A stretch of 64,000 nucleotides of DNA from Micromonospora pattaloongensis (GTDB lineage Bacteria; Actinomycetota; Actinomycetes; Mycobacteriales; Micromonosporaceae): the NCBI RefSeq assembly GCF_900107255.1, contig NZ_FNPH01000002.1, positions 186,001 to 250,000 of the forward strand, written 5' to 3'. Below the pieces are notes generated by a model, which made no database searches, was not told the origin of the DNA, and worked only from the letters and a program-made list of their open reading frames with translations. Position numbers and translations under genes: made by a program. Positions 1-64,000 of the stretch are shown one piece after another. Each line of letters starts with the position of its first letter. The first letter of the stretch is position 1.

Positions 1-159
1 CGGGCAGCGGACTGCCGGGCCACGGGTTAGCCGTACTGCCCAGGGACGTTACTTGTAGGCGGAGGCGTTGTCGGTCAACACCCGCTCGACGACTTCGCCA
101 CCGAACGCGGCGTACCGGTCACCGGCATCGAGCTGTCGCGCACCGCTTGAACCCGCCCA
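1..159. other. left edge, no intact gene
   Basis: No intact gene is visible. In the plus frame starting at base 1 there is a stop at 28-30, then a short open stretch ending in TGA at 106-108 whose last residues read FATERGVPVTGIELSRTA. This vaguely resembles the SAM-binding strand of a methyltransferase but is too short to assign. It may be the decayed end of a gene outside the window. Confidence 0.25.
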
Positions 160-609
160 CTATGCCGTCGCGCCGGTCGTGGTTTCCGCTGCCCGGCTGG
201 TATCGCGACCCCGTGGAGACCACCGCCGCAAGACGTCCTTCACGGACGGGCCGCCGGCGAAGCACCAGACGGCAATGACCGGGTCGCAGATCGCACACCC
301 CAGCGAAGAGTGGGCCGCGAAGGGCAGGATCGGCTTGCCGTCAAGATGGTGCAGTACGTCCCAAGCGGTGTGCAGGAGCCACGCGACGCCGATCCAGCGC
401 CAGGAGCGCAGCCCTCGGAAGGCCACATAGGTCATGCCTGCGGTGAACAGCAACTCCCATACGCCGAAGCCGCCGCCGAGGTAGGCGGCGCCGGCACCGG
501 CGACCACGACGGCGTTGAGAGGCCGACGATGCTCGACGCGAACGAGGGAGTTCAGGGCGGCGTATGCCAGCCCGATCAGAATGGGCGCGATCACGGTCAC
601 CACCAGCAC
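160..609 (-). CDS. DUF6010 family membrane protein
   Basis: This predicted 149-aa integral membrane protein has unknown function. The sequence shows hydrophobic segments near residues 1-20, 30-50 and 55-75. A conserved C-terminal block contains GVAWLLHTAWDVLHH, KPILPFA and CAICDPVIAVWCF, which I recognise as the DUF6010 signature. The GTG at 609 begins directly at the first membrane segment (VLVVTVIAPILIGLAY). An in-frame ATG at 699 would add a Cys/Arg-rich stretch atypical of the family and would leave only 6 bp to the divergent regulator. The gene is transcribed divergently from the GlxA-type regulator at 706, so it could be that regulator's target; this is inference from position. Confidence 0.72.
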   Translation of the reverse strand: MLVVTVIAPILIGLAYAALNSLVRVEHRRPLNAVVVAGAGAAYLGGGFGVWELLFTAGMTYVAFRGLRSWRWIGVAWLLHTAWDVLHHLDGKPILPFAAHSSLGCAICDPVIAVWCFAGGPSVKDVLRRWSPRGRDTSRAAETTTGATA

Positions 610-705
610 GCTAAAGCGACGGTTGCGGCAACAACAGTGGCGGCATCGCCAACCCTCGACGGATGAGCGCCACGCCCCGGCTTGGCACCGGAATAGCATC
701 AGCGG

Positions 706-1728
706 GTGCACATAGTGGCGGTGGTCGCGTTCGATGGCGTCATCGGCTTCGACCTGGCAACCCCGCTGGAAGTGTTCGGCCGAGCCCGCCGGCTCGACGG
801 GCGACCCGCGTACGACGTCCGCGTGTGCGCCGACCGTGACCAGATCGACGCTGGCGCCTTCACGCTCCGCGCGCCGTGGAGCCTGGACGCGTTGAGCGCC
901 GCGCACACCGTCGTCGTGCCCGGGGTCGCCGATCCCGGGGCCGCCGTCCCGCCGCAGGTGCTGGACGCCCTGCGGGCGGCTGCAGCCCGGGGAGCACGCG
1001 TGGCATCCATCTGCGTCGGCGCGTTCAGCCTCGCCGCGGCGGGCCTGCTCGACGGCCGCCGCGCGACAACCCACTGGGCCGCGGCGGCCGCGCTGGCACG
1101 GCGCTATCCCGCCGTGAACGTCGATCCAGACGTCCTCTACGTGGACGAGGGGGACGTGCTGACCTCGGCCGGCGCCGCGGCCGGGCTCGACCTGTGCCTC
1201 CACATGGTCCGCTGCGACCACGGAGCCGCAGTCGCCGCCGAGACTGCCCGGCTATCGGTGATGCCGCTGGAACGCGCCGGCGGGCAGGCCCAGTTCATCG
1301 CGCATGAGCCGCCGACGGCGGACGGTTCATCCTTGCAACCACTGCTGGAGTGGATGGCCGAGAACGCCGCCCGCGACCTCAGCCTCGGTGACATGGCGGC
1401 CCGAGCCGCTGTCAGTAGCCGGACCTTGATCCGGCGGTTCCGCGAGCAGACCGGCACGACGCCGATGCAGTGGCTCACCCGCTGCCGGGTGCGCCGGGCG
1501 CAACAACTGCTGGAGACGAGCGACGTGCCGGTGGAGCAGGTCGGCATCCGGGCAGGCTTCGCGGCAGCCACGACGTTCCGCGAGCGCTTCAAGGAGATCG
1601 TGGGCGTCAGCCCCTGGGCGTACCGGCGCGCTTTTCAATCGTCCCGACCGCGCAGCCCGGCGAGCGCCAGAGCCGTTGACACAAGTCGAGCGATCAGCAC
1701 GGCAGCCGGCGCTCGGGATCATGGCTGA
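706..1728 (+). CDS. GlxA family transcriptional regulator (DJ-1/PfpI + AraC HTH)
   Basis: This is a 340-aa DNA-binding regulator. Residues 1-170 form a DJ-1/PfpI-like fold (start MHIVAVVAFDGVIGFDLATP, nucleophile-elbow-like SICVGAFSLAAAGLLDG). Residues about 220-315 form an AraC-type double HTH (DLSLGDMAARAAVSSRTLIRRF, then RAGFAAATTFRERFKEIVGVSP). The family senses small molecules through the degenerate amidotransferase domain; the ligand here is unknown. The start is a GTG. The last 35 bp overlap tail-to-tail with the HAD gene on the other strand. Bases 846-899 recur almost exactly at 14211-14264. Confidence 0.88.
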   Translation: MHIVAVVAFDGVIGFDLATPLEVFGRARRLDGRPAYDVRVCADRDQIDAGAFTLRAPWSLDALSAAHTVVVPGVADPGAAVPPQVLDALRAAAARGARVASICVGAFSLAAAGLLDGRRATTHWAAAAALARRYPAVNVDPDVLYVDEGDVLTSAGAAAGLDLCLHMVRCDHGAAVAAETARLSVMPLERAGGQAQFIAHEPPTADGSSLQPLLEWMAENAARDLSLGDMAARAAVSSRTLIRRFREQTGTTPMQWLTRCRVRRAQQLLETSDVPVEQVGIRAGFAAATTFRERFKEIVGVSPWAYRRAFQSSRPRSPASARAVDTSRAISTAAGARDHG

Positions 1729-2563
1729 TGGTCGAGGTTGAGTCGGCGGGTGCAGTGGGATCGTATTTCTGCGCGGTGGCGGCGAACCACTCTAGGATCG
1801 CTTCCCCTGCGAGCACGCCGGTCTCCGAGGTACGGGTCACGTGCGGCGCGGACCAGTCGGTGTCGAAGAGTTCGCCGTGCCGCGGATGCACCCCTAGGTC
1901 GGCGCTCTCCAGCAGGTCGATGTCCAGCAGTGAGTCGCCGGCCGCGAGCACGATCGCGGCGTCGATCCGGCGCGCCACCTCGCGCACGGCGGCCGCCTTC
2001 GTCAGCGTCTTCGGCACCCAGTACAACTTGCGGCCCTGCAGCGACGTGCCCCAGCCGCGTCGCACGGCCCATTCGGTCGTCTGCGTGAGAAACTCCGTCG
2101 GCATCCGAATCCGGTCGATCACGGCGTAGCAGAACAGGTCCTCCGCGTTGCGCAGCTTGGTCGTCCACGCCTGGTCGCAGACCCGGCCGAGATACGCCCA
2201 CACCTCGTCCAACGGCGCCGCCTCGGCCAGCCGTCGCCGCACCTGCGTGCTCCAGGCCGCGTCGACCTGCCCGTCCACCAGCAAGATTCCGCCGTTGGCC
2301 GCGACCGCGAACCGCTGCGGGCCGCCCGGCAGGGTCACCCGGTGAAGTTGCTCCGGCGTACGCGTCGTCGTCGGCATCACCGTCGCCACGCCGGACAGGT
2401 GCCGCGCCAGTTCGCCGGCTCGCTCGGTCATGAACGACGCTTCCCGCCCGAGATAGTGCTCTACGCAGATCAGCCGCGGGCGCTCGCCGGTCGCCAGCGC
2501 GAGCGCCGCCTCGGAGTAGATCAGCGTGCGGTCCAGATCGCTGGCGACGAGTACGCGGCTCAC
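1694..2563 (-). CDS. HAD family hydrolase of the Ter biosynthetic module
   Basis: This 289-aa HAD-superfamily phosphohydrolase is the last gene of the ter cluster. Motif I is ASDLDRTL at residues 6-13, with the nucleophile and acid/base aspartates, and motif III/IV is AAGDSLLDIDLLESAD near residue 220. The GTG start overlaps the TGA of the preceding StiP-like gene (GTGA), so translation is probably coupled. In comparative work on Ter systems (Anantharaman, Iyer and Aravind), such HAD enzymes accompany PRTase, C-C lyase and PELOTA-containing proteins and are predicted to make a nucleoside-like metabolite. Its substrate here is unknown. Confidence 0.85.
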   Translation of the reverse strand: MSRVLVASDLDRTLIYSEAALALATGERPRLICVEHYLGREASFMTERAGELARHLSGVATVMPTTTRTPEQLHRVTLPGGPQRFAVAANGGILLVDGQVDAAWSTQVRRRLAEAAPLDEVWAYLGRVCDQAWTTKLRNAEDLFCYAVIDRIRMPTEFLTQTTEWAVRRGWGTSLQGRKLYWVPKTLTKAAAVREVARRIDAAIVLAAGDSLLDIDLLESADLGVHPRHGELFDTDWSAPHVTRTSETGVLAGEAILEWFAATAQKYDPTAPADSTSTISHDPERRLPC

Positions 2564-3723
2564 GCCGGCACCTCTCCGGGGGTGTCGCGCGTGTAGTTCG
2601 GCCGGATCAGGCCTACACAGCGGTAGGGCAGGTCGTCGACGAGTTCGACCGGCACGCCGCGCTGTTCGGCCAGCATCGTGACGGGGGCCAGATCGCCGGT
2701 CGCGTCGGCGCGTACCAGGATCTTCCACGGCACCCGGCGCAACAGCACCCTGGTCGTCTCTCCGACCCCCGGTTTGACGAGGTTCACGTTGTTGATCCCG
2801 TACTCGGCGCTAATCGCCTCGGCTGCGGACCACCCGGTCCACGTCGACGACCGGTTCCCGGCGAACACGGCCGGCCACTCCGCCGCGACTGCGTCGGCGA
2901 CGGTCGGAAACTCGGCGACGATCGCGTCGAGGAACCGGCGGGACACGTCGACGTCGGCCAGGTGTGCGTAGAACTTGGCGCCGTGGAACTGACCGGGACC
3001 GATGAGCTCGTCGTTGAGCACCGTCCGGGACACCAGCCCGGACACCGTCGAGTTCAGGCAGGCCGACGGGATCAGGGTGTCCTCCCGCGTGCCGTAGATC
3101 TCCACACATTGGCCGGTGTCGGCGAGCACCGCCATCTCCGGTGCGAACCCCTGCCCGTCGCCGAGGCCGAGCTCCGCGTTGGCTTTCGTGACGGCCTCGG
3201 CGAGCTCACGGGTGATCGCTCCCTTCCCGGTCCAGCCGTCGACGAACATGATGCTGGTCGGGTCGTGGTGCGCGGCGAGGTATCGCAAGGCGACCGTGTC
3301 GATGCCCCGGCCGCGGACAATGCTGAGCGAGTAGTGGGGAACGTCCAGGTCGTGCGCGAACGCGGCCCACCGTCGCATCAGGATGCCGACCGGAGTGCCG
3401 GCGCGGGCCAGCGATACGAGGACGACGTCGTTGCCGCGCTCGGCGAGCACCATTTCGGTGACGACGCCGACCGCGTGCGCCAGCCGCGACGCCGATGCGA
3501 CGAGCACATCGCTGAACAACTGCTGGTACTCCGCGCTCGGCTGGTACTCCACCGGCAGCGATTCGGCATAGTGGGCACGGCCTGACTGGACCGCCTCCTC
3601 GCGCTCTTCGGTGGGTGCCTCGAGCTCGACGTGCGAGAGGTCCGTCAGCAGCCAGGCCACCTCATCCGCCGCGTATGAGCCGAAGCCCGGTCCGTACAGG
3701 GGTTCCGGCAGGCTGGTGTTCAC
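2560..3723 (-). CDS. StiP-like (cysteine protease family / PELOTA-domain) protein of the Ter module
   Basis: This 387-aa protein is recognised as the StiP-type family found next to PRTase and HAD genes in actinobacterial ter clusters. Conserved stretches include VLVSLARAGTPVGILMRRW near residue 105, IMFVDGWTGKGAITREL near residue 160, and STVSGLVSRTVLNDELIGPG near residue 235. The C-terminal part (PWKILVRADATGDLAPVTML) resembles the PELOTA-like RNA-binding fold described for these proteins. Both ends overlap neighbours by 4 bp. The protease label is a family name; I cannot confirm activity from sequence. Confidence 0.8.
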   Translation of the reverse strand: MNTSLPEPLYGPGFGSYAADEVAWLLTDLSHVELEAPTEEREEAVQSGRAHYAESLPVEYQPSAEYQQLFSDVLVASASRLAHAVGVVTEMVLAERGNDVVLVSLARAGTPVGILMRRWAAFAHDLDVPHYSLSIVRGRGIDTVALRYLAAHHDPTSIMFVDGWTGKGAITRELAEAVTKANAELGLGDGQGFAPEMAVLADTGQCVEIYGTREDTLIPSACLNSTVSGLVSRTVLNDELIGPGQFHGAKFYAHLADVDVSRRFLDAIVAEFPTVADAVAAEWPAVFAGNRSSTWTGWSAAEAISAEYGINNVNLVKPGVGETTRVLLRRVPWKILVRADATGDLAPVTMLAEQRGVPVELVDDLPYRCVGLIRPNYTRDTPGEVPA

Positions 3724-5135
3724 TCGGCATCTCCGAAGCAGTAGGAGGGCAGCGCCAGCAGATGGACCTGGTCACAGCAGCCGGCAAGCTGGTCGAGCAG
3801 GCCACCGGGTGCGTGCAGGGCATCGGTGTCACCAGCGTCATCGACGACGAAGACGATGTCGGTGAAGCCCGCTGCGATGTTGTACGCGTACCGTGGCGCC
3901 GGCCCGTCGTCCGGATCGTCGTGGCTCGGGAAGCAGAGCACGGTACGGATGGCGTAGCCGGGGTCGTCGACGGCGAGCACCGGTGACCGCGTCGTGGCCG
4001 AGAAGCGTACGTCGGCGGTGTCCGACAGCCGGCCCGTCAGGTGGTTCGCGATGAGCAGCGGCGCGTACATCAGCTCCTCGAACCCGAGTACGAGGACCCG
4101 CTCGCCGGTGAGCTGGGCGGCTAGCTGAACCGCCACCTTCTCCGCGGCGGTGTGCAGGGCAGCGCGGTCGTAGCTACCGAACCCGTGCCGGCCGCCTTCG
4201 CGGGCCCCGCCCCAGCCGGCCACCGGCACCGGTATCGGCGTGGCCTGTCCTGAGCGGACCTCGTACGTCGTATCGTGTTCGGCGACGAGCCGCTGCCCGG
4301 CGCCCAGGATGCCGGCGGGAAGCTCGATGCAGCCCGCGACCAGCGCCACGACCTCGATGGCGGCGCCGAGCGACGTTCCCAGCCCGGCCATTGCCTTCCG
4401 ATCGTCGTCCGACCGCAAATCGACAAGAGTGGCGATCACGTACCGGGACCGGGGCGAGTACGCATGCAGGGCCTGGATCGTGTTCAGCGCCGTCCGCCCG
4501 GTCGACAGTTCGTCGTCGACGAGGACCAGCGGCCCGGACCGGGACAGGATCTCCCGGTCCTCCGGCAGCAGCAGGTGGCTGGTGGCGTGGCTGTGCTCCT
4601 CCTCGAACCCCCCGGCCGCGTCGGCGCCGGCGCAGCGGCGGCGGGTGGAGTGCAGGTAGTCGGCGTCCAGCGCGTCGGCGACCGCATGCCCGAGCGCGGT
4701 CGCCGTCTCGGCGAACCCGAGAACGGTCGTCGACGAGACGAACCCGGCAACGGTCATCGACCCGGCCGACTCCCGGGTAGCGCACAGCGCCAGCAGCGCA
4801 TCTGCGGCGTCGGGCGAACCGTCGAGAGCGGATTTCAGCAGCCCTCCCCCGGTCTCCACGATCCCAGTGGACTCACCGGTGAGCGCATCGGCGACCAGGG
4901 CACCGAGCAGGCGGCCCGCGCCGTACACGATTCTCGGGTCTGTCGGCACATGCTTGCCGAGCACCGAGGAGACCAGCAGGTGCGCCCGGCGGGGGTTGCG
5001 TCGCAGCGCCAGCCCGGTGAGGTCGGTCAGGTGCAGTGGCGACTCGGGCGAGTCGGACACGAGCCGGATACCGAGTCGGTCGGCGACCCAGCGGCCGCTC
5101 CACACGCCGTTCACCGGCGACACACCGCGCCTCAC
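3720..5135 (-). CDS. phosphoribosyltransferase-TRSP fusion protein
   Basis: This 471-aa protein has an N-terminal PRTase_2-type domain and a C-terminal TRSP domain. The PRPP-binding loop is visible as LVLVDDELSTGRTALNTIQ near residue 200. The C-terminal TRSP part runs from about FGSYDRAALHTAAEK to the end, with VLVLGFEELMYAPLLIANHL. It is predicted to couple a base-like substrate to PRPP in the Ter-associated metabolite pathway (literature-based inference). The GTG at 5135 overlaps the TGA of the lyase gene. A second GTG at 5123 is possible. The stop overlaps the ATG of the StiP-like gene. Confidence 0.82.
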   Translation of the reverse strand: MRRGVSPVNGVWSGRWVADRLGIRLVSDSPESPLHLTDLTGLALRRNPRRAHLLVSSVLGKHVPTDPRIVYGAGRLLGALVADALTGESTGIVETGGGLLKSALDGSPDAADALLALCATRESAGSMTVAGFVSSTTVLGFAETATALGHAVADALDADYLHSTRRRCAGADAAGGFEEEHSHATSHLLLPEDREILSRSGPLVLVDDELSTGRTALNTIQALHAYSPRSRYVIATLVDLRSDDDRKAMAGLGTSLGAAIEVVALVAGCIELPAGILGAGQRLVAEHDTTYEVRSGQATPIPVPVAGWGGAREGGRHGFGSYDRAALHTAAEKVAVQLAAQLTGERVLVLGFEELMYAPLLIANHLTGRLSDTADVRFSATTRSPVLAVDDPGYAIRTVLCFPSHDDPDDGPAPRYAYNIAAGFTDIVFVVDDAGDTDALHAPGGLLDQLAGCCDQVHLLALPSYCFGDAE

Positions 5136-6292
5136 TGGTGCAGTCCCGCGCCGAGCAGGTCGACGAACGAGATGTGCTCGTTGGCGACCCCGAACACCTG
5201 CGCCCGTCGCATGATGCGGTCGGCCCACGCCGCGTGCGGCTTGCTCTCGTTCATCTTGTTCCGATAAACCGACGCCCGTACCCCGCCGCCGAAATTGGTG
5301 CCGAGAATGTCGGCGGCGTCGCAGTACTCCTCGTGCGTGACGACCGACAGGGCGTGCACGGCGGCGACGTGGGTGGGGTGGATGACCGTCTTGCCGGTCA
5401 GCCCGTTGGCCTTGTCCAACGCGATTTCGCGGATGAGGCCGTCGAGATCCTTCGCGATCAGTTCAGTCCGCAACGCCCGCTCGGAGTGCTCGGCAAACGG
5501 CGACTCCCGCAGCTGCGGCTTGAACATGCGCTCGCTACCGGAGAAGTACTCCCACACCGGACCGGTGACGACGAAGCTCGTGTCGTCGGCGCGGGCGAAC
5601 ACGTTCACGACGTCGGAGATGAGATCGGCGATCACGCGTACGTCGTAGACCGACAGATCCCGGGAGCGGCGCAGCCCGTACGCCGAGGACAGGTCCGTCG
5701 CACCGATGCGGACGGCGAGGATGAGGTCGCGGTACTCGGTCAACAGTCGCTGCACGCCGAGAAGCACGTCGGTACGCGACTCGGCGAAGATGACTTCCGG
5801 CGACTCGAGAACGGGCATCGCGAGGAGCCGGCGTCCGGTCCGCACACCGGCCTGGGCTACGGCGTCGAGGAAGGCGGGGCCCGAGTCCTCGGTGAACTTC
5901 GGCAGTACGAACCCGGTCAGGACGCCGAGGTGCTCGCCGAGCGCCTCCACGATCCTCGGGATCTGCCCCGCCGACCTGACCCGGACGAACAGCAACGGTC
6001 CGTCGGCGCCGGTTTCCGCGTACGCGCGCAACTGCGCGATCGCGTTGGCCTCGGCGGTCACGAGTTCGCTGTCGTGGATGGCGTCCTCCAGGCAGACGAC
6101 CATGCTCAGTACGCCCTGGGCGCCGCGCCTGGCGATGTCCGCGGCCAGGGTGGTCCGGGTCGCCGGGCTGTACAGCGTGGCGCCCAGCGCGACGGCGAGC
6201 AGGTCAACGTCGTCGGCGGAGGTGAAGTGCTTCGGTGCGCTGAGAAACAGCCGCTCCCGATCGGGATCGGATAGGAAATCGAAGTGCCGCAT
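5132..6292 (-). CDS. HpcH/HpaI aldolase/citrate lyase family protein
   Basis: This 386-aa TIM-barrel C-C lyase opens with MRHFDFLSDPDRERLF. Family features include VVCLEDAIHDSEL near residue 75, LLFVRVRSAGQIPRI near 110, and the late KTVIHPTHVAAVHAL, with divalent-metal acid residues in the family pattern. It probably catalyses the carbon-carbon bond step of the metabolite module shared with the PRTase, StiP-like and HAD genes downstream. AGAGGAACAGCT precedes the ATG. It starts 13 bp after the stop of the TerD-like gene and overlaps the PRTase start by 4 bp, so it belongs to the operon. Confidence 0.85.
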   Translation of the reverse strand: MRHFDFLSDPDRERLFLSAPKHFTSADDVDLLAVALGATLYSPATRTTLAADIARRGAQGVLSMVVCLEDAIHDSELVTAEANAIAQLRAYAETGADGPLLFVRVRSAGQIPRIVEALGEHLGVLTGFVLPKFTEDSGPAFLDAVAQAGVRTGRRLLAMPVLESPEVIFAESRTDVLLGVQRLLTEYRDLILAVRIGATDLSSAYGLRRSRDLSVYDVRVIADLISDVVNVFARADDTSFVVTGPVWEYFSGSERMFKPQLRESPFAEHSERALRTELIAKDLDGLIREIALDKANGLTGKTVIHPTHVAAVHALSVVTHEEYCDAADILGTNFGGGVRASVYRNKMNESKPHAAWADRIMRRAQVFGVANEHISFVDLLGAGLHQ

Positions 6293-6305
6293 AGCTGTTC
6301 CTCTG

Positions 6306-7250
6306 TTATCCGACCGGGGTCCTCGCGTCGAGCCAGGTGATCCGGTCGAAGCCGTAGGCGTTGCAGGCGTCGCGAATCGTTCCGCTGGCCACGTCCATCT
6401 CGGTCCGGAGCACGAACTCTCCGCGGACGTTGTAAAGCGACAGGAACACCACGACGCCACCCTGCGGGGCGGCGTCGAGCGGGACCTTGATCCTGGCGTA
6501 CCCGAACGTCGTCACGACGAGCGCGCCCTGCCAGCGCAGCCGACCGGCGCTCGGCGAGTACCCGTAGATGATCAGGCGCTCGATCTCCCGGGACTGTCTC
6601 AGGTCGAGGCTGATGCGTTCGTACTGGTCGCGATGCGCCACGATGACCGGTCGCGTCGAGTTGTACGGCGCGGTGTGCCTGCCGTCGGCAGACTGCACGG
6701 TGGACGTATGACCGGACCGGAGCTGGTAGGCGCAGCCGAGCCGGAGGTCCCCCACCGTCTGCGGGCATACCGCGGTGAAACCGAGCGCTCCGATGCCCGA
6801 CTGAAGCCGCGTGAGCGTCACGGTCGGCGCGTGGGGAGTCAGGACCGTGGGCGCTCCCGGCCGGGTTCTGTTCACGGGCCTCAGCGGTACCGGTGGCGGC
6901 GTCGGCTTCCTGGTGGCGGGTGCCCGGCTCGGCGTGCCGGCGTTCGGCGGCGGGCCCGAGAGGTCGAGCGAGGTCGTTCCACCCGGCGACACCCGCGCCG
7001 GCACTGAAGCAGGAGCACGAGCCGGACCCGTAGCAGCCGGAGGTGACAGGTCCAGATCACCGGACGGGGTGACAGTCCCGGTGCCCGGCGTGTTCCGCGT
7101 CGGCCGGGGTCCCCGGGACTGGAGGAAGTCCGCGAGCACCGGATTCGAGGCCCGAGCAGGCGTGGTGGGCGCGGCGCTGGGACGCGACCGACGACGAAGG
7201 AAAGGCAGATCGGTACGCATCAGCGCGTCCTTGGGCGACGGCAGGCTCAT
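6306..7250 (-). CDS. TerD-like protein with a long Pro/Arg-rich N-terminal extension
   Basis: In this 314-aa protein the first 130 or so residues are low-complexity and rich in Pro, Arg, Ser and Thr (for example KPTPPPVPLRP). The C-terminal 180 residues form a divergent TerD/TerA-like beta-sandwich (TVTLTRLQSGIGALGFTAVC to ITWLDARTPVG), including IERLIIYGYSPSAG and VVFLSLYNVRGEFVLRTEM. The extension could be a flexible tether or docking segment; I do not recognise a domain in it. The ATG overlaps the TGA of the upstream TerD gene (ATGA). An internal ATG at 7220 is an alternative start. Confidence 0.72.
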   Translation of the reverse strand: MSLPSPKDALMRTDLPFLRRRSRPSAAPTTPARASNPVLADFLQSRGPRPTRNTPGTGTVTPSGDLDLSPPAATGPARAPASVPARVSPGGTTSLDLSGPPPNAGTPSRAPATRKPTPPPVPLRPVNRTRPGAPTVLTPHAPTVTLTRLQSGIGALGFTAVCPQTVGDLRLGCAYQLRSGHTSTVQSADGRHTAPYNSTRPVIVAHRDQYERISLDLRQSREIERLIIYGYSPSAGRLRWQGALVVTTFGYARIKVPLDAAPQGGVVVFLSLYNVRGEFVLRTEMDVASGTIRDACNAYGFDRITWLDARTPVG

Positions 7251-7810
7251 AGCGTCAGCCCGTAGTCGGCGGCGACGCCGGCGATCCCCTTGGCGTAACC
7301 CTCGCCGATGACCTTGAACTTCCACTCGCCGTTGTGCCGGTAGATCTCGCCGAGCGCGATCGCGGTCTCGTTGGTCAGCATGCCGGACAGGTCCTCGGAC
7401 CGGACGAGTTCGCTGTTGTCGGCCAGGTTCAGGACACGCAGACGGCACTCCTTTAGCTGCCCGAGAGCACGGCGGCGCGCGGTGCCCTCGTTGATGTACA
7501 ACACCAGAGTGATCCGGGCGATCGTGTCGGGTACACCGTTGAAGTCGATCTCGATCTGCTCGTTGTCGTCGCCGAGCGCCTGCTCCAGCTGGTTCACGGA
7601 CAGGTCGGGCGAGCTGAGCTGGTTGAAGAACACGAAGTGCTCGTCGGAGACGGCCTTGCCGGCCGCGTCGCACAGGATGGTCGCGACGACAAGGTTGTCC
7701 GAGAGCGGCGTTTCGGCCCCGGCGTCCCACCTCACCCCGACCACGACTCCGGTCAGGTGGGGGTTTTCCCGGGTGAGTGCGGCGTTCGCGCCCCGCTTCA
7801 TCGCCGCCAT
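7247..7810 (-). CDS. TerD family protein, divergent calcium loop
   Basis: This 187-aa TerD-domain protein has the usual core (GVRWDAG, DEHFVFFNQLSSPD, ELVRSEDLSG, ALGEIYRHNGEWKFKVIGEGY, GVAADYGL). The acidic calcium-binding loop GDNxTGxGDGDDE seen in the paralogues at 12278 and 13035 is replaced here by a segment reading LEQALGDDNEQIEIDFNGV, so metal binding may be altered. An ATGA overlap joins it to both neighbours. TerD proteins are cytosolic, calcium-binding stress proteins associated with membranes together with TerC. Confidence 0.88.
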   Translation of the reverse strand: MAAMKRGANAALTRENPHLTGVVVGVRWDAGAETPLSDNLVVATILCDAAGKAVSDEHFVFFNQLSSPDLSVNQLEQALGDDNEQIEIDFNGVPDTIARITLVLYINEGTARRRALGQLKECRLRVLNLADNSELVRSEDLSGMLTNETAIALGEIYRHNGEWKFKVIGEGYAKGIAGVAADYGLTL

Positions 7811-8292
7811 CAGAGGTCCAGGTCCGATCGAGAAAACTTGGTACGCAAGAAACTCCCCTGTGCCATCAACGCGTCCGCATCCTGAGCCCGGCTCGCGGCG
7901 AGGGCGGCCGACGCCGAATCCCACAGCGACTCGAGCTGTTCCTGTAGCGACTGCACCGGGGTGCGGCCCCCGGCCCTCGGCACGTCGTGCTGGGTCGGGT
8001 CGAGGGCGAGGAACGTCCGGAGGGTGGTCGGGAGATAGTCGGTCACGATTCCCTTGACCAGCACCACCGCGTAGACGTCCAGGGGGCGGACGTCCGAGCT
8101 GTCGATTATCTCCCGGACCGTGTCGGTCACCCGGCGGGCAGTCACGACCGACTCCACCGGCAGCCGACCGGAGCTCTGGTTGATGTACCGGACGAGCTGG
8201 TACAGGCCGTGCCGCAAGGCCGGGGGGCTGTCCTCGGAAGGGGACGCCTGCTGTGGCGGCCGGGCATCCCGCCCTCCCCCGAACCATGGCAC
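7810..8292 (-). CDS. uncharacterised Ter-cluster protein, 160 aa
   Basis: I do not recognise a named domain. The protein starts with GTG and reads MPWFGGGRDARPP, followed by a mostly helical body with a mixed hydrophobic centre (RPLDVYAVVLVKGIVTDYLP) and a C-terminal helix ending RTKFSRSDLDL. Its stop overlaps the ATG of TerD by one base of the codon pair (ATGA), and it starts 34 bp after the TelA stop, so it is almost certainly co-translated with both. AAGGGACG precedes the GTG. A role as a TelA/TerD partner is inference from position only. Confidence 0.7.
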   Translation of the reverse strand: MPWFGGGRDARPPQQASPSEDSPPALRHGLYQLVRYINQSSGRLPVESVVTARRVTDTVREIIDSSDVRPLDVYAVVLVKGIVTDYLPTTLRTFLALDPTQHDVPRAGGRTPVQSLQEQLESLWDSASAALAASRAQDADALMAQGSFLRTKFSRSDLDL

Positions 8293-8326
8293 GGCAGACG
8301 TCCCTTCCTACGACTGGTCAGTTTGC

Positions 8327-9550
8327 TCAGGAACCGGCGCCCTCGGCACGGCGGGTCCGCTCCAGGTACGGCTTGGCACGCTCGATCTGCTGCTCCAGCG
8401 CGCTGACGGTCTGGGCCATGCTGTCCACCGCCTGGGCGCGGAACGTGTCGACGGCGTCCATCGTCGCGAAGACGTTGTCGAACGCCGCCTGCAGCTTGGA
8501 GATGTCGATGGTGGAGCTCGCCGCCTGCTCGTTGATCTGCGCGCCCTGCATGCGCAGCTGGGCCGAGGTGGCCTCGATCATGTTGGACGTGACCGTGTTA
8601 AGGGCGGTGATCTGGTCGAGCACGAGCTTCTGCCGGGCCAGCGCCTGCGCGACGATGACGGCGGTACGCAGCGCCGCGAGGGTGGTCGTCTGGGCCCGGT
8701 CGACGCCCTTGATCAGTTCGATGTTGTTCTTCCGGACCAGGTCGAGGGCCATATACCCCTGAACCGCGACGGCCATCTGCGTCATGATGTCCTGCCGGCG
8801 CTGCCGGATCGGGAACAGCGCGTCGGACCGCAGCATATTCGCGTCCTCGGTCCTGCCCGTCGCCTCGAGCTCGGCCACCTTGGCCTCGACCGCGGCGTCG
8901 AGGGCCGTCGCGAGCTGGTTGTACTCGCTCAGCTTGCCCATGTTGGCCCACATGTTGGCCTTCTCGACCTCGATGCTCGCGTTGTCCTTGCGCAGCTCGT
9001 CCTGGCCGGAGTCGAGGGCCTTGATGATCGCGTTGAGGTGACTCTGCGCCGACTGATACTTGGCGAAGTACCGCTGGAGCTTGTCACCGCCCGGCAGGAA
9101 CTTGAGGATCTTCTTCGCGCCACTCAGGTCGGCGCGTCCCGGGTCGAGCTCCGTGACCGTGTTACGCAGATCGACCAGCGTGTTCGCGACCCGGGTCTGC
9201 GCGTCACCGGCGGTGCCGGTCCTGGCGTTGCGCACCGCCGCGGCGGGGCGCTCCAGCATCCTGTTGGACACGCTCGCCGCGGCCCGCATCTCCCGGTCCC
9301 CCATCGACGCGATCGCGCCGACCTTCTCGGCGAAGGCGGGCGAGCGCATGTCCAGCGCGGCCAGTTCGGCGACGAACGCGTTCGCCTTGGTCCGCAGCTC
9401 GGCCTGCTTGGCGTCGTCCAGCGGCACCGCGCCGGCTGCCTGCTCCTTCTCGACGGTGACGACGGGAGCGGGCGGAGTGAGGACAAGCGCGTTACCGGGA
9501 GCTGGGGGCGTTACCGGTGCTGCGCCCGAACCGAGGTCGAGTTCGGACAT
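8327..9550 (-). CDS. telA: toxic anion resistance protein, TelA family
   Basis: This 407-aa soluble, largely alpha-helical protein belongs to the TelA family (PF05816 type). A Pro/Ala-rich N-terminus of about 50 residues is followed by long coiled helices: LRTKANAFVAEL, GDKLQRYFAKYQSAQSHLNAI and a stretch of alternating Ala/Gln/Glu near residues 180-380. The family signature region DALFPIRQRRQDIMTQMAVAVQGY lies near residue 240. TelA proteins are linked to tellurite and envelope stress with unknown biochemistry. GGAG precedes the ATG. It lies between a TerD gene and a small unknown gene in the same orientation. Confidence 0.9.
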   Translation of the reverse strand: MSELDLGSGAAPVTPPAPGNALVLTPPAPVVTVEKEQAAGAVPLDDAKQAELRTKANAFVAELAALDMRSPAFAEKVGAIASMGDREMRAAASVSNRMLERPAAAVRNARTGTAGDAQTRVANTLVDLRNTVTELDPGRADLSGAKKILKFLPGGDKLQRYFAKYQSAQSHLNAIIKALDSGQDELRKDNASIEVEKANMWANMGKLSEYNQLATALDAAVEAKVAELEATGRTEDANMLRSDALFPIRQRRQDIMTQMAVAVQGYMALDLVRKNNIELIKGVDRAQTTTLAALRTAVIVAQALARQKLVLDQITALNTVTSNMIEATSAQLRMQGAQINEQAASSTIDISKLQAAFDNVFATMDAVDTFRAQAVDSMAQTVSALEQQIERAKPYLERTRRAEGAGS

Positions 9551-9590
9551 CTGGGGTACTCCTTGGACTCGGAAAATGGCAGAAGGCGGG

Positions 9591-10166
9591 TTACAGGTGG
9601 GACGCGATCGCCGGGATGAGGTCCCGGATCGTTCGCCCGGTGGCAGGAGCGCCGATCGCCGTCATGGCCCAGCCCTGCCCGTCGCGGGCGACCTTCGCCA
9701 TGACCTGGGCGGTGTGCCGTCCCGAGCCCGACAGGTCGTACCGAGCGATCTCCTTGCCATCGGTCTCGTCGATCAGGCGGCAGAACGCATTCTCGATCTG
9801 GGAGAAGTCCTGGCCGGTGAACGAGTTCACGGTGAAGACGAGGGTCGTGACGTTGGCGGGGACGCGGGACAGGTCCACCCGGATCGACTCGTCGTCACCG
9901 TCACCGTCGCCAGTCAGGTTGTCGCCCGTGTGCTGGACGGAACCGTCGCGGCTCTTCAGCTGCCGGAACCACACCTCATCGACCAGTTCACCACCGGCGT
10001 TGAAGAGCAGACAGGACGCGTCCAGGTCGATCGTCTGCTTCTTCATGCCGAACAGACCCTTCTTCGGCGCCGCATCCCAGCCCAGGCCCATCCGTACCCG
10101 GGTCAGGGTGCCGCCGGTGGCCTTGGACAGGGAGACTTTCTGCCCCTTGGTCAGGCTCACGCTCAT
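9591..10166 (-). CDS. TerD family protein
   Basis: This 191-aa TerD-domain protein starts MSVSLTKGQKVSLSK, contains the acidic loop [15 protein letters not shown] near residue 85, and ends with a divergent tail (GRTIRDLIPAIASHL) instead of the usual aromatic-rich C-terminus. The insertion KKGLFGMKKQTIDLDASCLLFN groups it with TerE/TerZ-like members. The loop suggests calcium binding as in TerD structures. AGGAAAGAGG precedes the ATG. Confidence 0.9.
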   Translation of the reverse strand: MSVSLTKGQKVSLSKATGGTLTRVRMGLGWDAAPKKGLFGMKKQTIDLDASCLLFNAGGELVDEVWFRQLKSRDGSVQHTGDNLTGDGDGDDESIRVDLSRVPANVTTLVFTVNSFTGQDFSQIENAFCRLIDETDGKEIARYDLSGSGRHTAQVMAKVARDGQGWAMTAIGAPATGRTIRDLIPAIASHL

Positions 10167-10219
10167 GCTCGTGCCTCTTTCCTGGTCACTGTCGAATACG
10201 GACTTCGTGAGGCTGCGCG

Positions 10220-10912
10220 CTACTTGCTGCCCGCGGCCCAGCGCATGCCCCAGCCGTACGCGCGATCGAGGTCCCGCTGACTGCCGTTGATGTAGGTGAC
10301 TTCGCGGCGCACCGACAGGTCACCGCCGTTCGACTCGATCATCGCGATGCCGCAGATCCGGGCACCGTCGCGGGAGTCGTCCAGGCGCACCTCGACCTGC
10401 GGGCCGGCCGCCGGGTAGAGCGTCACCACACCGTCGGCCGCGGCCCAGTTCGGCACACCTTCGTAGATGAGGGCGAAGACCATGACCCGGCGGATCTGGT
10501 TGGCGTACGCCAGGTTGATGTACAGGTTCTCGCCGGCCGAGTTCGTCCCGGACCGGTCGTCGCCGTCGAGCCAGATGACCGCCTCCCGGGCGCCGTATGG
10601 CTGGGCGGAGAAGGCGTTGCCGAGTGCCTGCACGACGCCCTTCGACCCGTCGACGAACTCGTACAGGCAACCCAGGTCCAGGTCGATCGCCCCGGAGAGC
10701 ATGCGCTTGAACAGCCCGCCGCCCTGACCGGCCGGCCGCGCGTTCCAGTTCAGGTTCACCCGCAGCACCCCGGTGGCGGATCCCTGCTTGGTCAGCGACA
10801 CCGTCGGCGCAGCCTTGGTCAGCGTCACCTTCGACAGCGACACCGGGCCGCCCTGGCCCGCGTGCTGCGGCTGCGGGTCCGGCTTGGGGCGCTTGGTGTA
10901 GTCGATACCCAT
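10220..10912 (-). CDS. TerA/TerF-like TerD-superfamily protein
   Basis: This 230-aa protein starts MGIDYTKRPKPDPQPQ, then repeats the TerD opening (VSLSKVTLTKAAPTVSLTK). Its core is LRVNLNWNAR, GAIDLDLGCLYEFVDGSKG, DRSGTNSAGENLYINLAYANQIRRVMVFALIYEG and VTLYPAAGPQVEVRLDD, the pattern of the TerA/TerF-type branch in actinobacterial ter operons. The acidic loop is changed to DGDDRSGTNSAGE. AAGGACC precedes the ATG. It sits between the DUF475 gene and a TerD gene. Confidence 0.82.
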   Translation of the reverse strand: MGIDYTKRPKPDPQPQHAGQGGPVSLSKVTLTKAAPTVSLTKQGSATGVLRVNLNWNARPAGQGGGLFKRMLSGAIDLDLGCLYEFVDGSKGVVQALGNAFSAQPYGAREAVIWLDGDDRSGTNSAGENLYINLAYANQIRRVMVFALIYEGVPNWAAADGVVTLYPAAGPQVEVRLDDSRDGARICGIAMIESNGGDLSVRREVTYINGSQRDLDRAYGWGMRWAAGSK

Positions 10913-10983
10913 TGGTCCTTGTTTCCTCTTTCCGGTCCGCGTACGTGTGCAGGGCGACCCGATGTGGCCGGTCGGCTCGGGTG

Positions 10984-12126
10984 TCAGACCGAGACGAGCT
11001 CGCGCGAGTCGTCGTCCACGGCAGAGTCGCCGTTGCGCCGGTTTCGCACGATCGAGGACACGAACGCGGCGGCGATCAGACCGACTCCGACGAGGCCGGT
11101 GACGACCTCGGGGATCTCGTACTTGATGCTGATCAGCAGGCAGGCGGCGAGCGCGCCGATGGCCCACTGCGCGCCGTGCTCGAGGTAGACGTACTCACTC
11201 AGCGTGCCCTTGCGGACCAGGAAGACGGTCAGCGACCGGACGTAGAGCGCACCGACACCGAGGCCGATGGCCATGATGATCGGGTCGTTCGTGATGGCGA
11301 ACGCGCCGATGACGCCGTCGAAGCTGAACGAAGCGTCGAGCACTTCCAGATACAGGAAGGAGAAGAACGCCGCCTTGCCGACCTTGACGGCAAGCTGGCT
11401 GTTGCCACCGCGGTTGACCACCTCGTCGAGGCGCTCGGCACTGCCGTGGATGCCCGGCAGGTTCTGCACCTCGGGGCCGTCCTCGTCCGACTCGAACACC
11501 TCACCGAGACCGTTCACCAGGATATAGGTGACCACGCCCAGGATGCCGGAGACGAGCACGGTGGCCGTCTTGCCCTCCGGGGCGAACGCGTAGGCGGCGA
11601 CCGCGACCGCGACCATCGAGACGACGACGGCCAACTGCTCAAGCTTGCCGACCCGCGCCAACGGGCGCTCCAGCCACGACAACCACTTGAGCTCGCGCTC
11701 CTCGAAGACGAAGTTGAGGAACAGCATCAGCAGAAACACGCCACCGAAGGCGGCGATGGCCGAGTGCGCGTCATGCATCAGGTACCCGTAGGTGCCCGGG
11801 GTGTGCGGGTCACCCTTCTCCAGCGCCAACTGGACCGCCTCGACCGGGTTCAGCTTGGCGGTAACCCCGACGATGACGAGCGGGAAAACCAGCCGCATGC
11901 CGACCACCGCGATCGCGATGCCGAGCGTGAGGAAGAGCTTCTGCCAGAACGGGCTCAACCGCTCCAGCACGGTCGCGTTGACGACGGCATTGTCGAAGGA
12001 CAGCGAGATTTCGAGGATGATCAGGATCGCGGCGATCGCCAGACCCGTGGGCCCGCCGTACAGCATGGCCGCACCGAGACCGAGGATGGTGACGGCGAAG
12101 GATCCGCCGAACGTTTTCAACAGCAC
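10984..12126 (-). CDS. DUF475 family (TerC-like) membrane protein
   Basis: This 380-aa polytopic membrane protein has about nine hydrophobic segments. TerC-superfamily acidic motifs lie inside helices: ILEISLSFDNAVVNATVLE near residue 45 and YLEVLDASFSFDGVIGAFAITND near residue 255. The paired Asp/Glu-Asn residues are those proposed to bind divalent metal in the TerC family, and TerC-type proteins work with TerD at the membrane. The start is GTG with GGGAAAGAC upstream. A large hairpin lies between this gene and the upstream TerD gene. Confidence 0.9.
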   Translation of the reverse strand: MLLKTFGGSFAVTILGLGAAMLYGGPTGLAIAAILIILEISLSFDNAVVNATVLERLSPFWQKLFLTLGIAIAVVGMRLVFPLVIVGVTAKLNPVEAVQLALEKGDPHTPGTYGYLMHDAHSAIAAFGGVFLLMLFLNFVFEERELKWLSWLERPLARVGKLEQLAVVVSMVAVAVAAYAFAPEGKTATVLVSGILGVVTYILVNGLGEVFESDEDGPEVQNLPGIHGSAERLDEVVNRGGNSQLAVKVGKAAFFSFLYLEVLDASFSFDGVIGAFAITNDPIIMAIGLGVGALYVRSLTVFLVRKGTLSEYVYLEHGAQWAIGALAACLLISIKYEIPEVVTGLVGVGLIAAAFVSSIVRNRRNGDSAVDDDSRELVSV

Positions 12127-12192
12127 GTCTTTCCCTTATCTACCGGGACCGGGGCCCTCAAAGCGGTGGTCATCTCCGCCTCGACGGCGGTT

Positions 12193-12242
12193 GTGGTGAT
12201 GCGTCGTGGCCGGACATCGCACCAGCCACGACGCATCACCAC
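12193..12242 (-). terminator. 18-bp perfect hairpin between terD and the DUF475 gene
   Basis: The left arm GTGGTGATGCGTCGTGGC (12193-12210) pairs perfectly with 12225-12242 across a 14-nt loop. It lies 35 bp downstream of the TerD stop on the minus strand and about 65 bp upstream of the DUF475 start. No T-run follows, as is common in actinobacterial terminators. It may partly terminate TerD transcription or stabilise the processed 3' end. Confidence 0.65.
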
Positions 12243-12277
12243 CTCAATCCCCTGGCAGTTGCGACCAGGGGCTGCGA

Positions 12278-12856
12278 TCAGCCGACGTTGACGCCGAAGT
12301 CGCGCGCGATACCGGCGAGGCCCGAGGCGTAGCCCTGACCCACGGCGCGGAACTTCCACTCGCGGCCGTAGCGGTAGACCTCACCGAAGATCATCGCGGT
12401 TTCGGTGGACGCATCCTCGGACAGGTCGTACCGGGCGATCTCCGCCTCATTCGCCTGATTCAGGATGCGGATGTAAGCGTTGCGGACCTGGCCGAAGGAG
12501 TGGCCGTGGCTGTCCGCGTCGTAGATCGAGACGGTGATGACGATCTTGTCGCACTCCGCCGGGACCTCAACCAGGTTGAGCTTGATGGACTCGTCGTCAC
12601 CGTCACCCTCGCCGGTCCGGTTGTCACCGGTGTGCTCGACCGAACCGTCAGGGCTGACGAGGTTGTTGAAGAACACGAAGTGCTGATCGGACAGGATCTT
12701 GCCGGACGCGTTCAGCATCAGGGCACTGGCGTCGAGGTCGAAGTCCGCCCCGCTGGTCGTCCGCGCGTCCCAGCCCAGACCCGCGATGATGGCGGTAAGG
12801 CCGGGAGCCTCCTTCGTCAGCGAGACGTTGCCACCCTTGCTGAGGCTGACGCCCAT
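12278..12856 (-). CDS. TerD family protein
   Basis: This canonical 192-aa TerD protein starts [20 protein letters not shown]. It has [32 protein letters not shown], the calcium loop [37 protein letters not shown] and a terminal [16 protein letters not shown]. It is very close to the next gene upstream (13035-13610), a recent-looking tandem duplicate. GGGAGG lies 7-12 bases before the ATG. It is flanked on both sides by hairpins, so it may be expressed separately from the rest. Confidence 0.93.
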
Positions 12857-12975
12857 GTACTGCCTCCCGTGATTCTGATAGGAGCTGCGGTGTCTACGTG
12901 CGCCCGGAGTCCCATCGCCCGGAGCACGCCGCGGATGAATGTTCTGATGAACGAAAGCTCAGGAGTTCTCGCCAG

Positions 12976-13006
12976 TTCGGAGGCCGGCCCGTGGCCGGCC
13001 ACCGAA
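12976..13006 (-). terminator. hairpin downstream of the first terD
   Basis: Two copies of the self-complementary GGCCGGCC (12982-12989 and 12993-13000) flank a 3-nt loop. The stem is extended by TTCGG/CCGAA around one A-A mismatch. It starts 29 bp after the stop of the minus-strand TerD gene at 13035 and is a plausible intrinsic terminator or attenuator. Confidence 0.6.
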
Positions 13007-13034
13007 CCAACGCGATGAGGTGTTGAGGCGACGG

Positions 13035-13610
13035 TCAGACGTTGACGCCGAAGTCGCGGGCGATGCCAGCCAGGCCGGACGCGTAGCCCTGGCCCACGGC
13101 GCGGAACTTCCACTCGTCACCGTGGCGGTACAACTCGCCGAAGACCATCGCCGTCTCGGTCGAGGCGTCCTCGGACAGGTCGTATCGCGCGATCTCCGAG
13201 TTGTCGGCCTGGTTGAGCACGCGGATGTACGCGTTGCGGACCTGGCCGAACGTCTGGCCAGTGGCGTCGGCGTTGTAGATCGAGACCGGGAACACGACCT
13301 TGTCGATCTCCGCCGGCACGCCGATCAGGTTGACCTTGATCTGCTCGTCGTCGCCCGCGCCGTCGCCGGTCAGGTTGTCGCCGGAGTGCTCGATGGAGCC
13401 GTCGGGGCTGACCAGGTTGTTGAAGAACACGAAGTGCTTGTCGGAGAGAACCCTGCCCGCGGCGTCGCAGCCGATGGCGCTGGCGTCCAGATCGAACGCC
13501 TGGCCGTCGGTCGTGCGCGCGTCCCAGCCGAGACCGACGATGACGGCGCTCAGGCCGGGGGCCTGCTTGGTGAGCGAGACATTCCCGCCCTTGGTAAGGC
13601 TGACTCCCAT
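13035..13610 (-). CDS. TerD family protein, first gene of the cluster
   Basis: This 191-aa canonical TerD protein starts [20 protein letters not shown], with [34 protein letters not shown], the acidic loop [37 protein letters not shown] and the ending [24 protein letters not shown] precedes the ATG at 13610. An upstream ATG is in frame but would add a non-homologous stretch. As the most upstream gene of the minus-strand array, it probably carries the main promoter in the 13611-13720 region. Confidence 0.93.
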
Positions 13611-14210
13611 GGAATCTCCAGTTGCATCAGGTGCAAGCACCATTGCCTGCGTCGTTCTCGACCGCCCGCCACCGGCGACGGCGGTTTGATGTTAGGGGAC
13701 GTGCACTAGTTTTGATCATCGACAGGCCGACTCCCCCTGCGGCTCCGGCCGCCCCTCGCCGGACCAGTCCGCTGGCCACCCCGCCCTTGGCCTGATGACG
13801 CTCGGCCTAGCGGGCGCGGAAAGAAACACGCGTCACTGCCCCGGTCTGGGCACGTACGAGGATGTCGAAAGATCGCTTCGGGAGTAACGGGTCATTGGCG
13901 CAGTTCGCGGTCCCAAACGGGCCGAACCACGTAGCCGGTCACCTGCCGGAAGCAACCCTCCCGGACGGTTACCTGCCGGCATAAGCACAGGTATCGTGCC
14001 TACTTCCTCGGAACCGAGCGGTGGACCAGGGCCCGGAAAGGTCGTGGCTGGCCGGGTTGATCGGTTGATGTAGAAGCGCCCTTGCTCGCGGCAGCGGGGC
14101 CGCCATGACCGATTCAGATCATCGAGCTTATCTACGCCTTGTTGATCGTCCGAGGTGAACCGTACCCGCCTCTGGCATCAGGGACTGCCCCGGCTCGGTT
14201 GACGCCTGCC

Positions 14211-14264
14211 CGACGCTGGCGCCTTCACGCTCCGCGCACCGTGGAGCCTGGACGCGTTGAGCGC
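14211..14264 (+). repeat. 54-bp dispersed repeat of the glxA-like gene (copy 2)
   Basis: This segment matches 846-899 in 53 of 54 bases, same strand. The only difference is G to A at base 28 of the repeat. Both encode DAGAFTLRAPWSLDALS. The identity stops abruptly on both sides. It is the remnant of a second GlxA-type gene or of a recombination event. Confidence 0.85.
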
Positions 14265-14495
14265 GGCGGACGCGGCGCGGCCACCATGACCATCGATTGA
14301 TGTGATCCAGGTCCGTCTGCGAGTGATCAGGTGTGCCAGGAGACGTCGAGCCTCGGCGAGGCAGAGGGGGACGATTCCGACCCGGTCGGCGCCGCCCCCT
14401 TTTGCGCCCGAGTGGGGGAACTGGATCGCTATCGATCGCCGGTTCGGTCGTCCTCCAGAACTGACGGCCACTACCAGAAATACTCGACAGGTAGC

Positions 14496-14527
14496 GGGTC
14501 GGTACCAGTGGGAAGGGGTACCGACCC
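14496..14527 (+). promoter_or_regulatory. hairpin in the leader of the cold-shock-like gene
   Basis: Perfect 11-bp arms GGGTCGGTACC and GGTACCGACCC flank a 10-nt purine-rich loop (AGTGGGAAGG). The hairpin ends 24 bp before the GTG at 14552. It could be a leader structure or the terminator of lost upstream DNA. Confidence 0.4.
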
Positions 14528-14551
14528 GGCACTGATGAAAGACTGGACAAC

Positions 14552-14861
14552 GTGGTGACGAGCGGCACCGTATGGGAATGGCATGACGAGTCGGGCTGGG
14601 GAGTCATCCTCACCAGCGACGCCGGGCGGCTGCTGGGCGCACTTCAGTCATCTGGTTCACACCGGCTACCGGACGCTGGTACCGGGGCAGCGGATCTCGT
14701 TGGAGTGGGAACAGCCGGGTCAGGACGGATACCCGTACCGTGCGTTTTGGGTCCGGGCCGGCGGCGACGGGCGCGCCGACCCACGGGACCGTCCGGCCGG
14801 CGGTGCTTACGCGAGCAGGCTCCACATCGACGACCCGACCGAGACCTCAGAGGGCGTCTGA
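14552..14861 (+). pseudogene. cold-shock-domain-like protein, frameshifted
   Basis: The first frame gives a GTG-started VTSGTVWEWHDESGWGVI, and the +1 frame continues it as SPATPGGCWAHFSHL, HTGYRTLVPGQRISLEWEQ and DGYPYRAFWV. Together these read as one short CSD/OB-fold protein of about 90 aa with the WGVI and HFS nucleic-acid-contact pattern. The frame changes between 14606 and 14613, which needs one extra base or two missing. It is a real frameshift or a sequence error. Cold-shock-like proteins of this type bind single-stranded RNA or DNA. Confidence 0.65.
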
Positions 14862-14932
14862 TTCACGCGCATCCTGCCGATCTTGGTAGCAGGCTATGCG
14901 GGTAGGGTGCTCGCCATGATTGAGGACGCTGG

Positions 14933-15442
14933 ATGCCGTTGACGAATCCGTGGCTGTCCGGACCCACGCCGGCGAAGCGGCTCGATCGTGAACGGCTTGA
15001 AGAGCGCCTTCTCAACCTACTGTCGTCGCAGAACATGTGTGTGCTCGCGACCACGGGTCCGGACGGGCCGCTGGCCACCCCGGTGCGGTACTACCCGCTC
15101 GGCTTCGCGGTGCTGTTCACCGCCGCGCCACGTTCGCCGAAGATGCGCAACATCGCCGCCGACCCGCGCGTGTCCGTCGGCATCTTCGCGCCGCTGGTCG
15201 GGCTGGCCAGCAGCCGCGGTGCCCAACTGTTCGGAACGGCCAGGGTGCTTGGCCCGGAGCACCCGGACCGTGCGCACTACTGGACGGCGTTCCGATGGGA
15301 GAACGAGCACGCCGAGCGGGGGCGACTGCTGTCCGAGCCGCCCGAGGACACACTCGTGGTCGTTGAAGCGGAGCGGATTGTCTATACCGAGCACTGGCTG
15401 CGACGTGAGGGGTTCGCGCCACGCCAGTTCTGGCGTCGCTGA
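14933..15442 (+). CDS. pyridoxamine 5'-phosphate oxidase family (FMN-binding split barrel) protein
   Basis: This 169-aa protein of the PNPOx-like split-barrel fold has the core NMCVLATTGPDGPLATPVRYYPLGFAVLF near residues 34-62, then SPKMRNIAADPRVSVGIF and GAQLFGTARVLGP. Members bind FMN or F420 and act as small-molecule reductases or oxidases; the substrate is unknown. A TTG-GAGG-like sequence lies about 10 bp before the ATG. It stands alone, followed by IS debris on the other strand. Confidence 0.82.
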   Translation: MPLTNPWLSGPTPAKRLDRERLEERLLNLLSSQNMCVLATTGPDGPLATPVRYYPLGFAVLFTAAPRSPKMRNIAADPRVSVGIFAPLVGLASSRGAQLFGTARVLGPEHPDRAHYWTAFRWENEHAERGRLLSEPPEDTLVVVEAERIVYTEHWLRREGFAPRQFWRR

Positions 15443-15501
15443 ACCGGACAGCCCTACCCGCCCGGCTCCACGCCCAGAGCCTGTGTCGAAGTCGGTCACA
15501 G

Positions 15502-15605
15502 CTACTCGTTGATCGCGCTGACCTGCAGGGTGGCCTGGTAGCGGACGGCAAGCTTGTCGAAGCGGGTCGCCACGGCCCGGTTGCGTGTGAGCCGGTTGGT
15601 GCCCG
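15502..15605 (-). mobile_element. IS5-family transposase C-terminal remnant
   Basis: The minus strand reads TNRLTRNRAVATRFDKLAV, then RYQATLQVSAINE followed by a TAG stop at 15502-15504. This is the conserved C-terminus of actinobacterial IS5-group DDE transposases. The rest of the gene is missing upstream, where the sequence changes to unrelated DNA and a hairpin. It is non-functional. Confidence 0.75.
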
Positions 15606-15613
15606 AGCGGCGG

Positions 15614-15652
15614 GGCACCTGCCACACCGACGAGCCAGGTGTGACAGGTGCC
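15614..15652 (-). terminator. 15-bp hairpin downstream of the secreted-protein gene
   Basis: Arms GGCACCTGCCACACC (15614-15628) and GGTGTGACAGGTGCC (15638-15652) pair with one internal mismatch and a 9-nt loop. It starts 41 bp after the stop of the minus-strand gene at 15693 and is a good intrinsic-terminator candidate. Confidence 0.6.
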
Positions 15653-15692
15653 CGGCACGAGACTGCCCCTGCCCGGGGCCGCCGCCCCTGGG

Positions 15693-16496
15693 TCAGCCGC
15701 CCAGCATGGGCAACACCGCGACGGCGATCGCCCGGCTGGTATTTCTGGTGGCGTCTGCGACCGCCGGATCGAAGGCGTTGTCCGGGAGCCGGTTGGGCCA
15801 GACGACCTCCGCGTACGCATATCCATGGTCGTTGTTGTACGCCGTGCAGTAGAGGTCGTAGCTGACGATGTCACCGTCGCGGGGCAACGGTATATCCGGG
15901 TCGAAGTTGGGTGACCAGAAGGTGCAGTGCGACGCTGCGAGCTTCGGCACCAGCTGGGTGTTGGCCGAGCGCAGGGTGTTCTTCAGCCCGTCGGTGGTCA
16001 GGCCGGTCCGGGCCCGTGCCACCAGGGCGATCGGCGTCACGATGTTCATCGCGAAACCGAGTTGGTCCACGCTCGCCTGGTCGGTCAGCGCGGAGATCAT
16101 GCTCTCGGTCGCCACCGCGCAGCCGGTGGCGTCCTGAGCAAACCGCTGCATGTTGTCCGGCGTCATCCGCTCGATGTCGAAGAACTCGATCACGGCATGG
16201 TTGGCGCAGGCCCGGGTCTGCGCCGTCGCGATCGTCTGGATCTGCGCCAGGATCTCGGTGCGGGCCGAGTTGACCGCGGTCAGGATCTGCCGGGTCGCCT
16301 CCTGGATCGCGGCCTGAGTGTTACTGGCGCTCGCCCACGAGCTGACCGCACTGATCGCTGCGGTGATCACCTGGGTCCAGTTGATCGCCGCGGACGCCGG
16401 TCGAGCGCCGGTGGGCACCACCACCACGATGGACAGCAGGGCGGCCAGCAGGACGCGCACCGGCCGACTCCGGGCTCTCCTCTTCCCTCGGGTCAT
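15693..16496 (-). CDS. secreted protein of unknown function
   Basis: This 267-aa protein has a clear signal peptide: RGKRRARSRPVR, a hydrophobic core LLAALLSIVVVV, and a likely cleavage after PASA near residue 36. The mature part starts with an Ala/Gln-rich helical segment (INWTQVITAAISAVSSW, then IQEATRQILTAVNSARTEIL). It contains four cysteines in ACANHAVIEFF, ATGCAVAT, ASHCTFW and LYCTAYNN, consistent with extracytoplasmic disulfides. I do not recognise a family. It is divergent from the NB-ARC/TPR regulator gene, so a regulatory link is possible but unproven. Confidence 0.72.
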   Translation of the reverse strand: MTRGKRRARSRPVRVLLAALLSIVVVVPTGARPASAAINWTQVITAAISAVSSWASASNTQAAIQEATRQILTAVNSARTEILAQIQTIATAQTRACANHAVIEFFDIERMTPDNMQRFAQDATGCAVATESMISALTDQASVDQLGFAMNIVTPIALVARARTGLTTDGLKNTLRSANTQLVPKLAASHCTFWSPNFDPDIPLPRDGDIVSYDLYCTAYNNDHGYAYAEVVWPNRLPDNAFDPAVADATRNTSRAIAVAVLPMLGG

Positions 16497-16686
16497 TTCC
16501 TACTCCCTCTCGTCGGGGAGCCATCAGAGTCGGCTATCCGGGTGACGATGAGTGGCCGGTGCGGACGCGCCGCGTCACGGTACCGTGATGCCGCCGGTCG
16601 GATGCCCGCTGCCGACCGCCCCGGCCGGACAGCACCGGACAGCCAGCGGCCGACCCCAGCAGCGAGCGAGCGGAAGGTTTACGCCC

Positions 16687-19095
16687 GTGCCCGCCGACGA
16701 TCCGGACGAGCTGCTCCGGCACTTCTGCGCTGATCTGCGTCTGCTGTGGACACAGGCGCAGGGACCGAGCCTGCGGGTGGTGAGCGCCCGGGTCGGTCTC
16801 GGCAAGAGCCAGGTGGGCGCGATCCTCAACGGCACGGTCCGCCGGCCACCCGACTGGGACGTGGTACGTCGCCTGGTGCAGTGCTTCCACGACCACGCGC
16901 GGGCGCACCACCGGCTGTCCCAGCTGTCCCTGCGTACCGGGGTCGAGGAGACCTGGCGACCCCGGTACGCGATGCTGGAGTACGCCTTCCAGCGCAGGCG
17001 TACCCCGCCGGGTGGCACCGGTTCCCGCCCGCCGACGGCGTCCCGCCGGTGGCCGGTGCCCCGGCAACTCCCCCCGGTCGCCCGACACCTGGTGGGCCGG
17101 GCGGCCGAACTGGCCACGCTCGACAGAGCCGCCGCGAGCTGCGGAAAGCCGGACGGGTCGGCCACCGTGGTCGTGATCGACGGTACCGCCGGTGTCGGCA
17201 AGACCACGGTCGCGCTCTGGTGGGCGCACCGGGCCGGCGGCCGGTTCCCCGACGGACAGCTCCACGTCGACCTGGGCGGCTTCGACCCGAACGGCACCCA
17301 GGTCTCCCCCGAGAACGCCCTGCGGGGATTCCTCATCGCGCTGGGCGCCGACCCCCACCGGCTGCCGGACGACCTGTCCACGCGCGTCGCGCTCTACCGC
17401 AGCCTGCTGGCCGATCGTCGAGTGCTGGTGGTGCTGGACAACGCCCGCGACCCGGGCCAGGTCCGCCCGCTGCTGCCCGGCGGCCCCTCCTGTATGGCTC
17501 TGGTGACCAGCCGCAACCAGTTGACCGGCCTGGTCGTGGGCGAGGGCGCGCTGCCGCTCAGGCTGGAGTTGCCGACCCCCACCGACGCGGCGGAGCTGTT
17601 CGCGTCCCGGCTCGGCACCGGCCGGGCAGCCGAGGAACCGGCGGCCGTGGCGGAGATCGTCGACCGCTGCGCCCGGCTACCCCTGGCCGTGGCCATCGCC
17701 GCCGCCAGCGCGGCCGCCCGCCCCGACGAACCACTCGCCGCGCTCGCCGCGCAGTTACGGACCGGCACCGCGGTGCTCGACACGTTGTCCACCGGTACCG
17801 ACGGCGCCGACGTCCGTACCGCGTTCTCCTGGTCCTATCGACGACTGAGCCCGATCGCCGCGACCCTGTTCCGGACGCTGGGGCTGCACCCTGGTCCCGA
17901 CGTCACGGTGGCCGCCGCCGCCAGCCTCGCGGGCGTACCCGTGCGGCAGGTCCGGCCGGCCCTGGCGGAACTGGCCCGCGCGCACCTCGTCTCGGCGCCC
18001 CATCGTGACCGGTACCGTACGCACGATCTGCTGCGCGCCTACGCGATGGAGCTGGCCCGGGCCACCGATCCCGGAGCGCGTCGACGGATGGCGCAGGGTC
18101 GGCTCCTCGACCATCTGCTCCACACCGCCTACGCCGCCAGCCGGATGCTGGACCCCCAGCGTCACACCATCGCCATTCCGCCGCCCGACGAAGGGGTGAC
18201 CGTGGTCGCCTTCAGCGACGAGGCCGCCGCACTGGACTGGTATGCGGCCGAGGAAACCACCTTGGTCGCGGCGATCCACGGCGCCGCGCGCACCGGCTTT
18301 CACGCCCGTGCCTGGCAACTGACGTGGGCGTGTGAGCCGATGCTGTACCGCCAGGTGCCCCGCCAGCAGTGGGCCGCCCTGCAACGGGTGGCACTGGCCG
18401 CGGCGCGGCGGATCGGCGACCCGCTGGCCCAGGGCCACGCCCATCGCGGACTCGGCCGCGCCTACAGCAGCATCGACAACCGCAGAATCCGGGCCCACAT
18501 CCACTTCAACCGGGCCCTGAGGAACTTCGCCACCGCCGACCGGCCCGTCGACGAGGGCTACGTACGGTTCCACCTCAGCCTGCTCTGCGAGCGAAACGGT
18601 GAGTACCGGGCCGCGTTGGAGCACACCCGGCGGGCGCTGGAACTCTTCGAGCGTGCCGGTCACCGTCCCGGGCAGGCCCGCGCGTACAACGGCCTGGGCT
18701 GGCAGCATGCGTTGCTCGGCGACTACGAGGTCGCGCTCGTCTCCTGCGCCCGCGCCCTCGACCTGATGCGGGCGGTCGGAGACCTGCTCGGGCAGGCCCA
18801 GGCCTGGGACAGTATCGGCTTCGCCCACCATGGGCTCCGGCAGTACGGGGAAGCGGTCACCGCCTACCGGCGCGCGCTGGCCCTCATCCGCCGGATCGGT
18901 GAGCGGAACAACGAGGCGGAGATGTTGGTCCATCTGGGCGACACCCACCAGGCGGCCGGCTCCCCGGAGGCGGCCGGGCGTGCGTGGCGGCAGGCGCTCA
19001 CGATCCTCGACGAGCTTGGCGTCTCCGAAGCGGCCGCCGTCCGGGCACGGCTCGACGGAACACCGCTCGCGCGGCCGGCAGCGCCCCCCGGCTGA
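16687..19095 (+). CDS. NB-ARC/TPR (STAND) transcriptional regulator with N-terminal HTH
   Basis: This protein of about 802 aa has three parts. Residues 1-90 form an XRE-like helical domain (VVSARVGLGKSQVGAILNGTVRRP). The NB-ARC ATPase at about 135-450 shows Walker A TAGVGKTTVALWWAH, Walker B RRVLVVLDNARDP and MALVTSRNQL. C-terminal tetratricopeptide repeats at about 560-790 include RALRNFATADRP, RRALELFERAG and RRALALIRRIGE. STAND proteins of this architecture are signal-sensing switches, often pathway regulators. The GTG at 16687 has GGAAGG about 12 bases upstream. The frame is open from a GTG at 16552, which would add a poorly structured 45-residue leader. Confidence 0.85.
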   Translation: MPADDPDELLRHFCADLRLLWTQAQGPSLRVVSARVGLGKSQVGAILNGTVRRPPDWDVVRRLVQCFHDHARAHHRLSQLSLRTGVEETWRPRYAMLEYAFQRRRTPPGGTGSRPPTASRRWPVPRQLPPVARHLVGRAAELATLDRAAASCGKPDGSATVVVIDGTAGVGKTTVALWWAHRAGGRFPDGQLHVDLGGFDPNGTQVSPENALRGFLIALGADPHRLPDDLSTRVALYRSLLADRRVLVVLDNARDPGQVRPLLPGGPSCMALVTSRNQLTGLVVGEGALPLRLELPTPTDAAELFASRLGTGRAAEEPAAVAEIVDRCARLPLAVAIAAASAAARPDEPLAALAAQLRTGTAVLDTLSTGTDGADVRTAFSWSYRRLSPIAATLFRTLGLHPGPDVTVAAAASLAGVPVRQVRPALAELARAHLVSAPHRDRYRTHDLLRAYAMELARATDPGARRRMAQGRLLDHLLHTAYAASRMLDPQRHTIAIPPPDEGVTVVAFSDEAAALDWYAAEETTLVAAIHGAARTGFHARAWQLTWACEPMLYRQVPRQQWAALQRVALAAARRIGDPLAQGHAHRGLGRAYSSIDNRRIRAHIHFNRALRNFATADRPVDEGYVRFHLSLLCERNGEYRAALEHTRRALELFERAGHRPGQARAYNGLGWQHALLGDYEVALVSCARALDLMRAVGDLLGQAQAWDSIGFAHHGLRQYGEAVTAYRRALALIRRIGERNNEAEMLVHLGDTHQAAGSPEAAGRAWRQALTILDELGVSEAAAVRARLDGTPLARPAAPPG

Positions 19096-19129
19096 CCCGG
19101 ACGGCGCCGGCGGCTCCTGTTGTGTCGGT

Positions 19130-19146
19130 CCCGCCTGTTAGGCGGG
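19130..19146 (+). terminator. short hairpin after the NB-ARC gene
   Basis: CCCGCCT-GTT-AGGCGGG forms a compact 7-bp stem 35 bp after the regulator stop. There is no T-run. It is a plausible terminator. Confidence 0.45.
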
Positions 19147-19230
19147 GGATGCCCGCCCCGCGGCACCGCTGCCGGTCGTCGTAGCTCATGTATCGTCCCG
19201 TCCGACTGTTGATCACTTAGGGAGCCGGGC

Positions 19231-19872
19231 ATGGGCAAGGCCATTACGGGGCCGTTCACCTCGGGGGTCGCCCGGGCAGTGTTAGCTGTGATGGTCGGGG
19301 GCGCGATGTTCGGCTGCTCGCCCCAGTCCGGCCGGCAGGCGGCGGCGCCCTCACCTTCTGCGTCGGTGCAGCCCTCCGCGAGCCCCTCCAGTGTGCGGGC
19401 TCGCCTCGAAATGCCGATGCGGCTCGGCAATCGCTCCCAGTTCTCCCATCGGCCGCTAGCGTTCGCCGTGGCTGACACCGTCGAGCAACTGGGTCGGTTA
19501 GTGGACGACCCGAGGGACCAAGCCGGAAAGTTCTACAACGGTCAGACCGACGCCGACTATGCGGTACTGGTCAGCGCGGCGGCCGGCACCGTGAGAGACG
19601 AGGAAGCAACGCTGAACGAGGTTTTCAGGTTGTTTCCGCGGGTGCGTGAGGTCCGATCGGTGGACCCTGGCCCCTTAGGCGGCGTGGCCGGCTGCGGTAA
19701 CGGCCGCAACGACCAGTACTACGTCACGATGTGCGCCTGGGCCGATCGGGTCAGCGTCGGCACGGTCACCTTCCTGAGCCCGAAGAAGCGACTGGGTTCC
19801 CCTGACGATGAGTTCGTGGAGATCCGCAGCCTGGTGGAGTCTCACATCCCGGGCCTGCCCTCTGGCCAGTGA
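19231..19872 (+). CDS. putative lipoprotein of unknown function
   Basis: This 213-aa protein has a lipoprotein signal peptide: a hydrophobic segment AVLAVMVGGAMFGC with the acylated Cys near residue 29. It is followed by a Ser/Pro/Ala linker (SPSASVQPSASPSS) and a globular domain of about 150 residues. The domain includes FAVADTVEQLGRLVDDPRDQAG, AGCGNGRNDQYYVTMCAWADRV and VTFLSPKKRLGS. The pair of cysteines (GGVAGC, YYVTMC) is a possible disulfide. I recognise no family. It would be anchored on the outer face of the membrane. GGGAGCC precedes the ATG. Confidence 0.72.
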   Translation: MGKAITGPFTSGVARAVLAVMVGGAMFGCSPQSGRQAAAPSPSASVQPSASPSSVRARLEMPMRLGNRSQFSHRPLAFAVADTVEQLGRLVDDPRDQAGKFYNGQTDADYAVLVSAAAGTVRDEEATLNEVFRLFPRVREVRSVDPGPLGGVAGCGNGRNDQYYVTMCAWADRVSVGTVTFLSPKKRLGSPDDEFVEIRSLVESHIPGLPSGQ

Positions 19873-20011
19873 TCCCACTCGCCCGAGCGTCGTAACTGCG
19901 GCGGCCGACCGGCGTCCCTTCTGGCTGGCCGACGAAGCCACCACCAGCCTCGATGTCATCAGCTCCGCCGCGTGACACCCTGACCGCCGCCCTAACTCAA
20001 CGGCGTTGGGA

Positions 20012-20554
20012 CTAGGACCGACCGAACTCGGCATAGCGTGGCCGACCATCGTCCAACGCGCGCAGCGCGGATGCCACGCGACGTGCCATCGAAGGACGCA
20101 GAAGTGGCACAGCCTCCTGATACGGAACGAAGCGAAGCCCAGTCAGCTCGTCGTCCGTCGGCTTGAGCGCTGCGGCTTGGTCCTCATCGAGGTGCCCGCC
20201 GTCAAAGATGAACATCACGCCATCGGGCCACACGCCGTGAGCGGGCACCCAGTCAACGACAAGTAGCCGACTGATCGGCAGATCAAGACCAACTTCTTCG
20301 CGCACTTCGCGCCGGCACGCAGCCAGTGGCGATTCGTCAGCATCGGCGACGCCGCCTGGGATGTCCAGGAATGGCTTGTAGCCCGGCACGACGAACAAGA
20401 TTCGACCAGCCGTGTCGCGGATCAAAGCTCCGCCGGCTACACCCTTCCGAGGAAGGCGCTGAGCGATGCCCGGGTCGAACTCGCGTTCTGGTTCGCCTTC
20501 GGCGGAGAGGTCGTCAGCCAACGTCACGGCTTCACGGTACTGAGCCCTTTTCAC
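20012..20554 (-). CDS. NUDIX hydrolase
   Basis: This 180-aa protein carries a full Nudix box, GGVADADESPLAACRREV followed by REEVGL, near residues 67-90, matching GX5EX7REUXEEXGU. The surrounding strands ILFVVPGYKPFLDIP and RLLVVDWVPAHGV fit the fold. It hydrolyses a nucleoside diphosphate linked to another moiety; the substrate is not predictable. The start is GTG with a weak ribosome-binding site. It lies upstream (in transcription sense) of nothing obvious and beside a transposase remnant. Confidence 0.88.
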   Translation of the reverse strand: MKRAQYREAVTLADDLSAEGEPEREFDPGIAQRLPRKGVAGGALIRDTAGRILFVVPGYKPFLDIPGGVADADESPLAACRREVREEVGLDLPISRLLVVDWVPAHGVWPDGVMFIFDGGHLDEDQAAALKPTDDELTGLRFVPYQEAVPLLRPSMARRVASALRALDDGRPRYAEFGRS

Positions 20555-20559
20555 CGTGG

Positions 20560-20727
20560 TTAGCGGTTCGCCTCGATGTCATGCAGGACGAGGATGGCCT
20601 GCACGATCACGGTGGCGCGGCGGGGACAGCAAGCAGTTTGGTCAGGATCTTCCAGCCCTTGAGGGTGGCCACGGCGCGTTCGCCGAGCGCGCGCAGCGTG
20701 GCGTGCGAACGGTTGCCCGCCTTCTGC
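20560..20727 (-). mobile_element. transposase C-terminal remnant with frameshift
   Basis: Minus-strand reading gives QKAGNRSHATLRALGERAV and ATLKGWKILTKL in one frame. It then continues in the next frame as CCPRRATVIVQAILVLHDIE to a stop at 20560. Together this is the C-terminus of a DDE transposase of the IS5/HARBI-like type common in actinobacteria. A single missing base near 20631 breaks the frame. The N-terminal two-thirds is absent. It is inactive. Confidence 0.7.
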
Positions 20728-20834
20728 CTGTGGGGCAGTCACGGCCGTGGATGGGCGACGGGCCACGTCAATCGGCGGGAGGGGCCACCCAAGGCGTTCG
20801 AGATCGTCGAGTCAAGGTGGGGACGCCGGCGTTA

Positions 20835-21749
20835 TCAGACGTACGTCGACCATTTAGCCGTCATGTCTCCACGTCTAAAGGTTTCCAGGCGGTACGCCCA
20901 CTGGTCACGGACAGCAGGGTTACTTCGCAGAATCGGGACAACGCTGGTCACCAGTTTGAGCTCGCGGACCTGGCGCAGGGTCTCAAACCCGCTCCACTTC
21001 GTAACGTCAACTCCATAGTGAGTGACCAGCTCACCGTGCGTGTCCCGGGCGTAGTCGAACCGCAGCTTGCCAACCGCAACCGGCACCAAGTCCCACTCTC
21101 GTGGCCCCGTGCTCGTCGAGTCGAAGTCGCAGATCACCGCGCCGCCTGGCCCTCCGATCACGTTCCCGAGGAATGGGTCGCCGTGGATCGGCCCGGACGG
21201 CAGGAAGTAACGAAGTTTTCCCAGCTTCTCCTCGATGCCGTCGCACCGGTCGCGGAGGAAGACAAGATCCGACGGAGCGATTCCGTCGGGCTCAGCCAGC
21301 CTTTGCCGAATCTCCTCCAACGGGTTCCAGCGCGGTAGCTGGAACGATGGGGGCGGCAGTGCGTGGAAACGCTTCAGGATTAGGGCTAGGGCGCGACCGC
21401 TCGGTTTTGGGCCAGTCTCCGGAACGGCCTGCCACACCGTCGCGAGATGCCCGTCAATGTCGAGTGGCTGCGGGACGCCCGGCAGCAGGCGCACCGACGG
21501 CACATCATGTTCCGCGAGCCAACGGGCGACCTGGACGATCTTGGGGACGCGCTGACGCATAGTTGCCGATCCGGCGATACGAACCACGATCGAAGCGTGG
21601 GCAACCCGGAAGACGGCGTTATTGGTGAACTTGATCAGCTGGGCATCTCGCGTGTCGAGGCCGAGTCGCCTGCCGATCTCGGCGAGGACGGCGTCCAGGT
21701 TGGCACGGGTGAGCCGCGCTTGAGGTTGCCCGTCGCGGTACGGAGTCAT
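20835..21749 (-). CDS. aminoglycoside phosphotransferase (APH)-like kinase
   Basis: This 304-aa small-molecule kinase of the APH/choline kinase fold shows the Brenner motif GPIHGDPFLGNVIGG near residue 190, with the catalytic Asp, and the metal-binding AVICDFDSTSTGPREWDLV near 210. N-lobe elements FTNNAVFRVAHASIVVRIA are also present. Its substrate is unknown; resistance activity should not be assumed. Its ATG overlaps the TGA of the XRE-TPR regulator gene, so the two are translationally coupled. Confidence 0.85.
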   Translation of the reverse strand: MTPYRDGQPQARLTRANLDAVLAEIGRRLGLDTRDAQLIKFTNNAVFRVAHASIVVRIAGSATMRQRVPKIVQVARWLAEHDVPSVRLLPGVPQPLDIDGHLATVWQAVPETGPKPSGRALALILKRFHALPPPSFQLPRWNPLEEIRQRLAEPDGIAPSDLVFLRDRCDGIEEKLGKLRYFLPSGPIHGDPFLGNVIGGPGGAVICDFDSTSTGPREWDLVPVAVGKLRFDYARDTHGELVTHYGVDVTKWSGFETLRQVRELKLVTSVVPILRSNPAVRDQWAYRLETFRRGDMTAKWSTYV

Positions 21750-23113
21750 TCCGCCTGCAGCGTATCAATTCTTTCGGCAAGCTCGCGCGCCTCGGAGCGC
21801 TCAAGGTGGCTGTCGGTCTCACGTCGCAGTGGCGCTAGCCGATCGATCGTCCGCACGGACCGCAGCTGCATAGCGAGAGCCACTGCCTGATTACCAAGCG
21901 CGATTCCCGTGTCACAATCGTCGAGGCGCAGGTGGGTAGTCGCGAGAGCGGTCAGCTCGAATGCGCGACTGCGGGATTGATCGTCGCAGCGCATGTCGAG
22001 GGCGCGGTGCAAGTGCTCGACTGCCGCGCTGAGGTAGGCCGTTGTACGCGCGGGGAGCGAGGCGTAGACGATGCCCGTCATCGCGTGCAGATCCGCCAGG
22101 CCGAAGAAGCAGACCCATGCGGGTGCCGCAAGCAGATCAGCCCGGGTGAACTCGTCCTGCGCCCGGTCGATGCTCTTGAGTGCCTGGGAAGTGTCCCCTA
22201 AGAGCGCATAGGCCCATGCTTCGTTCGCACACAGGAGCGCCACCGTCAGCTCGCTGCCCGCGTCCTGCGCGGCGAGCTGGCCGAGCTGGAAGAACTTGAG
22301 GGCGTCCCGGAAATAGCCCTGGTGCAGGTGCAGCCGGCCGATCCGGTACAGCACGTTGGCGACCAGGGATGGGTTGTTCGTGTGCCTGGCCTGCTCCAAG
22401 GCACGGGCGAAGTGGCAACGCGCGGATGAGTACAGCCCGACGTCGAACGAGGTCCAGCCGGCAAGGTTGTGTAAATCTGCGAGCGCGATGTGCAGGCGGT
22501 GGCGGACCTCGTCGGCGTAATCCGCGGCCAGAAGCTGCTGCGCCCAGCGAACCTGCGCGACTATCGCCTCGCGGCACGCCCCACCGCCGTACTGGTAGTC
22601 CAACGCGCGCATCGCTGCGGTGATGCTCTCGATGTTGACCACATCCGGCAGGCCGACGCGGGTGAAGACCGGCGTACGTGCCGCCTCCACCGGCTGCCAC
22701 CACTTCGCGATCTCCTGCACGCCAGCCCCCATCGTGACGTTGGCCGCGTGCGACAGGAGCTGACGCACCTCCTCGCGCTCGTCCGGCAACACGGAGCATG
22801 AGGCAACTGCCAGATCGAGTGCCCGCTCGGTGGATTCGTCGTATGCGAGGCCGAGATAGCCACGCGGTACTCCAAGACCATCCGCGATGCGCAGCAGCAG
22901 CTCGTATGCCATTACCTGTCGGCCGTTCAGGATTTCGTAGACCTCGGACGGCGACTGGCCGGTGAGAGCGGCGATCCGCCGCTGCGAAACGCCAGCGGAC
23001 TGCAGCCTGCGGTACACCGTGGCAAGGTCACGTCGCGCCAGGGCTAATCGCATCTCCCGATGCTCCCAAACCACGGCGGTGATGGCTTGATCCGATGCAC
23101 GGTCAAGATTCAT
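21746..23113 (-). CDS. XRE-family regulator with TPR-like C-terminal domain
   Basis: This 455-aa protein has an N-terminal XRE helix-turn-helix at about 25-80 (QSAGVSQRRIAALTGQSPSE, VYEILNGRQVMAYELLLRIA) followed by about 300 residues of TPR-like helices (SARCHFARALEQARHTNNPS, RIGRLHLHQGYFRDALKFF, AWAYALLGDTSQALKSIDRA). This is the actinobacterial architecture of peptide- or ligand-responsive regulators. GGAG lies 6-9 bases before the ATG at 23113. The downstream kinase gene overlaps by 4 bp, so kinase and regulator form one unit. Confidence 0.86.
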   Translation of the reverse strand: MNLDRASDQAITAVVWEHREMRLALARRDLATVYRRLQSAGVSQRRIAALTGQSPSEVYEILNGRQVMAYELLLRIADGLGVPRGYLGLAYDESTERALDLAVASCSVLPDEREEVRQLLSHAANVTMGAGVQEIAKWWQPVEAARTPVFTRVGLPDVVNIESITAAMRALDYQYGGGACREAIVAQVRWAQQLLAADYADEVRHRLHIALADLHNLAGWTSFDVGLYSSARCHFARALEQARHTNNPSLVANVLYRIGRLHLHQGYFRDALKFFQLGQLAAQDAGSELTVALLCANEAWAYALLGDTSQALKSIDRAQDEFTRADLLAAPAWVCFFGLADLHAMTGIVYASLPARTTAYLSAAVEHLHRALDMRCDDQSRSRAFELTALATTHLRLDDCDTGIALGNQAVALAMQLRSVRTIDRLAPLRRETDSHLERSEARELAERIDTLQAE

Positions 23114-23313
23114 AGATGCTCCGTAATCAGACAACGGGCCGTAGCCGGAGATTAGCGCTTCAATCGAACGCCTTGAAGACACGCAGAGCCAAGATGACTA
23201 GTGCGGCTAGGCACGTTGGCTAGTCGTAGATGCGACCGGCGATCCTCACCAGCCATGGCTCTTACCCAAGGACATGGCGCAATCGCACGATGTCAATGTC
23301 GTTGGGAGGCATC

Positions 23314-23469
23314 ATGTGGTCGCTCTTATCCGTGTTCCTCGCGTTCGTGGTGGGCGCGGTCGCCGGGTTCGTCCTCGGTAAGCGCGCGAGCATGTGGTGC
23401 CCCGGCTGTGGCGGCCCGTCCTCGGCTGCCACGACGCCGAGACCCGGCTCGGGGCGGGCAACCCGATGA
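23314..23469 (+). CDS. small membrane protein, 51 aa
   Basis: A strong GGGAGG five bases before the ATG introduces a protein with one N-terminal membrane helix (LLSVFLAFVVGAVAGFVLG). It is followed by a short tail with CPGC, a possible metal-binding or zinc-ribbon half. Its TGA overlaps the ATG of the GPP34 gene (ATGA), showing translation coupling. Function is unknown; it could anchor or assist GPP34 at the membrane (inference). Confidence 0.7.
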   Translation: MWSLLSVFLAFVVGAVAGFVLGKRASMWCPGCGGPSSAATTPRPGSGRATR

Positions 23470-24209
23470 CGCATGCAACGGAGAACTCCACGCGTCATCC
23501 TGACGGCAGCGCCAACCACTCACGACTCCAGTCGCTGCTGGACGGGCGGCTCGCGGTCGGTCACGAGTTCTTCCTGATCGCCCTGAACGACCGGACCGGC
23601 AAGCTGCGCCTCAACCCCGACGCCTTCGGTCTCGGCCTCGCCGGCGCTCTGGTCGGCGAGCTGGTCCTGTCACACCACCTCACCGTCAACGGCGACGCGC
23701 TGGCGCCGCTCACCCACGAGCTGCCACCCGACACCTGGCTGGCGGCGAAGTTCGCCCGACTGATCGCCGAGCCACACGTGACCGAGCTGCGCACCTGGCT
23801 GCGATTCTTCGCCACCACCGCCGAGTCGGAGATCGCCGGCCAGCTCCAGCGGCACGGCTGGGTCGACATCCACACCCGCAAGACGAACCGGTCGCTCGGC
23901 CTGCGCACCTCAACGGCCTACCTGCCCCGCAACACCAACCGGATCGCGTGGCGGTCCGGGCGGCTGGCCGTACTCCTGACCGGTCTTGACCCGCATCTGC
24001 GCGCCGGGCATCCGGTCCCCTGGCCGGAGGTGCTGCTGGCCGGCCTGCTCGACGCGGTCGGGCTGCTGGACCTCGTGCTGTGGCACACCCCGCGCCCGAG
24101 CTGCCGGCCCGCCCTGACCTGGTGTCTGCGCCAGCATCCGGCCCTCTATGCCCTGGTGACCGAGGTCGGAAGCGTGCACGCTGGTCTCGTCTGTTCCCGA
24201 CTCACCTAA
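23466..24209 (+). CDS. GPP34 (Golgi phosphoprotein 3-like) family protein
   Basis: This 247-aa all-helical GPP34-fold protein (PF05719 type) has the core FFLIALNDRTGKLRL, LGLAGALVGELVLSHHLTVNG, WVDIHTRKTNRSLGLRTSTAY and LLAGLLDAVGLLDLVL. Eukaryotic GOLPH3 binds PI4P at the Golgi. Bacterial homologues, numerous in actinobacteria, are essentially uncharacterised. It lies between a small membrane protein gene (4-bp overlap) and an APC permease gene 11 bp downstream, which suggests a membrane-associated role. Confidence 0.85.
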   Translation: MTHATENSTRHPDGSANHSRLQSLLDGRLAVGHEFFLIALNDRTGKLRLNPDAFGLGLAGALVGELVLSHHLTVNGDALAPLTHELPPDTWLAAKFARLIAEPHVTELRTWLRFFATTAESEIAGQLQRHGWVDIHTRKTNRSLGLRTSTAYLPRNTNRIAWRSGRLAVLLTGLDPHLRAGHPVPWPEVLLAGLLDAVGLLDLVLWHTPRPSCRPALTWCLRQHPALYALVTEVGSVHAGLVCSRLT

Positions 24210-24220
24210 TTGGAGTGTCC

Positions 24221-25684
24221 ATGAACGACATGATGCTCACCGGCCCGCCGGCCACCGTCACCGCGACGCTGGCCGCCAACCGGCTCGGCCTCGGCGGCGT
24301 GCTCTCGGCGGCCGGCGCCGCGATCGCCCCCGCGGTGGTGGTCGCCGGGGTGATCTCCACCGGGTACGCGGTCACCGGCGTCACCAGCTTCCCCGTCGCC
24401 CTGCTGGCGGTGGCGCTGGTGCTCGGGCTGTTCTGCCCCGGCTACATCGCCATGTCGAAGCGGATTCGCAACGCCGGCGCGTTCTACACCTACATCGCCC
24501 GGGGGCTGGGCCGGCCGGTGGGCGTGGCCGCCGCGTTCGTCGCGCTGCCGGCGTACGCGACGATGGCGGTCGCCACCTACGGCGCGATCGGACCGGTCGG
24601 CTCGGCGATCATCGCCGACACCGTCGGCGTGACCGTGCCGTGGGGGTTGGTGGCGGTGGGCGTCTGGCTGCTGGTGACGGTGCTCGGCGCGCTGCGGATC
24701 TCGATCAGCGCCCGCGTGCTGGCGGTCGCGCTGGCCTGCGAGGTCGTCGTCGTGCTCGTCGCCGATCTGGTGAACCTCGCCCACCCGCACGCCGGCCGGG
24801 TCAGCCTCGACGCCTGGGACCCGACCACGCTGGCCGGGCACTGGGGAATCGCGCTGGCGATCGCCGGCACCTCGTTCATCGGCTTCGAGGCCGCCGCGGT
24901 GTTCAGCGAGGAGTCCCGCGGTGCCCGTACCGTCGCCCTCGCCACCACCCTCGCGCTCACCCTGGCGTTCGGCCTGTATGCGCTCTCCGGGTGGGCGATG
25001 GCCGTCACCGTCGGCTCCGCGAACCTGCAGGCGGCCGCCGGCCGGCACGGCCCGGACCTGCCGTTCGTCACCGCCGCAGGGCACCTCGGCTCCGATTTGA
25101 TCGTCGACCTCGGCCGGGTGCTCTTCGTCAGCTCGCTGTTCGCCGCCGCGCTGGCCTACCACAACACGGTCACCCGCTACGCGTTCGCGCTCGGCCGCGA
25201 AGGCGTGCTGCCCGCGCCGCTGGCCCGCCTCCGCCCGACCAGCGGCGCCCCGGTCACCGCCTCGCTGACCATCAGCGCCGTCGCGGGCACGGTCATCATC
25301 GGGTACGCCGCCGCCGACGCCGACCCGCTCGTGCAGCTCTTCTTCTGGGGCGGCACCATCGGCGCGCTCGGCGTACTCCTGCTCATCGCCACCACCTCGG
25401 CGTCGGTGCTCGGCTTCTTCCGCCGCGATCCCGACGGCACCGGCCGGTTCACCCGGGTGGTCGCCCCGGCCCTGGCGGCGCTGCTGCTGGTCGGCGTCAT
25501 CGCGCTGATCGTCGACAACCTGGCCGGCCTGCTCGGCGTCGCCCCCGGCTCGCCGCTGAGCTGGGCCGTGCCCGCCGCCTACGCCGGGCTCGCCGCGCTC
25601 GGCCTGGGCTGGGCGTACGTCCTGCGCCGCACCCGACCGGAGACCTACCACGCCATCGGGCTGAACCTGCCCACCGAACAGTGA
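24221..25684 (+). CDS. APC family amino acid/polyamine permease
   Basis: This 487-aa membrane transporter has about 12 hydrophobic segments. The APC consensus is visible in helix 1 (GAAIAPAVVVAGVISTGYAVTG), the region IRNAGAFYTYIARGLGRPVG near 80, and helix 6 (LAIAGTSFIGFEAAAVFSEES), with TRYAFALGREGVLPAPLARL near residue 320. These match the PotE/YjeH-like branch. Its substrate is unknown. TGGAG precedes the ATG. It is the third gene of the GPP34 operon. Confidence 0.87.
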   Translation: MNDMMLTGPPATVTATLAANRLGLGGVLSAAGAAIAPAVVVAGVISTGYAVTGVTSFPVALLAVALVLGLFCPGYIAMSKRIRNAGAFYTYIARGLGRPVGVAAAFVALPAYATMAVATYGAIGPVGSAIIADTVGVTVPWGLVAVGVWLLVTVLGALRISISARVLAVALACEVVVVLVADLVNLAHPHAGRVSLDAWDPTTLAGHWGIALAIAGTSFIGFEAAAVFSEESRGARTVALATTLALTLAFGLYALSGWAMAVTVGSANLQAAAGRHGPDLPFVTAAGHLGSDLIVDLGRVLFVSSLFAAALAYHNTVTRYAFALGREGVLPAPLARLRPTSGAPVTASLTISAVAGTVIIGYAAADADPLVQLFFWGGTIGALGVLLLIATTSASVLGFFRRDPDGTGRFTRVVAPALAALLLVGVIALIVDNLAGLLGVAPGSPLSWAVPAAYAGLAALGLGWAYVLRRTRPETYHAIGLNLPTEQ

Positions 25685-25694
25685 GGAGTAGCCG

Positions 25695-26306
25695 ATGAAC
25701 CCGCCCCCCGTCCTGACCGTCCGCGACGCGATCGGAAGCGACGCCCCGATCGTCGCCGCACTGATCGGCAACGCGTTCCATCCGCTCGACGTCTGCCAGT
25801 GGCTCGTCCCCGACCCGGACGAGCGCGCCGCGATCCTGCCGCACAACTTTCGGATCTTCGTCGACCACGCCCTGACCCACGGCACCGTGCAGACCACCGC
25901 CGACCTGGCCGGCGCCGCCGTGTGGCTGCCCGTTCCCCACCCCGACATCACCGACTACGACGACAAGGTCACCGCCACTTGCCACCAGTGGGCCGACCGG
26001 TTCCGCCACCTCGACGACGCCATGGACAGGGCGCACCCCGTCGACCGCGACCACCACTACCTGGCGTTCCTCGCCGTCCGTCCCGACCGGCAAGGCCACG
26101 GCTACGGCACCGCCCTGCTCCGCCACCACCTGAGCGAACTCGACCGGGAGGGCACGCCCGCCTACCTGGTCGCCAGCAACTCGCGCAGCCGCCGCCTCTA
26201 CGCCCGGCACGGCTTCATCGACAGCGCTCCCGTCCTCGACCTGCCCTACCAGGGCGAACCCATGTATCCGATGTGGCGCGACCCGAACACCGCGCCGATC
26301 GCATGA
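25695..26306 (+). CDS. GNAT family N-acetyltransferase
   Basis: This 203-aa GNAT-fold enzyme has the acetyl-CoA pyrophosphate loop LAVRPDRQGHGYGTALLRHHL near residue 120 (R/Q-x-x-G-x-G/A), followed by AYLVASNSRSRRLYARHGFID. The substrate is unknown. GAGGAG sits just before the ATG, 10 bp after the permease stop, so it closes the operon. The enzyme could acetylate the compound moved by the permease (inference). Confidence 0.88.
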   Translation: MNPPPVLTVRDAIGSDAPIVAALIGNAFHPLDVCQWLVPDPDERAAILPHNFRIFVDHALTHGTVQTTADLAGAAVWLPVPHPDITDYDDKVTATCHQWADRFRHLDDAMDRAHPVDRDHHYLAFLAVRPDRQGHGYGTALLRHHLSELDREGTPAYLVASNSRSRRLYARHGFIDSAPVLDLPYQGEPMYPMWRDPNTAPIA

Positions 26307-26425
26307 GCCGGGGGCGTCGGGTGCCTCTCCCCCGTGCTCACACCCGACGCCCCCTCCAACCGGCGGGCGGAGCCGCTGTTACTTTCCGGCGCCGAGGATG
26401 GTCCCGCTCTGGCTACAGTGGCCCG

Positions 26426-26944
26426 ATGCGTGAGACGCCCGAAGAACTCTTTGAGCTCCAGGCCCTGCTCGACGCCTCCCTGTCCCGCTCCACCGCGCAC
26501 CTTCGCTCGATCGTCGCCGAGCGCACCCTGAGCGCGGTGCAGCTCACGTCGATCCTGACCGGGATGTGCACGCTCGCCCTGTCCACCGTGACCGCGAAGG
26601 GCGAGCCGCGGATCAGCGGGGCGGACGGGCACTTCCTGCACGGCACATGGCACTTCGGCACGGCCCGCAGCGCCGCCAAAGCGCGCCACCTCGCGACCCG
26701 GCCCGCAGCCAGCGTCGCGCACATGCGCGGCGAGGACCTGGGCGTGTTCACGCACGGCACGGTGGAGATCCTCAACCCCGAGGATGGCGAATCGGCCTCG
26801 GACTGGCCGGACCTGCTCACGTACTTCAAAGACTTCTACGGCGGCGACGCCTTCGACTGGGACAACGGCGTGGTCTTCTACCGGCTGCACCCGCACTGGA
26901 TGACCGTCTACGCCCCCGACTACGCGAAGCTGACCGCCACCTGA
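26426..26944 (+). CDS. pyridoxamine 5'-phosphate oxidase family protein
   Basis: In this 172-aa split-barrel flavoprotein-type protein, an N-terminal helix (EELFELQALLDASLS) is followed by LALSTVTAKGEPRISGADGHF, WHFGTARSAAKARHLATRP, AASVAHMRGEDLGVFTHGTVEI, and a C-terminal helix/strand pair. A role in binding FMN, F420 or heme is family knowledge; the reaction is unknown. It is separated by 119 bp from the GNAT gene, probably with its own promoter. Confidence 0.78.
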   Translation: MRETPEELFELQALLDASLSRSTAHLRSIVAERTLSAVQLTSILTGMCTLALSTVTAKGEPRISGADGHFLHGTWHFGTARSAAKARHLATRPAASVAHMRGEDLGVFTHGTVEILNPEDGESASDWPDLLTYFKDFYGGDAFDWDNGVVFYRLHPHWMTVYAPDYAKLTAT

Positions 26945-27029
26945 CCGCAGGCCCCTGACCCCGGTTTGGTGCGGACGGGCGCGGGTACGCGCGCCACACG
27001 CATTCGCCGCCAGAAGGGAAGGTACGTCG

Positions 27030-27194
27030 ATGGCTGGCCGGGAAGAACTTCATGACCTGCGCCGACGCGCCCACGAAGCGCGGATCGAGGGCGCCTCGCG
27101 GATGGACGAGCGCCAGCTTCGCCAGGCGCTGCAAGAGGTCGGCCGGGGGGTGCAGCCGATGACGGCCAAGCGGGAGGCCAAGGGTCAGCAGTGA
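27030..27194 (+). CDS. small basic/acidic helical protein, 54 aa
   Basis: The peptide starts MAGREELHDLRRRAHEARIE, continues as GASRMDERQLRQALQEVGRG and ends AKGQQ. AAGGGAAGG lies 9 bases upstream, a convincing ribosome-binding site. The pattern of an N-terminal helix, the basic turn GASRMDERQL and a second helix weakly resembles SAP or Rho-N type helix-extension-helix nucleic-acid-binding modules. I cannot assign a function. Confidence 0.62.
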   Translation: MAGREELHDLRRRAHEARIEGASRMDERQLRQALQEVGRGVQPMTAKREAKGQQ

Positions 27195-27250
27195 ACCGAC
27201 AGTGTCACGTCCGTCCGCCCTCCCCACCGTTGCGCCCCTAGCATCCCGGT

Positions 27251-28336
27251 ATGGGGGCATGGGGAAAACGGGACGACATGATCGTCCACTCGGCCGACCC
27301 GTACAACGCCGAGCCGCCGCGTGCCGCGCTGGACGGGCATCCGGTCACCCCGCTGGACACCTTCTACAGCCGCAACCACGGCCCGATCCCGCGCCTCGAC
27401 CCGGACGCGTGGCGGCTGGAGGTCGACGGCCTGGTCGAGCGCCCGCTGACGCTCTCCCTGGACGAGCTGCGCACCCGCTTCGACAGTCGCACGGTGGTCG
27501 CCACCCTGGCGTGCGCGGGTAACCGGCGGGAGGAGCTGGGCCGGGTCCGGCCGTTGCCCGGTCAGGAGCCGTGGGGGCCGGGGGCCGTCTCCACCGCCCG
27601 CTGGACCGGCGTCGCCCTGGCCGACGTCCTGGCGGCGGCCGGACTGCGGCCCGAGGCCCGGCACGTCGCGTTCACCGCTCCCGACGTGGCGCCGAAGGCG
27701 CAGCCGCCGCAGCCGTTCGGCGGCTCCATCCCGGTCGCGAAGGCGATGGCGAGCGAGGTGCTGCTGGCCTGGGCGATGAACGCCGCGCCGCTGCCGGTCG
27801 TGCACGGCGCGCCGGTGCGGGTGGTGGTGCCGCGGTACATCGGCGCCCGCAGCGTCAAATGGCTCCAGCGCGTCACCGCCCGGGAACACCCCTCCGACAA
27901 CTACTTCCAGGCCACGAACTATCGGCTGCTTCCCGCCGGGGACGACGCGGGACCCGGCCGCGGTCTGCCGCTGGGGGTGGTCGCGGTGAACGCCGCGATC
28001 CTGCGACCGGGCGACGGCGAGCCGGTGCCGGCGGGCCCGACCCGGATCAGTGGGTACGCGTTCGCGGGCGAGGATCGCGATGTCGCGCGGGTCGAGGTCT
28101 CGGTCGACGGCGGCCGGCACTGGCAGCAGGCGGAGCTGGACGCCGGTGCCGGGCCGTGGGCGTGGCGGCTCTGGCGCGCGACCGTGGACGTTCCGGCGGG
28201 ACCGGTCGAGATCGTCGCGCGCGCCTGGGACACCAGCGCCAGCACGCAGCCGGAGAGCGCCGGACACGTGTGGAACCCGCAGGGGTACGTCAACAACTCC
28301 TGGCCGAGGGTGCACGTCACCGGCCGTCCGGGCTGA
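27251..28336 (+). CDS. molybdopterin-dependent sulfite oxidase family protein
   Basis: This 361-aa oxidoreductase of the sulfite oxidase fold has the molybdenum-liganding cysteine in VATLACAGNRREELGRVRP near residue 84. An oxidoreductase core follows (SVKWLQRVTAREHPSDNYFQ, then ATNYRLLPAG). The C-terminal Mo-co dimerisation domain contains RISGYAFAGEDRDVARVEVS, GGRHWQQAELD and VWNPQGYVNNSWPRVHV. No signal peptide or heme domain is present, so it is a cytosolic enzyme with an unknown electron acceptor. It resembles plant-type or actinobacterial SUOX rather than the periplasmic MsrP/SorA types. Confidence 0.88.
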   Translation: MGAWGKRDDMIVHSADPYNAEPPRAALDGHPVTPLDTFYSRNHGPIPRLDPDAWRLEVDGLVERPLTLSLDELRTRFDSRTVVATLACAGNRREELGRVRPLPGQEPWGPGAVSTARWTGVALADVLAAAGLRPEARHVAFTAPDVAPKAQPPQPFGGSIPVAKAMASEVLLAWAMNAAPLPVVHGAPVRVVVPRYIGARSVKWLQRVTAREHPSDNYFQATNYRLLPAGDDAGPGRGLPLGVVAVNAAILRPGDGEPVPAGPTRISGYAFAGEDRDVARVEVSVDGGRHWQQAELDAGAGPWAWRLWRATVDVPAGPVEIVARAWDTSASTQPESAGHVWNPQGYVNNSWPRVHVTGRPG

Positions 28337-28385
28337 TCTTTCGATGTCCTCCATTGACACACGTTATTAACAGTTGCGAAGCTGT

Positions 28386-28397
28386 GAGAGCGCTCTC
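28386..28397. promoter_or_regulatory. LacI-family (CebR-like) operator palindrome
   Basis: The perfect 12-bp palindrome GAGAGCGCTCTC lies 31 bp before the glucanase start. It closely matches the actinobacterial CebR/CelR operator TGGGAGCGCTCCCA. A TTGACA at 28354-28359 lies upstream. This suggests sugar-responsive repression of the glucanase; the repressor is not in the window. Confidence 0.65.
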
Positions 28398-28428
28398 TCG
28401 TATCGTCTCCGTACCAGAAGGAGCCCCC

Positions 28429-30036
28429 TTGAGCCTCCGAAGAAAGCTGCTGGCTGCCGCCTCCGCGCTGGTCGCCGCGGCCTCCGTGACCGTCGCGGCC
28501 GCCCCCGCCCGGGCCGTCGGCCCGGCGCTGCTGCCGGTCACGGTCACCAACAACACCGGCCGCGGCGAGGCCGTCCACCTGTACGTCATCGGCGTTCAGC
28601 TCTCCAGCGGCCGCCTCGGCTACGTCAACCAGGGCGGCACGTTCATCCCGTGGTCCGGCGGCCAGAACCCGCCGTCGCCCGCGCCGGACGCGTCGATCCC
28701 CGGCCCCGGCAACGGCGGCACCGCCACGATCCAGTTCCCGCGCGGCTTCTCCGGCCGGGTCTACTTCTCGTTCGGCGAGAAGCTCAAGTTCTTCCTCACC
28801 CCGAACGGCCTGGTGCAGCCCGCGCCGTGGGCCGGCGGCGACCCGAACCGCGACATCCTCTTCGACTGGAGCGAGTTCACCTACAACGACGCGGGCCTGT
28901 GGCTGAACAGCTCGCAGGTCGACATGTTCGCGGTGCCGCACGCGGTCACGGTGACCGGCGCGAACGGCGTCACCAAGCGGACCGGCGACGTCGTCAACAA
29001 CGGCCGCAACGCCATCATCGACGGCATCCGGTCGCAGTCCGGCTGGGCGAACACCGTCTACACCCGCGCCGACGGCACGGTGCTGCGGGCGCTGGCGCCG
29101 GGCAAGGCGGCCGGCGTGGGGGCCTTCAGCTCCACCTACCTGGACTCCTACATCGCCTCGGCGTGGAACGCGTACACCACCAAGACGCTGACCGTGGTGC
29201 CGTTCGGCGACCAGCCAAACGTCCGCTACTTCGGCCGTACCTCCGGCAACGTCATGACGTTCACCAACAGCGCCGGCCAGGTGGTCGCCTCGTTCAACCG
29301 GCCCTCGTCGGCGAGCGTCTGGGGCTGCGACGGCGACCTGCCCGCGCCGAACGACCAGGTGGTCGGCCCGATCTCGCGTACGCTCTGCGCGGCGCTGAAC
29401 CGCGGCACGCTCGGCACCGTCGACACCCAGCCCAGCACGAACGCCGCCGAGTTCTACCGCAACAACCCGACCAACCACTACGCCCGGGTCATCCACGCCA
29501 ACATGGTCGACGGCAAGGCGTACGCCTTCGCCTTCGACGACGTCGGCGCCTTCGAGTCCCTGGTCCACGACGGCGACCCCCGCTCGGCCGGCCTGATCCT
29601 CAGCCCGTTCGGTGCGGGCGGCGGCAATCCGGGCAACCCCGGCAACCCCGGTGGCGCGGTGTCGCTGCTGAGTAACTGGAACAACAAGTGCATCGACGTG
29701 CCGAGCTCGAACTTCGTCGACCGCGCGCGGCTGCAGATGTGGACCTGCAACGGCAGCAACGCGCAGAAGTGGACGTTCACCGGCAACGCGATCCAGAGCC
29801 AGAACAACAAGTGCATCGACATCGACGGCGGGGCCACCGGCAACGGCGCGGTCGTGCAGCTCTACACCTGCAACGGCAGCGGGGCGCAACAGTTCACGCT
29901 GAACGCGGCCGGCGACCTGGTCAACCTGCAGGCCAACCGGTGCGTCGACATCAAGGACTGGAACGGCAACGACGGGGCGCAGCTGCACCTCTGGGACTGC
30001 GGCGGCAGCGCGAACCAGAAGTGGCGCAAGGGCTGA
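28429..30036 (+). CDS. secreted GH64 beta-1,3-glucanase with C-terminal ricin/CBM13 domain
   Basis: This 535-aa exported glycosidase has a signal peptide (LRRKLLAAASALVAAASVTV, cleavage after ARA). The GH64 catalytic domain at about 35-385 includes PVTVTNNTGRGEAVHLYVIG and the active-site region FDWSEFTYNDAGLWLNSSQV, where the family Glu and Asp lie. A Gly/Asn/Pro linker (GGGNPGNPGNPGG) leads to a beta-trefoil ricin-type lectin with three NKCID/NRCVD and QKW repeats. GH64 enzymes release pentasaccharides from laminarin-type glucans. The start is TTG at 28429 with AGAAGGAG six bases upstream. No ATG or GTG fits the signal peptide better. Confidence 0.9.
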   Translation: MSLRRKLLAAASALVAAASVTVAAAPARAVGPALLPVTVTNNTGRGEAVHLYVIGVQLSSGRLGYVNQGGTFIPWSGGQNPPSPAPDASIPGPGNGGTATIQFPRGFSGRVYFSFGEKLKFFLTPNGLVQPAPWAGGDPNRDILFDWSEFTYNDAGLWLNSSQVDMFAVPHAVTVTGANGVTKRTGDVVNNGRNAIIDGIRSQSGWANTVYTRADGTVLRALAPGKAAGVGAFSSTYLDSYIASAWNAYTTKTLTVVPFGDQPNVRYFGRTSGNVMTFTNSAGQVVASFNRPSSASVWGCDGDLPAPNDQVVGPISRTLCAALNRGTLGTVDTQPSTNAAEFYRNNPTNHYARVIHANMVDGKAYAFAFDDVGAFESLVHDGDPRSAGLILSPFGAGGGNPGNPGNPGGAVSLLSNWNNKCIDVPSSNFVDRARLQMWTCNGSNAQKWTFTGNAIQSQNNKCIDIDGGATGNGAVVQLYTCNGSGAQQFTLNAAGDLVNLQANRCVDIKDWNGNDGAQLHLWDCGGSANQKWRKG

Positions 30037-30045
30037 TCGCATTGA

Positions 30046-30080
30046 CGCGGCGGGTCCGTGCAGGTCACGGGCCCGCCGCG
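30046..30080 (+). terminator. 15-bp G+C hairpin after the glucanase
   Basis: Arms CGCGGCGGGTCCGTG (30046-30060) and CACGGGCCCGCCGCG (30066-30080) pair fully, counting one G-U, around a 5-nt loop. It lies 9 bp after the stop. It is a strong factor-independent terminator candidate. Confidence 0.75.
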
Positions 30081-30121
30081 CCTCAGCGGTCACGATGATC
30101 ATCACGGCTAGGCTGGATGTC

Positions 30122-30568
30122 GTGACCAGCACCGAAGACCGCCCGCCGGAGCCGGACGTACGCATCGGCACGCCCGAACGCCGCGCCGCCCAGACCGCAC
30201 TCGAGGAACACCTCAGCGCGAAGCGGCTGGACGTCGCCGAGTTCGAGCGGCGCTTCGAGGCGTCCGAGCGGGCGAGCACGCAGGCGGAGCTGCTGCGGAT
30301 CTTCGCCGATCTTCCGGCGCCGCATCCCGAGATGCCGTCCGCCACCGCTGCCCCGGATGCCGAAGACGAGAACATCCCGATCCCCCCACTGGCCACGGCC
30401 GGCTGCCTGACGCTGGGGCTGGGGCTGCCGGTCGCCGTCGTGCTCGGGTACGTCTACGACGCGTGGTGGGGGCTCATCGTGCCGGTCGCTGTCACCGTGG
30501 CGATGGCCTACATCGAACACCTGCGTACGCCCGGAGCCGGGGTCGCCAAAAGGGACGACGACGACTGA
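30122..30568 (+). CDS. DUF1707 (SHOCT-like) domain membrane protein
   Basis: This protein of about 148 aa has the DUF1707 motif RIGTPERRAAQTALEEHLSA, KRLDVAEFERRFEASERAST near residues 12-55, followed by an acidic linker. Two closely spaced hydrophobic helices (LATAGCLTLGLGLPVAVVLG and WWGLIVPVAVTVAMAYI) end in a charged tail. DUF1707 occurs at the N-terminus of many actinobacterial membrane proteins of unknown role. I prefer the GTG at 30122; an in-frame ATG at 30095 would overlap terminator-proximal sequence. Confidence 0.8.
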   Translation: MTSTEDRPPEPDVRIGTPERRAAQTALEEHLSAKRLDVAEFERRFEASERASTQAELLRIFADLPAPHPEMPSATAAPDAEDENIPIPPLATAGCLTLGLGLPVAVVLGYVYDAWWGLIVPVAVTVAMAYIEHLRTPGAGVAKRDDDD

Positions 30569-30629
30569 CCCCCACAGGGCCGGGCCGCCGGTGGGAGCCG
30601 TTATGGTCACCCGTACCCGCGGGAAAGGG

Positions 30630-31403
30630 GTGACGGTGGCGGACTCGGAACTCGTCGTCGACGTGACCGGACCGGTGGCGACGGTGACCATCCACAACCC
30701 CGCGCGGCGCAACGCGATGACGCCCGCGATGTGGCGGCAACTGCCGGCGCTGCTCGACGACCTGGAGGCCGACGCGACCGTACGCGCCCTGGTGCTCACC
30801 GGCGCAGGCGACGCGTTCTGCGCCGGCGCCGACCTCGGCGACCTGGACGAACTGGTCGAGGCCGGCGACGCGAGCATCGCGGTCGCCGCCGAGGAGCGGC
30901 TGGCCGCGTTCGCCAAGCCGACCATCGCGGCGATCCGCGGCGCCTGCGTGGGCGGCGGATGCCAGCTCGCCGTCGCCTGCGACCTTCGGATCGCCGCCAC
31001 CGACGCCCGGTTCGGGGTGCCACCGGCGCGGCTCGGCCTGGTCTACCCGGCCCCCACCACCCGGCGGCTGGCCCGGCTGGTCGGTCCCGCCGCCGCCAAA
31101 CACCTGCTGTTCACCGCCGAATTGATCGACGCGGACCGGGCGCTGCGGATCGGCCTGGTCGACGAGGTGCTACCGGTCGACGGGCTCGCCGGGCGCGTCG
31201 CCGAGCTCACCGCCGCGATCGCGGCCCGCTCGCAGCTCAGCATCGCGGCGGCGAAGGAAATCATCGACGATCGGGCCGACGACGATCGCGTGGCCTGGTG
31301 GTGGGGGCAGGTCCGGGACAGCGGCGAAGCCCGCGAGGGCGTCGCCGCGTTCCACGACCGCCGCCCACCCCGCTTCGGCTGGACACCACCGATCCAGCAC
31401 TGA
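30630..31403 (+). CDS. enoyl-CoA hydratase/isomerase family protein
   Basis: This crotonase-fold enzyme of about 257 aa has the first oxyanion segment ALVLTGAGDAFCAGADLGDL near residue 50. The second is IAAIRGACVGGGCQLAVACD followed by LRIAATDARFGVP near residue 95, including the GGG-x-x-L-A turn. The usual catalytic Glu position of hydratases (VYPAPTTRRLARLVG region) is not clear, so hydratase versus another crotonase activity is open. GGAAAGGGG supports the GTGs at 30630 or 30636; an ATG at 30603 is also in frame. Confidence 0.85.
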   Translation: MTVADSELVVDVTGPVATVTIHNPARRNAMTPAMWRQLPALLDDLEADATVRALVLTGAGDAFCAGADLGDLDELVEAGDASIAVAAEERLAAFAKPTIAAIRGACVGGGCQLAVACDLRIAATDARFGVPPARLGLVYPAPTTRRLARLVGPAAAKHLLFTAELIDADRALRIGLVDEVLPVDGLAGRVAELTAAIAARSQLSIAAAKEIIDDRADDDRVAWWWGQVRDSGEAREGVAAFHDRRPPRFGWTPPIQH

Positions 31404-31691
31404 CGACTGTTGGCCCGGCCGTGTTACTCCATGAGCCGTCTTCACCGTGATCAAGGTGCCTGAGCAGGTGCGCCGCAACGGGACCTTCGTCCACCCCGCC
31501 GCCTTTGACTGCTACGCGGCAGCGCCCTCCGCAAACCCATCGATGACCCCGAGCTACGCCGCCGAGTCGGCGCCTATCTTGCCGACCAGCAGGCCATCAT
31601 CACCCGCTACCACCGCGCCCGCACCGCGGCCATACAGTTCACCAATTCCGTCGCCAAGTCGCCCGAGTTTAGCGTCCGCTATACTCGACGA
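31404..31691 (+). other. gap with an unassigned open fragment before the toxin relic
   Basis: From about 31509 the frame of the toxin relic is open without an ATG. It reads ALRKPIDDPELRRRVGAYLA and QAIITRYHRARTAAIQFTNS. The residue pattern looks like real protein, perhaps the end of a lost upstream gene or an N-terminal part of the toxin locus. I do not recognise it. Confidence 0.35.
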
Positions 31692-32053
31692 GTGCATGGC
31701 GATGAGTGGGAGATCTACCTCGTCAACGAGGTACGCGACTGGCTCGACAGCTCGACCCGACCACCCACACCCGCGTCGTGCAAGCCATCGACACCCTCGC
31801 CGAGGCCGGACCCGGGCTTGGTCGACCACTGGTCGACACGATCCACGGCTCGACCATCGCCAACCTCAAAGAGCTACGCCCCGGCACCGTACGGATCCTG
31901 TTCGTCTTCGACCCGTGGCGCTCCAGCATCCTGCTGGTCGCTGGGGACAAGACCGGACGGTGGAACGACTGGTACCGCGAAGCCATCCCCCTGGCAGAGC
32001 AACGCTACGAGACCTACCTGAAGGAACGCGCCGAGGAGGAGGGACAGTCATGA
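31692..32053 (+). pseudogene. HigB/RelE-type (phage Gp49-like) toxin, frameshifted
   Basis: One frame gives VHGDEWEIYLVNEVRDWLDS from a GTG at 31692. The continuation lies in the next frame: LDPTTHTRVVQAIDTLAEAG, GPGLGRPLVDTIHGS, NLKELRPGTVRILFVFDPWR, ILLVAGDKTGRWNDWYREAI. Together this is a standard Gp49-like ribosome-dependent mRNase toxin of about 120 aa. One cytosine is missing near 31751. The stop overlaps the antitoxin ATG. Either the toxin is inactivated or the base call is wrong. Confidence 0.72.
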
Positions 32054-32367
32054 GCAGCTACGTACGTTGGAAGGACATCCGCGCCGCGCAGGTCGAGCGC
32101 GCCGGTGGCGAACAGGCAGTCGACGCTGGCAAGCAGGAACTGCTTGCCAGCGTCGTCGGGCACCGCCTCGCCGAGGTGCGCCGCGCCCGCGGACTGACCC
32201 AACAGCAGGTCGCCGACCGCATGGGTATCACCAAGGGCCGGGTATCTCAGATCGAACAGGGCAAGATCTCGGGACAGGACGTGCTCGCCCGATACGCCGC
32301 AGCCCTCGGCGGGCGCCTCCACCAAGCGATCTACTTCGACGACGGCGACATCGCCGCCATCGCATAG
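32050..32367 (+). CDS. XRE-family HTH antitoxin (HigA-like)
   Basis: This 105-aa protein has a C-terminal XRE helix-turn-helix (RLAEVRRARGLTQQQVADRM, GITKGRVSQIEQGKISG, RYAAALGGRLHQAIYFDDG) and an N-terminal helical segment (VRWKDIRAAQVERAGGEQAV). Its ATG overlaps the toxin TGA, the usual toxin-first order of HigBA pairs. It should bind the toxin and autorepress the operon; with the toxin frameshifted it may be a solitary antitoxin. Confidence 0.85.
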   Translation: MSSYVRWKDIRAAQVERAGGEQAVDAGKQELLASVVGHRLAEVRRARGLTQQQVADRMGITKGRVSQIEQGKISGQDVLARYAAALGGRLHQAIYFDDGDIAAIA

Positions 32368-32413
32368 CTCAACCAGCACACTAAGATCCGACTGACCACC
32401 GCGGAGGGAACCG

Positions 32414-33265
32414 TCAGCGCAGCCGCCGGGCGGCGAACCTCGCCGACGGCTCGGCGATCGCGTCCTGGGCGGCGACCAGCTGGAGCTCCCGGGTGCCCGC
32501 GGCGAGAGTCGCCTCGAGGACGGCGAAGATGGCGGAGGTGGTGCGCTCCAGCGCCGCCGCGGGCGAGCCGGTCGTCGACAGGTGCGCGAGGTACAGCGCG
32601 GCGGTGACGTCGCCGCCGCCGTTCGGGCTGATCGGCAGCAGGGGTGTGGTCACCGCCCAGGCGCCCTCGTCGGACACGGCCACGACGTCCAGCGACCCCT
32701 CGGGGGCGTCGCGGTACAGCACGCTGGTGACCAGCACGTGCCGCGGCCCCATCGCCCGCACGACATCGACCGCCTCCAGCAACTCCGTCACCGAACCGGT
32801 CGTACGGCCGGAGAGGAACTCCAGCTCGAACTGGTTCGGGGTGACGATGTCCGCGCGCGGCACGACGGTGTCCCGCATGTACTCCGGGATCCCCGGCCGC
32901 ACGAACATGCCCCGGCCGACGTCGCCCATCACCGGGTCGCAGCAGTAGACGGCGTCCGGGTTGGCTGCCTTCACCTTCTCCACCGCGTCGAGGATCACCG
33001 TGCCCATCGCCGGGTCGCCCTGGTAGCCCGACAGCACCGCGTCGGCGTCCGCGAGCACCCCGCGGTCCTCGATGCCCGCGATCACCTCGGCCACGTCGGC
33101 CGGGGTCAGCAGCGGCCCGCGCCACGCGCCGTATCCGGTGTGGTTGGAGAAGTGCACGGTCAGCACCGGCCAGACCTCGTGCCCCAGCCGCTGCAGCGGG
33201 AACACGGCGGCGGAGTTTCCGACGTAGCCGTAGGCGACCGAGGACTGGATAGACAAGATCTTCAC
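32414..33265 (-). CDS. pdxY: pyridoxal kinase PdxY
   Basis: This 283-aa ribokinase-fold kinase phosphorylates pyridoxal in the vitamin B6 salvage pathway. The sequence shows LSIQSSVAYGYVGNSAAVFP with the substrate-binding Ser, VLTVHFSNHTGYGAWRG, CCDPVMGDVGRGMFV, VTPNQFELEFLSG, and the catalytic loop ISPNGGGDVTAALYLAHL with the general-base Asp. Length fits PdxY. The GTG at 33265 begins exactly at the family N-terminus VKILSIQS. It is divergent from the MFS exporter gene. Confidence 0.9.
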   Translation of the reverse strand: MKILSIQSSVAYGYVGNSAAVFPLQRLGHEVWPVLTVHFSNHTGYGAWRGPLLTPADVAEVIAGIEDRGVLADADAVLSGYQGDPAMGTVILDAVEKVKAANPDAVYCCDPVMGDVGRGMFVRPGIPEYMRDTVVPRADIVTPNQFELEFLSGRTTGSVTELLEAVDVVRAMGPRHVLVTSVLYRDAPEGSLDVVAVSDEGAWAVTTPLLPISPNGGGDVTAALYLAHLSTTGSPAAALERTTSAIFAVLEATLAAGTRELQLVAAQDAIAEPSARFAARRLR

Positions 33266-33427
33266 CGGTAAATGGTGCCACTCCCCCGCCGGGCCGGACG
33301 CACCGATCAGCGTTTCGCGCCGCAACCCGGGATCACCGTCGTGCGGGTGGACCGGCACGTCGGTGTGGTTAAAGCAGGTGGGGAGGCTTCCGTGGGATCA
33401 TGCGGTGGCGACGGGAAAGGATGGGAG

Positions 33428-34636
33428 ATGGCGCCCGGGGTTTCACCGCGCAGGGCCAAGGGCGCGCTGGTCGTGCTTTCCCTCGCCGCGTTCGCGTTCA
33501 TCACGACCGAGCTACTGCCGATCGGGCTGCTCACCCTCATGGCGCCCGAGCTCGGCCGCTCGCGCTCGCAGATCGGCCTGCTGGTCAGCGGATACGCCAT
33601 CGTGGTCGTGCTCGCATCCGTGCCGCTGACCCGGCTGACCCATCGGGTCCCCCGCCGCCAGCTGCTCGGCGTCACCATGGTGCTGTTCGCGGCGGCCAAC
33701 GCCGTGGCCGCGCTCGCGTCGACGTACGCCGTGCTGGCCGGGGCCCGCGTCGTCACCGCCCTGACGCAGGCCCTGTTCTGGTCCGTGGCCTCGGCGACCG
33801 TGACCGGGCCCTTCCCGGCTGCCATGCGGGGCCGGGTCGTCGCGCTGTTCTCCACCGGAGCGGCGCTCGCCCCGGTGCTCGGGGTCCCGCTCGGCACCTG
33901 GATCGGGCAGCAGGCCAGCTGGCGCGCGGCGTTCGCGGTCCTGGCGGGGGTCGGCCTGGCGATCGCCGCCGCGGTGGTCGCGCTGATCCCGTCGTACCCG
34001 CCGGCGGCCGGCGGTGCCGCGCGCGGCACGGCGCCCGACGCGCGGCGCTTCGGGATGCTCCTGGCCGCGACCGCCGTCGGCGTCGCCGGCTTCCTGACCC
34101 TGCAGACCTACATCACGCCGTTCCTGCTCGACGTCAGCGGATTCACCGACGCCGCGCTGGCACCGCTGCTGTTCGCCTCCGGCGCGGCCGGCGTCGCGGG
34201 CACCATCGCCGTGGGCCGCGCCCTCGACGCCCACCCGGTCACCTCGCTGCTGGCACCGCTGAGCATCGGCACGGCATCCCTGCTCGGCCTGTGGGCACTG
34301 GGCGCGCTCGAGCCCGTCACGGTCGTCCTGCTCGTCGGCGTCGGCGGCGGGTACGCGGCATTCGCCACCGCCGTGCAGAGCCGCATGCTGCAACTCGCCC
34401 CCGGCAGCACCGATCTCGCGTCAGCCGGCGTCAGCACCGCCTTCAACGTCGGCATCGCCGCCGGATCTCTGCTCGGCGGAGCCCTGCTACCCGGTCCGGG
34501 TCCACGGCTACTCGCACTGGTCGGCGGCGTGCTGACGCTGACCGCGCTCGGGATCCTCGCCGTCGACCGACGAAACGCCGCCCGGCTCGGCGCCACCCCC
34601 GTGCCGCCGGCGGCACCCGCCATGCGCACAAGGTGA
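33428..34636 (+). CDS. MFS transporter, DHA1/sugar-efflux type
   Basis: This 402-aa protein has 12 predicted membrane helices. The opening AAFAFITTELLPIGLLTLMA and the loop LTRLTHRVPRRQLLGVTMVL (MFS motif A, between helices 2 and 3) are typical of the AraJ/SotB-like efflux branch. GARVVTALTQALFWSVASAT matches motif B. GGATGGGAG precedes the ATG. Its substrate is unknown. It runs convergently toward the DHA2 exporter across a shared terminator. Confidence 0.88.
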   Translation: MAPGVSPRRAKGALVVLSLAAFAFITTELLPIGLLTLMAPELGRSRSQIGLLVSGYAIVVVLASVPLTRLTHRVPRRQLLGVTMVLFAAANAVAALASTYAVLAGARVVTALTQALFWSVASATVTGPFPAAMRGRVVALFSTGAALAPVLGVPLGTWIGQQASWRAAFAVLAGVGLAIAAAVVALIPSYPPAAGGAARGTAPDARRFGMLLAATAVGVAGFLTLQTYITPFLLDVSGFTDAALAPLLFASGAAGVAGTIAVGRALDAHPVTSLLAPLSIGTASLLGLWALGALEPVTVVLLVGVGGGYAAFATAVQSRMLQLAPGSTDLASAGVSTAFNVGIAAGSLLGGALLPGPGPRLLALVGGVLTLTALGILAVDRRNAARLGATPVPPAAPAMRTR

Positions 34637-34706
34637 GGAAGGCGTCCGCCTCGGGTGTCACCGCCGGGCGAGGCGGGAAGCGCCTCACGCGGCGCCGGAC
34701 AGACAG

Positions 34707-34743
34707 CAAGAGGCCATGCCCCGCACAGGGGCATGGCCTCTTG
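34707..34743. terminator. bidirectional 16-bp perfect hairpin
   Basis: CAAGAGGCCATGCCCC (34707-34722) pairs perfectly with 34728-34743 around a 5-nt loop GCACA. It lies between two convergent MFS genes, 70 bp after one stop and 25 bp from the other. It would terminate transcription from both sides. Confidence 0.85.
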
Positions 34744-34768
34744 ACCTGGTGCGCGATACCGCCTGGCG

Positions 34769-36352
34769 TCAGTGAATGCCCAGGGGGGCCTTCATCTGCT
34801 CCGCCGGCTGGTCGCCGTGCAGGCGCGACGGCTCGCGTCGGCGGGGCAGGAACGCGATCGGAATGAACGTGGCCAGCACGAGCGCGAACCCGACCCAGAA
34901 CGTGGTGGCGAACGAGCTGGCCGCAAAGTCGAGTCCGCGCTCGATGAGCGACTGATCGACCGGGAACTGCTGGGTCAGTTGCGGCTGCTGCGCAGCGGCG
35001 ATGGCCAGTCCGGCCTCGGTGACCGGGTTGCCGTGCGGATCGGTGACGCCGGGGATCGGCCGGGCGTCGTTCAGTTCGTTGGTGAGGATCACCGACATCA
35101 CCGCAGCGCCGACGGAGCCGCCGATCTGCTGGATGATGTTGACCAGGGTGGAGCCCCGGGCCACCTGGTCGGCGTGCAGGGTCTTCAGCGCCGAGGTCAT
35201 GATCGGCATCATCGTGCCGCCCATGCCCAGGCCCATCACGAACAGCGACCCGCACAGCAGCCAGTACGAGGTGTGCGGGTCGATCTGGGTGAAGGTGAAG
35301 AACCCGAGGGCGATCAGCGCGAGCGCGAACGGCACCGTGCGACCGACGGGCACCCGGTCGGCCAGCATCCCGGCGACCGGCATCGTGAGCATCGCGCCGA
35401 TGCCCTGCGGTGCAATCAGCAGGCCGGCGGCGAGCGTCGACTCGCCCCGGATCTGCAGGAAGTAGCTCGGGAACAACATGCCGGCGCCCATGAACGCGAT
35501 GATGAACACGAACAGGGCCACCGTCGCGACCGTCAGGTTGCGGTTCGTGAACAGCCGCAGGTCGAGCAGGGGGTGCCGCGGCTTGAAGGAGTACAGGACG
35601 AACCCCACCACGAGCGCGGCCCCGATCAGCACGGGCACCCATACCTCGGGGTCGGCGAAGGTGCCGGTCTCGGGCAGCGTCGAGACGCCGTAGAGGAACA
35701 GGGCGAGTCCCGGCGAGAGCATCAGCATGCCGAGGAAGTCGAACGACTCCGACGGCTGCGGGTTGTCCTTCGGCAGTGCCAGCTGAGCGTAGACGAGCGC
35801 GACGGCACCGATCGGCAGGTTGATCAGGAAGATCCAGTGCCAGCTCGCCACGTCGATCAACCAGCCGCCGAGGATCGGGCCCCCGATCGGCCCGAGCAGC
35901 ATCGGGATGCCGAGCACGGCCATCAACCGACCGATCCGGTTCGGTCCGGCCGCCCGAGTCATGATCGTCATGCCCAGCGGCATGAGCATTCCGCCGCCGA
36001 GCCCCTGGAGCACGCGGTAGCCGATCAACTGCCCGATCGTATCGGCGGTGGCGCACAGCGCGGACCCGATCGTGAACAGCGCCAGCGCGACCATGTACAG
36101 GCGCTTGGTGCCGAACCGGTCCGCGGCCCACCCGCTGAGCGGGATCACCGTGGCCAGCGCGAGCGTGTAGCCGGTCATCGTCCACGCCACTCGGGCGTAG
36201 GACGCGTCGAACTCGCTTTGGAACGTCGGCAGCGCGACGCTGACGACCGTCACGTCGAGAATCGACATGATCGCCCCAAGAACGACGACCCCCGCCACCT
36301 TGAGAACCGCCGCGTCGAGCTTGTCCGATGTTGCGACAGGTTGGTGCGTCAC
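34769..36352 (-). CDS. DHA2-family MFS multidrug exporter (EmrB/QacA type)
   Basis: This 527-aa protein has 14 predicted helices. Signature regions are MSILDVTVVSVALPTFQSEF (helix 1 with D1 motif), GYTLALATVIPLSGWAADRF with the RFGTKR motif A loop, and the antiporter motif C LGPIGGPILGGWLI near residue 150. The start is GTG with GGAG upstream. It should export drugs or an endogenous metabolite with proton antiport. No TetR-type repressor is adjacent. Confidence 0.9.
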   Translation of the reverse strand: MTHQPVATSDKLDAAVLKVAGVVVLGAIMSILDVTVVSVALPTFQSEFDASYARVAWTMTGYTLALATVIPLSGWAADRFGTKRLYMVALALFTIGSALCATADTIGQLIGYRVLQGLGGGMLMPLGMTIMTRAAGPNRIGRLMAVLGIPMLLGPIGGPILGGWLIDVASWHWIFLINLPIGAVALVYAQLALPKDNPQPSESFDFLGMLMLSPGLALFLYGVSTLPETGTFADPEVWVPVLIGAALVVGFVLYSFKPRHPLLDLRLFTNRNLTVATVALFVFIIAFMGAGMLFPSYFLQIRGESTLAAGLLIAPQGIGAMLTMPVAGMLADRVPVGRTVPFALALIALGFFTFTQIDPHTSYWLLCGSLFVMGLGMGGTMMPIMTSALKTLHADQVARGSTLVNIIQQIGGSVGAAVMSVILTNELNDARPIPGVTDPHGNPVTEAGLAIAAAQQPQLTQQFPVDQSLIERGLDFAASSFATTFWVGFALVLATFIPIAFLPRRREPSRLHGDQPAEQMKAPLGIH

Positions 36353-36521
36353 AAAAAATCTCCTGAGTTCAGTTCGGCCGGCGCACGGTCAGCAACGCCC
36401 CCGCCTCGCGCGCGCCGGGTGTCACCCGCGAAAGGTGACGTCGGCACGCAGACTAATGAGCACCAGCGACACTTCGTGCGCGGTTTCGCGATGACACCGT
36501 GTGCTCTTGCCCGCACCATGG

Positions 36522-37760
36522 TTAGCGGGCTGTCGAGGCGTCACGGGTATGCAGGGCAGCACGGTCAGCGGCGACGCGACCGGACTCCCAACCCTCGCGG
36601 CTCTCGACCCGGCTGCCCCGGGCCCGCACCGTGCGGGGGAAGACGCTGCGCATGACCTCGTGAACCTGCTCCTCGCGGGAGGCGAGCACCGGCAGCAAAC
36701 CAGCCGCGTCGGCGCTTTCCGTCCCGTCGCCGGTGCGGGTGGCGTCCGCCAGGGCCACCTCGGCGGCGCTGGCCAACCGCTCACCGATCCGCACCGCGAA
36801 CGCCACCAGGAACGACTGCCGGAACGTCTTCAGCCGCGCCCGGCCGGCCTTGCCGCCACGCGGCTCGGATTGGGCCATCGCCCGGTGCGCCTGGAGCAGC
36901 AGCGAGGTGTGCAGCAGCTCGACCGCATCGATGTCAGCGTCGAAGCCGAAGACCGTCGCGAACCCGAGCTCGGACGACCACACCATGTGACAACGGTTCG
37001 CCCGGGCGACGGCATCCAGCAGCGCGGCCTTCTCACCTTCGTACGGGTGGTCCACGCCGATCCGCCGCGCCAGGGGCACAACCGCCACGTCACCGGCCCG
37101 CGCCACCAACAGCGCCTCGTCGAGGCTGTGTCGGGTGATGAGCTGCTGCGCCTTGCCGGTATACGCCTCGGCCTCTGCCGGGTACGTGGTCGACTCCGCC
37201 TTGGCCAGCAGGGCACGCACCCGGTCCAGCAGTCGCGAGTCGACCGAGCGGCGGGTACGCGACCCACCGATGCCGGAGCGGTCGCGCGGAGGGAGGGCCG
37301 TCCCGGGCGGCGGGACCAGCACCTCGATCGGTGGCAGGTCGGACAGGATGGCGAGCAGGGTCAACACCACATCGAGTACGGCCACCCGGTCGAACTTCCA
37401 GCGCGTGCCGATCTCGTCGAGGTACGTCGGGTCGCCGGTCCACCAGACGTGCGCGCCGAGCGCGTCGGCCTGCGCCAGCCAGCGCTCGTCGACGGCGCGC
37501 GGGGGGAACTGCCGTAGGTGCGCGGCGACCGCGTCGGTGACCAGCTGTGCGTGCGTCGTCTGGCCCCGTCGGGCGACGACCCGGTGCAACTCGACCGGCT
37601 GCCAGCCGCCCCGCCACAGCGCGGCGCACGCCTCATGGAGAACGGCGATCAGCACGGGGTCCACCTCAGCCGGTGGCGCGATGGTCAGCGCGTCGAGGCC
37701 GGCTTCGTAGCCGACCGCCCCGTTGAGTACCGCGCTGATCTTCCCCCGCACCGATGTCAC
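36522..37760 (-). CDS. DUF2786 domain protein
   Basis: This 412-aa protein has the DUF2786 helix motif (LLDRVRALLAKAESTTYPAE, AEAYTGKAQQLITRHSLDEA) near residues 190-230, followed by a conserved C-terminal domain (RIGVDHPYEGEKAALLDAVA, GFDADIDAVELLHTSLLLQA, FRQSFLVAFAVRIGERL) of the DUF7168 type. The N-terminal half is a helical region without recognised domain. Function is unknown. The GTG at 37760 fits the hydrophilic start VTSVRGKISAVL. Confidence 0.8.
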   Translation of the reverse strand: MTSVRGKISAVLNGAVGYEAGLDALTIAPPAEVDPVLIAVLHEACAALWRGGWQPVELHRVVARRGQTTHAQLVTDAVAAHLRQFPPRAVDERWLAQADALGAHVWWTGDPTYLDEIGTRWKFDRVAVLDVVLTLLAILSDLPPIEVLVPPPGTALPPRDRSGIGGSRTRRSVDSRLLDRVRALLAKAESTTYPAEAEAYTGKAQQLITRHSLDEALLVARAGDVAVVPLARRIGVDHPYEGEKAALLDAVARANRCHMVWSSELGFATVFGFDADIDAVELLHTSLLLQAHRAMAQSEPRGGKAGRARLKTFRQSFLVAFAVRIGERLASAAEVALADATRTGDGTESADAAGLLPVLASREEQVHEVMRSVFPRTVRARGSRVESREGWESGRVAADRAALHTRDASTAR

Positions 37761-37867
37761 CCGGCCAAGGCTACGGCGACACGTCCGACTGGCCCCGGAA
37801 GATGTGACCACCCTGACGGTCAACAGCGCCAGGTCTGGGCGATGAGCGGCCGACCTGGACCGCGGGA

Positions 37868-40303
<2,436 letters not shown>

Positions 40304-42349
40304 TCATTTCGGTTCTGGGCGTTTGCCGTCGATGGGAAGGCGAAGGACGAACTCGGTGCCCTCCCCCGGGGTGGAGTGCACCTGGATGCCGCCGCCGTGC
40401 TTGTCGACCACCGTCCGCGCCAGGGCCAGGCCCTGGCCGGTGCCCTTGCCGACCTCCTTGGTGGTGAAGAACGGCTCGAAGATCCTCTTCTGGAGGTGCT
40501 CGGGAATCCCGCTGCCGTTGTCCGCGATGCTGACGACCACCATCGGCCCCTCGACGCGGGTACTGATACGGATCTCCCCGCGCTCCGGCCTGTCCTGCAT
40601 GGCGTCTGCGGCGTTGACCAGCAGGTTCAAAAACACCTGGTTGAGGTCACCGGCGTGGCACAACACCTCCGGCAACTCACCCAGATCGAGCACCACGTCG
40701 GCGACGTACTTCACCTCATTACGGGCCACCGTCACCGTCGTGGTCAGCGCCTCGTTCACGTCCGCGTACGAACGGTCCCTGGAATCCTTGTAGCTGAACG
40801 ACTTCATCGCCCGCACCAGCGACGCCACCCGCTCGACGCCCTCCAGGTTCTGATTGATCGCCGACGGCACCTCCTCGGTCAGGTACTCGATGTCGGCGGC
40901 CCGTTCGGCCTCCGCGGCCCGCGCGATGCGATCGTCCCAGTCGACCTCGCCGTTGGCGACGTTCAGGCAGTCGCGGTAGACCCGCAGCAGATCCAGCATC
41001 TCCTGGCACGCCTCGGCCAGAAACCGGGTGTTGTCCCCGACGAACTGGATCGGCGTGTTGATCTCATGCGCGATCCCGGCCGACAACCGCCCCAACGACT
41101 CCAGCTGCTGGTCATGGCGGGTCTCCACTTCACGGCGCTGCCGCTCCCGCGCCTCGGTCATGTCACGGAAGACGACCACGACGCCGCCGGTCCCGGAGCC
41201 CGTATGCAGCGGAGCCGAGGAGTAGGAGACCGGGAACGTCGACCCGTCCTTCCGAGTGAAGACCTGGTCCTCGACCCTGATGGGCAGGCCGTCGCCGCGA
41301 GCCTTGATCATGGGGCATTCACTGGCCGGTATCAGCGTGCCGTCGACCGCCTGGAAATGCACCACGTCATGCATGCGCCGCCCGAGCAGCTCCGCCTCCG
41401 TCCACCCCAGCATCTGCGAAGCGGCCCGGTTCATCGAGGTCAGGCGCCCGTGGTCATCTTGCGCGTAGAGTCCCTCGGCCATTTTCTCCATCACGACCGA
41501 CCGAAACGCCTCAGCGTCCTTGCGCTCGGTCAGGTCGACCACGACGATGCCGACGCCGACGATCTCACCCTCGACGCGCACCGGGTAGCAGCTGGCGAGC
41601 CAGTGGCGGATGCGGTCCGGCTCAGCGGCCGTCGGTCCCAGCGTTTCGCGGCCGAGGGCGGCCTCGCCGGTAGCCAGCACCCCGCGGTAGATGGGCTCAA
41701 GCCCGGACCAGAGCGCCGGGACGACCTCGGCCATGGTTCGTCCGACCATCTGGTCTGCAGTGCAACCGGCCATTGCGCCGAGCGAGTCGTTGGCGCGGAC
41801 GTACCGGAAGTCGCGGTCGACGAAGCCGAGGCCGACCGGCGCGGCCGACTGGATCGACTCCAGGAGGGTGAGCGTCTCCGCGGTCTTCCGCTCGGAGCGG
41901 TGCAGGCTCTCCTCCAGCGCCCTTCGCTCGTCGATGTCAGTGGCGGTGCCGATCCACCTGACGATCTGACCGTCACCACCGCGTATCGGCAGGCTCCGCC
42001 AGGCGTGCCAGCGGAACTCACCGTCGGCGCGGCGGATCCGGTACTCCGACTCGAAGAAGGTCTCCGTCCGGCTGGCCTCTTCCCAGGCGGCCCGGGCGTG
42101 GTCGGCGTCGTCCGGATGAATCAGCGAGAGCCAGCCCCAGCCACAATTCGCCTCAGCAGGGAACCCGGTGTACTCGACCACCCATCGATTGACGTACTCC
42201 GTGAACCCGTCGGGCCGAGAAGCCCACATGATGTGCGGGAGCGAATCAGCGAGCACCCGCAGGTCGCTCTCCGGCAACATCACCCCCTGGGCGGCAACCG
42301 GGTCATCGACCTGATGCGGACAGTCCCGCGGTACTGGGCTGGCAGACAT
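40304..42349 (-). CDS. cytosolic multi-PAS sensor histidine kinase
   Basis: This 681-aa kinase has three PAS/PAC units (LPHIMWASRPDGFTEYVNRW to WIGTATDIDERR; GLGFVDRDFRYVRANDSLGA to VVDLTERKDAE; GLYAQDDHGRLTSMNRAASQ to VVFRDMTEARE). The H-box is GRLSAGIAHEINTPIQFVGD near residue 430. HATPase boxes are LNLLVNAADAM, SIADNGSGIP, FEPFFTTKEVGKGTGQGLAL. No membrane segment is present. No response regulator is adjacent, so it is an orphan kinase. An internal ATG at 42280 with AGGGGG before it is an alternative start. The stop is next to the furA relic region. Confidence 0.88.
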   Translation of the reverse strand: MSASPVPRDCPHQVDDPVAAQGVMLPESDLRVLADSLPHIMWASRPDGFTEYVNRWVVEYTGFPAEANCGWGWLSLIHPDDADHARAAWEEASRTETFFESEYRIRRADGEFRWHAWRSLPIRGGDGQIVRWIGTATDIDERRALEESLHRSERKTAETLTLLESIQSAAPVGLGFVDRDFRYVRANDSLGAMAGCTADQMVGRTMAEVVPALWSGLEPIYRGVLATGEAALGRETLGPTAAEPDRIRHWLASCYPVRVEGEIVGVGIVVVDLTERKDAEAFRSVVMEKMAEGLYAQDDHGRLTSMNRAASQMLGWTEAELLGRRMHDVVHFQAVDGTLIPASECPMIKARGDGLPIRVEDQVFTRKDGSTFPVSYSSAPLHTGSGTGGVVVVFRDMTEARERQRREVETRHDQQLESLGRLSAGIAHEINTPIQFVGDNTRFLAEACQEMLDLLRVYRDCLNVANGEVDWDDRIARAAEAERAADIEYLTEEVPSAINQNLEGVERVASLVRAMKSFSYKDSRDRSYADVNEALTTTVTVARNEVKYVADVVLDLGELPEVLCHAGDLNQVFLNLLVNAADAMQDRPERGEIRISTRVEGPMVVVSIADNGSGIPEHLQKRIFEPFFTTKEVGKGTGQGLALARTVVDKHGGGIQVHSTPGEGTEFVLRLPIDGKRPEPK

Positions 42350-42600
42350 GGCGCGCGTCTCTATCAGGCGGCAGTGGACGCGGCAGGAGCAGTGCTCCCC
42401 GCCGGCCCATTCACCCGCAACGGCCCCGTCGGCCCGTCCAACGGCGTCACGATCACCGGCGACATGGCCCTCTTCCTACAAACTGGTGTTCAACGCTGGT
42501 CTCGTCCTGATCGGCCCCTGACGCCCGCACTTAAGAGTTCCCAACAAAATGATCCACAGGCCCGTCGTCCCTTGTAGAGGGTGATCTACGACGTCGGACC

Positions 42601-42795
42601 GTGACGCGTGGGGAGCAGCCGCCGCGGGTCGTGCCGGACGGGCTGTGGCAGCGCATCGAGCCGTTGCTGCCCAAACCTGAGCGCAATCCTTGGTACCCCG
42701 GGCGTAAGCGGATTCCGGACCGGCAGGTGCTGTGCGCGATCTTGTTCGTGTTGCATACCGGCCGGCATCCAGTGGGAGTCCCTGCCTGGGGTGGT
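42601..42795 (+). mobile_element. IS5-family transposase N-terminal fragment
   Basis: From a GTG the frame reads QPPRVVPDGLWQRIEPLLPK, PERNPWYPGRKRIPDRQVLC and AILFVLHTG, the N-terminal (DUF4096-type) domain of IS5 transposases. A 4-bp tandem duplication (CCGGCCGG) near 42760 shifts the frame, and the expected IQWESLP continues in another frame. The rest of the transposase is absent. Confidence 0.75.
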
Positions 42796-42807
42796 GACGG
42801 GTTGTCG

Positions 42808-43074
42808 GTGACGGACAAGGACGCGGAGATCGCCCGTCTGCGGCGTGAGGTGGCTGAGCTGCGGCAGGAGGAAACCCCCATCTCCACCACCGTGGGTAAC
42901 ACGGCGCGAAGGGGCTGCGCCGGGTGCTGGCGGGCCGCGCTCCGGGTTTTACCGCTGGCGGCAAGTGAGCCGGCCCTTGGGGCTCGCGCCGCGCACGAGG
43001 ATCGCTTGGCCGAGCAGACCAAGACCGTCCACGCCGACTCCGGTGGCGCCTACGGGTCGCCGCGCGTGACCCGC
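42808..43074 (+). mobile_element. IS3-family orfA/orfB remnant
   Basis: GTG-started VTDKDAEIARLRREVAELRQ is the leucine-zipper end of an IS3 OrfA. Fragments of OrfB follow in different frames (SGFYRWRQ, then KTVHADSGGAYGSPRVTR). Several frameshifts and no catalytic DDE part remain. It is fused directly to the IS5 fragment and lies just beyond the Rhs immunity gene. Confidence 0.7.
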
Positions 43075-43179
43075 CACCCACAACGCCCACAGTTCCCGGC
43101 GAATCGATCATGCGCCGCACGGCCAACCACACCTCTCCGTGACTGACCTCAGCGACCGCTCATCGAATTACCGTGCTCA

Positions 43180-43416
43180 TCAGGACGGACTCTTCGACAT
43201 CTTCGAAGCGGGCATGTACTCCGCTGCCTCCATTCCATCTTCCCAGAAAACCCACAGGCGCCCACACGTCGGGCAGTGCAGCACCAATTTCGCTAACCCG
43301 AAAAGATAAGTACTATCGGAATCCACATTGAATTCACGACGCGAAAGCAGTAGCAGGCTGCCGTCAGGGTCGTCGTCTCGGAGTATCGTCTCGCACCGAC
43401 AAATCATCTTGGCCAC
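43180..43416 (-). CDS. candidate immunity protein for the Rhs toxin, cysteine-containing
   Basis: This 78-aa protein begins at a GTG only 2 bp after the Rhs stop (ATG at 43407 is an alternative). It shows two Cys pairs, ICRC near residue 5 and HCPTCG near residue 47, spaced like a zinc ribbon, with acidic/hydrophobic segments RDDDPDGSLLLLSRREFNVD and LWVFWEDGMEAAEYM. Position directly after a polymorphic toxin module is the classical place of an immunity gene. I do not recognise a named Imm family, so the function is inference. Confidence 0.68.
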   Translation of the reverse strand: MAKMICRCETILRDDDPDGSLLLLSRREFNVDSDSTYLFGLAKLVLHCPTCGRLWVFWEDGMEAAEYMPASKMSKSPS

Positions 43417-43418
43417 TG

Positions 43419-46400
43419 CTACCCGCCCATGAACTCTAGGCCGCCGATTGGCCGCTTGCCCCAGCTTCCAATCATTCCATTAACCCTGTTCAGCGCATTG
43501 CCGAACTGCCCAACAGAAAGTCCTGTTCCGCTGAGATCGACAACCACACCACCGCCATTCACTTGGGAATGCTTCTTGGCAATATTGGTAAGGATATTGT
43601 TGACGGATCCACTAGTTGGCGAATAGACGTCCCAGGCGACGCCGTCCACCAATAGATCACTTGTCATCCCTCCTGACCTAGTGCCGACCGGATCACGAAG
43701 AACAACATTACCGCCCCGGGCAGCCATGTGCTGTGCGGCCGCAATCTCAGACGCTGACGGATTCGCAGCCGATACCCGAAGGGATCCCAGATTCGGGCCG
43801 GCAATGAACTTGCCGCAGTTGTGCACGAGCACGGGCGTGCTGCCGGCGAGCACATAGTACGTGTGAATGTCGGCGACGTTGAGGTTGTAGACCTGCGCCG
43901 TCTGCGTCCAGCGGCCGATAGCCGTGATTTGCACGTACGTCCCGGCCGAGGTCTGCAGCCACTGGCCGGGCGCCAGCTCTGTGGCGTCCCGCCATTGGCC
44001 CAGCTCTGGCACCCAGAACGGGTGCTTGTCGGTCGCGATAACCGTGCCGGTGGCCTGACCGTCGTCACCGTCGTTGTCGGTGGTGATTTGGACGAGGTTC
44101 TTGGCACCCTTACCGACGATCGTGGCGGCTACAGGCTTCGCGTCGGTCTCGCCGGTGTTGGGGTCGGTGGCCAGGACTGTGTCGCCTACCTGGATTTCCT
44201 CGATCCGCTTGGTGGTGCCGTCGGCCATGACGACCGAGGTACCGGGCGCGAAACTGTTGTTGACACAGCCCCGCAGTCCGCCGGCGCCTCTGCCGCTCGC
44301 GGTCACACTAGAACGCATGCCGCTCATCGCCATCTGTCCCGCGGCTTTGAGCCCCATGCCGGACGTAACGGCGACGCCTGCACCGAAGGCCGCGGCACCG
44401 AGCAGGGCGCCACCGACTCCCATTACGCCGCCGATCACGCCGCCGCCAAGGGCTTCGAGAGCGAGTCCCCCCGCGCTTTCCTCGTCGGCGTCAAGTCCGT
44501 TGGTGACGAGGGAGCCGACGGCACCGCCGACGAATCCGCCGATCGCGGCGCACCCCACAGCGCCGACACCGAAGCTGCCGATCGTGCAGGCCGCGCCGAC
44601 GATGACGCCTGCCGCGATCCCGGCGACCATGCCAACCGTGCTGGCGTTACGGCACCAGAAGCTGGCCTGGCATTCGCGTTGTTTGCGGTCGGCTTCTTCG
44701 CGTGCCTGTTGCTGTGCGGCGACTTTCGCGGCGACCTGAGGTAGGAGTGCCTGAGTTTGCTGCAGGCCCGCCTTCATTTGCTCGGGGGTGACCCCGTCGT
44801 ATCGGGTCGTGGTGCCGTCGTAGTAGCACCCGCCTCCACCGCCCGGGCAGGGATCTTCGCCGGTCGGGTCGGCGTGGCTGATGGGGCTGTTGTAGCTGTA
44901 GGCGTAGGCGTTCCATTGTTGCGGGTCGGCCAGGTCCATGACGGGGTCGACGCTGATGAACCGGCCCAACAGCTGGTCGTACTGGCGAGCGCCGATGTTG
45001 GTCAGCCCGGTCGGGTCGATGTCGCCGCCGACGAATCCCTTGCCGTTGACCCATGTCGGGTTCTCGCCGCGGGGTCCGCCGTAGGGGGTCTGCCGGCGGA
45101 TGTCGACGGCCTGGGTGCCGGCATTGATGGCGGTCTGCTGGGTTCCCTGGTGATCGCCGTAAAGCCAGGTCAGGTCGGAGATCGCCGAGCCTGCCTTGCG
45201 GGAGGCACAGATGTTGCCGGCGAAGCTGTAGTACCGGGTCCCGGTGCTGACGCCGCCTTCGCGGCGGATCTCCTGCCCGGGCAGGTACAGCGTGGTACCG
45301 GTCAGGTCGCGACGAATGAGTCGGACACCATTGGTGTCGTAGATGTTGGTCTCGATGGTTTGTCCGCTGGCCGCGGTGACGGTGGCCAGCTTACCTTCGG
45401 CGTTCCACGCCAGCGTCTGGCTGTCGCTCTTGGTGGCGCAGTCGTTGGCCGTGGGGCCGGCCGGCCGGCAGGTCGTGTTACCCGCCTCGTCGTAGCCGTA
45501 TTTCGAGACGACGCTCGACTGCCCCGGAGCGGCGGTGTTCATTTCGGTGACGGCGTGCGGCCGTACGACGTTCGGTCCGCCGGTCGGGACCTTGTACGTG
45601 CGGGTGGTGTCGCCGCTGTCCGCGTGGCTGGTCTCGGTGAGCCGGTTGCCGGTGTTGTCGAAGGTCCAGTCGTGCCAGTAGCGTGCGGGTCCGCCCAGGT
45701 CGGCGACCGTCGGGGCGTTTTGGCACGTAACCCCGGCTTTGGGGGTCCAGGCGGTTTCCAACCGGCCGAGAACGTCGTGGCGGAAGCACTGGGTTTCCGC
45801 TTCGCCGACCTGGGGCGTCTCGGAGATCGAGGTGATGTTGCCGACGTGGTCGTAGGTGTAGTTGCGGTCGGAGACGGTGCCGGCGACGGTTTCCCGCTCG
45901 ACGGTGGTGCGGGTGATGCGGCGGGTGGCCTCATCCCGATAGACGGTGTCCTGGGTGTAGACGCCGCCGGGCATCTTGTAGATGGACCCGGAGCGCTCCC
46001 CGTAGGCGGTGTAGGAGGCGGTGGCCATGGTGCCGGTCGAGCCGGTGAGGCTGGTGTCGAGGCGGACCGGCATGCCCGTGGTGGCGTGGTAGTCGGTGGT
46101 CAGCTGTTCGGTGACCAGCCCGCCGCCGCTCGGGTATGAGATGGACGTCGGTGTGCCGGTGGCGGCGGCGTAGCCGTAGGCGTAGACGTAAGTGGCGCCC
46201 AGGCCGCTCTCTACGGTCGGAATGACGTAGTTGACGCCGGTCGGCTGGTAGCGGCCGTTGAAGTCACGTACCTGCCACCTGTAGGCGTTGGTCGAGCCGG
46301 CCGGTTCGTAGCGGATGGCCTGGGTCAGCTGGCCTTTGAAGCCGGTCTTGCCGCTGGAGAGGGAGTCGTACTTCCACTCCGCGCGAAGCGCCCCCGTGGC

Positions 46401-49400
46401 CGAATCGTCGCGCAGCGCCTTCTTGCGGCCCAGTTCGTCGTAGACGTACCACAGTGCCTCGCCGCGGGCGTCGACCGTCTTCTCCAACTCGTTGAACGCG
46501 TTGAAGTGGCTGGTCGTGACACCCTTGTCCGGGTCGGTGGTCCGCCAGAGCCGGCCCTTGACGTCATACTCGTTGAACCACTCGTTACCGCCCGGGTCGA
46601 CGGTCTTGACCAGCTGATCCTTGCGGTTGAAGACGTACTTGGTCTCCTGGTAGGCGCCGGCCACCCCGGCAGGCGTGGTGTGCTGCCGGAGGGCCGCCGT
46701 GCGGCCCTCGATGTCCGTCACCGTGGTGGTGGGCGTGCCACCCTCCGGCGGGGTGACCTTCGTGAGGTCACCTTCGTACGCGGTGACCGTCCGCCACTTC
46801 TCCACCAGGTTCGTGATCCCGTCGCCTGCCAGAAAGATGCCGGACGTAGGGCGGGACGCCTGGTCGAAAACCGTCTTGGAAACGGCGGGGACCGACCATT
46901 CCGGCTCCCACCACAACGTGCCGCTCGGCGCCCCGGGCTCGGCGTGCGCGCCGTAGCTCGTCGCAGCTCGCCCGAACTCGTCGTAGATCGTGTCGGTCAC
47001 GACGCGATCGCCGCTGCCACCCAACGAGAGCGACTGCGTCTGCCGCGGGCGCAGCAAAGCGTCGAGAATCTGGTACGACGTGACGTAGTTGCCGTCCGGG
47101 TTCAAGGTCTGCGACATGACGTACGGGTACCTGTCGCGGCCCGCGGCGAATGTGTACGAGTACTGCGCTGACGGTCTGGTCGGGTTGGCCTGACTGCTCC
47201 AGCCCAGCTGCCACACCTTGGCGACGCGGCCGAGGGCGTCGTACTGGACCTCTGACGTGACTCTGTCATTCGGGTCGGTGGCTTGGATGGTCGAACCCCA
47301 GTACGGGTTCACGTCCACGCTGGAAGTCCAGTTGAACGGTGCTGGACCCGTCGTAGCGACCTTGGTGACCGGGCCGCCGACCAGCGGCGTGTAGGCGGTC
47401 GAGGTGACGTTGCCCTTGATGTCGGTGGCGGTCCGCCGACGGCCGGTTGAGTCGTAGCTGGCCTGCGAGACCGTCTGCCAGACCGTTCCGGTACCCGCGG
47501 CCCAGTCCTTGAGCTGCTCGGTCTTCGTCACCGATCCGAACCTCGGCGCCGTGTCGACGCTGGTCGCGTTGTCGTAGTAGCTCCGCGCGTCGGAGATCAC
47601 GTCATCAGCGCTGCCGGGGTTGACGCCGCAGGCCAACGCCGTGGTCGTGGTCTGCTTGACCGTCTGGGTGAGGTTCTTGGTCAGGTTTCGGTTGTAGCTG
47701 TAGGTGACGCACTTCTCGTCACCCGTCTTGCTGAGGTCGCCATCGTCCTGCGACCACTTGACCGTGCCGTAGGTGTGGTCGAGGTCCTTGGTGCCCCGCG
47801 AGGTCCGCCAACCCCGAGCACCGTCGACGCCCAGCGCGGTCGAGGTGTAGGTCGTCTGGGTGTTGACGAAGCGGGACTCCACCACGTCGCCGTTGATGGT
47901 CCGGCTGGCGGTCGGGTTCGAGCGCCACGGCACGTTCACCGTCTTGGACACGGGCTTGGTGGCGACACCGTTGTAGACGACTTGTTCGCGTACCTGGCCG
48001 GCGAACTGGTCGTGGTCGTAGACGGTCTCCGACCCGAGCGACGCGGGCACCGTCACGTTACGGGTACCGTCCGACGGGCTGGCCTTGTCCCCGTGCATGC
48101 CCCGCATGAAGGTGGTAATCGCCAGCGTCCGGGCCGCGGGGTCGTCGCCTACCCGCGTCTCGACCCGGGCGTACCCACGCCACTGATTCCACGTCTTACG
48201 ATCCGGCTTCGACAGACCGTCGTCGTCGGCGTAGTGCCACGCCGGCGAGCCCACGTACGTGTACCAGGTGTGCTTGGCCGGAGCCTGATGCCCGTCGGTC
48301 AGCTGCACGTCGTTTTCGACCACATGCTCGACGCGGTGTTTGTGCCACCATTCGGTGATCAGCGCTTTGCCGGTCGGGTCCTGCGGGTCGGGCACCCGCA
48401 CCGGGTAACACCGCCTGGTATTGGTGTGCGGCTGCAGATCCTCCACGATCGCCTCGGTGCACTCCGGCTGCGCGTAATCCACCTTGATACGCGCGCCGGT
48501 CTCCGTGACGATGCTGGAAATCCGCAGCCAGTTGTCCGTCGTGCCGTGCTCGGTCAACACCCGGTTCGGCAGCGACTCGGCCTCGAACGTCACGGGTGGC
48601 AGGTTGACGGTGCCGCCGACCAGCCCCGCGTGGTCAATCTTGTCGAGCCACAGGCCGGTATGCGTCGAATCCGCCGTCGCGGAGAACGTGTGCGACAACG
48701 TCCACGACTCCACGTTCTGCCACGCCGGCGTCGACTTGGTGGTGTCCCACACCCGCGTCGTGATCTTCTTCAGCCGCTTCGTGGTCCAGAACGTCGGCTG
48801 GTACTGCTGCGGACATGACGTCGCCGACGCCTTGCACTCCTGATCCCACGGCGTGTCCTTCCAACTGTCAGCGACCGGGTCCGACTCGGTGCCACAGTTC
48901 GAAAAACAGCGCATGTCCGTCTCGAACAGCACCTGCGCGTACGGCGACACGCTGCGCTCGCTCACCCCGTGAGCCTCGACCGTCCGGTCGTAGGTACCGT
49001 AGTCGATCCGGGTCAGGTACCCCGCCCGGTCGTACGTCACGTCATCGGAGTCGGTGTCGTTGCGGGCGTACTTGTTGGTCTCCTTGCCGTACCACAGCGA
49101 CATCGTGTTGCCGTGTACGTCCACGACGTAGTCGAGATTCCACCGCCACGCCTGCTCGCAGTCGGAGCCCGTAAAGGTGGTCTTCCGACACGGCTCACCG
49201 CTGTGGTTGCCGAAAACCGGCACGGTCAACGTGGAGTTGGTCTTCGCGGAGTGGCCCGGCAGGCTGTGCAGGCCGAAGAAGTACTGAGTGCCGTCGGTCG
49301 TCGTCACCTTCCAGTACTCGCCCACGTCGCCGTAGGCCGGGTCACCGGCATCACCGTTGGACGCGCCGGTCAGCTTCTCGATCTTCGACCCGTCCTCCGC

Positions 49401-50540
49401 ACGCGAATGCCAGCCCTTACCCGCCTGGAAGATGAGCTCCCCGCCGCGGCCGTTCAGGCTCATCGTCGCGTTGTCCGACCGCCAGCACTGATCGCCGCTG
49501 TCCTCGGTGTTGTTCGCGCCGGTCTTCATGTCCTCGGCACACGGCACGTATCGGCGCTCGATGAACCCGGGCGAATAGTCGAACCCCTCGCCGATCCACG
49601 ACGGCTGGTTATTGGTCACCTCCGAACGACCGTCGACCGCTGAGGACGAGTACGACAACGCGATCGATGGCGCCGGGCCGGTCGCGGGCGGAATGCGCAA
49701 CGGGTAGCTCCACGAGAAGTCTCCGGAGCTGCCGCCCGCCGACCAGGTCGACGACGGAGCGAGGCCGGTCGCGGCGAAATCACCGCTCTTGCCTGACCCG
49801 CCCGCCGCGAGCACCACGAACGAACCCGGCTGCGCGGCGGTCGAGGACGACGAACGGCCCACGGTGACTTGCGCAGACGCCACACCCGCTGCGACATCGT
49901 TGGACGTGCGCAACGGCACCGACCGGCAGCCTGGCCTGTCGGGCGTGGAGAGCGCACATTCGGGCACCTGCCACAGCCGCAGTCGCTCCGCCCACGAACC
50001 GCCGCCCGCATACCGGAATGCGTTGTAGTCCACGGACACCGTCGCGGCTCCCGCTGGCGCATCCTGGGGCGCGGTCACCTTCAGCATCAGGCCATCACGC
50101 CACGCCTGCGGCACGGTCGTCCGGTCGATGACCTGGACATCAACCCTCGACAGCTGCTCGCCGGCCTTCCCAGCGCCCCGGTTGACCCAGACGGGCAGGT
50201 CGCCTGCGCGCACCCCCCGGGCAGCAGCGGTGCGGGCAGCGGCCGCACTCAGCTCGACCCGCGCGGTCGCCGCTTTCGGCCATGCCGGCGTCGGTGCCGG
50301 AACATGCTTCACCCGGTTTTGCGCCCATGCCTTCCCCGTCACCGGGCCGCCATGACCGTCGAGCCTTTCCACCGGCGGCTTCGTGGGCTTCGCGGGCGGC
50401 GTCGCCTGTGCCGGGACACCCGGCAGCAGCGACACGAAAAGCGACACGGTCACCGCTCCGACGAGCACCGGGCGCCGCCCGCCCACGCCGATAAGACGCC
50501 GACGGGCCCGCCGCGATCCGCGCACAGACACTGCAGACAT
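43419..50540 (-). CDS. Rhs/YD-repeat polymorphic toxin with HINT and CdiA-type tRNase-like C-terminus
   Basis: This 2373-aa exported protein starts with a signal peptide (GRRPVLVGAVTVSLFVSLLP, cleavage after QA). A beta-rich N-terminal region follows (GDFSWSYPLRIPPATGPAPS, SIALSYSSSAVDGRS) and then many YD repeats (YDALGRVAKVW, YDVKGRLWRTTDPDKGVTT, YDEAGNTTC). The Rhs core end is ARQYDQLLGRFISVDPVMD. Next come a Gly/Ala-rich hydrophobic stretch, a HINT domain (bases 43818-44267, CVNNSFAPGTSV to TPVLVHN), and a 132-aa toxin (43419-43817) with SEIAAAQHMAARGGNVVLRD, GTRSGGMTSDLLVDGVAWDV, VVVDLSGTGL. The toxin resembles the CdiA C-terminal tRNase family. AAGGATCACC precedes the ATG at 50540; the frame is open to 50609. 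Confidence 0.85.
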   Translation of the reverse strand: MSAVSVRGSRRARRRLIGVGGRRPVLVGAVTVSLFVSLLPGVPAQATPPAKPTKPPVERLDGHGGPVTGKAWAQNRVKHVPAPTPAWPKAATARVELSAAAARTAAARGVRAGDLPVWVNRGAGKAGEQLSRVDVQVIDRTTVPQAWRDGLMLKVTAPQDAPAGAATVSVDYNAFRYAGGGSWAERLRLWQVPECALSTPDRPGCRSVPLRTSNDVAAGVASAQVTVGRSSSSTAAQPGSFVVLAAGGSGKSGDFAATGLAPSSTWSAGGSSGDFSWSYPLRIPPATGPAPSIALSYSSSAVDGRSEVTNNQPSWIGEGFDYSPGFIERRYVPCAEDMKTGANNTEDSGDQCWRSDNATMSLNGRGGELIFQAGKGWHSRAEDGSKIEKLTGASNGDAGDPAYGDVGEYWKVTTTDGTQYFFGLHSLPGHSAKTNSTLTVPVFGNHSGEPCRKTTFTGSDCEQAWRWNLDYVVDVHGNTMSLWYGKETNKYARNDTDSDDVTYDRAGYLTRIDYGTYDRTVEAHGVSERSVSPYAQVLFETDMRCFSNCGTESDPVADSWKDTPWDQECKASATSCPQQYQPTFWTTKRLKKITTRVWDTTKSTPAWQNVESWTLSHTFSATADSTHTGLWLDKIDHAGLVGGTVNLPPVTFEAESLPNRVLTEHGTTDNWLRISSIVTETGARIKVDYAQPECTEAIVEDLQPHTNTRRCYPVRVPDPQDPTGKALITEWWHKHRVEHVVENDVQLTDGHQAPAKHTWYTYVGSPAWHYADDDGLSKPDRKTWNQWRGYARVETRVGDDPAARTLAITTFMRGMHGDKASPSDGTRNVTVPASLGSETVYDHDQFAGQVREQVVYNGVATKPVSKTVNVPWRSNPTASRTINGDVVESRFVNTQTTYTSTALGVDGARGWRTSRGTKDLDHTYGTVKWSQDDGDLSKTGDEKCVTYSYNRNLTKNLTQTVKQTTTTALACGVNPGSADDVISDARSYYDNATSVDTAPRFGSVTKTEQLKDWAAGTGTVWQTVSQASYDSTGRRRTATDIKGNVTSTAYTPLVGGPVTKVATTGPAPFNWTSSVDVNPYWGSTIQATDPNDRVTSEVQYDALGRVAKVWQLGWSSQANPTRPSAQYSYTFAAGRDRYPYVMSQTLNPDGNYVTSYQILDALLRPRQTQSLSLGGSGDRVVTDTIYDEFGRAATSYGAHAEPGAPSGTLWWEPEWSVPAVSKTVFDQASRPTSGIFLAGDGITNLVEKWRTVTAYEGDLTKVTPPEGGTPTTTVTDIEGRTAALRQHTTPAGVAGAYQETKYVFNRKDQLVKTVDPGGNEWFNEYDVKGRLWRTTDPDKGVTTSHFNAFNELEKTVDARGEALWYVYDELGRKKALRDDSATGALRAEWKYDSLSSGKTGFKGQLTQAIRYEPAGSTNAYRWQVRDFNGRYQPTGVNYVIPTVESGLGATYVYAYGYAAATGTPTSISYPSGGGLVTEQLTTDYHATTGMPVRLDTSLTGSTGTMATASYTAYGERSGSIYKMPGGVYTQDTVYRDEATRRITRTTVERETVAGTVSDRNYTYDHVGNITSISETPQVGEAETQCFRHDVLGRLETAWTPKAGVTCQNAPTVADLGGPARYWHDWTFDNTGNRLTETSHADSGDTTRTYKVPTGGPNVVRPHAVTEMNTAAPGQSSVVSKYGYDEAGNTTCRPAGPTANDCATKSDSQTLAWNAEGKLATVTAASGQTIETNIYDTNGVRLIRRDLTGTTLYLPGQEIRREGGVSTGTRYYSFAGNICASRKAGSAISDLTWLYGDHQGTQQTAINAGTQAVDIRRQTPYGGPRGENPTWVNGKGFVGGDIDPTGLTNIGARQYDQLLGRFISVDPVMDLADPQQWNAYAYSYNSPISHADPTGEDPCPGGGGGCYYDGTTTRYDGVTPEQMKAGLQQTQALLPQVAAKVAAQQQAREEADRKQRECQASFWCRNASTVGMVAGIAAGVIVGAACTIGSFGVGAVGCAAIGGFVGGAVGSLVTNGLDADEESAGGLALEALGGGVIGGVMGVGGALLGAAAFGAGVAVTSGMGLKAAGQMAMSGMRSSVTASGRGAGGLRGCVNNSFAPGTSVVMADGTTKRIEEIQVGDTVLATDPNTGETDAKPVAATIVGKGAKNLVQITTDNDGDDGQATGTVIATDKHPFWVPELGQWRDATELAPGQWLQTSAGTYVQITAIGRWTQTAQVYNLNVADIHTYYVLAGSTPVLVHNCGKFIAGPNLGSLRVSAANPSASEIAAAQHMAARGGNVVLRDPVGTRSGGMTSDLLVDGVAWDVYSPTSGSVNNILTNIAKKHSQVNGGGVVVDLSGTGLSVGQFGNALNRVNGMIGSWGKRPIGGLEFMGG

Positions 50541-50593
50541 CAGGTGATCCTTTCCAGGAGCGACAACCGCTACGACATCCGAACGAACGAAGG

Positions 50594-50610
50594 GGTGACC
50601 CGGGGTCACC
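50594..50610. promoter_or_regulatory. 17-bp near-perfect palindrome before the Rhs gene
   Basis: GGTGACCC-G-GGGTCACC lies 54 bp upstream of the Rhs start. The one-base centre disfavours a hairpin and favours an operator for a dimeric regulator. It is not matched to a known regulon. Confidence 0.4.
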
Positions 50611-50637
50611 GGAGGGGACCGGGCCGCTCCTGACTAC

Positions 50638-50653
50638 CGCGGCAGGTGCCGCG
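50638..50653 (-). terminator. short hairpin between the LamG and Rhs genes
   Basis: CGCGGCA-GG-TGCCGCG forms a 7-bp stem with a 2-base loop, 30 bp after the LamG gene stop on the minus strand. It may weakly separate LamG and Rhs transcription. Confidence 0.35.
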
Positions 50654-50682
50654 CCAGGCAGTGTTAGACGTTCCAGGACTGG

Positions 50683-53600
50683 TCACCGGCGCCACACGAC
50701 CTGACCACCGGTATCGAGCAGGACGAGGTCGCCGTCGTCACGCAAAACGAGCTTGTCCACCGCGGTGCCTGCCGTACCGGTGGACCACAGAGCGGTGCCG
50801 TCGCCGCTGCGCACGACAAGGTTGCCGTCGGCCTGGAATGCAAGGTGCGCCCCGGGATGGCCGCCCGTTGCGGTCTGCCACATCGGCAGGCCGCCCTGGG
50901 AGAGCACCAGGTCGCCGTCCTCCTGCATCTCCAAGCGGTAGTTACCGGTGTCGGAGCGCAGGTACTGCCTCTCTGTCAAGATCTCCCCGCGGGGCAACGT
51001 ATTGGTGCCCGTTTCCGGCGGAACCTGCAGGTTGTACAGCTCGAACATCGACGTGTCGCTCATCGCACCCTGGAACACCGCGACGTCGTCGATCGCGCCG
51101 ATCCACTGGTCCATTAGCTGGTCGCGCGACAGCGTCCGGCCGACCAGCAGCGGTCCGGATGACGGCATCGGGGTGAATGACACCGGCTTCGCTCCTTCGA
51201 GCAGGCCGTTCACGTAGATGCGCAACTGCTTACGGCCGGCGTCGTACACGCCCGCGAGATGCGTCCACACTCCTTCTGTGGCCGCAGACTCCGAGGTGAC
51301 CCCCGCCGTCGCGGTGTTCGAGACGTCTTCGTCGCTGACTACGAACTCCCACTTGGCAAGTGCGGGGTTGTATCTCAGCCAGCTCGCGCTCTCATGCACC
51401 CCGCGCTGTGATACCGCCGTGCGCATCCCACCCAGGTCGTTGAGCAACACCCACGCCGATATCGTGAACGAGTCGTCGGTACGCAGCACCGGCCGGTCCT
51501 GCCACTGCGTGAACTCGTTGCCGTCACCGTCAGGCCCGGTGATGCCCGTCTTGACCGCGCTTCGGCCATACTCCCGGGTGGCTTCGGTGTTGCCCTCATC
51601 GGGAAAGTAGTGGTCATCGATCCACAGACCCGTGTCGTTGATCGAATGCCCCGCATCCACCGCTGAGCCTCGGGTCAACGCCAGCCATCGCTCCCATGCC
51701 GTCACGGTGTCCGGAGCTTCGCAGTTGTCCCGCAGATCAGCGATACGGCACTCGACGGCTCCGTCGAAATTCCACTGCCCCACCTGGATCGGCGTCAAGA
51801 TGCCGGGCTCGTTGAACCCACCCGACAGCTCGTCAGAGCCCAACTGCCCGATGAAATCCTGGCCCACCAGCACCCGGTTGAATACCTGGACACCCGCGAT
51901 CGAGCCACTCCACCAATTCTCGGCCGCGCCGAATCCGAACCCGCGTCCCACGACGAACTTGCCCGATGCCGCCCATGGCGAGACGCTGCGATCGGCCTCC
52001 GCAACTCGCACGCCATTGACGTACAAGCGAACCCTTTGCTCCGCTGCGTCGTACACCCCAGCCACATGAGTCCACTTGCCGACGTCCGCCGACGTGATCG
52101 CCACCGTTGATACCGCCGCCCGTGAGGCACTCGACTGGGCGGACGTGTCCTTCAGGAGGAAAGACCAGTACGGCGTCAAGGGGCTGCCCATCCGGCGCAC
52201 GCCGAAGTCGAACCCTGCCGCGTCGGTCCCCTCCTGCACGGCGATCTTCGCGTCCGTGGTCGGTACCGCGTTGAGGCGCACCCACGCGGCGACGCTGAAC
52301 GACCCGGTGGTGGCCACCACGCTCGCTGCGGTGGTCGCGGCCGACGAACTGCCATTGAACGTGGCGGTCTGCCCTCCAACCAAGCGCACATCGCCTGGCC
52401 AGGTCACGTTCGATGCGGTCAGCGGGGAATTGGTCGGCGAGGACTGCTTGTCCGCCAGAGCCCCAGCTTGATTGATGCCGGGATAGGTTTCCAACCCCCA
52501 CGTCGCCACCGGCGGCGCGGTACGCCCAACCATGAACTCGACCGACCCGTTGCCCTCGTTCAGGGTGGCATCGACGGCCTTCACCAGCAGTACGTTGCGA
52601 CCGAAGCTCGCCGCGGTCACGTCAACCTCGGCGTACTTCGGGTTCGTCCCCTGGGCCGTCACCTCCCTGGTAGCGGCATCCCAGCCGTACTTGAACTTGG
52701 TGACGTCCGTGTCGGTCGATTCGAACCGGACCCTGCCCTTCATACCCGGCCCGGCCGGCACCGTCACCATGCTCGCCGACACCCGCGGAACCGACGTATC
52801 CGCCCTGAACTGGCACCACGCCGACCACGAGCCGGTCAGGGAATAGGGCGCCTTGTCGGTAGCCCTGGCACGGAATGCATACGTTGGCCCGTTCACGATC
52901 GACACCGCAGCGCTGCTGGCCCGGGTATTCGGTGCAACCCCGGCCTTATTCGGTGGCGGGGTTCTACGCGTCGGCGAGGTGTCGGTCACCGCGCCCATGC
53001 CACCGGTCGGGACCTGAATCCACTCGAACGCACCCGTCAACGAGTCAGCCTTGTCGGCGTCGGTGAACACCGCCGAGAACGTCGGGCTCAGCGTGCCGAT
53101 CGTCAGCACACCCGAGGCCGGACACGCCACACCCGCAACCTGTAGTCCGTTAGGAGCCCCCGGCTTTGTGTCGTAGTCCACGACAAACTTCGCGCCGTTG
53201 GGGTGGAACTTCTTCCACCGGTCCTGCGTCGACTCCCCCGACCCATCCGACGCGCGCGCCGTGAAACCCACCGTGAACGTGTTCCAGTTCTCGGTCGCGG
53301 CGGACTGCACCTGGCTGGTCACCACCGAGCCCGAGAAGTTCATGATCATGTCCGGTTGGATAGAGGTGCATCCACCGGCTTCGTTCGCGTGGCCAGTCGC
53401 GGTGTCCAGGAGCTTCTTCAAGGCCATGGTCGACCAGCTGGCCTTCATCGTGGCGTTGATGGCCGGCGTGGAATACATCGACGTGACCGTGTTCCCGCAC
53501 GACCACGAGTGGTCAAGGTTCATCTGCACATAAGCGGACTCGATGTGCTTCCCCTTCAGCGACACCCCGTTGGCCGTCGTCGGGAACTCGAAGAACGATC

Positions 53601-54615
53601 GGTAGACAGCGCCGGTGTCGGGATTCAGCCCAACCCGAGCGGTCGCGTAGTCAGTGTTGGACGAGCCGTCATTGGTTGCATAGGCCCACTTGGTCTTGTA
53701 CACAGACCACGCCGGGTCGACGAACAGCGGAAACATCGCGTCCGGCGCGTCCAACAACTTTGCGTCCGGCCGCAACAGCAGGTCCTTGCCCGCGATCTCC
53801 ACGTCGACCGGCGCAACCCGGGCGGCATCGCCGGCGGCGACCGGCGTGGAAGGCAACCCGGGTTCGGCGGCCCGCAGGCTCGCCGAACCGGCCGTGGCTA
53901 CCTGGGTACGGGAGTCCCACATCACCGCCGACTCCGACTCCGCGATGACCGACCTACCCGCCACCGCCCGCAGCCGCCCGCTTGAGGCGGAGCGCACCTG
54001 CACCTCGCCGCCCAACCCGAACCGGATCAGACGCACCGACGGGTTCGCTGCTGCCGCCGCCGTCTTGATGACCAGGACGTGGGTAAACCCGGTTCGCGTG
54101 GCCCGCACGACCAGGTCGACGTCAGGCAGCACGCTCGGATACGTCGCCGAATCCCCCGACACCGTGGGCGCCGGCAGAGGCCTGCCCGGCCACGTCATCG
54201 TCATCTTCTTACCGTGACGAGTGAGCGTCACGAGCGGGCCGGAACCGCCGCCGGAAAACACCACATCGGCCACAGAGACCGCTGGCCGCAGCAGACCGTC
54301 GGCTCCGCGAGAGAGCGTCAAGTCCACGTCGGCCCACCGACCCGCCTTGCGCGTGCGCTGCGGTACCACCGACGCCTCAAACCGAAAGCGGCCATCCGGC
54401 TGCGCCACGACCTGGGCGAACTCCGTACGCGAAGCCTCGGCTACCATGGGCTTTCCACAGGAGACAGCCAACGCGGCGGCTTCACGGTCCGAGCTGGCGG
54501 TGTCCGCACACTCAGCGGCCGCCGCGGCAGGCATTGACCCAGGTAGCACAACGAGACCTGCGGCCATGACCGTCGCTACCCACCCGGCCAACCCGCAACG
54601 CCACCGACCGCCCAC
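50683..54615 (-). CDS. secreted LamG-domain protein with C-terminal B-lectin domain, Rhs partner
   Basis: This 1310-aa secreted protein has a signal peptide (GLAGWVATVMAAGLVVLPGS, cleavage after AAAAA). An N-terminal beta-region typical of actinobacterial Rhs partners follows (RFRFEASVVPQRTRKAGRWA, LFVDPAWSVYKTKWAY). Two LamG/concanavalin-like domains follow (SFSVAAWVRLNAVPTTDAKI and KWTHVAGVYDAAEQRVRLYV near residues 770-880; SFTISAWVLLNDLGGMRTAV and VWTHLAGVYDAGRKQLRIYV near 1050-1130). A C-terminal bulb-lectin repeat domain has QADGNLVV and RDDGDLVLLD. It lies 142 bp upstream of the Rhs gene on the same strand and probably binds glycans to hold or display the Rhs protein (inference). Confidence 0.85.
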   Translation of the reverse strand: MGGRWRCGLAGWVATVMAAGLVVLPGSMPAAAAAECADTASSDREAAALAVSCGKPMVAEASRTEFAQVVAQPDGRFRFEASVVPQRTRKAGRWADVDLTLSRGADGLLRPAVSVADVVFSGGGSGPLVTLTRHGKKMTMTWPGRPLPAPTVSGDSATYPSVLPDVDLVVRATRTGFTHVLVIKTAAAAANPSVRLIRFGLGGEVQVRSASSGRLRAVAGRSVIAESESAVMWDSRTQVATAGSASLRAAEPGLPSTPVAAGDAARVAPVDVEIAGKDLLLRPDAKLLDAPDAMFPLFVDPAWSVYKTKWAYATNDGSSNTDYATARVGLNPDTGAVYRSFFEFPTTANGVSLKGKHIESAYVQMNLDHSWSCGNTVTSMYSTPAINATMKASWSTMALKKLLDTATGHANEAGGCTSIQPDMIMNFSGSVVTSQVQSAATENWNTFTVGFTARASDGSGESTQDRWKKFHPNGAKFVVDYDTKPGAPNGLQVAGVACPASGVLTIGTLSPTFSAVFTDADKADSLTGAFEWIQVPTGGMGAVTDTSPTRRTPPPNKAGVAPNTRASSAAVSIVNGPTYAFRARATDKAPYSLTGSWSAWCQFRADTSVPRVSASMVTVPAGPGMKGRVRFESTDTDVTKFKYGWDAATREVTAQGTNPKYAEVDVTAASFGRNVLLVKAVDATLNEGNGSVEFMVGRTAPPVATWGLETYPGINQAGALADKQSSPTNSPLTASNVTWPGDVRLVGGQTATFNGSSSAATTAASVVATTGSFSVAAWVRLNAVPTTDAKIAVQEGTDAAGFDFGVRRMGSPLTPYWSFLLKDTSAQSSASRAAVSTVAITSADVGKWTHVAGVYDAAEQRVRLYVNGVRVAEADRSVSPWAASGKFVVGRGFGFGAAENWWSGSIAGVQVFNRVLVGQDFIGQLGSDELSGGFNEPGILTPIQVGQWNFDGAVECRIADLRDNCEAPDTVTAWERWLALTRGSAVDAGHSINDTGLWIDDHYFPDEGNTEATREYGRSAVKTGITGPDGDGNEFTQWQDRPVLRTDDSFTISAWVLLNDLGGMRTAVSQRGVHESASWLRYNPALAKWEFVVSDEDVSNTATAGVTSESAATEGVWTHLAGVYDAGRKQLRIYVNGLLEGAKPVSFTPMPSSGPLLVGRTLSRDQLMDQWIGAIDDVAVFQGAMSDTSMFELYNLQVPPETGTNTLPRGEILTERQYLRSDTGNYRLEMQEDGDLVLSQGGLPMWQTATGGHPGAHLAFQADGNLVVRSGDGTALWSTGTAGTAVDKLVLRDDGDLVLLDTGGQVVWRR

Positions 54616-54811
54616 GCCACACGCCCAATCTTGATCAGCAGTGGCAGAGACAATAAGCAGCGATCTTCACGCTCACCGCCCCCTTTACGGTCTACACCAG
54701 CGCACGGGCGGCAGAGCAACCGCAATAAATCGCTAGATGTCGATATCCTAATGCGCGCAACGTGCCTTAACTACCAACCGTGATCTAGATATAAGCGGTC
54801 TCCGTCTATGA

Positions 54812-54827
54812 CGTGATCCACGTCACA
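54812..54827. promoter_or_regulatory. Crp-type binding site
   Basis: CGTGATCCACGTCACA matches TGTGA-N6-TCACA in 9 of 10 positions and exactly fits the Streptomyces Crp pattern GTG-N6-GNCAC. It lies about 200 bp upstream of the LamG gene start. Regulation of the toxin locus by a Crp-like factor is inference. Confidence 0.5.
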
Positions 54828-55095
54828 GCCAGACATGTTGCATGTGGCGAATTACGCATACCTGCTGGAATGCCTTATCGAGGAGAAACTTAAACCGAAA
54901 CGGAAGTAAAAAATATTGGCGAAACTACCCGGATGCACCCAATCCGATTTGGGCGCCGAGGCCCTCAATCGCTCATTGCGAACGCGAGTTCCGGCTGTCG
55001 GTCTTGAATGCCACACGGGAAGCACGGTCTCGGCTTGCTGCGAACGCGCCTCGAACGCAACCCTGCCGCTGCCCGCGATCTGCGTCACTGCGGCG

Positions 55096-55130
55096 GTGCG
55101 CCGCTCCCCGGAAACCGGAGGGCGGCGCAC
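55096..55130 (-). terminator. hairpin after the TIGR03118 gene
   Basis: GTGCGCCGC (55096-55104) pairs with GCGGCGCAC (55122-55130); inner bases TCC/GGA can extend the stem. It is 17 bp after the stop on the minus strand. It is a good terminator candidate. Confidence 0.6.
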
Positions 55131-55146
55131 GATCTGCTCGTCCGCG

Positions 55147-56244
55147 TCAGCTCTTGGTGGGGATCAGCTGCCCCACCAGGCCGTGCGTCTCGTCCTCCGG
55201 TCCCGCGCTGAACCACAGCGTGCCTTCGCCGCCCGTGGTCTCAGTGCCGGGCAGCAGCGCCCAGAGACCGTCGATAATGATCTCCTGGTCCTTCTCGTCC
55301 CGCAGTTGCCCCTCGAACTCGTCGCCCTCGAAGACGCCGATCCGGCCGTCGCCGAAGTTCCCGACCAGTAGGTCGCCGGTGAACTCGCCGAAGCCCTCCG
55401 GCGCGATGGCCAGGCCCCAGGGCGCATTGAGCGTGCCCTCGCTGGCGATCCGCTTCACCTTTGTGCCGAAGTCGGTGAACAGGTCGACGAAGCCGAGCCC
55501 GGCGCCGGGAACGTCATCTTTGGCCGCCGCGTCCTGCTTGGCGTAGGTGACGTAGACCTTCTCGTCGACCGCCAACACGTTGAACGGCGCGAACCCTTGG
55601 GGCACGTCCGCGTCCTGGAAGGCGCCCGCCGGCAGTGACACCCGCTTGAAGTCCTCGTCGAACACGTCGATGCGGGCGTTGTGGAAGTCGGTTGCGAGCA
55701 GGAAGTTCCCGAAATCGGTCTTCAGGAGCGTCGCTCCCTTGTAGATTGCGCCGTCCCCGTGCGCGACCTCGACCGCCGAGCCCCTCGCCTGCGGGTTCCA
55801 CGCGAAGACCTTGCCCGCTTCGCCGACGAAGATGAACCGGGCCGGTTGGTTCTCGCCCGCGCCGGGCACCTCGAAGTCGTCAGTGTTGTTGAAAACGGCA
55901 CCTGTCGGCGCACCATCGGGGATGGCGACGGAAATCGCCTCCTTCCTGACCGGCTTTCCACCGACCCCGCCGCTGTAGACCGTGGAGGTGTCCCTGCCGT
56001 TGTTCGCGACCCAGAGGGGGGTGTCCGGCCCGAGTGCCAGGCCCCAGGAGTTGACCGCGATCGGGTCGACGACGGACGGCTGGCGGCTGGCCTGGTCGGA
56101 GACCTGGTTGATCTGGGTGAAGCGGGGTGTGCGGTCGTCGTCGCTGTCGACCATGTCGTCGGCGTAGCCCGGGGCCGCGCCGCCGAGCAGCGCCAGCGCC
56201 ACCGCGGTGCAGAGCGTCGTACGGAAATTGAGACGTCGAATCAC
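55147..56244 (-). CDS. TIGR03118 family secreted protein
   Basis: This 365-aa exported protein has a signal peptide (LCTAVALALLGGAAPGYA, cleavage before DDM). The rest fits the TIGR03118 family, a beta-propeller-like protein of unknown role. The conserved start is QINQVSDQASRQPSVVDPIA, then NSWGLALGPDTPLWVANNG, FNVLAVDEKVYVTYA, NAPWGLAIAPEGFGEFTGDL, LVGNFGDGRIGVFEG and LWFSAGPEDETHGLVGQL. It is presumably periplasmic or extracellular. It is monocistronic, with its own terminator. Confidence 0.83.
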   Translation of the reverse strand: MIRRLNFRTTLCTAVALALLGGAAPGYADDMVDSDDDRTPRFTQINQVSDQASRQPSVVDPIAVNSWGLALGPDTPLWVANNGRDTSTVYSGGVGGKPVRKEAISVAIPDGAPTGAVFNNTDDFEVPGAGENQPARFIFVGEAGKVFAWNPQARGSAVEVAHGDGAIYKGATLLKTDFGNFLLATDFHNARIDVFDEDFKRVSLPAGAFQDADVPQGFAPFNVLAVDEKVYVTYAKQDAAAKDDVPGAGLGFVDLFTDFGTKVKRIASEGTLNAPWGLAIAPEGFGEFTGDLLVGNFGDGRIGVFEGDEFEGQLRDEKDQEIIIDGLWALLPGTETTGGEGTLWFSAGPEDETHGLVGQLIPTKS

Positions 56245-56541
56245 AAGGTTCCCCCCTTGCGTGTGATGGACACCCGGTCTATCGGGGTGGACGGCCGTTT
56301 GGTTATGGCTGGTCCGGATTTATCCCGCATTTCTTGCGGCGTGTTGCCGTGACGTATTGCCATAAATGATGTAAGGGCATCGAGCCGGGCCGGGACGCGC
56401 CGAGCGTGTTTTATCGACCCGGCTCAAGGGAACAGCGCCTGAGTCCTCGCGGTGCGATGGATGGGGCGCTGCGGCCGACCAGTTCGGCGATTGCCGCGAG
56501 GCCCTGCCCAGGTGTAGGCGGACACGCTCGTCGCGGCGTGC
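56245..56541. other. intergenic region, no intact gene
   Basis: The part next to 56244 is the promoter region of the TIGR03118 gene. Around 56420-56530 a minus-strand reading QGLAAIAELVGRSAPSI weakly resembles the helix-turn-helix of a transposase, too short to assign. Nothing else is seen. Confidence 0.4.
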
Positions 56542-57237
56542 TCACCCATCCCGGAGCGCGTCGTGGACTGCCGCGCTCTCGGGCGAGCGGACCGCCGGCG
56601 GCCTGCCCCGTACTGCGTCCCATGCCGCCTTGCCACTGGCGAAGTAGTCGCGGACCGCCTTCTGGGCGAGCAGCGTCGCGGCGCAGCCTGCGCATCGGGC
56701 GGCCACTCCGTCGACGTCGAGGCCGAGGTGCCGGCACAGCGTCACCGCCCGCGACAGGTGGTAGGACTGCGTCACGACCAGAGCGCGGACGACCCCGTAC
56801 ACCTCACGCGCCCGGGCACAGCTGTCGTAGGTGTCCAGTCCGAACGAATCGGCCACGACACGCCGCGGATCGACACCGAGCCCGGCCAGGTACGAGGTCA
56901 TCACCGCCGGCTCGTCGCCGGACGCGCCGCCGCCGTCCCCCGACACGAGGATCACCCGGGCCCGCCCGCTGTGCACCAGAGCGGCGGCGGTCTGCAGGCG
57001 ACCGGCGAGCCGCGTCCCCGGTTGGCGGCGGTCCGCCGCCACCTCGGTACCCAGGACGATGACGACGTCCGCGGCCGGCGCGCCGACCTCGTCGTACAGG
57101 TGGCCGTGCGCGGAGATCGTCGTCCACAGCCAGGGGGCACTGACGAGAAGCAGCGCGACGACGGCCGCGGCGGCCAAACGCGCCACGCGTCGACGGCGCC
57201 GGTTCGCCGGGCGCACCCGATCGGTCACCGGCCCCAT
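56542..57237 (-). CDS. SanA/YdcF (DUF218) family membrane-anchored protein
   Basis: This 231-aa protein has a basic N-terminus and one membrane helix (LAAAAVVALLLVSAPWLWTT), followed by the DUF218 domain: ADVVIVLGTEVAADRRQPGT, LAGRLQTAAALVHSGRARVI, LVSGDGGGASGDEPAVMTSYL, VVADSFGLDTYDSCARAREV, ALVVTQSYHLSRAVTLCRHL. E. coli SanA acts in envelope permeability; enzymatic activity is unproven. The ATG at 57237 is preferred; the open frame extends to 57297 with a Cys/Arg-rich leader that looks non-coding. Confidence 0.85.
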   Translation of the reverse strand: MGPVTDRVRPANRRRRRVARLAAAAVVALLLVSAPWLWTTISAHGHLYDEVGAPAADVVIVLGTEVAADRRQPGTRLAGRLQTAAALVHSGRARVILVSGDGGGASGDEPAVMTSYLAGLGVDPRRVVADSFGLDTYDSCARAREVYGVVRALVVTQSYHLSRAVTLCRHLGLDVDGVAARCAGCAATLLAQKAVRDYFASGKAAWDAVRGRPPAVRSPESAAVHDALRDG

Positions 57238-57455
57238 GCGCACTGTTCGAGCGGAACGTCGACACCCACCCCGTTCGTCCTTCCTGCCGGCCGGCAAATG
57301 TCGCCCATCGTAGTAACGGCAGCAAGGCCCGTTGCGCCGCGCAGCAGCGGTAGCCGGTCTTGATCAGCAGCCTTGACAGGCTGTGTGGTAATTGATCTGA
57401 CCTGGCGATCACCCGCACGCTCACCGAAGCCCGCCTGCTGTAGTGAAGGACCGAG

Positions 57456-57896
57456 ATGGCACCGACCCGTAGGAAATCCGTCTCCGTGACCCTCGGCGTG
57501 ACCTCGCTGCTCGCGGTCGCTCTGACGGCCGCGTGTTCCCCGCAGCGTGTTGACGAGTCGAGCGACGACGGCGGGGCCGAGTACGGAGCGGTGTGCGCTG
57601 ACCCGCAGACGCAGGAGCGGCTGGACGACGACGATTGTGACGACGACCCAAGTCACCAGTCACGTGGTAGCTGGTACTTCATCCCGGTTGGACGGCCTTA
57701 CCCGGCCAAGGGCCAGAAGATCTCCGGCGGGTCGTTCACCCAGCCGTTCGGCGGCTCCACCGTCAAGTACGGTGGCGCGTCCGCGACCGGCGGCACCGCG
57801 ACATCCGGCGGCAGAGCAACGACGGGCGGTGGGGCGGAGAGCGGGTCGGTGTCGCGCGGCGGGTTCGGCGGCAAGACTGGCGGGAGCGGCTCGTGA
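57456..57896 (+). CDS. putative lipoprotein, YjfM/YgiB-like position
   Basis: This 146-aa protein has a lipoprotein signal (SLLAVALTAACS, Cys near residue 27), an acidic middle with a Cys pair (AVCADPQTQERL, DDDDCDDDP), the motif WYFIPVGRPYPAKGQKISGG and a Gly/Ser/Thr-rich tail. E. coli YgiB/YjfM (DUF1190) share this plan, a lipoprotein with an aromatic core and Gly/Ser tail, and also precede the synthetase-like gene. The match is by architecture and gene order. GAAGGACCGAG precedes the ATG; the stop overlaps the next start (TGATG). Confidence 0.72.
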   Translation: MAPTRRKSVSVTLGVTSLLAVALTAACSPQRVDESSDDGGAEYGAVCADPQTQERLDDDDCDDDPSHQSRGSWYFIPVGRPYPAKGQKISGGSFTQPFGGSTVKYGGASATGGTATSGGRATTGGGAESGSVSRGGFGGKTGGSGS

Positions 57897-59095
57897 TGCG
57901 TCGCCACCCGTCGACCCCGCGGTCCGACTGGCGGAAGACCGTCGAATCCCAGGGGCTGGTCTTTCCGGTCACCGTGCGCGAGGACGGCACCGAGACGCCG
58001 TATTGGCACGAATCGGCCTACTACGAGTTGACGATGCCGCAGGTCGAAGAGCTCGAAGAGGTGACCGAGGCTCTGCACCGCATGGCTATCGAGGCGGCCC
58101 GGTTCCTCGCCACCGGGGCGATGGGCAACCTGGGCCTGCCGGCCCTCGCCCTGGACCTGGCGCGCGAGTCATTGGCGAAGAACCCGCCGTCACTGTACGG
58201 CCGGTTCGACCTGCGCTATGACGGCACCGGTCCGGCGAAGATGCTGGAATACAACGCCGACACCCCGACAGGGCTGGTCGAGTCCGCCGTCGCGCAGTAC
58301 TTCTGGGCCGGGGACCTCTTCCCCGAGCGTGACCAGTGGAACAGCCTGCACGACCGTCTTGTGATGGCCTGGCGTAAGCAGTCACCGACGTTCCGGTCGA
58401 ACATCGTCCACTTCGCCCACAGCGTCGCTGACGAGTCCGGTGAGGAGTGGATGACCGTCGCGTACCTGCGCGACACCGCCGACCAGGCCGGGCTGCAGAC
58501 CGTCGGGCTGACGATGGAGGACATCGGCTACGACAAGGCGACCGGACGCTTCGTCGACCTCGCCGAGGCTCCGATCGACACGTGCTTCAAGCTGTACCCC
58601 TGGGAGGACATGCTCAGTGAGGAGTTCGGCGTCCATGTGATGACCGACCCGGATACCGTCGCCTGGATCGAACCGGTATGGAAGGTCCTGCTGAGCAACA
58701 AGGCGCTGCTCGCGGCCATGTGGCACCTCTATCCCGACCACCCGAACCTGCTTCCTGCGTACCTGGACAATCCTGGTCAACTCACCGAATGGGTGGCCAA
58801 GCCGTTGCATGGCCGCGAAGGCGACAACATCAGGATCCACGCCGACGGTGTCAACGTCACGCAGCCGGGCGGGTACGGCGCTGAGGGCTGGTGCTACCAG
58901 CAGTGGTGCCCGCTGCCGGACTTCGACGGCAACAAGGCTGTGCTCGGCTCGTGGGTGGTGGACGGCAAAGCGGCGGGCGTCGGCATCCGGGAATCGGACT
59001 CCTGGGTCACCGACTACTACGCACGCTTCGTTCCGCACATCATCGACGCGCCGCGACCAGTCGGCTCAACGATCCAACGGTGGCTGGACGAATGA
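57896..59095 (+). CDS. glutathionylspermidine synthetase-like ATP-grasp protein (YgiC/YjfC type)
   Basis: This 399-aa protein holds the synthetase half of GspS without the amidase domain, as in YgiC/YjfC. Visible motifs are ARFLATGAMGNLGLPALAL, GRFDLRYDGTGPAKMLEYNA with DTPTGLVESAV, FKLYPWEDMLSEEFG, VAKPLHGREGDNIRIH (ATP-grasp Lys), EGWCYQQWCPLP, VLGSWVVDGKAAGVGIRES. It is an ATP-dependent carboxylate-amine ligase; the substrate is unknown, and YgiC does not make glutathionylspermidine. It overlaps the lipoprotein gene and the next small gene (ATGA). Confidence 0.9.
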   Translation: MRRHPSTPRSDWRKTVESQGLVFPVTVREDGTETPYWHESAYYELTMPQVEELEEVTEALHRMAIEAARFLATGAMGNLGLPALALDLARESLAKNPPSLYGRFDLRYDGTGPAKMLEYNADTPTGLVESAVAQYFWAGDLFPERDQWNSLHDRLVMAWRKQSPTFRSNIVHFAHSVADESGEEWMTVAYLRDTADQAGLQTVGLTMEDIGYDKATGRFVDLAEAPIDTCFKLYPWEDMLSEEFGVHVMTDPDTVAWIEPVWKVLLSNKALLAAMWHLYPDHPNLLPAYLDNPGQLTEWVAKPLHGREGDNIRIHADGVNVTQPGGYGAEGWCYQQWCPLPDFDGNKAVLGSWVVDGKAAGVGIRESDSWVTDYYARFVPHIIDAPRPVGSTIQRWLDE

Positions 59096-59301
59096 GTACC
59101 GCACGCTTCGTGCCCTACACATCTCGGCTCATTGTCGATCACGACGAGTTCACGCACGCCGAGCAGGTCCGGCTGGAGAACAAGATGGAGCAGGTCCTGG
59201 CGGGCCAGGCCCGCATTCTCGCCGCTCTCGGCATCGACCCGCCCGACGCCGGACCGAACACCACCGGCGTTATGCCCCCACGGGGCAACACCGACATCTG
59301 A
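59092..59301 (+). CDS. small protein of the synthetase operon, 69 aa
   Basis: Its ATG overlaps the TGA of the ATP-grasp gene. The peptide begins MSTARFVPYTSRLIVDHDEF, has a helical centre (EQVRLENKMEQVLAGQARIL) and a Pro/Gly-rich tail. It is not recognised. The coupling suggests a partner of the ligase or of the DUF350 protein 42 bp downstream. Confidence 0.7.
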   Translation: MSTARFVPYTSRLIVDHDEFTHAEQVRLENKMEQVLAGQARILAALGIDPPDAGPNTTGVMPPRGNTDI

Positions 59302-59343
59302 CTCTCTGCCCCCAAGCTTCCCTTTACGAAAGGCCCCACCGCC

Positions 59344-59763
59344 ATGCTCGCCAGCCTCGGGTACGCATTTGCCTACACCGCCGTCGGCATCGCCCTGCTC
59401 ACCGGTGGTTTCTTCGCCCTCGACCTGCTCACCCCGGGCCGGCTCGGCAAGCACATCTACGACAACCGCAGCATCAACGCGGGGATTGTTCTCGCTTCCG
59501 GGTTCCTCGGCCTCGGCGCGATCACGTTCACCGCGATCTGGACCAATGCCACCAACGGCTTCGGAAGCGCCCTGGGCTGGACCGTCACTTTCGGCGTGTT
59601 CGGCATCGTCCTGCAGGCGGTCGCATTCGTCATCCTCGACCTGATCACCCCCGGCAAGCTGGGTGAGATCGTCGTGCAGGTGCCGTTCCACCCGGCCAGC
59701 CTCGTCACCGCGGCATCACAGGTCGCCGTCTCCGCGATCATCGTCGCCTCGATTACCCCCTGA
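59344..59763 (+). CDS. DUF350 family membrane protein (YjfL-like)
   Basis: This 139-aa protein has four hydrophobic segments arranged as two DUF350 repeats. The repeat mark is FALDLLTPGRLGKHI near residue 25 and FVILDLITPGKLGEIV near residue 97. DUF350 proteins (YjfL, YiaA relatives) co-occur with DUF1190 lipoproteins and GspS-like ligases in diverse bacteria, and the same set is present here. Function is unknown. An AAGG before the ATG fits as a ribosome-binding site. Confidence 0.85.
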   Translation: MLASLGYAFAYTAVGIALLTGGFFALDLLTPGRLGKHIYDNRSINAGIVLASGFLGLGAITFTAIWTNATNGFGSALGWTVTFGVFGIVLQAVAFVILDLITPGKLGEIVVQVPFHPASLVTAASQVAVSAIIVASITP

Positions 59764-59916
59764 CCGGCGCAAGCACCTGAGCGCTGCGTCGGACCCTCCC
59801 GTCACGAAGGCTCCGCGGCTGCTGGCCCATGGATGGGCCGGCTCAACACCGCCCCTGCACGGTCACGACCGCATCCCCCACATCCGCGAATGCTGCTGGC
59901 CCGTATCCTCCGGGTC

Positions 59917-60312
59917 ATGGCCCATGATCCACCCAGCTCGCGCCCGCCGATCGGACGCATGCCGCGCACGCTGATTGCGGCGCTGCTCATGCTCGGGGTA
60001 ACGGTGCCGTCCTTCATCATCCGCGAGCTGATCGAGGCCAAGATGGGTAGCGGCCCCTTGGCCTACTTCGGCTGGATGGCGGTTCCGGTAGCGGTGACGG
60101 CCTGGCTCGCGCCGCGTGCGTCCTACCGCCGGCGCGACGCGCTGTGGTGGTTCGTGGGCCCTGGCGTCTACATCTTCGCGGTGATCGCCTGGCGGCTGGC
60201 CTTCCTGCCGTACCGCGATTGGGCGCCTCGACCCGACGAGGCGCCTCGCGCGCGCTGGCTTCGGGACCCCCAACACGCCGGAATGTGGTACCTGCCTCGG
60301 GCAGCGAAGTAG
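59917..60312 (+). CDS. small membrane protein of unknown function
   Basis: This protein of about 131 aa has three hydrophobic segments (LIAALLMLGVTVPSFIIREL, YFGWMAVPVAVTAWLAP, WWFVGPGVYIFAVIAWRLAF) and a hydrophilic tail with RDPQHAGMWYLPRAAK. No family is recognised. The start is uncertain: the ATG at 59917 is preferred, but the frame is open from 59833. It lies between the ligase operon and the RNA repair genes. Confidence 0.55.
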   Translation: MAHDPPSSRPPIGRMPRTLIAALLMLGVTVPSFIIRELIEAKMGSGPLAYFGWMAVPVAVTAWLAPRASYRRRDALWWFVGPGVYIFAVIAWRLAFLPYRDWAPRPDEAPRARWLRDPQHAGMWYLPRAAK

Positions 60313-60462
60313 GCGGGGTCGATCAACCGGTTGAAGGCGGAGCTCTGAAGCACGATCGCGGTTCGCCGTGCCGGTCATCGGCCGGCTCGACGCCACCCGC
60401 CGGCGGGCTGGAGCTGGAAGAGGCAGGCGGCCTGGCCCGTTCCGTCTAGTTTGGCCGCTTCG

Positions 60463-60489
60463 AGGGACAGATATTCGCTGGCTGTCCCT
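60463..60489 (+). promoter_or_regulatory. leader hairpin of the hen1-pnkp operon
   Basis: AGGGACAG (60463-60470) and CTGTCCCT (60482-60489) form a perfect 8-bp stem with an 11-nt loop, ending 14 bases before the hen1 GTG. It may influence ribosome access or be an RNA-sensing element; it could also be chance. Confidence 0.4.
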
Positions 60490-60503
60490 GCGATCATCTT
60501 CTT

Positions 60504-61904
60504 GTGTTGTTGACGATCTCCACCACGCACTCCCCGGCTACTGACCTAGGCTTCCTGCTGGTCAAGCACCCTGATCGACCGCAGTCTGTCGAGACGACCG
60601 GCGGGACGGCGTACGTCTGGTATCCGGAGGCCACTCCTGCGCGGTGCACGGTCGCGCTTCTGCTGGATGTCGACCCGGTGGAGTTGGCGCGACCGTCGAA
60701 GGGACAGAGATCGCCCGATAACTTCTCGCTCGGGCGCTACGTCAACGACCGGCCGTACGCGGCATCGAGCCTGCTCACCGTGGCTTTGGGCAAGGTGTTC
60801 CGCTCCGCGCTGAAGGGGGCGAGCAGGGATCGGCCCGAGCTGGTCGATGTCGCCCTACCGTTGGAGATCGAGGTATCGGCCCTGCCATGCCGGGGCGGAG
60901 TCAAAGTCGTTGAGCAGCTGTTCGCTCCGCTGGGCTGGGCGGTGACGGCGACACCGGTCCCGCTGGACCCGGCGTTCCCCGACTGGGGTGACTCCCGGTA
61001 CGTGCAGTTGAGGCTTACCGGCCGCCGGAAGCTCGCCGAGGCACTGAACCATCTGTACGTGCTGCTGCCCGTCCTTGACGACGCCAAGCATTACTGGGTT
61101 TCCGAGGACGAGGTGGACAAGCTGCTCCGCGCCGGCGAAGGGTGGCTTGCCGGGCATCCCGTGAAGGAGCTGATCACGCGGCGTTACCTGGCCAACCGCC
61201 GGTCTCTGGCTCTGAGCGCCCTGGAGCGGCTACAAGCGGCCTCGGACGAGCTCGAGACCACGGACGAGCCGGAAGAGGTCGACGAGAGCGAGCGCAAGAA
61301 GCCGCTGGTCAAGTTGCCCACGGAAGCGGTGCTGGCCGCGCTCGCCGAGTCCGGCGCGGCCAGGGTGCTCGATCTGGGCTGCGGCCCGGGCACGCTGTTG
61401 TTGGAGTTGATGGCCGACCGGCGCTACATCGAGATAGTCGGCGCGGACGTGTCCAGCGCGAGTCTGCGGATCGCCGAGCGGCGGTTGAAGCTCGACCGGC
61501 TTCCGGAGCGACAGCGGGGCCGGATCAAGCTGGTCCAGTCGGCGCTCACCTACCACGACGACCGGCTCAAGGGCTACGACGCCGCCGTCCTGATGGAGGT
61601 CATCGAACACCTCGACGAGGTGCGTCTGCCCGCTCTGGAACGGGCCGTGTTCGGGCACGCGAACCCGGCGACGGTGATCGTGACGACCCCGAACGTCGAG
61701 TACAACGTCCGCTACGAGGGACTGGCCCACGAGCACCTGCGCCACGACGACCACCGGTTCGAGTGGACCCGCGCGCAGTTCGCGGCGTGGGCGGCCCGGG
61801 TCGCCGAGGCGTACGGCTACGACGCGCACATCCGGCCGGTCGGCGACGTCGATCCAGAGGTCGGCTCCCCTACCCAGCTCGCGTTTTTCCGGAAGGCCGC
61901 CTGA
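60504..61904 (+). CDS. hen1: 3'-terminal RNA ribose 2'-O-methyltransferase Hen1
   Basis: In this 466-aa bacterial Hen1, the N-terminal half (MLLTISTTHSPATDLGFLLV to about 240) is the activating domain that stimulates Pnkp ligation. The C-terminal half is the SAM methyltransferase: ARVLDLGCGPGTLLLELM near residue 290, with metal-binding residues in AVLMEVIEHLDEVRLPAL and EGLAHEHLRHDDHRFEW. It methylates the 2'-OH at the 3' end of cleaved RNA before sealing, which prevents recleavage at that site. The GTG start fits the family N-terminus. It stops directly before the pnkp GTG. Confidence 0.95.
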   Translation: MLLTISTTHSPATDLGFLLVKHPDRPQSVETTGGTAYVWYPEATPARCTVALLLDVDPVELARPSKGQRSPDNFSLGRYVNDRPYAASSLLTVALGKVFRSALKGASRDRPELVDVALPLEIEVSALPCRGGVKVVEQLFAPLGWAVTATPVPLDPAFPDWGDSRYVQLRLTGRRKLAEALNHLYVLLPVLDDAKHYWVSEDEVDKLLRAGEGWLAGHPVKELITRRYLANRRSLALSALERLQAASDELETTDEPEEVDESERKKPLVKLPTEAVLAALAESGAARVLDLGCGPGTLLLELMADRRYIEIVGADVSSASLRIAERRLKLDRLPERQRGRIKLVQSALTYHDDRLKGYDAAVLMEVIEHLDEVRLPALERAVFGHANPATVIVTTPNVEYNVRYEGLAHEHLRHDDHRFEWTRAQFAAWAARVAEAYGYDAHIRPVGDVDPEVGSPTQLAFFRKAA

Positions 61905-64000
61905 GTGAACCTCGACATTCCTGAACTCTCCCTCATCGCACTGGTGGGCATCTCCGGGTCCGGCAAGTCGACATTCGCCCGCCGGTACTTCAAGCCGACC
62001 GAAGTGCTGTCCTCGGATGCATTCCGGGCCATGGTCGCTGACGACGAGAATGACCAGTCCGCCTCCAAGGACGCTTTCGAGGCGCTACACCACGTCGCCG
62101 GCATCCGCCTGCGCGCCGGCCGGCGGGTGGTGGTGGATGCCACCAATGTCCAGCAACATGCCCGCGCCGAGCTGGTGAAGCTCGCCCGTGAGCACGACGT
62201 ACTCCCTGTCGCCATCGTTCTCGACACCCCGGAACCGATTGCATGGGAACGCACGCAGGCCAGGCAGGACCGCACCTTCGGCCGGCAGGTACTGCGCAGT
62301 CAGCAGCAGAACCTCCGCCGTTCCCTGCGCAATCTGGGACGCGAGGGGTTCCGGAAGGTGCACGTCGTCACCGATCCCGGCGACGTCACCATCACGTACG
62401 AGAGGGCCTGGAACGACAAGCGCGAGATCACCGGGCCGTTCGACATCATCGGCGACGTGCACGGCTGCCGCTCCGAACTGGAGACGCTGCTGACCAAGCT
62501 CGGGTGGGCGATCGAGCGTGACGAGGCGGGGCGTCCGGTCAACGCCACCCATCCCGAGGGGCGGCTGGCCGTCTTCGTCGGTGACCTCGTCGATCGTGGC
62601 CCGGACTCCCCCGGTGTGCTGCGCCTGGTGATGGGCATGACCGCGGCGGGCACGGCGCTGTGCGTGCCCGGCAACCACGAGCAGAAGCTGCTACGCAAGC
62701 TGCGCGGCCGCAAGGTCAGCGTGACCCACGGCCTCGCGGAGACCCTCTCCCAACTGGAAGCGGAGACCCCTGAGTTCATCGAATCCGCCGCGACGTGGAT
62801 CGACGGCCTGGTCAGCCACCTGCGGTTGGACGGAGGCCGGCTGGTGGTGGCGCACGCCGGGCTCAAGGAGGAGTTCCACGGCCGCGCGTCCGGGCGGGTG
62901 CGGGCGTTCTGCCTGTACGGGGAAACCACCGGCGAAACCGACGAGTACGGGCTACCGGTGCGCTACCCGTGGGCCAACGACTACCGCGGCTCGGCGATGG
63001 TCGTCTACGGCCACGTCCCCACCCCGAAGCCGGAGTGGGTCAACAACACGATCTGCCTGGACACCGGCTGCGTGTTCGGCGGCCATCTGACGGCGCTGCG
63101 ATACCCGGAGAAGGATCTGGTCTCGGTGCCGGCCGAGAGGATGCACTACGAGCCGGTCAAGCCGCTGGTCCCCGCCACTCCGGCGCGTGACGACGCGACT
63201 CTCAACCTGGCCGACGTGACCGGCCGGCGCCATATCCGCACCGACTATGGCGCCTTGACCGTCGACGCTGAGAACGCCGCCGCCGCGCTGGAAGTGATGA
63301 GCCGGTTCGCTGTCGACCCGCGCTACCTGCTGTGGCTGCCGCCAACCATGTCCCCGCCCTCCACCTCCACTCTCGAGGGATACCTGGAGTACCCGACCGA
63401 GGCGTTCGCCGACTACCGGGCTGTCGGCGTGGAGCGGGTCGTGTGCGAGGAGAAGCACATGGGCTCGCGGGCCGTCGTACTCGTGTGTCGGGACGCGGCG
63501 AGTGCGGCCGGACGATTCGGCGTCGACGACGGCTCGTCCGGTACGGTCTACACCCGCACCGGACGGCCGTTCTTCACCGATGCTGAGCTGACCGAGGCGC
63601 TGCTTGCCCGCGTTCGCGCCGCAGCGGATCCGCTCTTCGACGAACTGGCCACCGATTGGCTGCTGCTCGATTGCGAGCTGCTGCCCTGGTCGGCGAAGGC
63701 CGGTGCCCTGATCAAGGGCCAGTACGCGGCCGTCGGCGCGGCGGCGCGCGCCGCGTTGCCCACGGCGCTGAGCGCGCTCGACGCGGGAATCGGTCGGGGG
63801 CTCGACCTCTCCGAGCTTCGGGCCCGGACGGCGGCACGCGCGGCCAACGCCGGCGCGTTCACCGAGGCGTACCGACGCTACTGCTGGCCCATCGACGGCC
63901 TGGACGGCATTCAGCTCGCCCCTTTCATGATCCTGGCCTCCGAAGGTGCCTCCCACACGGCCCGCGACCACGGCTGGCACCTCGCGCTCTGCGACCGCCT
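61905..64000 (+). CDS. pnkp: polynucleotide kinase-phosphatase-ligase Pnkp (3' end beyond window)
   Basis: The first 698 residues are visible. The N-terminal kinase has P-loop LVGISGSGKSTFARRYF at residues 13-29. The metallophosphatase shows FDIIGDVHGC near 177, VFVGDLVDRGPDSP near 225, and VPGNHEQKLLRKL near 255. The C-terminal ligase has the nucleotidyl-acceptor Lys in VVCEEKHMGSRAVVLV near 522 and LLLDCELLPWSAKAG. Kinase and phosphatase heal cleaved RNA ends; ligase with Hen1 seals them. GTG follows the hen1 TGA without a gap. Truncated only by the window edge. Confidence 0.95.
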   Translation, partial: MNLDIPELSLIALVGISGSGKSTFARRYFKPTEVLSSDAFRAMVADDENDQSASKDAFEALHHVAGIRLRAGRRVVVDATNVQQHARAELVKLAREHDVLPVAIVLDTPEPIAWERTQARQDRTFGRQVLRSQQQNLRRSLRNLGREGFRKVHVVTDPGDVTITYERAWNDKREITGPFDIIGDVHGCRSELETLLTKLGWAIERDEAGRPVNATHPEGRLAVFVGDLVDRGPDSPGVLRLVMGMTAAGTALCVPGNHEQKLLRKLRGRKVSVTHGLAETLSQLEAETPEFIESAATWIDGLVSHLRLDGGRLVVAHAGLKEEFHGRASGRVRAFCLYGETTGETDEYGLPVRYPWANDYRGSAMVVYGHVPTPKPEWVNNTICLDTGCVFGGHLTALRYPEKDLVSVPAERMHYEPVKPLVPATPARDDATLNLADVTGRRHIRTDYGALTVDAENAAAALEVMSRFAVDPRYLLWLPPTMSPPSTSTLEGYLEYPTEAFADYRAVGVERVVCEEKHMGSRAVVLVCRDAASAAGRFGVDDGSSGTVYTRTGRPFFTDAELTEALLARVRAAADPLFDELATDWLLLDCELLPWSAKAGALIKGQYAAVGAAARAALPTALSALDAGIGRGLDLSELRARTAARAANAGAFTEAYRRYCWPIDGLDGIQLAPFMILASEGASHTARDHGWHLALCDR

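Follow-up and report, generated by a model that had tools for sequence, protein, structure and literature searches.

A probable immunity protein with putative zinc-binding cysteine knuckles, encoded directly behind one subtype of PF18451 tRNase toxin

The tRNases CdiA-CT-Bp1026b and SitA3 belong to Pfam family PF18451. Activity on tRNA-Ala is known for both (PMC9086364 for Bp1026b; PMC5562445 for SitA3), and the catalytic residues of the Bp1026b toxin are E187, D214, D223 and K242 (PMC9086364). SitI3 protects against SitA3 (PMC5562445), while CdiI-1026b and CdiI-E479, two immunity proteins unrelated to each other, contact the active site of their toxins (PMC9086364). Paired cysteines are also on record among immunity proteins: a family that adjoins SitA6 toxins is listed in NCBIfam as 'SitI6 family double-CXXCG motif immunity protein'.

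We analysed a stretch of 64,000 nucleotides from Micromonospora pattaloongensis (hereafter the window), in which a toxin of the PF18451 family is followed by a short gene for a cysteine-containing protein. The features discussed here are the following.

43180..43416, minus strand: proposed immunity gene (open reading frame, toxin-linked homologues, kept cysteines, purifying selection)
43419..50609, minus strand: Rhs-repeat toxin carrier of 2396 aa, whose tip is preceded by an Rhs core and a pretoxin HINT domain (TIGR03696, PF07591)
43419..43796, minus strand: C-terminal toxin domain, PF18451 CdiA_C, of PD-(D/E)XK tRNase type (Pfam, PDB 4g6v, catalytic residues)
43180..43796, minus strand: low-GC toxin-immunity cassette (GC per segment)

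The 2396-aa reading frame contains an Rhs core (TIGR03696, 50.9 bits) and a pretoxin HINT domain (PT-HINT PF07591, 73.2 bits, residues 2129-2264). Its tip scored 36.7 bits against Pfam PF18451 CdiA_C, above the gathering threshold of 26.6, and matched CdiA-CT-Bp1026b (PDB 4g6v) with E=1.5e-4. When the tip was aligned to 4g6v, all four catalytic residues of the Bp1026b toxin had counterparts, that of E187 being set by ungapped extension just beyond the aligned range, and the catalytic columns were kept in 16 aligned toxins except for one position in a truncated toxin of Myxococcus xanthus (L022). By analogy with Bp1026b and SitA3, the window toxin may also act on tRNA-Ala. The GC content of the toxin tip and the short gene is 55-56%, against 66-68% in the surrounding segments, which is consistent with exchange of the cassette. 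Directly upstream of the Rhs gene lies a 1310-aa minus-strand reading frame (50683-54615) that may belong to the Rhs system.

The short gene has a GTG start, separated by 2 nt from the TAG that ends the toxin reading frame, and encodes an acidic protein of 78 aa (net charge -3) with the motifs CRC (residues 6-8) and CPTC (residues 48-51), so that the description in the first-pass annotation of a CxC/CxxC protein encoded directly after the toxin holds. Both motifs occur in 5 of the 286 window reading frames of 50-150 aa, this gene among the five; the motifs alone are thus weak proof, and it is their conservation that carries weight. A comparison with a 68%-identical homologue (L002) gave a dN of 0.17 and a dS of 0.75, and C6, C8 and C48 are kept in 21 of 21 distinct homologue sequences, indicating that the reading frame is a real gene and ruling out that it is spurious. 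Among the reading frames within the window, no second candidate antidote was found 3' of it. Just downstream (42531-43146), transposase-like fragments with broken frames were seen by eye.

Homologues were searched for in the bacterial family of the window, in its order, in the GTDB collection (with a seven-row alignment) and in the order of Microbispora; the order-level matches L014-L016 were left out as spurious or generic. This gave 22 homologous loci in Actinomycetota, Myxococcota, Bacteroidota and Pseudomonadota. The first-pass annotation had proposed to check whether homologues stand next to the same toxin type, and had held that homologues mostly away from toxins would speak against its idea. 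In 18 of the 22 loci the gene lies on the same strand directly behind a toxin of the same PF18451-type subtype, with a gap of -14 to +11 nt, and a small single-domain gene that recurs directly downstream of one toxin type is what is expected of polymorphic-toxin immunity. In two of these 18 loci (L003 and L061) the toxin gene is frameshifted, and in L022 it is truncated, lying behind a transposase-like stretch. For 16 toxin-partner pairs, toxin and partner distances were correlated (Mantel r 0.686, with 0 of 20,000 permutations as high), a correlation that partly reflects shared ancestry.

Four homologues are orphans with no toxin nearby (L007/L021, L012, L025 and L062). At L065 (5001-6865) an orphan member stands among three other small same-strand genes, a low-GC3 group between high-GC3 genes; the three neighbours have no significant Pfam match, two of them look alike by eye, and the group is possibly a polyimmunity array. 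A single copy of the family was present in each of 11 genomes checked. The family is rare: an evenly drawn phylum sample returned only the window itself, and Hahella sp. HN01 was the sole genome with a match among the 185 searched from its class. Searches of mobile elements gave no real homologue in viral contigs (sole match, 12 residues), in plasmids (match of 24 residues) or in the phages searched.

The pairing is confined to one toxin subtype. In 355 genomes of the window's bacterial family, close toxins were found in seven, and the cysteine-type gene in six of the seven; one toxin 58% identical to the window tip (L034) has no cysteine-type gene behind it. More distant PF18451-type toxins (25-33% identity) are followed by genes encoding about 150-190 aa, and the cysteine-type family was absent from 13 other PF18451-toxin control loci. 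Two partners of the other toxin subtype, each of about 150-160 aa, were scanned against NCBIfam; one comes from the actinobacterial control locus L041, the other from L022 of M. xanthus. Both belong to SitI3, an assignment that covers these two partners. The NCBIfam SitI3 model (NF040657) matched neither the window protein nor any of nine members scanned. We ruled out SitI3 as prior art for the cysteine-type family, as it goes with the other toxin subtype. At least two immunity families, unrelated to each other, therefore serve this toxin family, and which of them is present goes with the toxin subtype. Both are seen in M. xanthus AM003 (L022, 1456-5258), where two toxin-immunity cassettes stand in tandem. 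The first comprises a SitA-like lipoprotein, whose SitA3-type tip is frameshifted, together with a gene of the SitI3 family; behind a transposase-like stretch follow the cut-short toxin of the window subtype and its cysteine-type partner.

Across the 21 distinct sequences, the invariant residues are C6, C8, C48, W55, W58 and Y67. Residue 51 is Cys in 17 sequences, all with Arg at position 53, and Ser in the remaining four, all with His at position 53. The joint change of C51 to Ser and R53 to His looks, as would be expected of a metal site, like a swap of metal ligands. The tree permits one origin of the Ser51/His53 form, so that it may reflect one coupled change and not four independent ones. 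Every sequence thus has two knuckles with four Cys/His ligands in the manner of a zinc ribbon, either CxC and CxxC or CxC and C-x4-H, although CxC, at the first knuckle, is shorter than the CxxC that zinc ribbons usually have. This ligand pattern suggests that the 78-aa protein holds a structural zinc. AlphaFold models were of low confidence overall (pLDDT 67.5 and 69.2); the weak model has a strand-knuckle-strand arrangement twice, E3-5/C6xC8/E11-13 and E42-47/C48xxC51/E54-58, in blocks with a pLDDT of about 72-82. Fold searches of the PDB with both weak models gave nothing significant, LysW and Trm112 being among the non-significant matches.

Pfam, NCBIfam, PADLOC and PHROGs returned no significant family match for the 78-aa protein, and profile searches of all PDB chains returned no CdiI, CdiI-1026b included. 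The first-pass annotation had considered the protein unlike known CdiI proteins and possibly of a new immunity family. The former is borne out by these searches, and the latter gains support from them together with the 18 of 22 toxin pairings. A match to a general zinc-ribbon family, which would have counted against the proposal, did not appear: in scans of twelve members, the best E-value against the Pfam zinc ribbons was 0.011, for one member only. In calling it unusual for the immunity protein of a tRNase toxin to bind metal, the annotation went too far, because the SitI6 double-CXXCG family is already in NCBIfam; with the phrases used, searches of open-access papers turned up no immunity protein that binds zinc. 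The family is uncatalogued in the databases searched, and the arrangement itself is familiar, not a new kind of system.

Might the protein be an immunity protein whose cysteines are core or redox residues of a small alpha+beta fold of its own, with no metal? The absence of any significant match to a zinc-ribbon structure or family, a first knuckle that is CxC and not the usual CPxCG, and the low confidence of the models would all fit. However, three cysteines are invariant when elsewhere only two Trp and one Tyr are, Ser51 always comes with His53 as in a Cys-to-His ligand swap, and a protein acting in the cytoplasm would hardly need two disulfides. We consider a metal-free protein unlikely.

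The pairing bears on two other explanations. A general zinc-ribbon protein (a regulator, chaperone or nucleic-acid binder) could lie behind toxins by chance, and the CPxCG-RLW stretch does resemble generic zinc ribbons, with sub-threshold matches to Zn_ribbon_9 and RNA polymerase ribbons; but one toxin subtype is paired in 18 of 22 loci across four phyla, the 11 genomes checked carry one copy apiece, and neither a family match nor a recurring non-toxin context was found, making chance placement highly improbable. Alternatively, the protein could serve the toxin as a folding or loading partner or as a second part of the effector. Position alone does not separate such an accessory from an immunity gene, and SitB accessory genes occur in myxobacterial loci (PMC5562445). 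Yet the slot directly behind the toxin is the place of immunity genes and is taken by SitI3-family genes in the other subtype, the window has no other candidate antidote after the 78-aa gene, and orphan copies that lack a toxin are easier to reconcile with an antidote than with a loading factor. An accessory role is therefore very unlikely.

We conclude that the 78-aa protein is probably the cognate immunity protein of the Rhs-delivered PF18451 tRNase toxin, holding zinc and binding the toxin. The reality of the gene, its pairing with one toxin subtype, the paired divergence, the ligand conservation and the ligand swap are all supported by the computational tools, and counted against this explanation are the four toxin-less homologues, the L034 toxin lacking the gene, and the weak models. 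Judging from gene context, the small gene very probably makes an antidote that protects the producer. In the proposed mechanism, two cysteine knuckles (CxC with CxxC, or CxC with C-x4-H in a subgroup) of a small, acidic, cytoplasmic protein would hold one structural zinc and give a zinc-ribbon-like fold. Once the toxin domain is released, the protein would bind it, most likely on the active-site face in the manner of CdiI-1026b and CdiI-E479, and tRNA cleavage would thereby be stopped in the producer and its kin. Binding over the active site is suggested by analogy with these two proteins and by charge, the family being acidic (mean net charge -5.5, versus +0.6 for the toxins). Other immunity proteins of the PD-(D/E)XK-type toxin superfamily bind at different sites, and active-site blockage is thus the weakest step.

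A further idea, which we regard as quite unlikely, is that protection depends on the metal, so that zinc shortage or cysteine oxidation turns the antidote off. If true, kin immunity would be tied to the cell's metal or redox state, and of the two or more unrelated immunity solutions to PF18451 toxins one would be conditional on metal. SitI3 is a proven partner for this toxin family; what the locus adds beside it is an uncatalogued immunity family, spread across phyla and probably with a structural metal. Unrelated antidotes for one toxin family, each bound to its own subtype, offer a clean test of how toxin-antidote specificity originates, and annotators could name genes that now match no family.

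Among known systems, SitI3 (NF040657, M. xanthus) resembles the window protein in that its small gene immediately follows a PF18451 tRNase tip, with protection shown for its founder (PMC5562445), but it is a 140-position family that lacks the cysteine pattern and pairs with the other toxin subtype, and the window protein is unmatched in NCBIfam. SitI6 (TIGR02264 / PF09535) is likewise an immunity protein with two paired-cysteine motifs that adjoins its toxin, SitA6; it differs in its length of about 240 aa and in its toxin family. A profile comparison showed no relation (hhalign probability 5%), NCBIfam gave the cysteine-type family no match to SitI6, and one member reached only E=0.15 against PF09535. 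The partner toxins of CdiI-1026b and CdiI-E479 share their fold with the window toxin, and the Bp1026b toxin also has the same catalytic residues, whereas PDB profile searches found no sequence relation between these immunity proteins and the window protein. The passages of Zhang et al. 2012 (PMC3482391) that we searched describe no CxC/CxxC immunity family; the Imm families presented there were discovered by the same logic as used here, that of a small toxin-adjacent gene specific to one toxin type.
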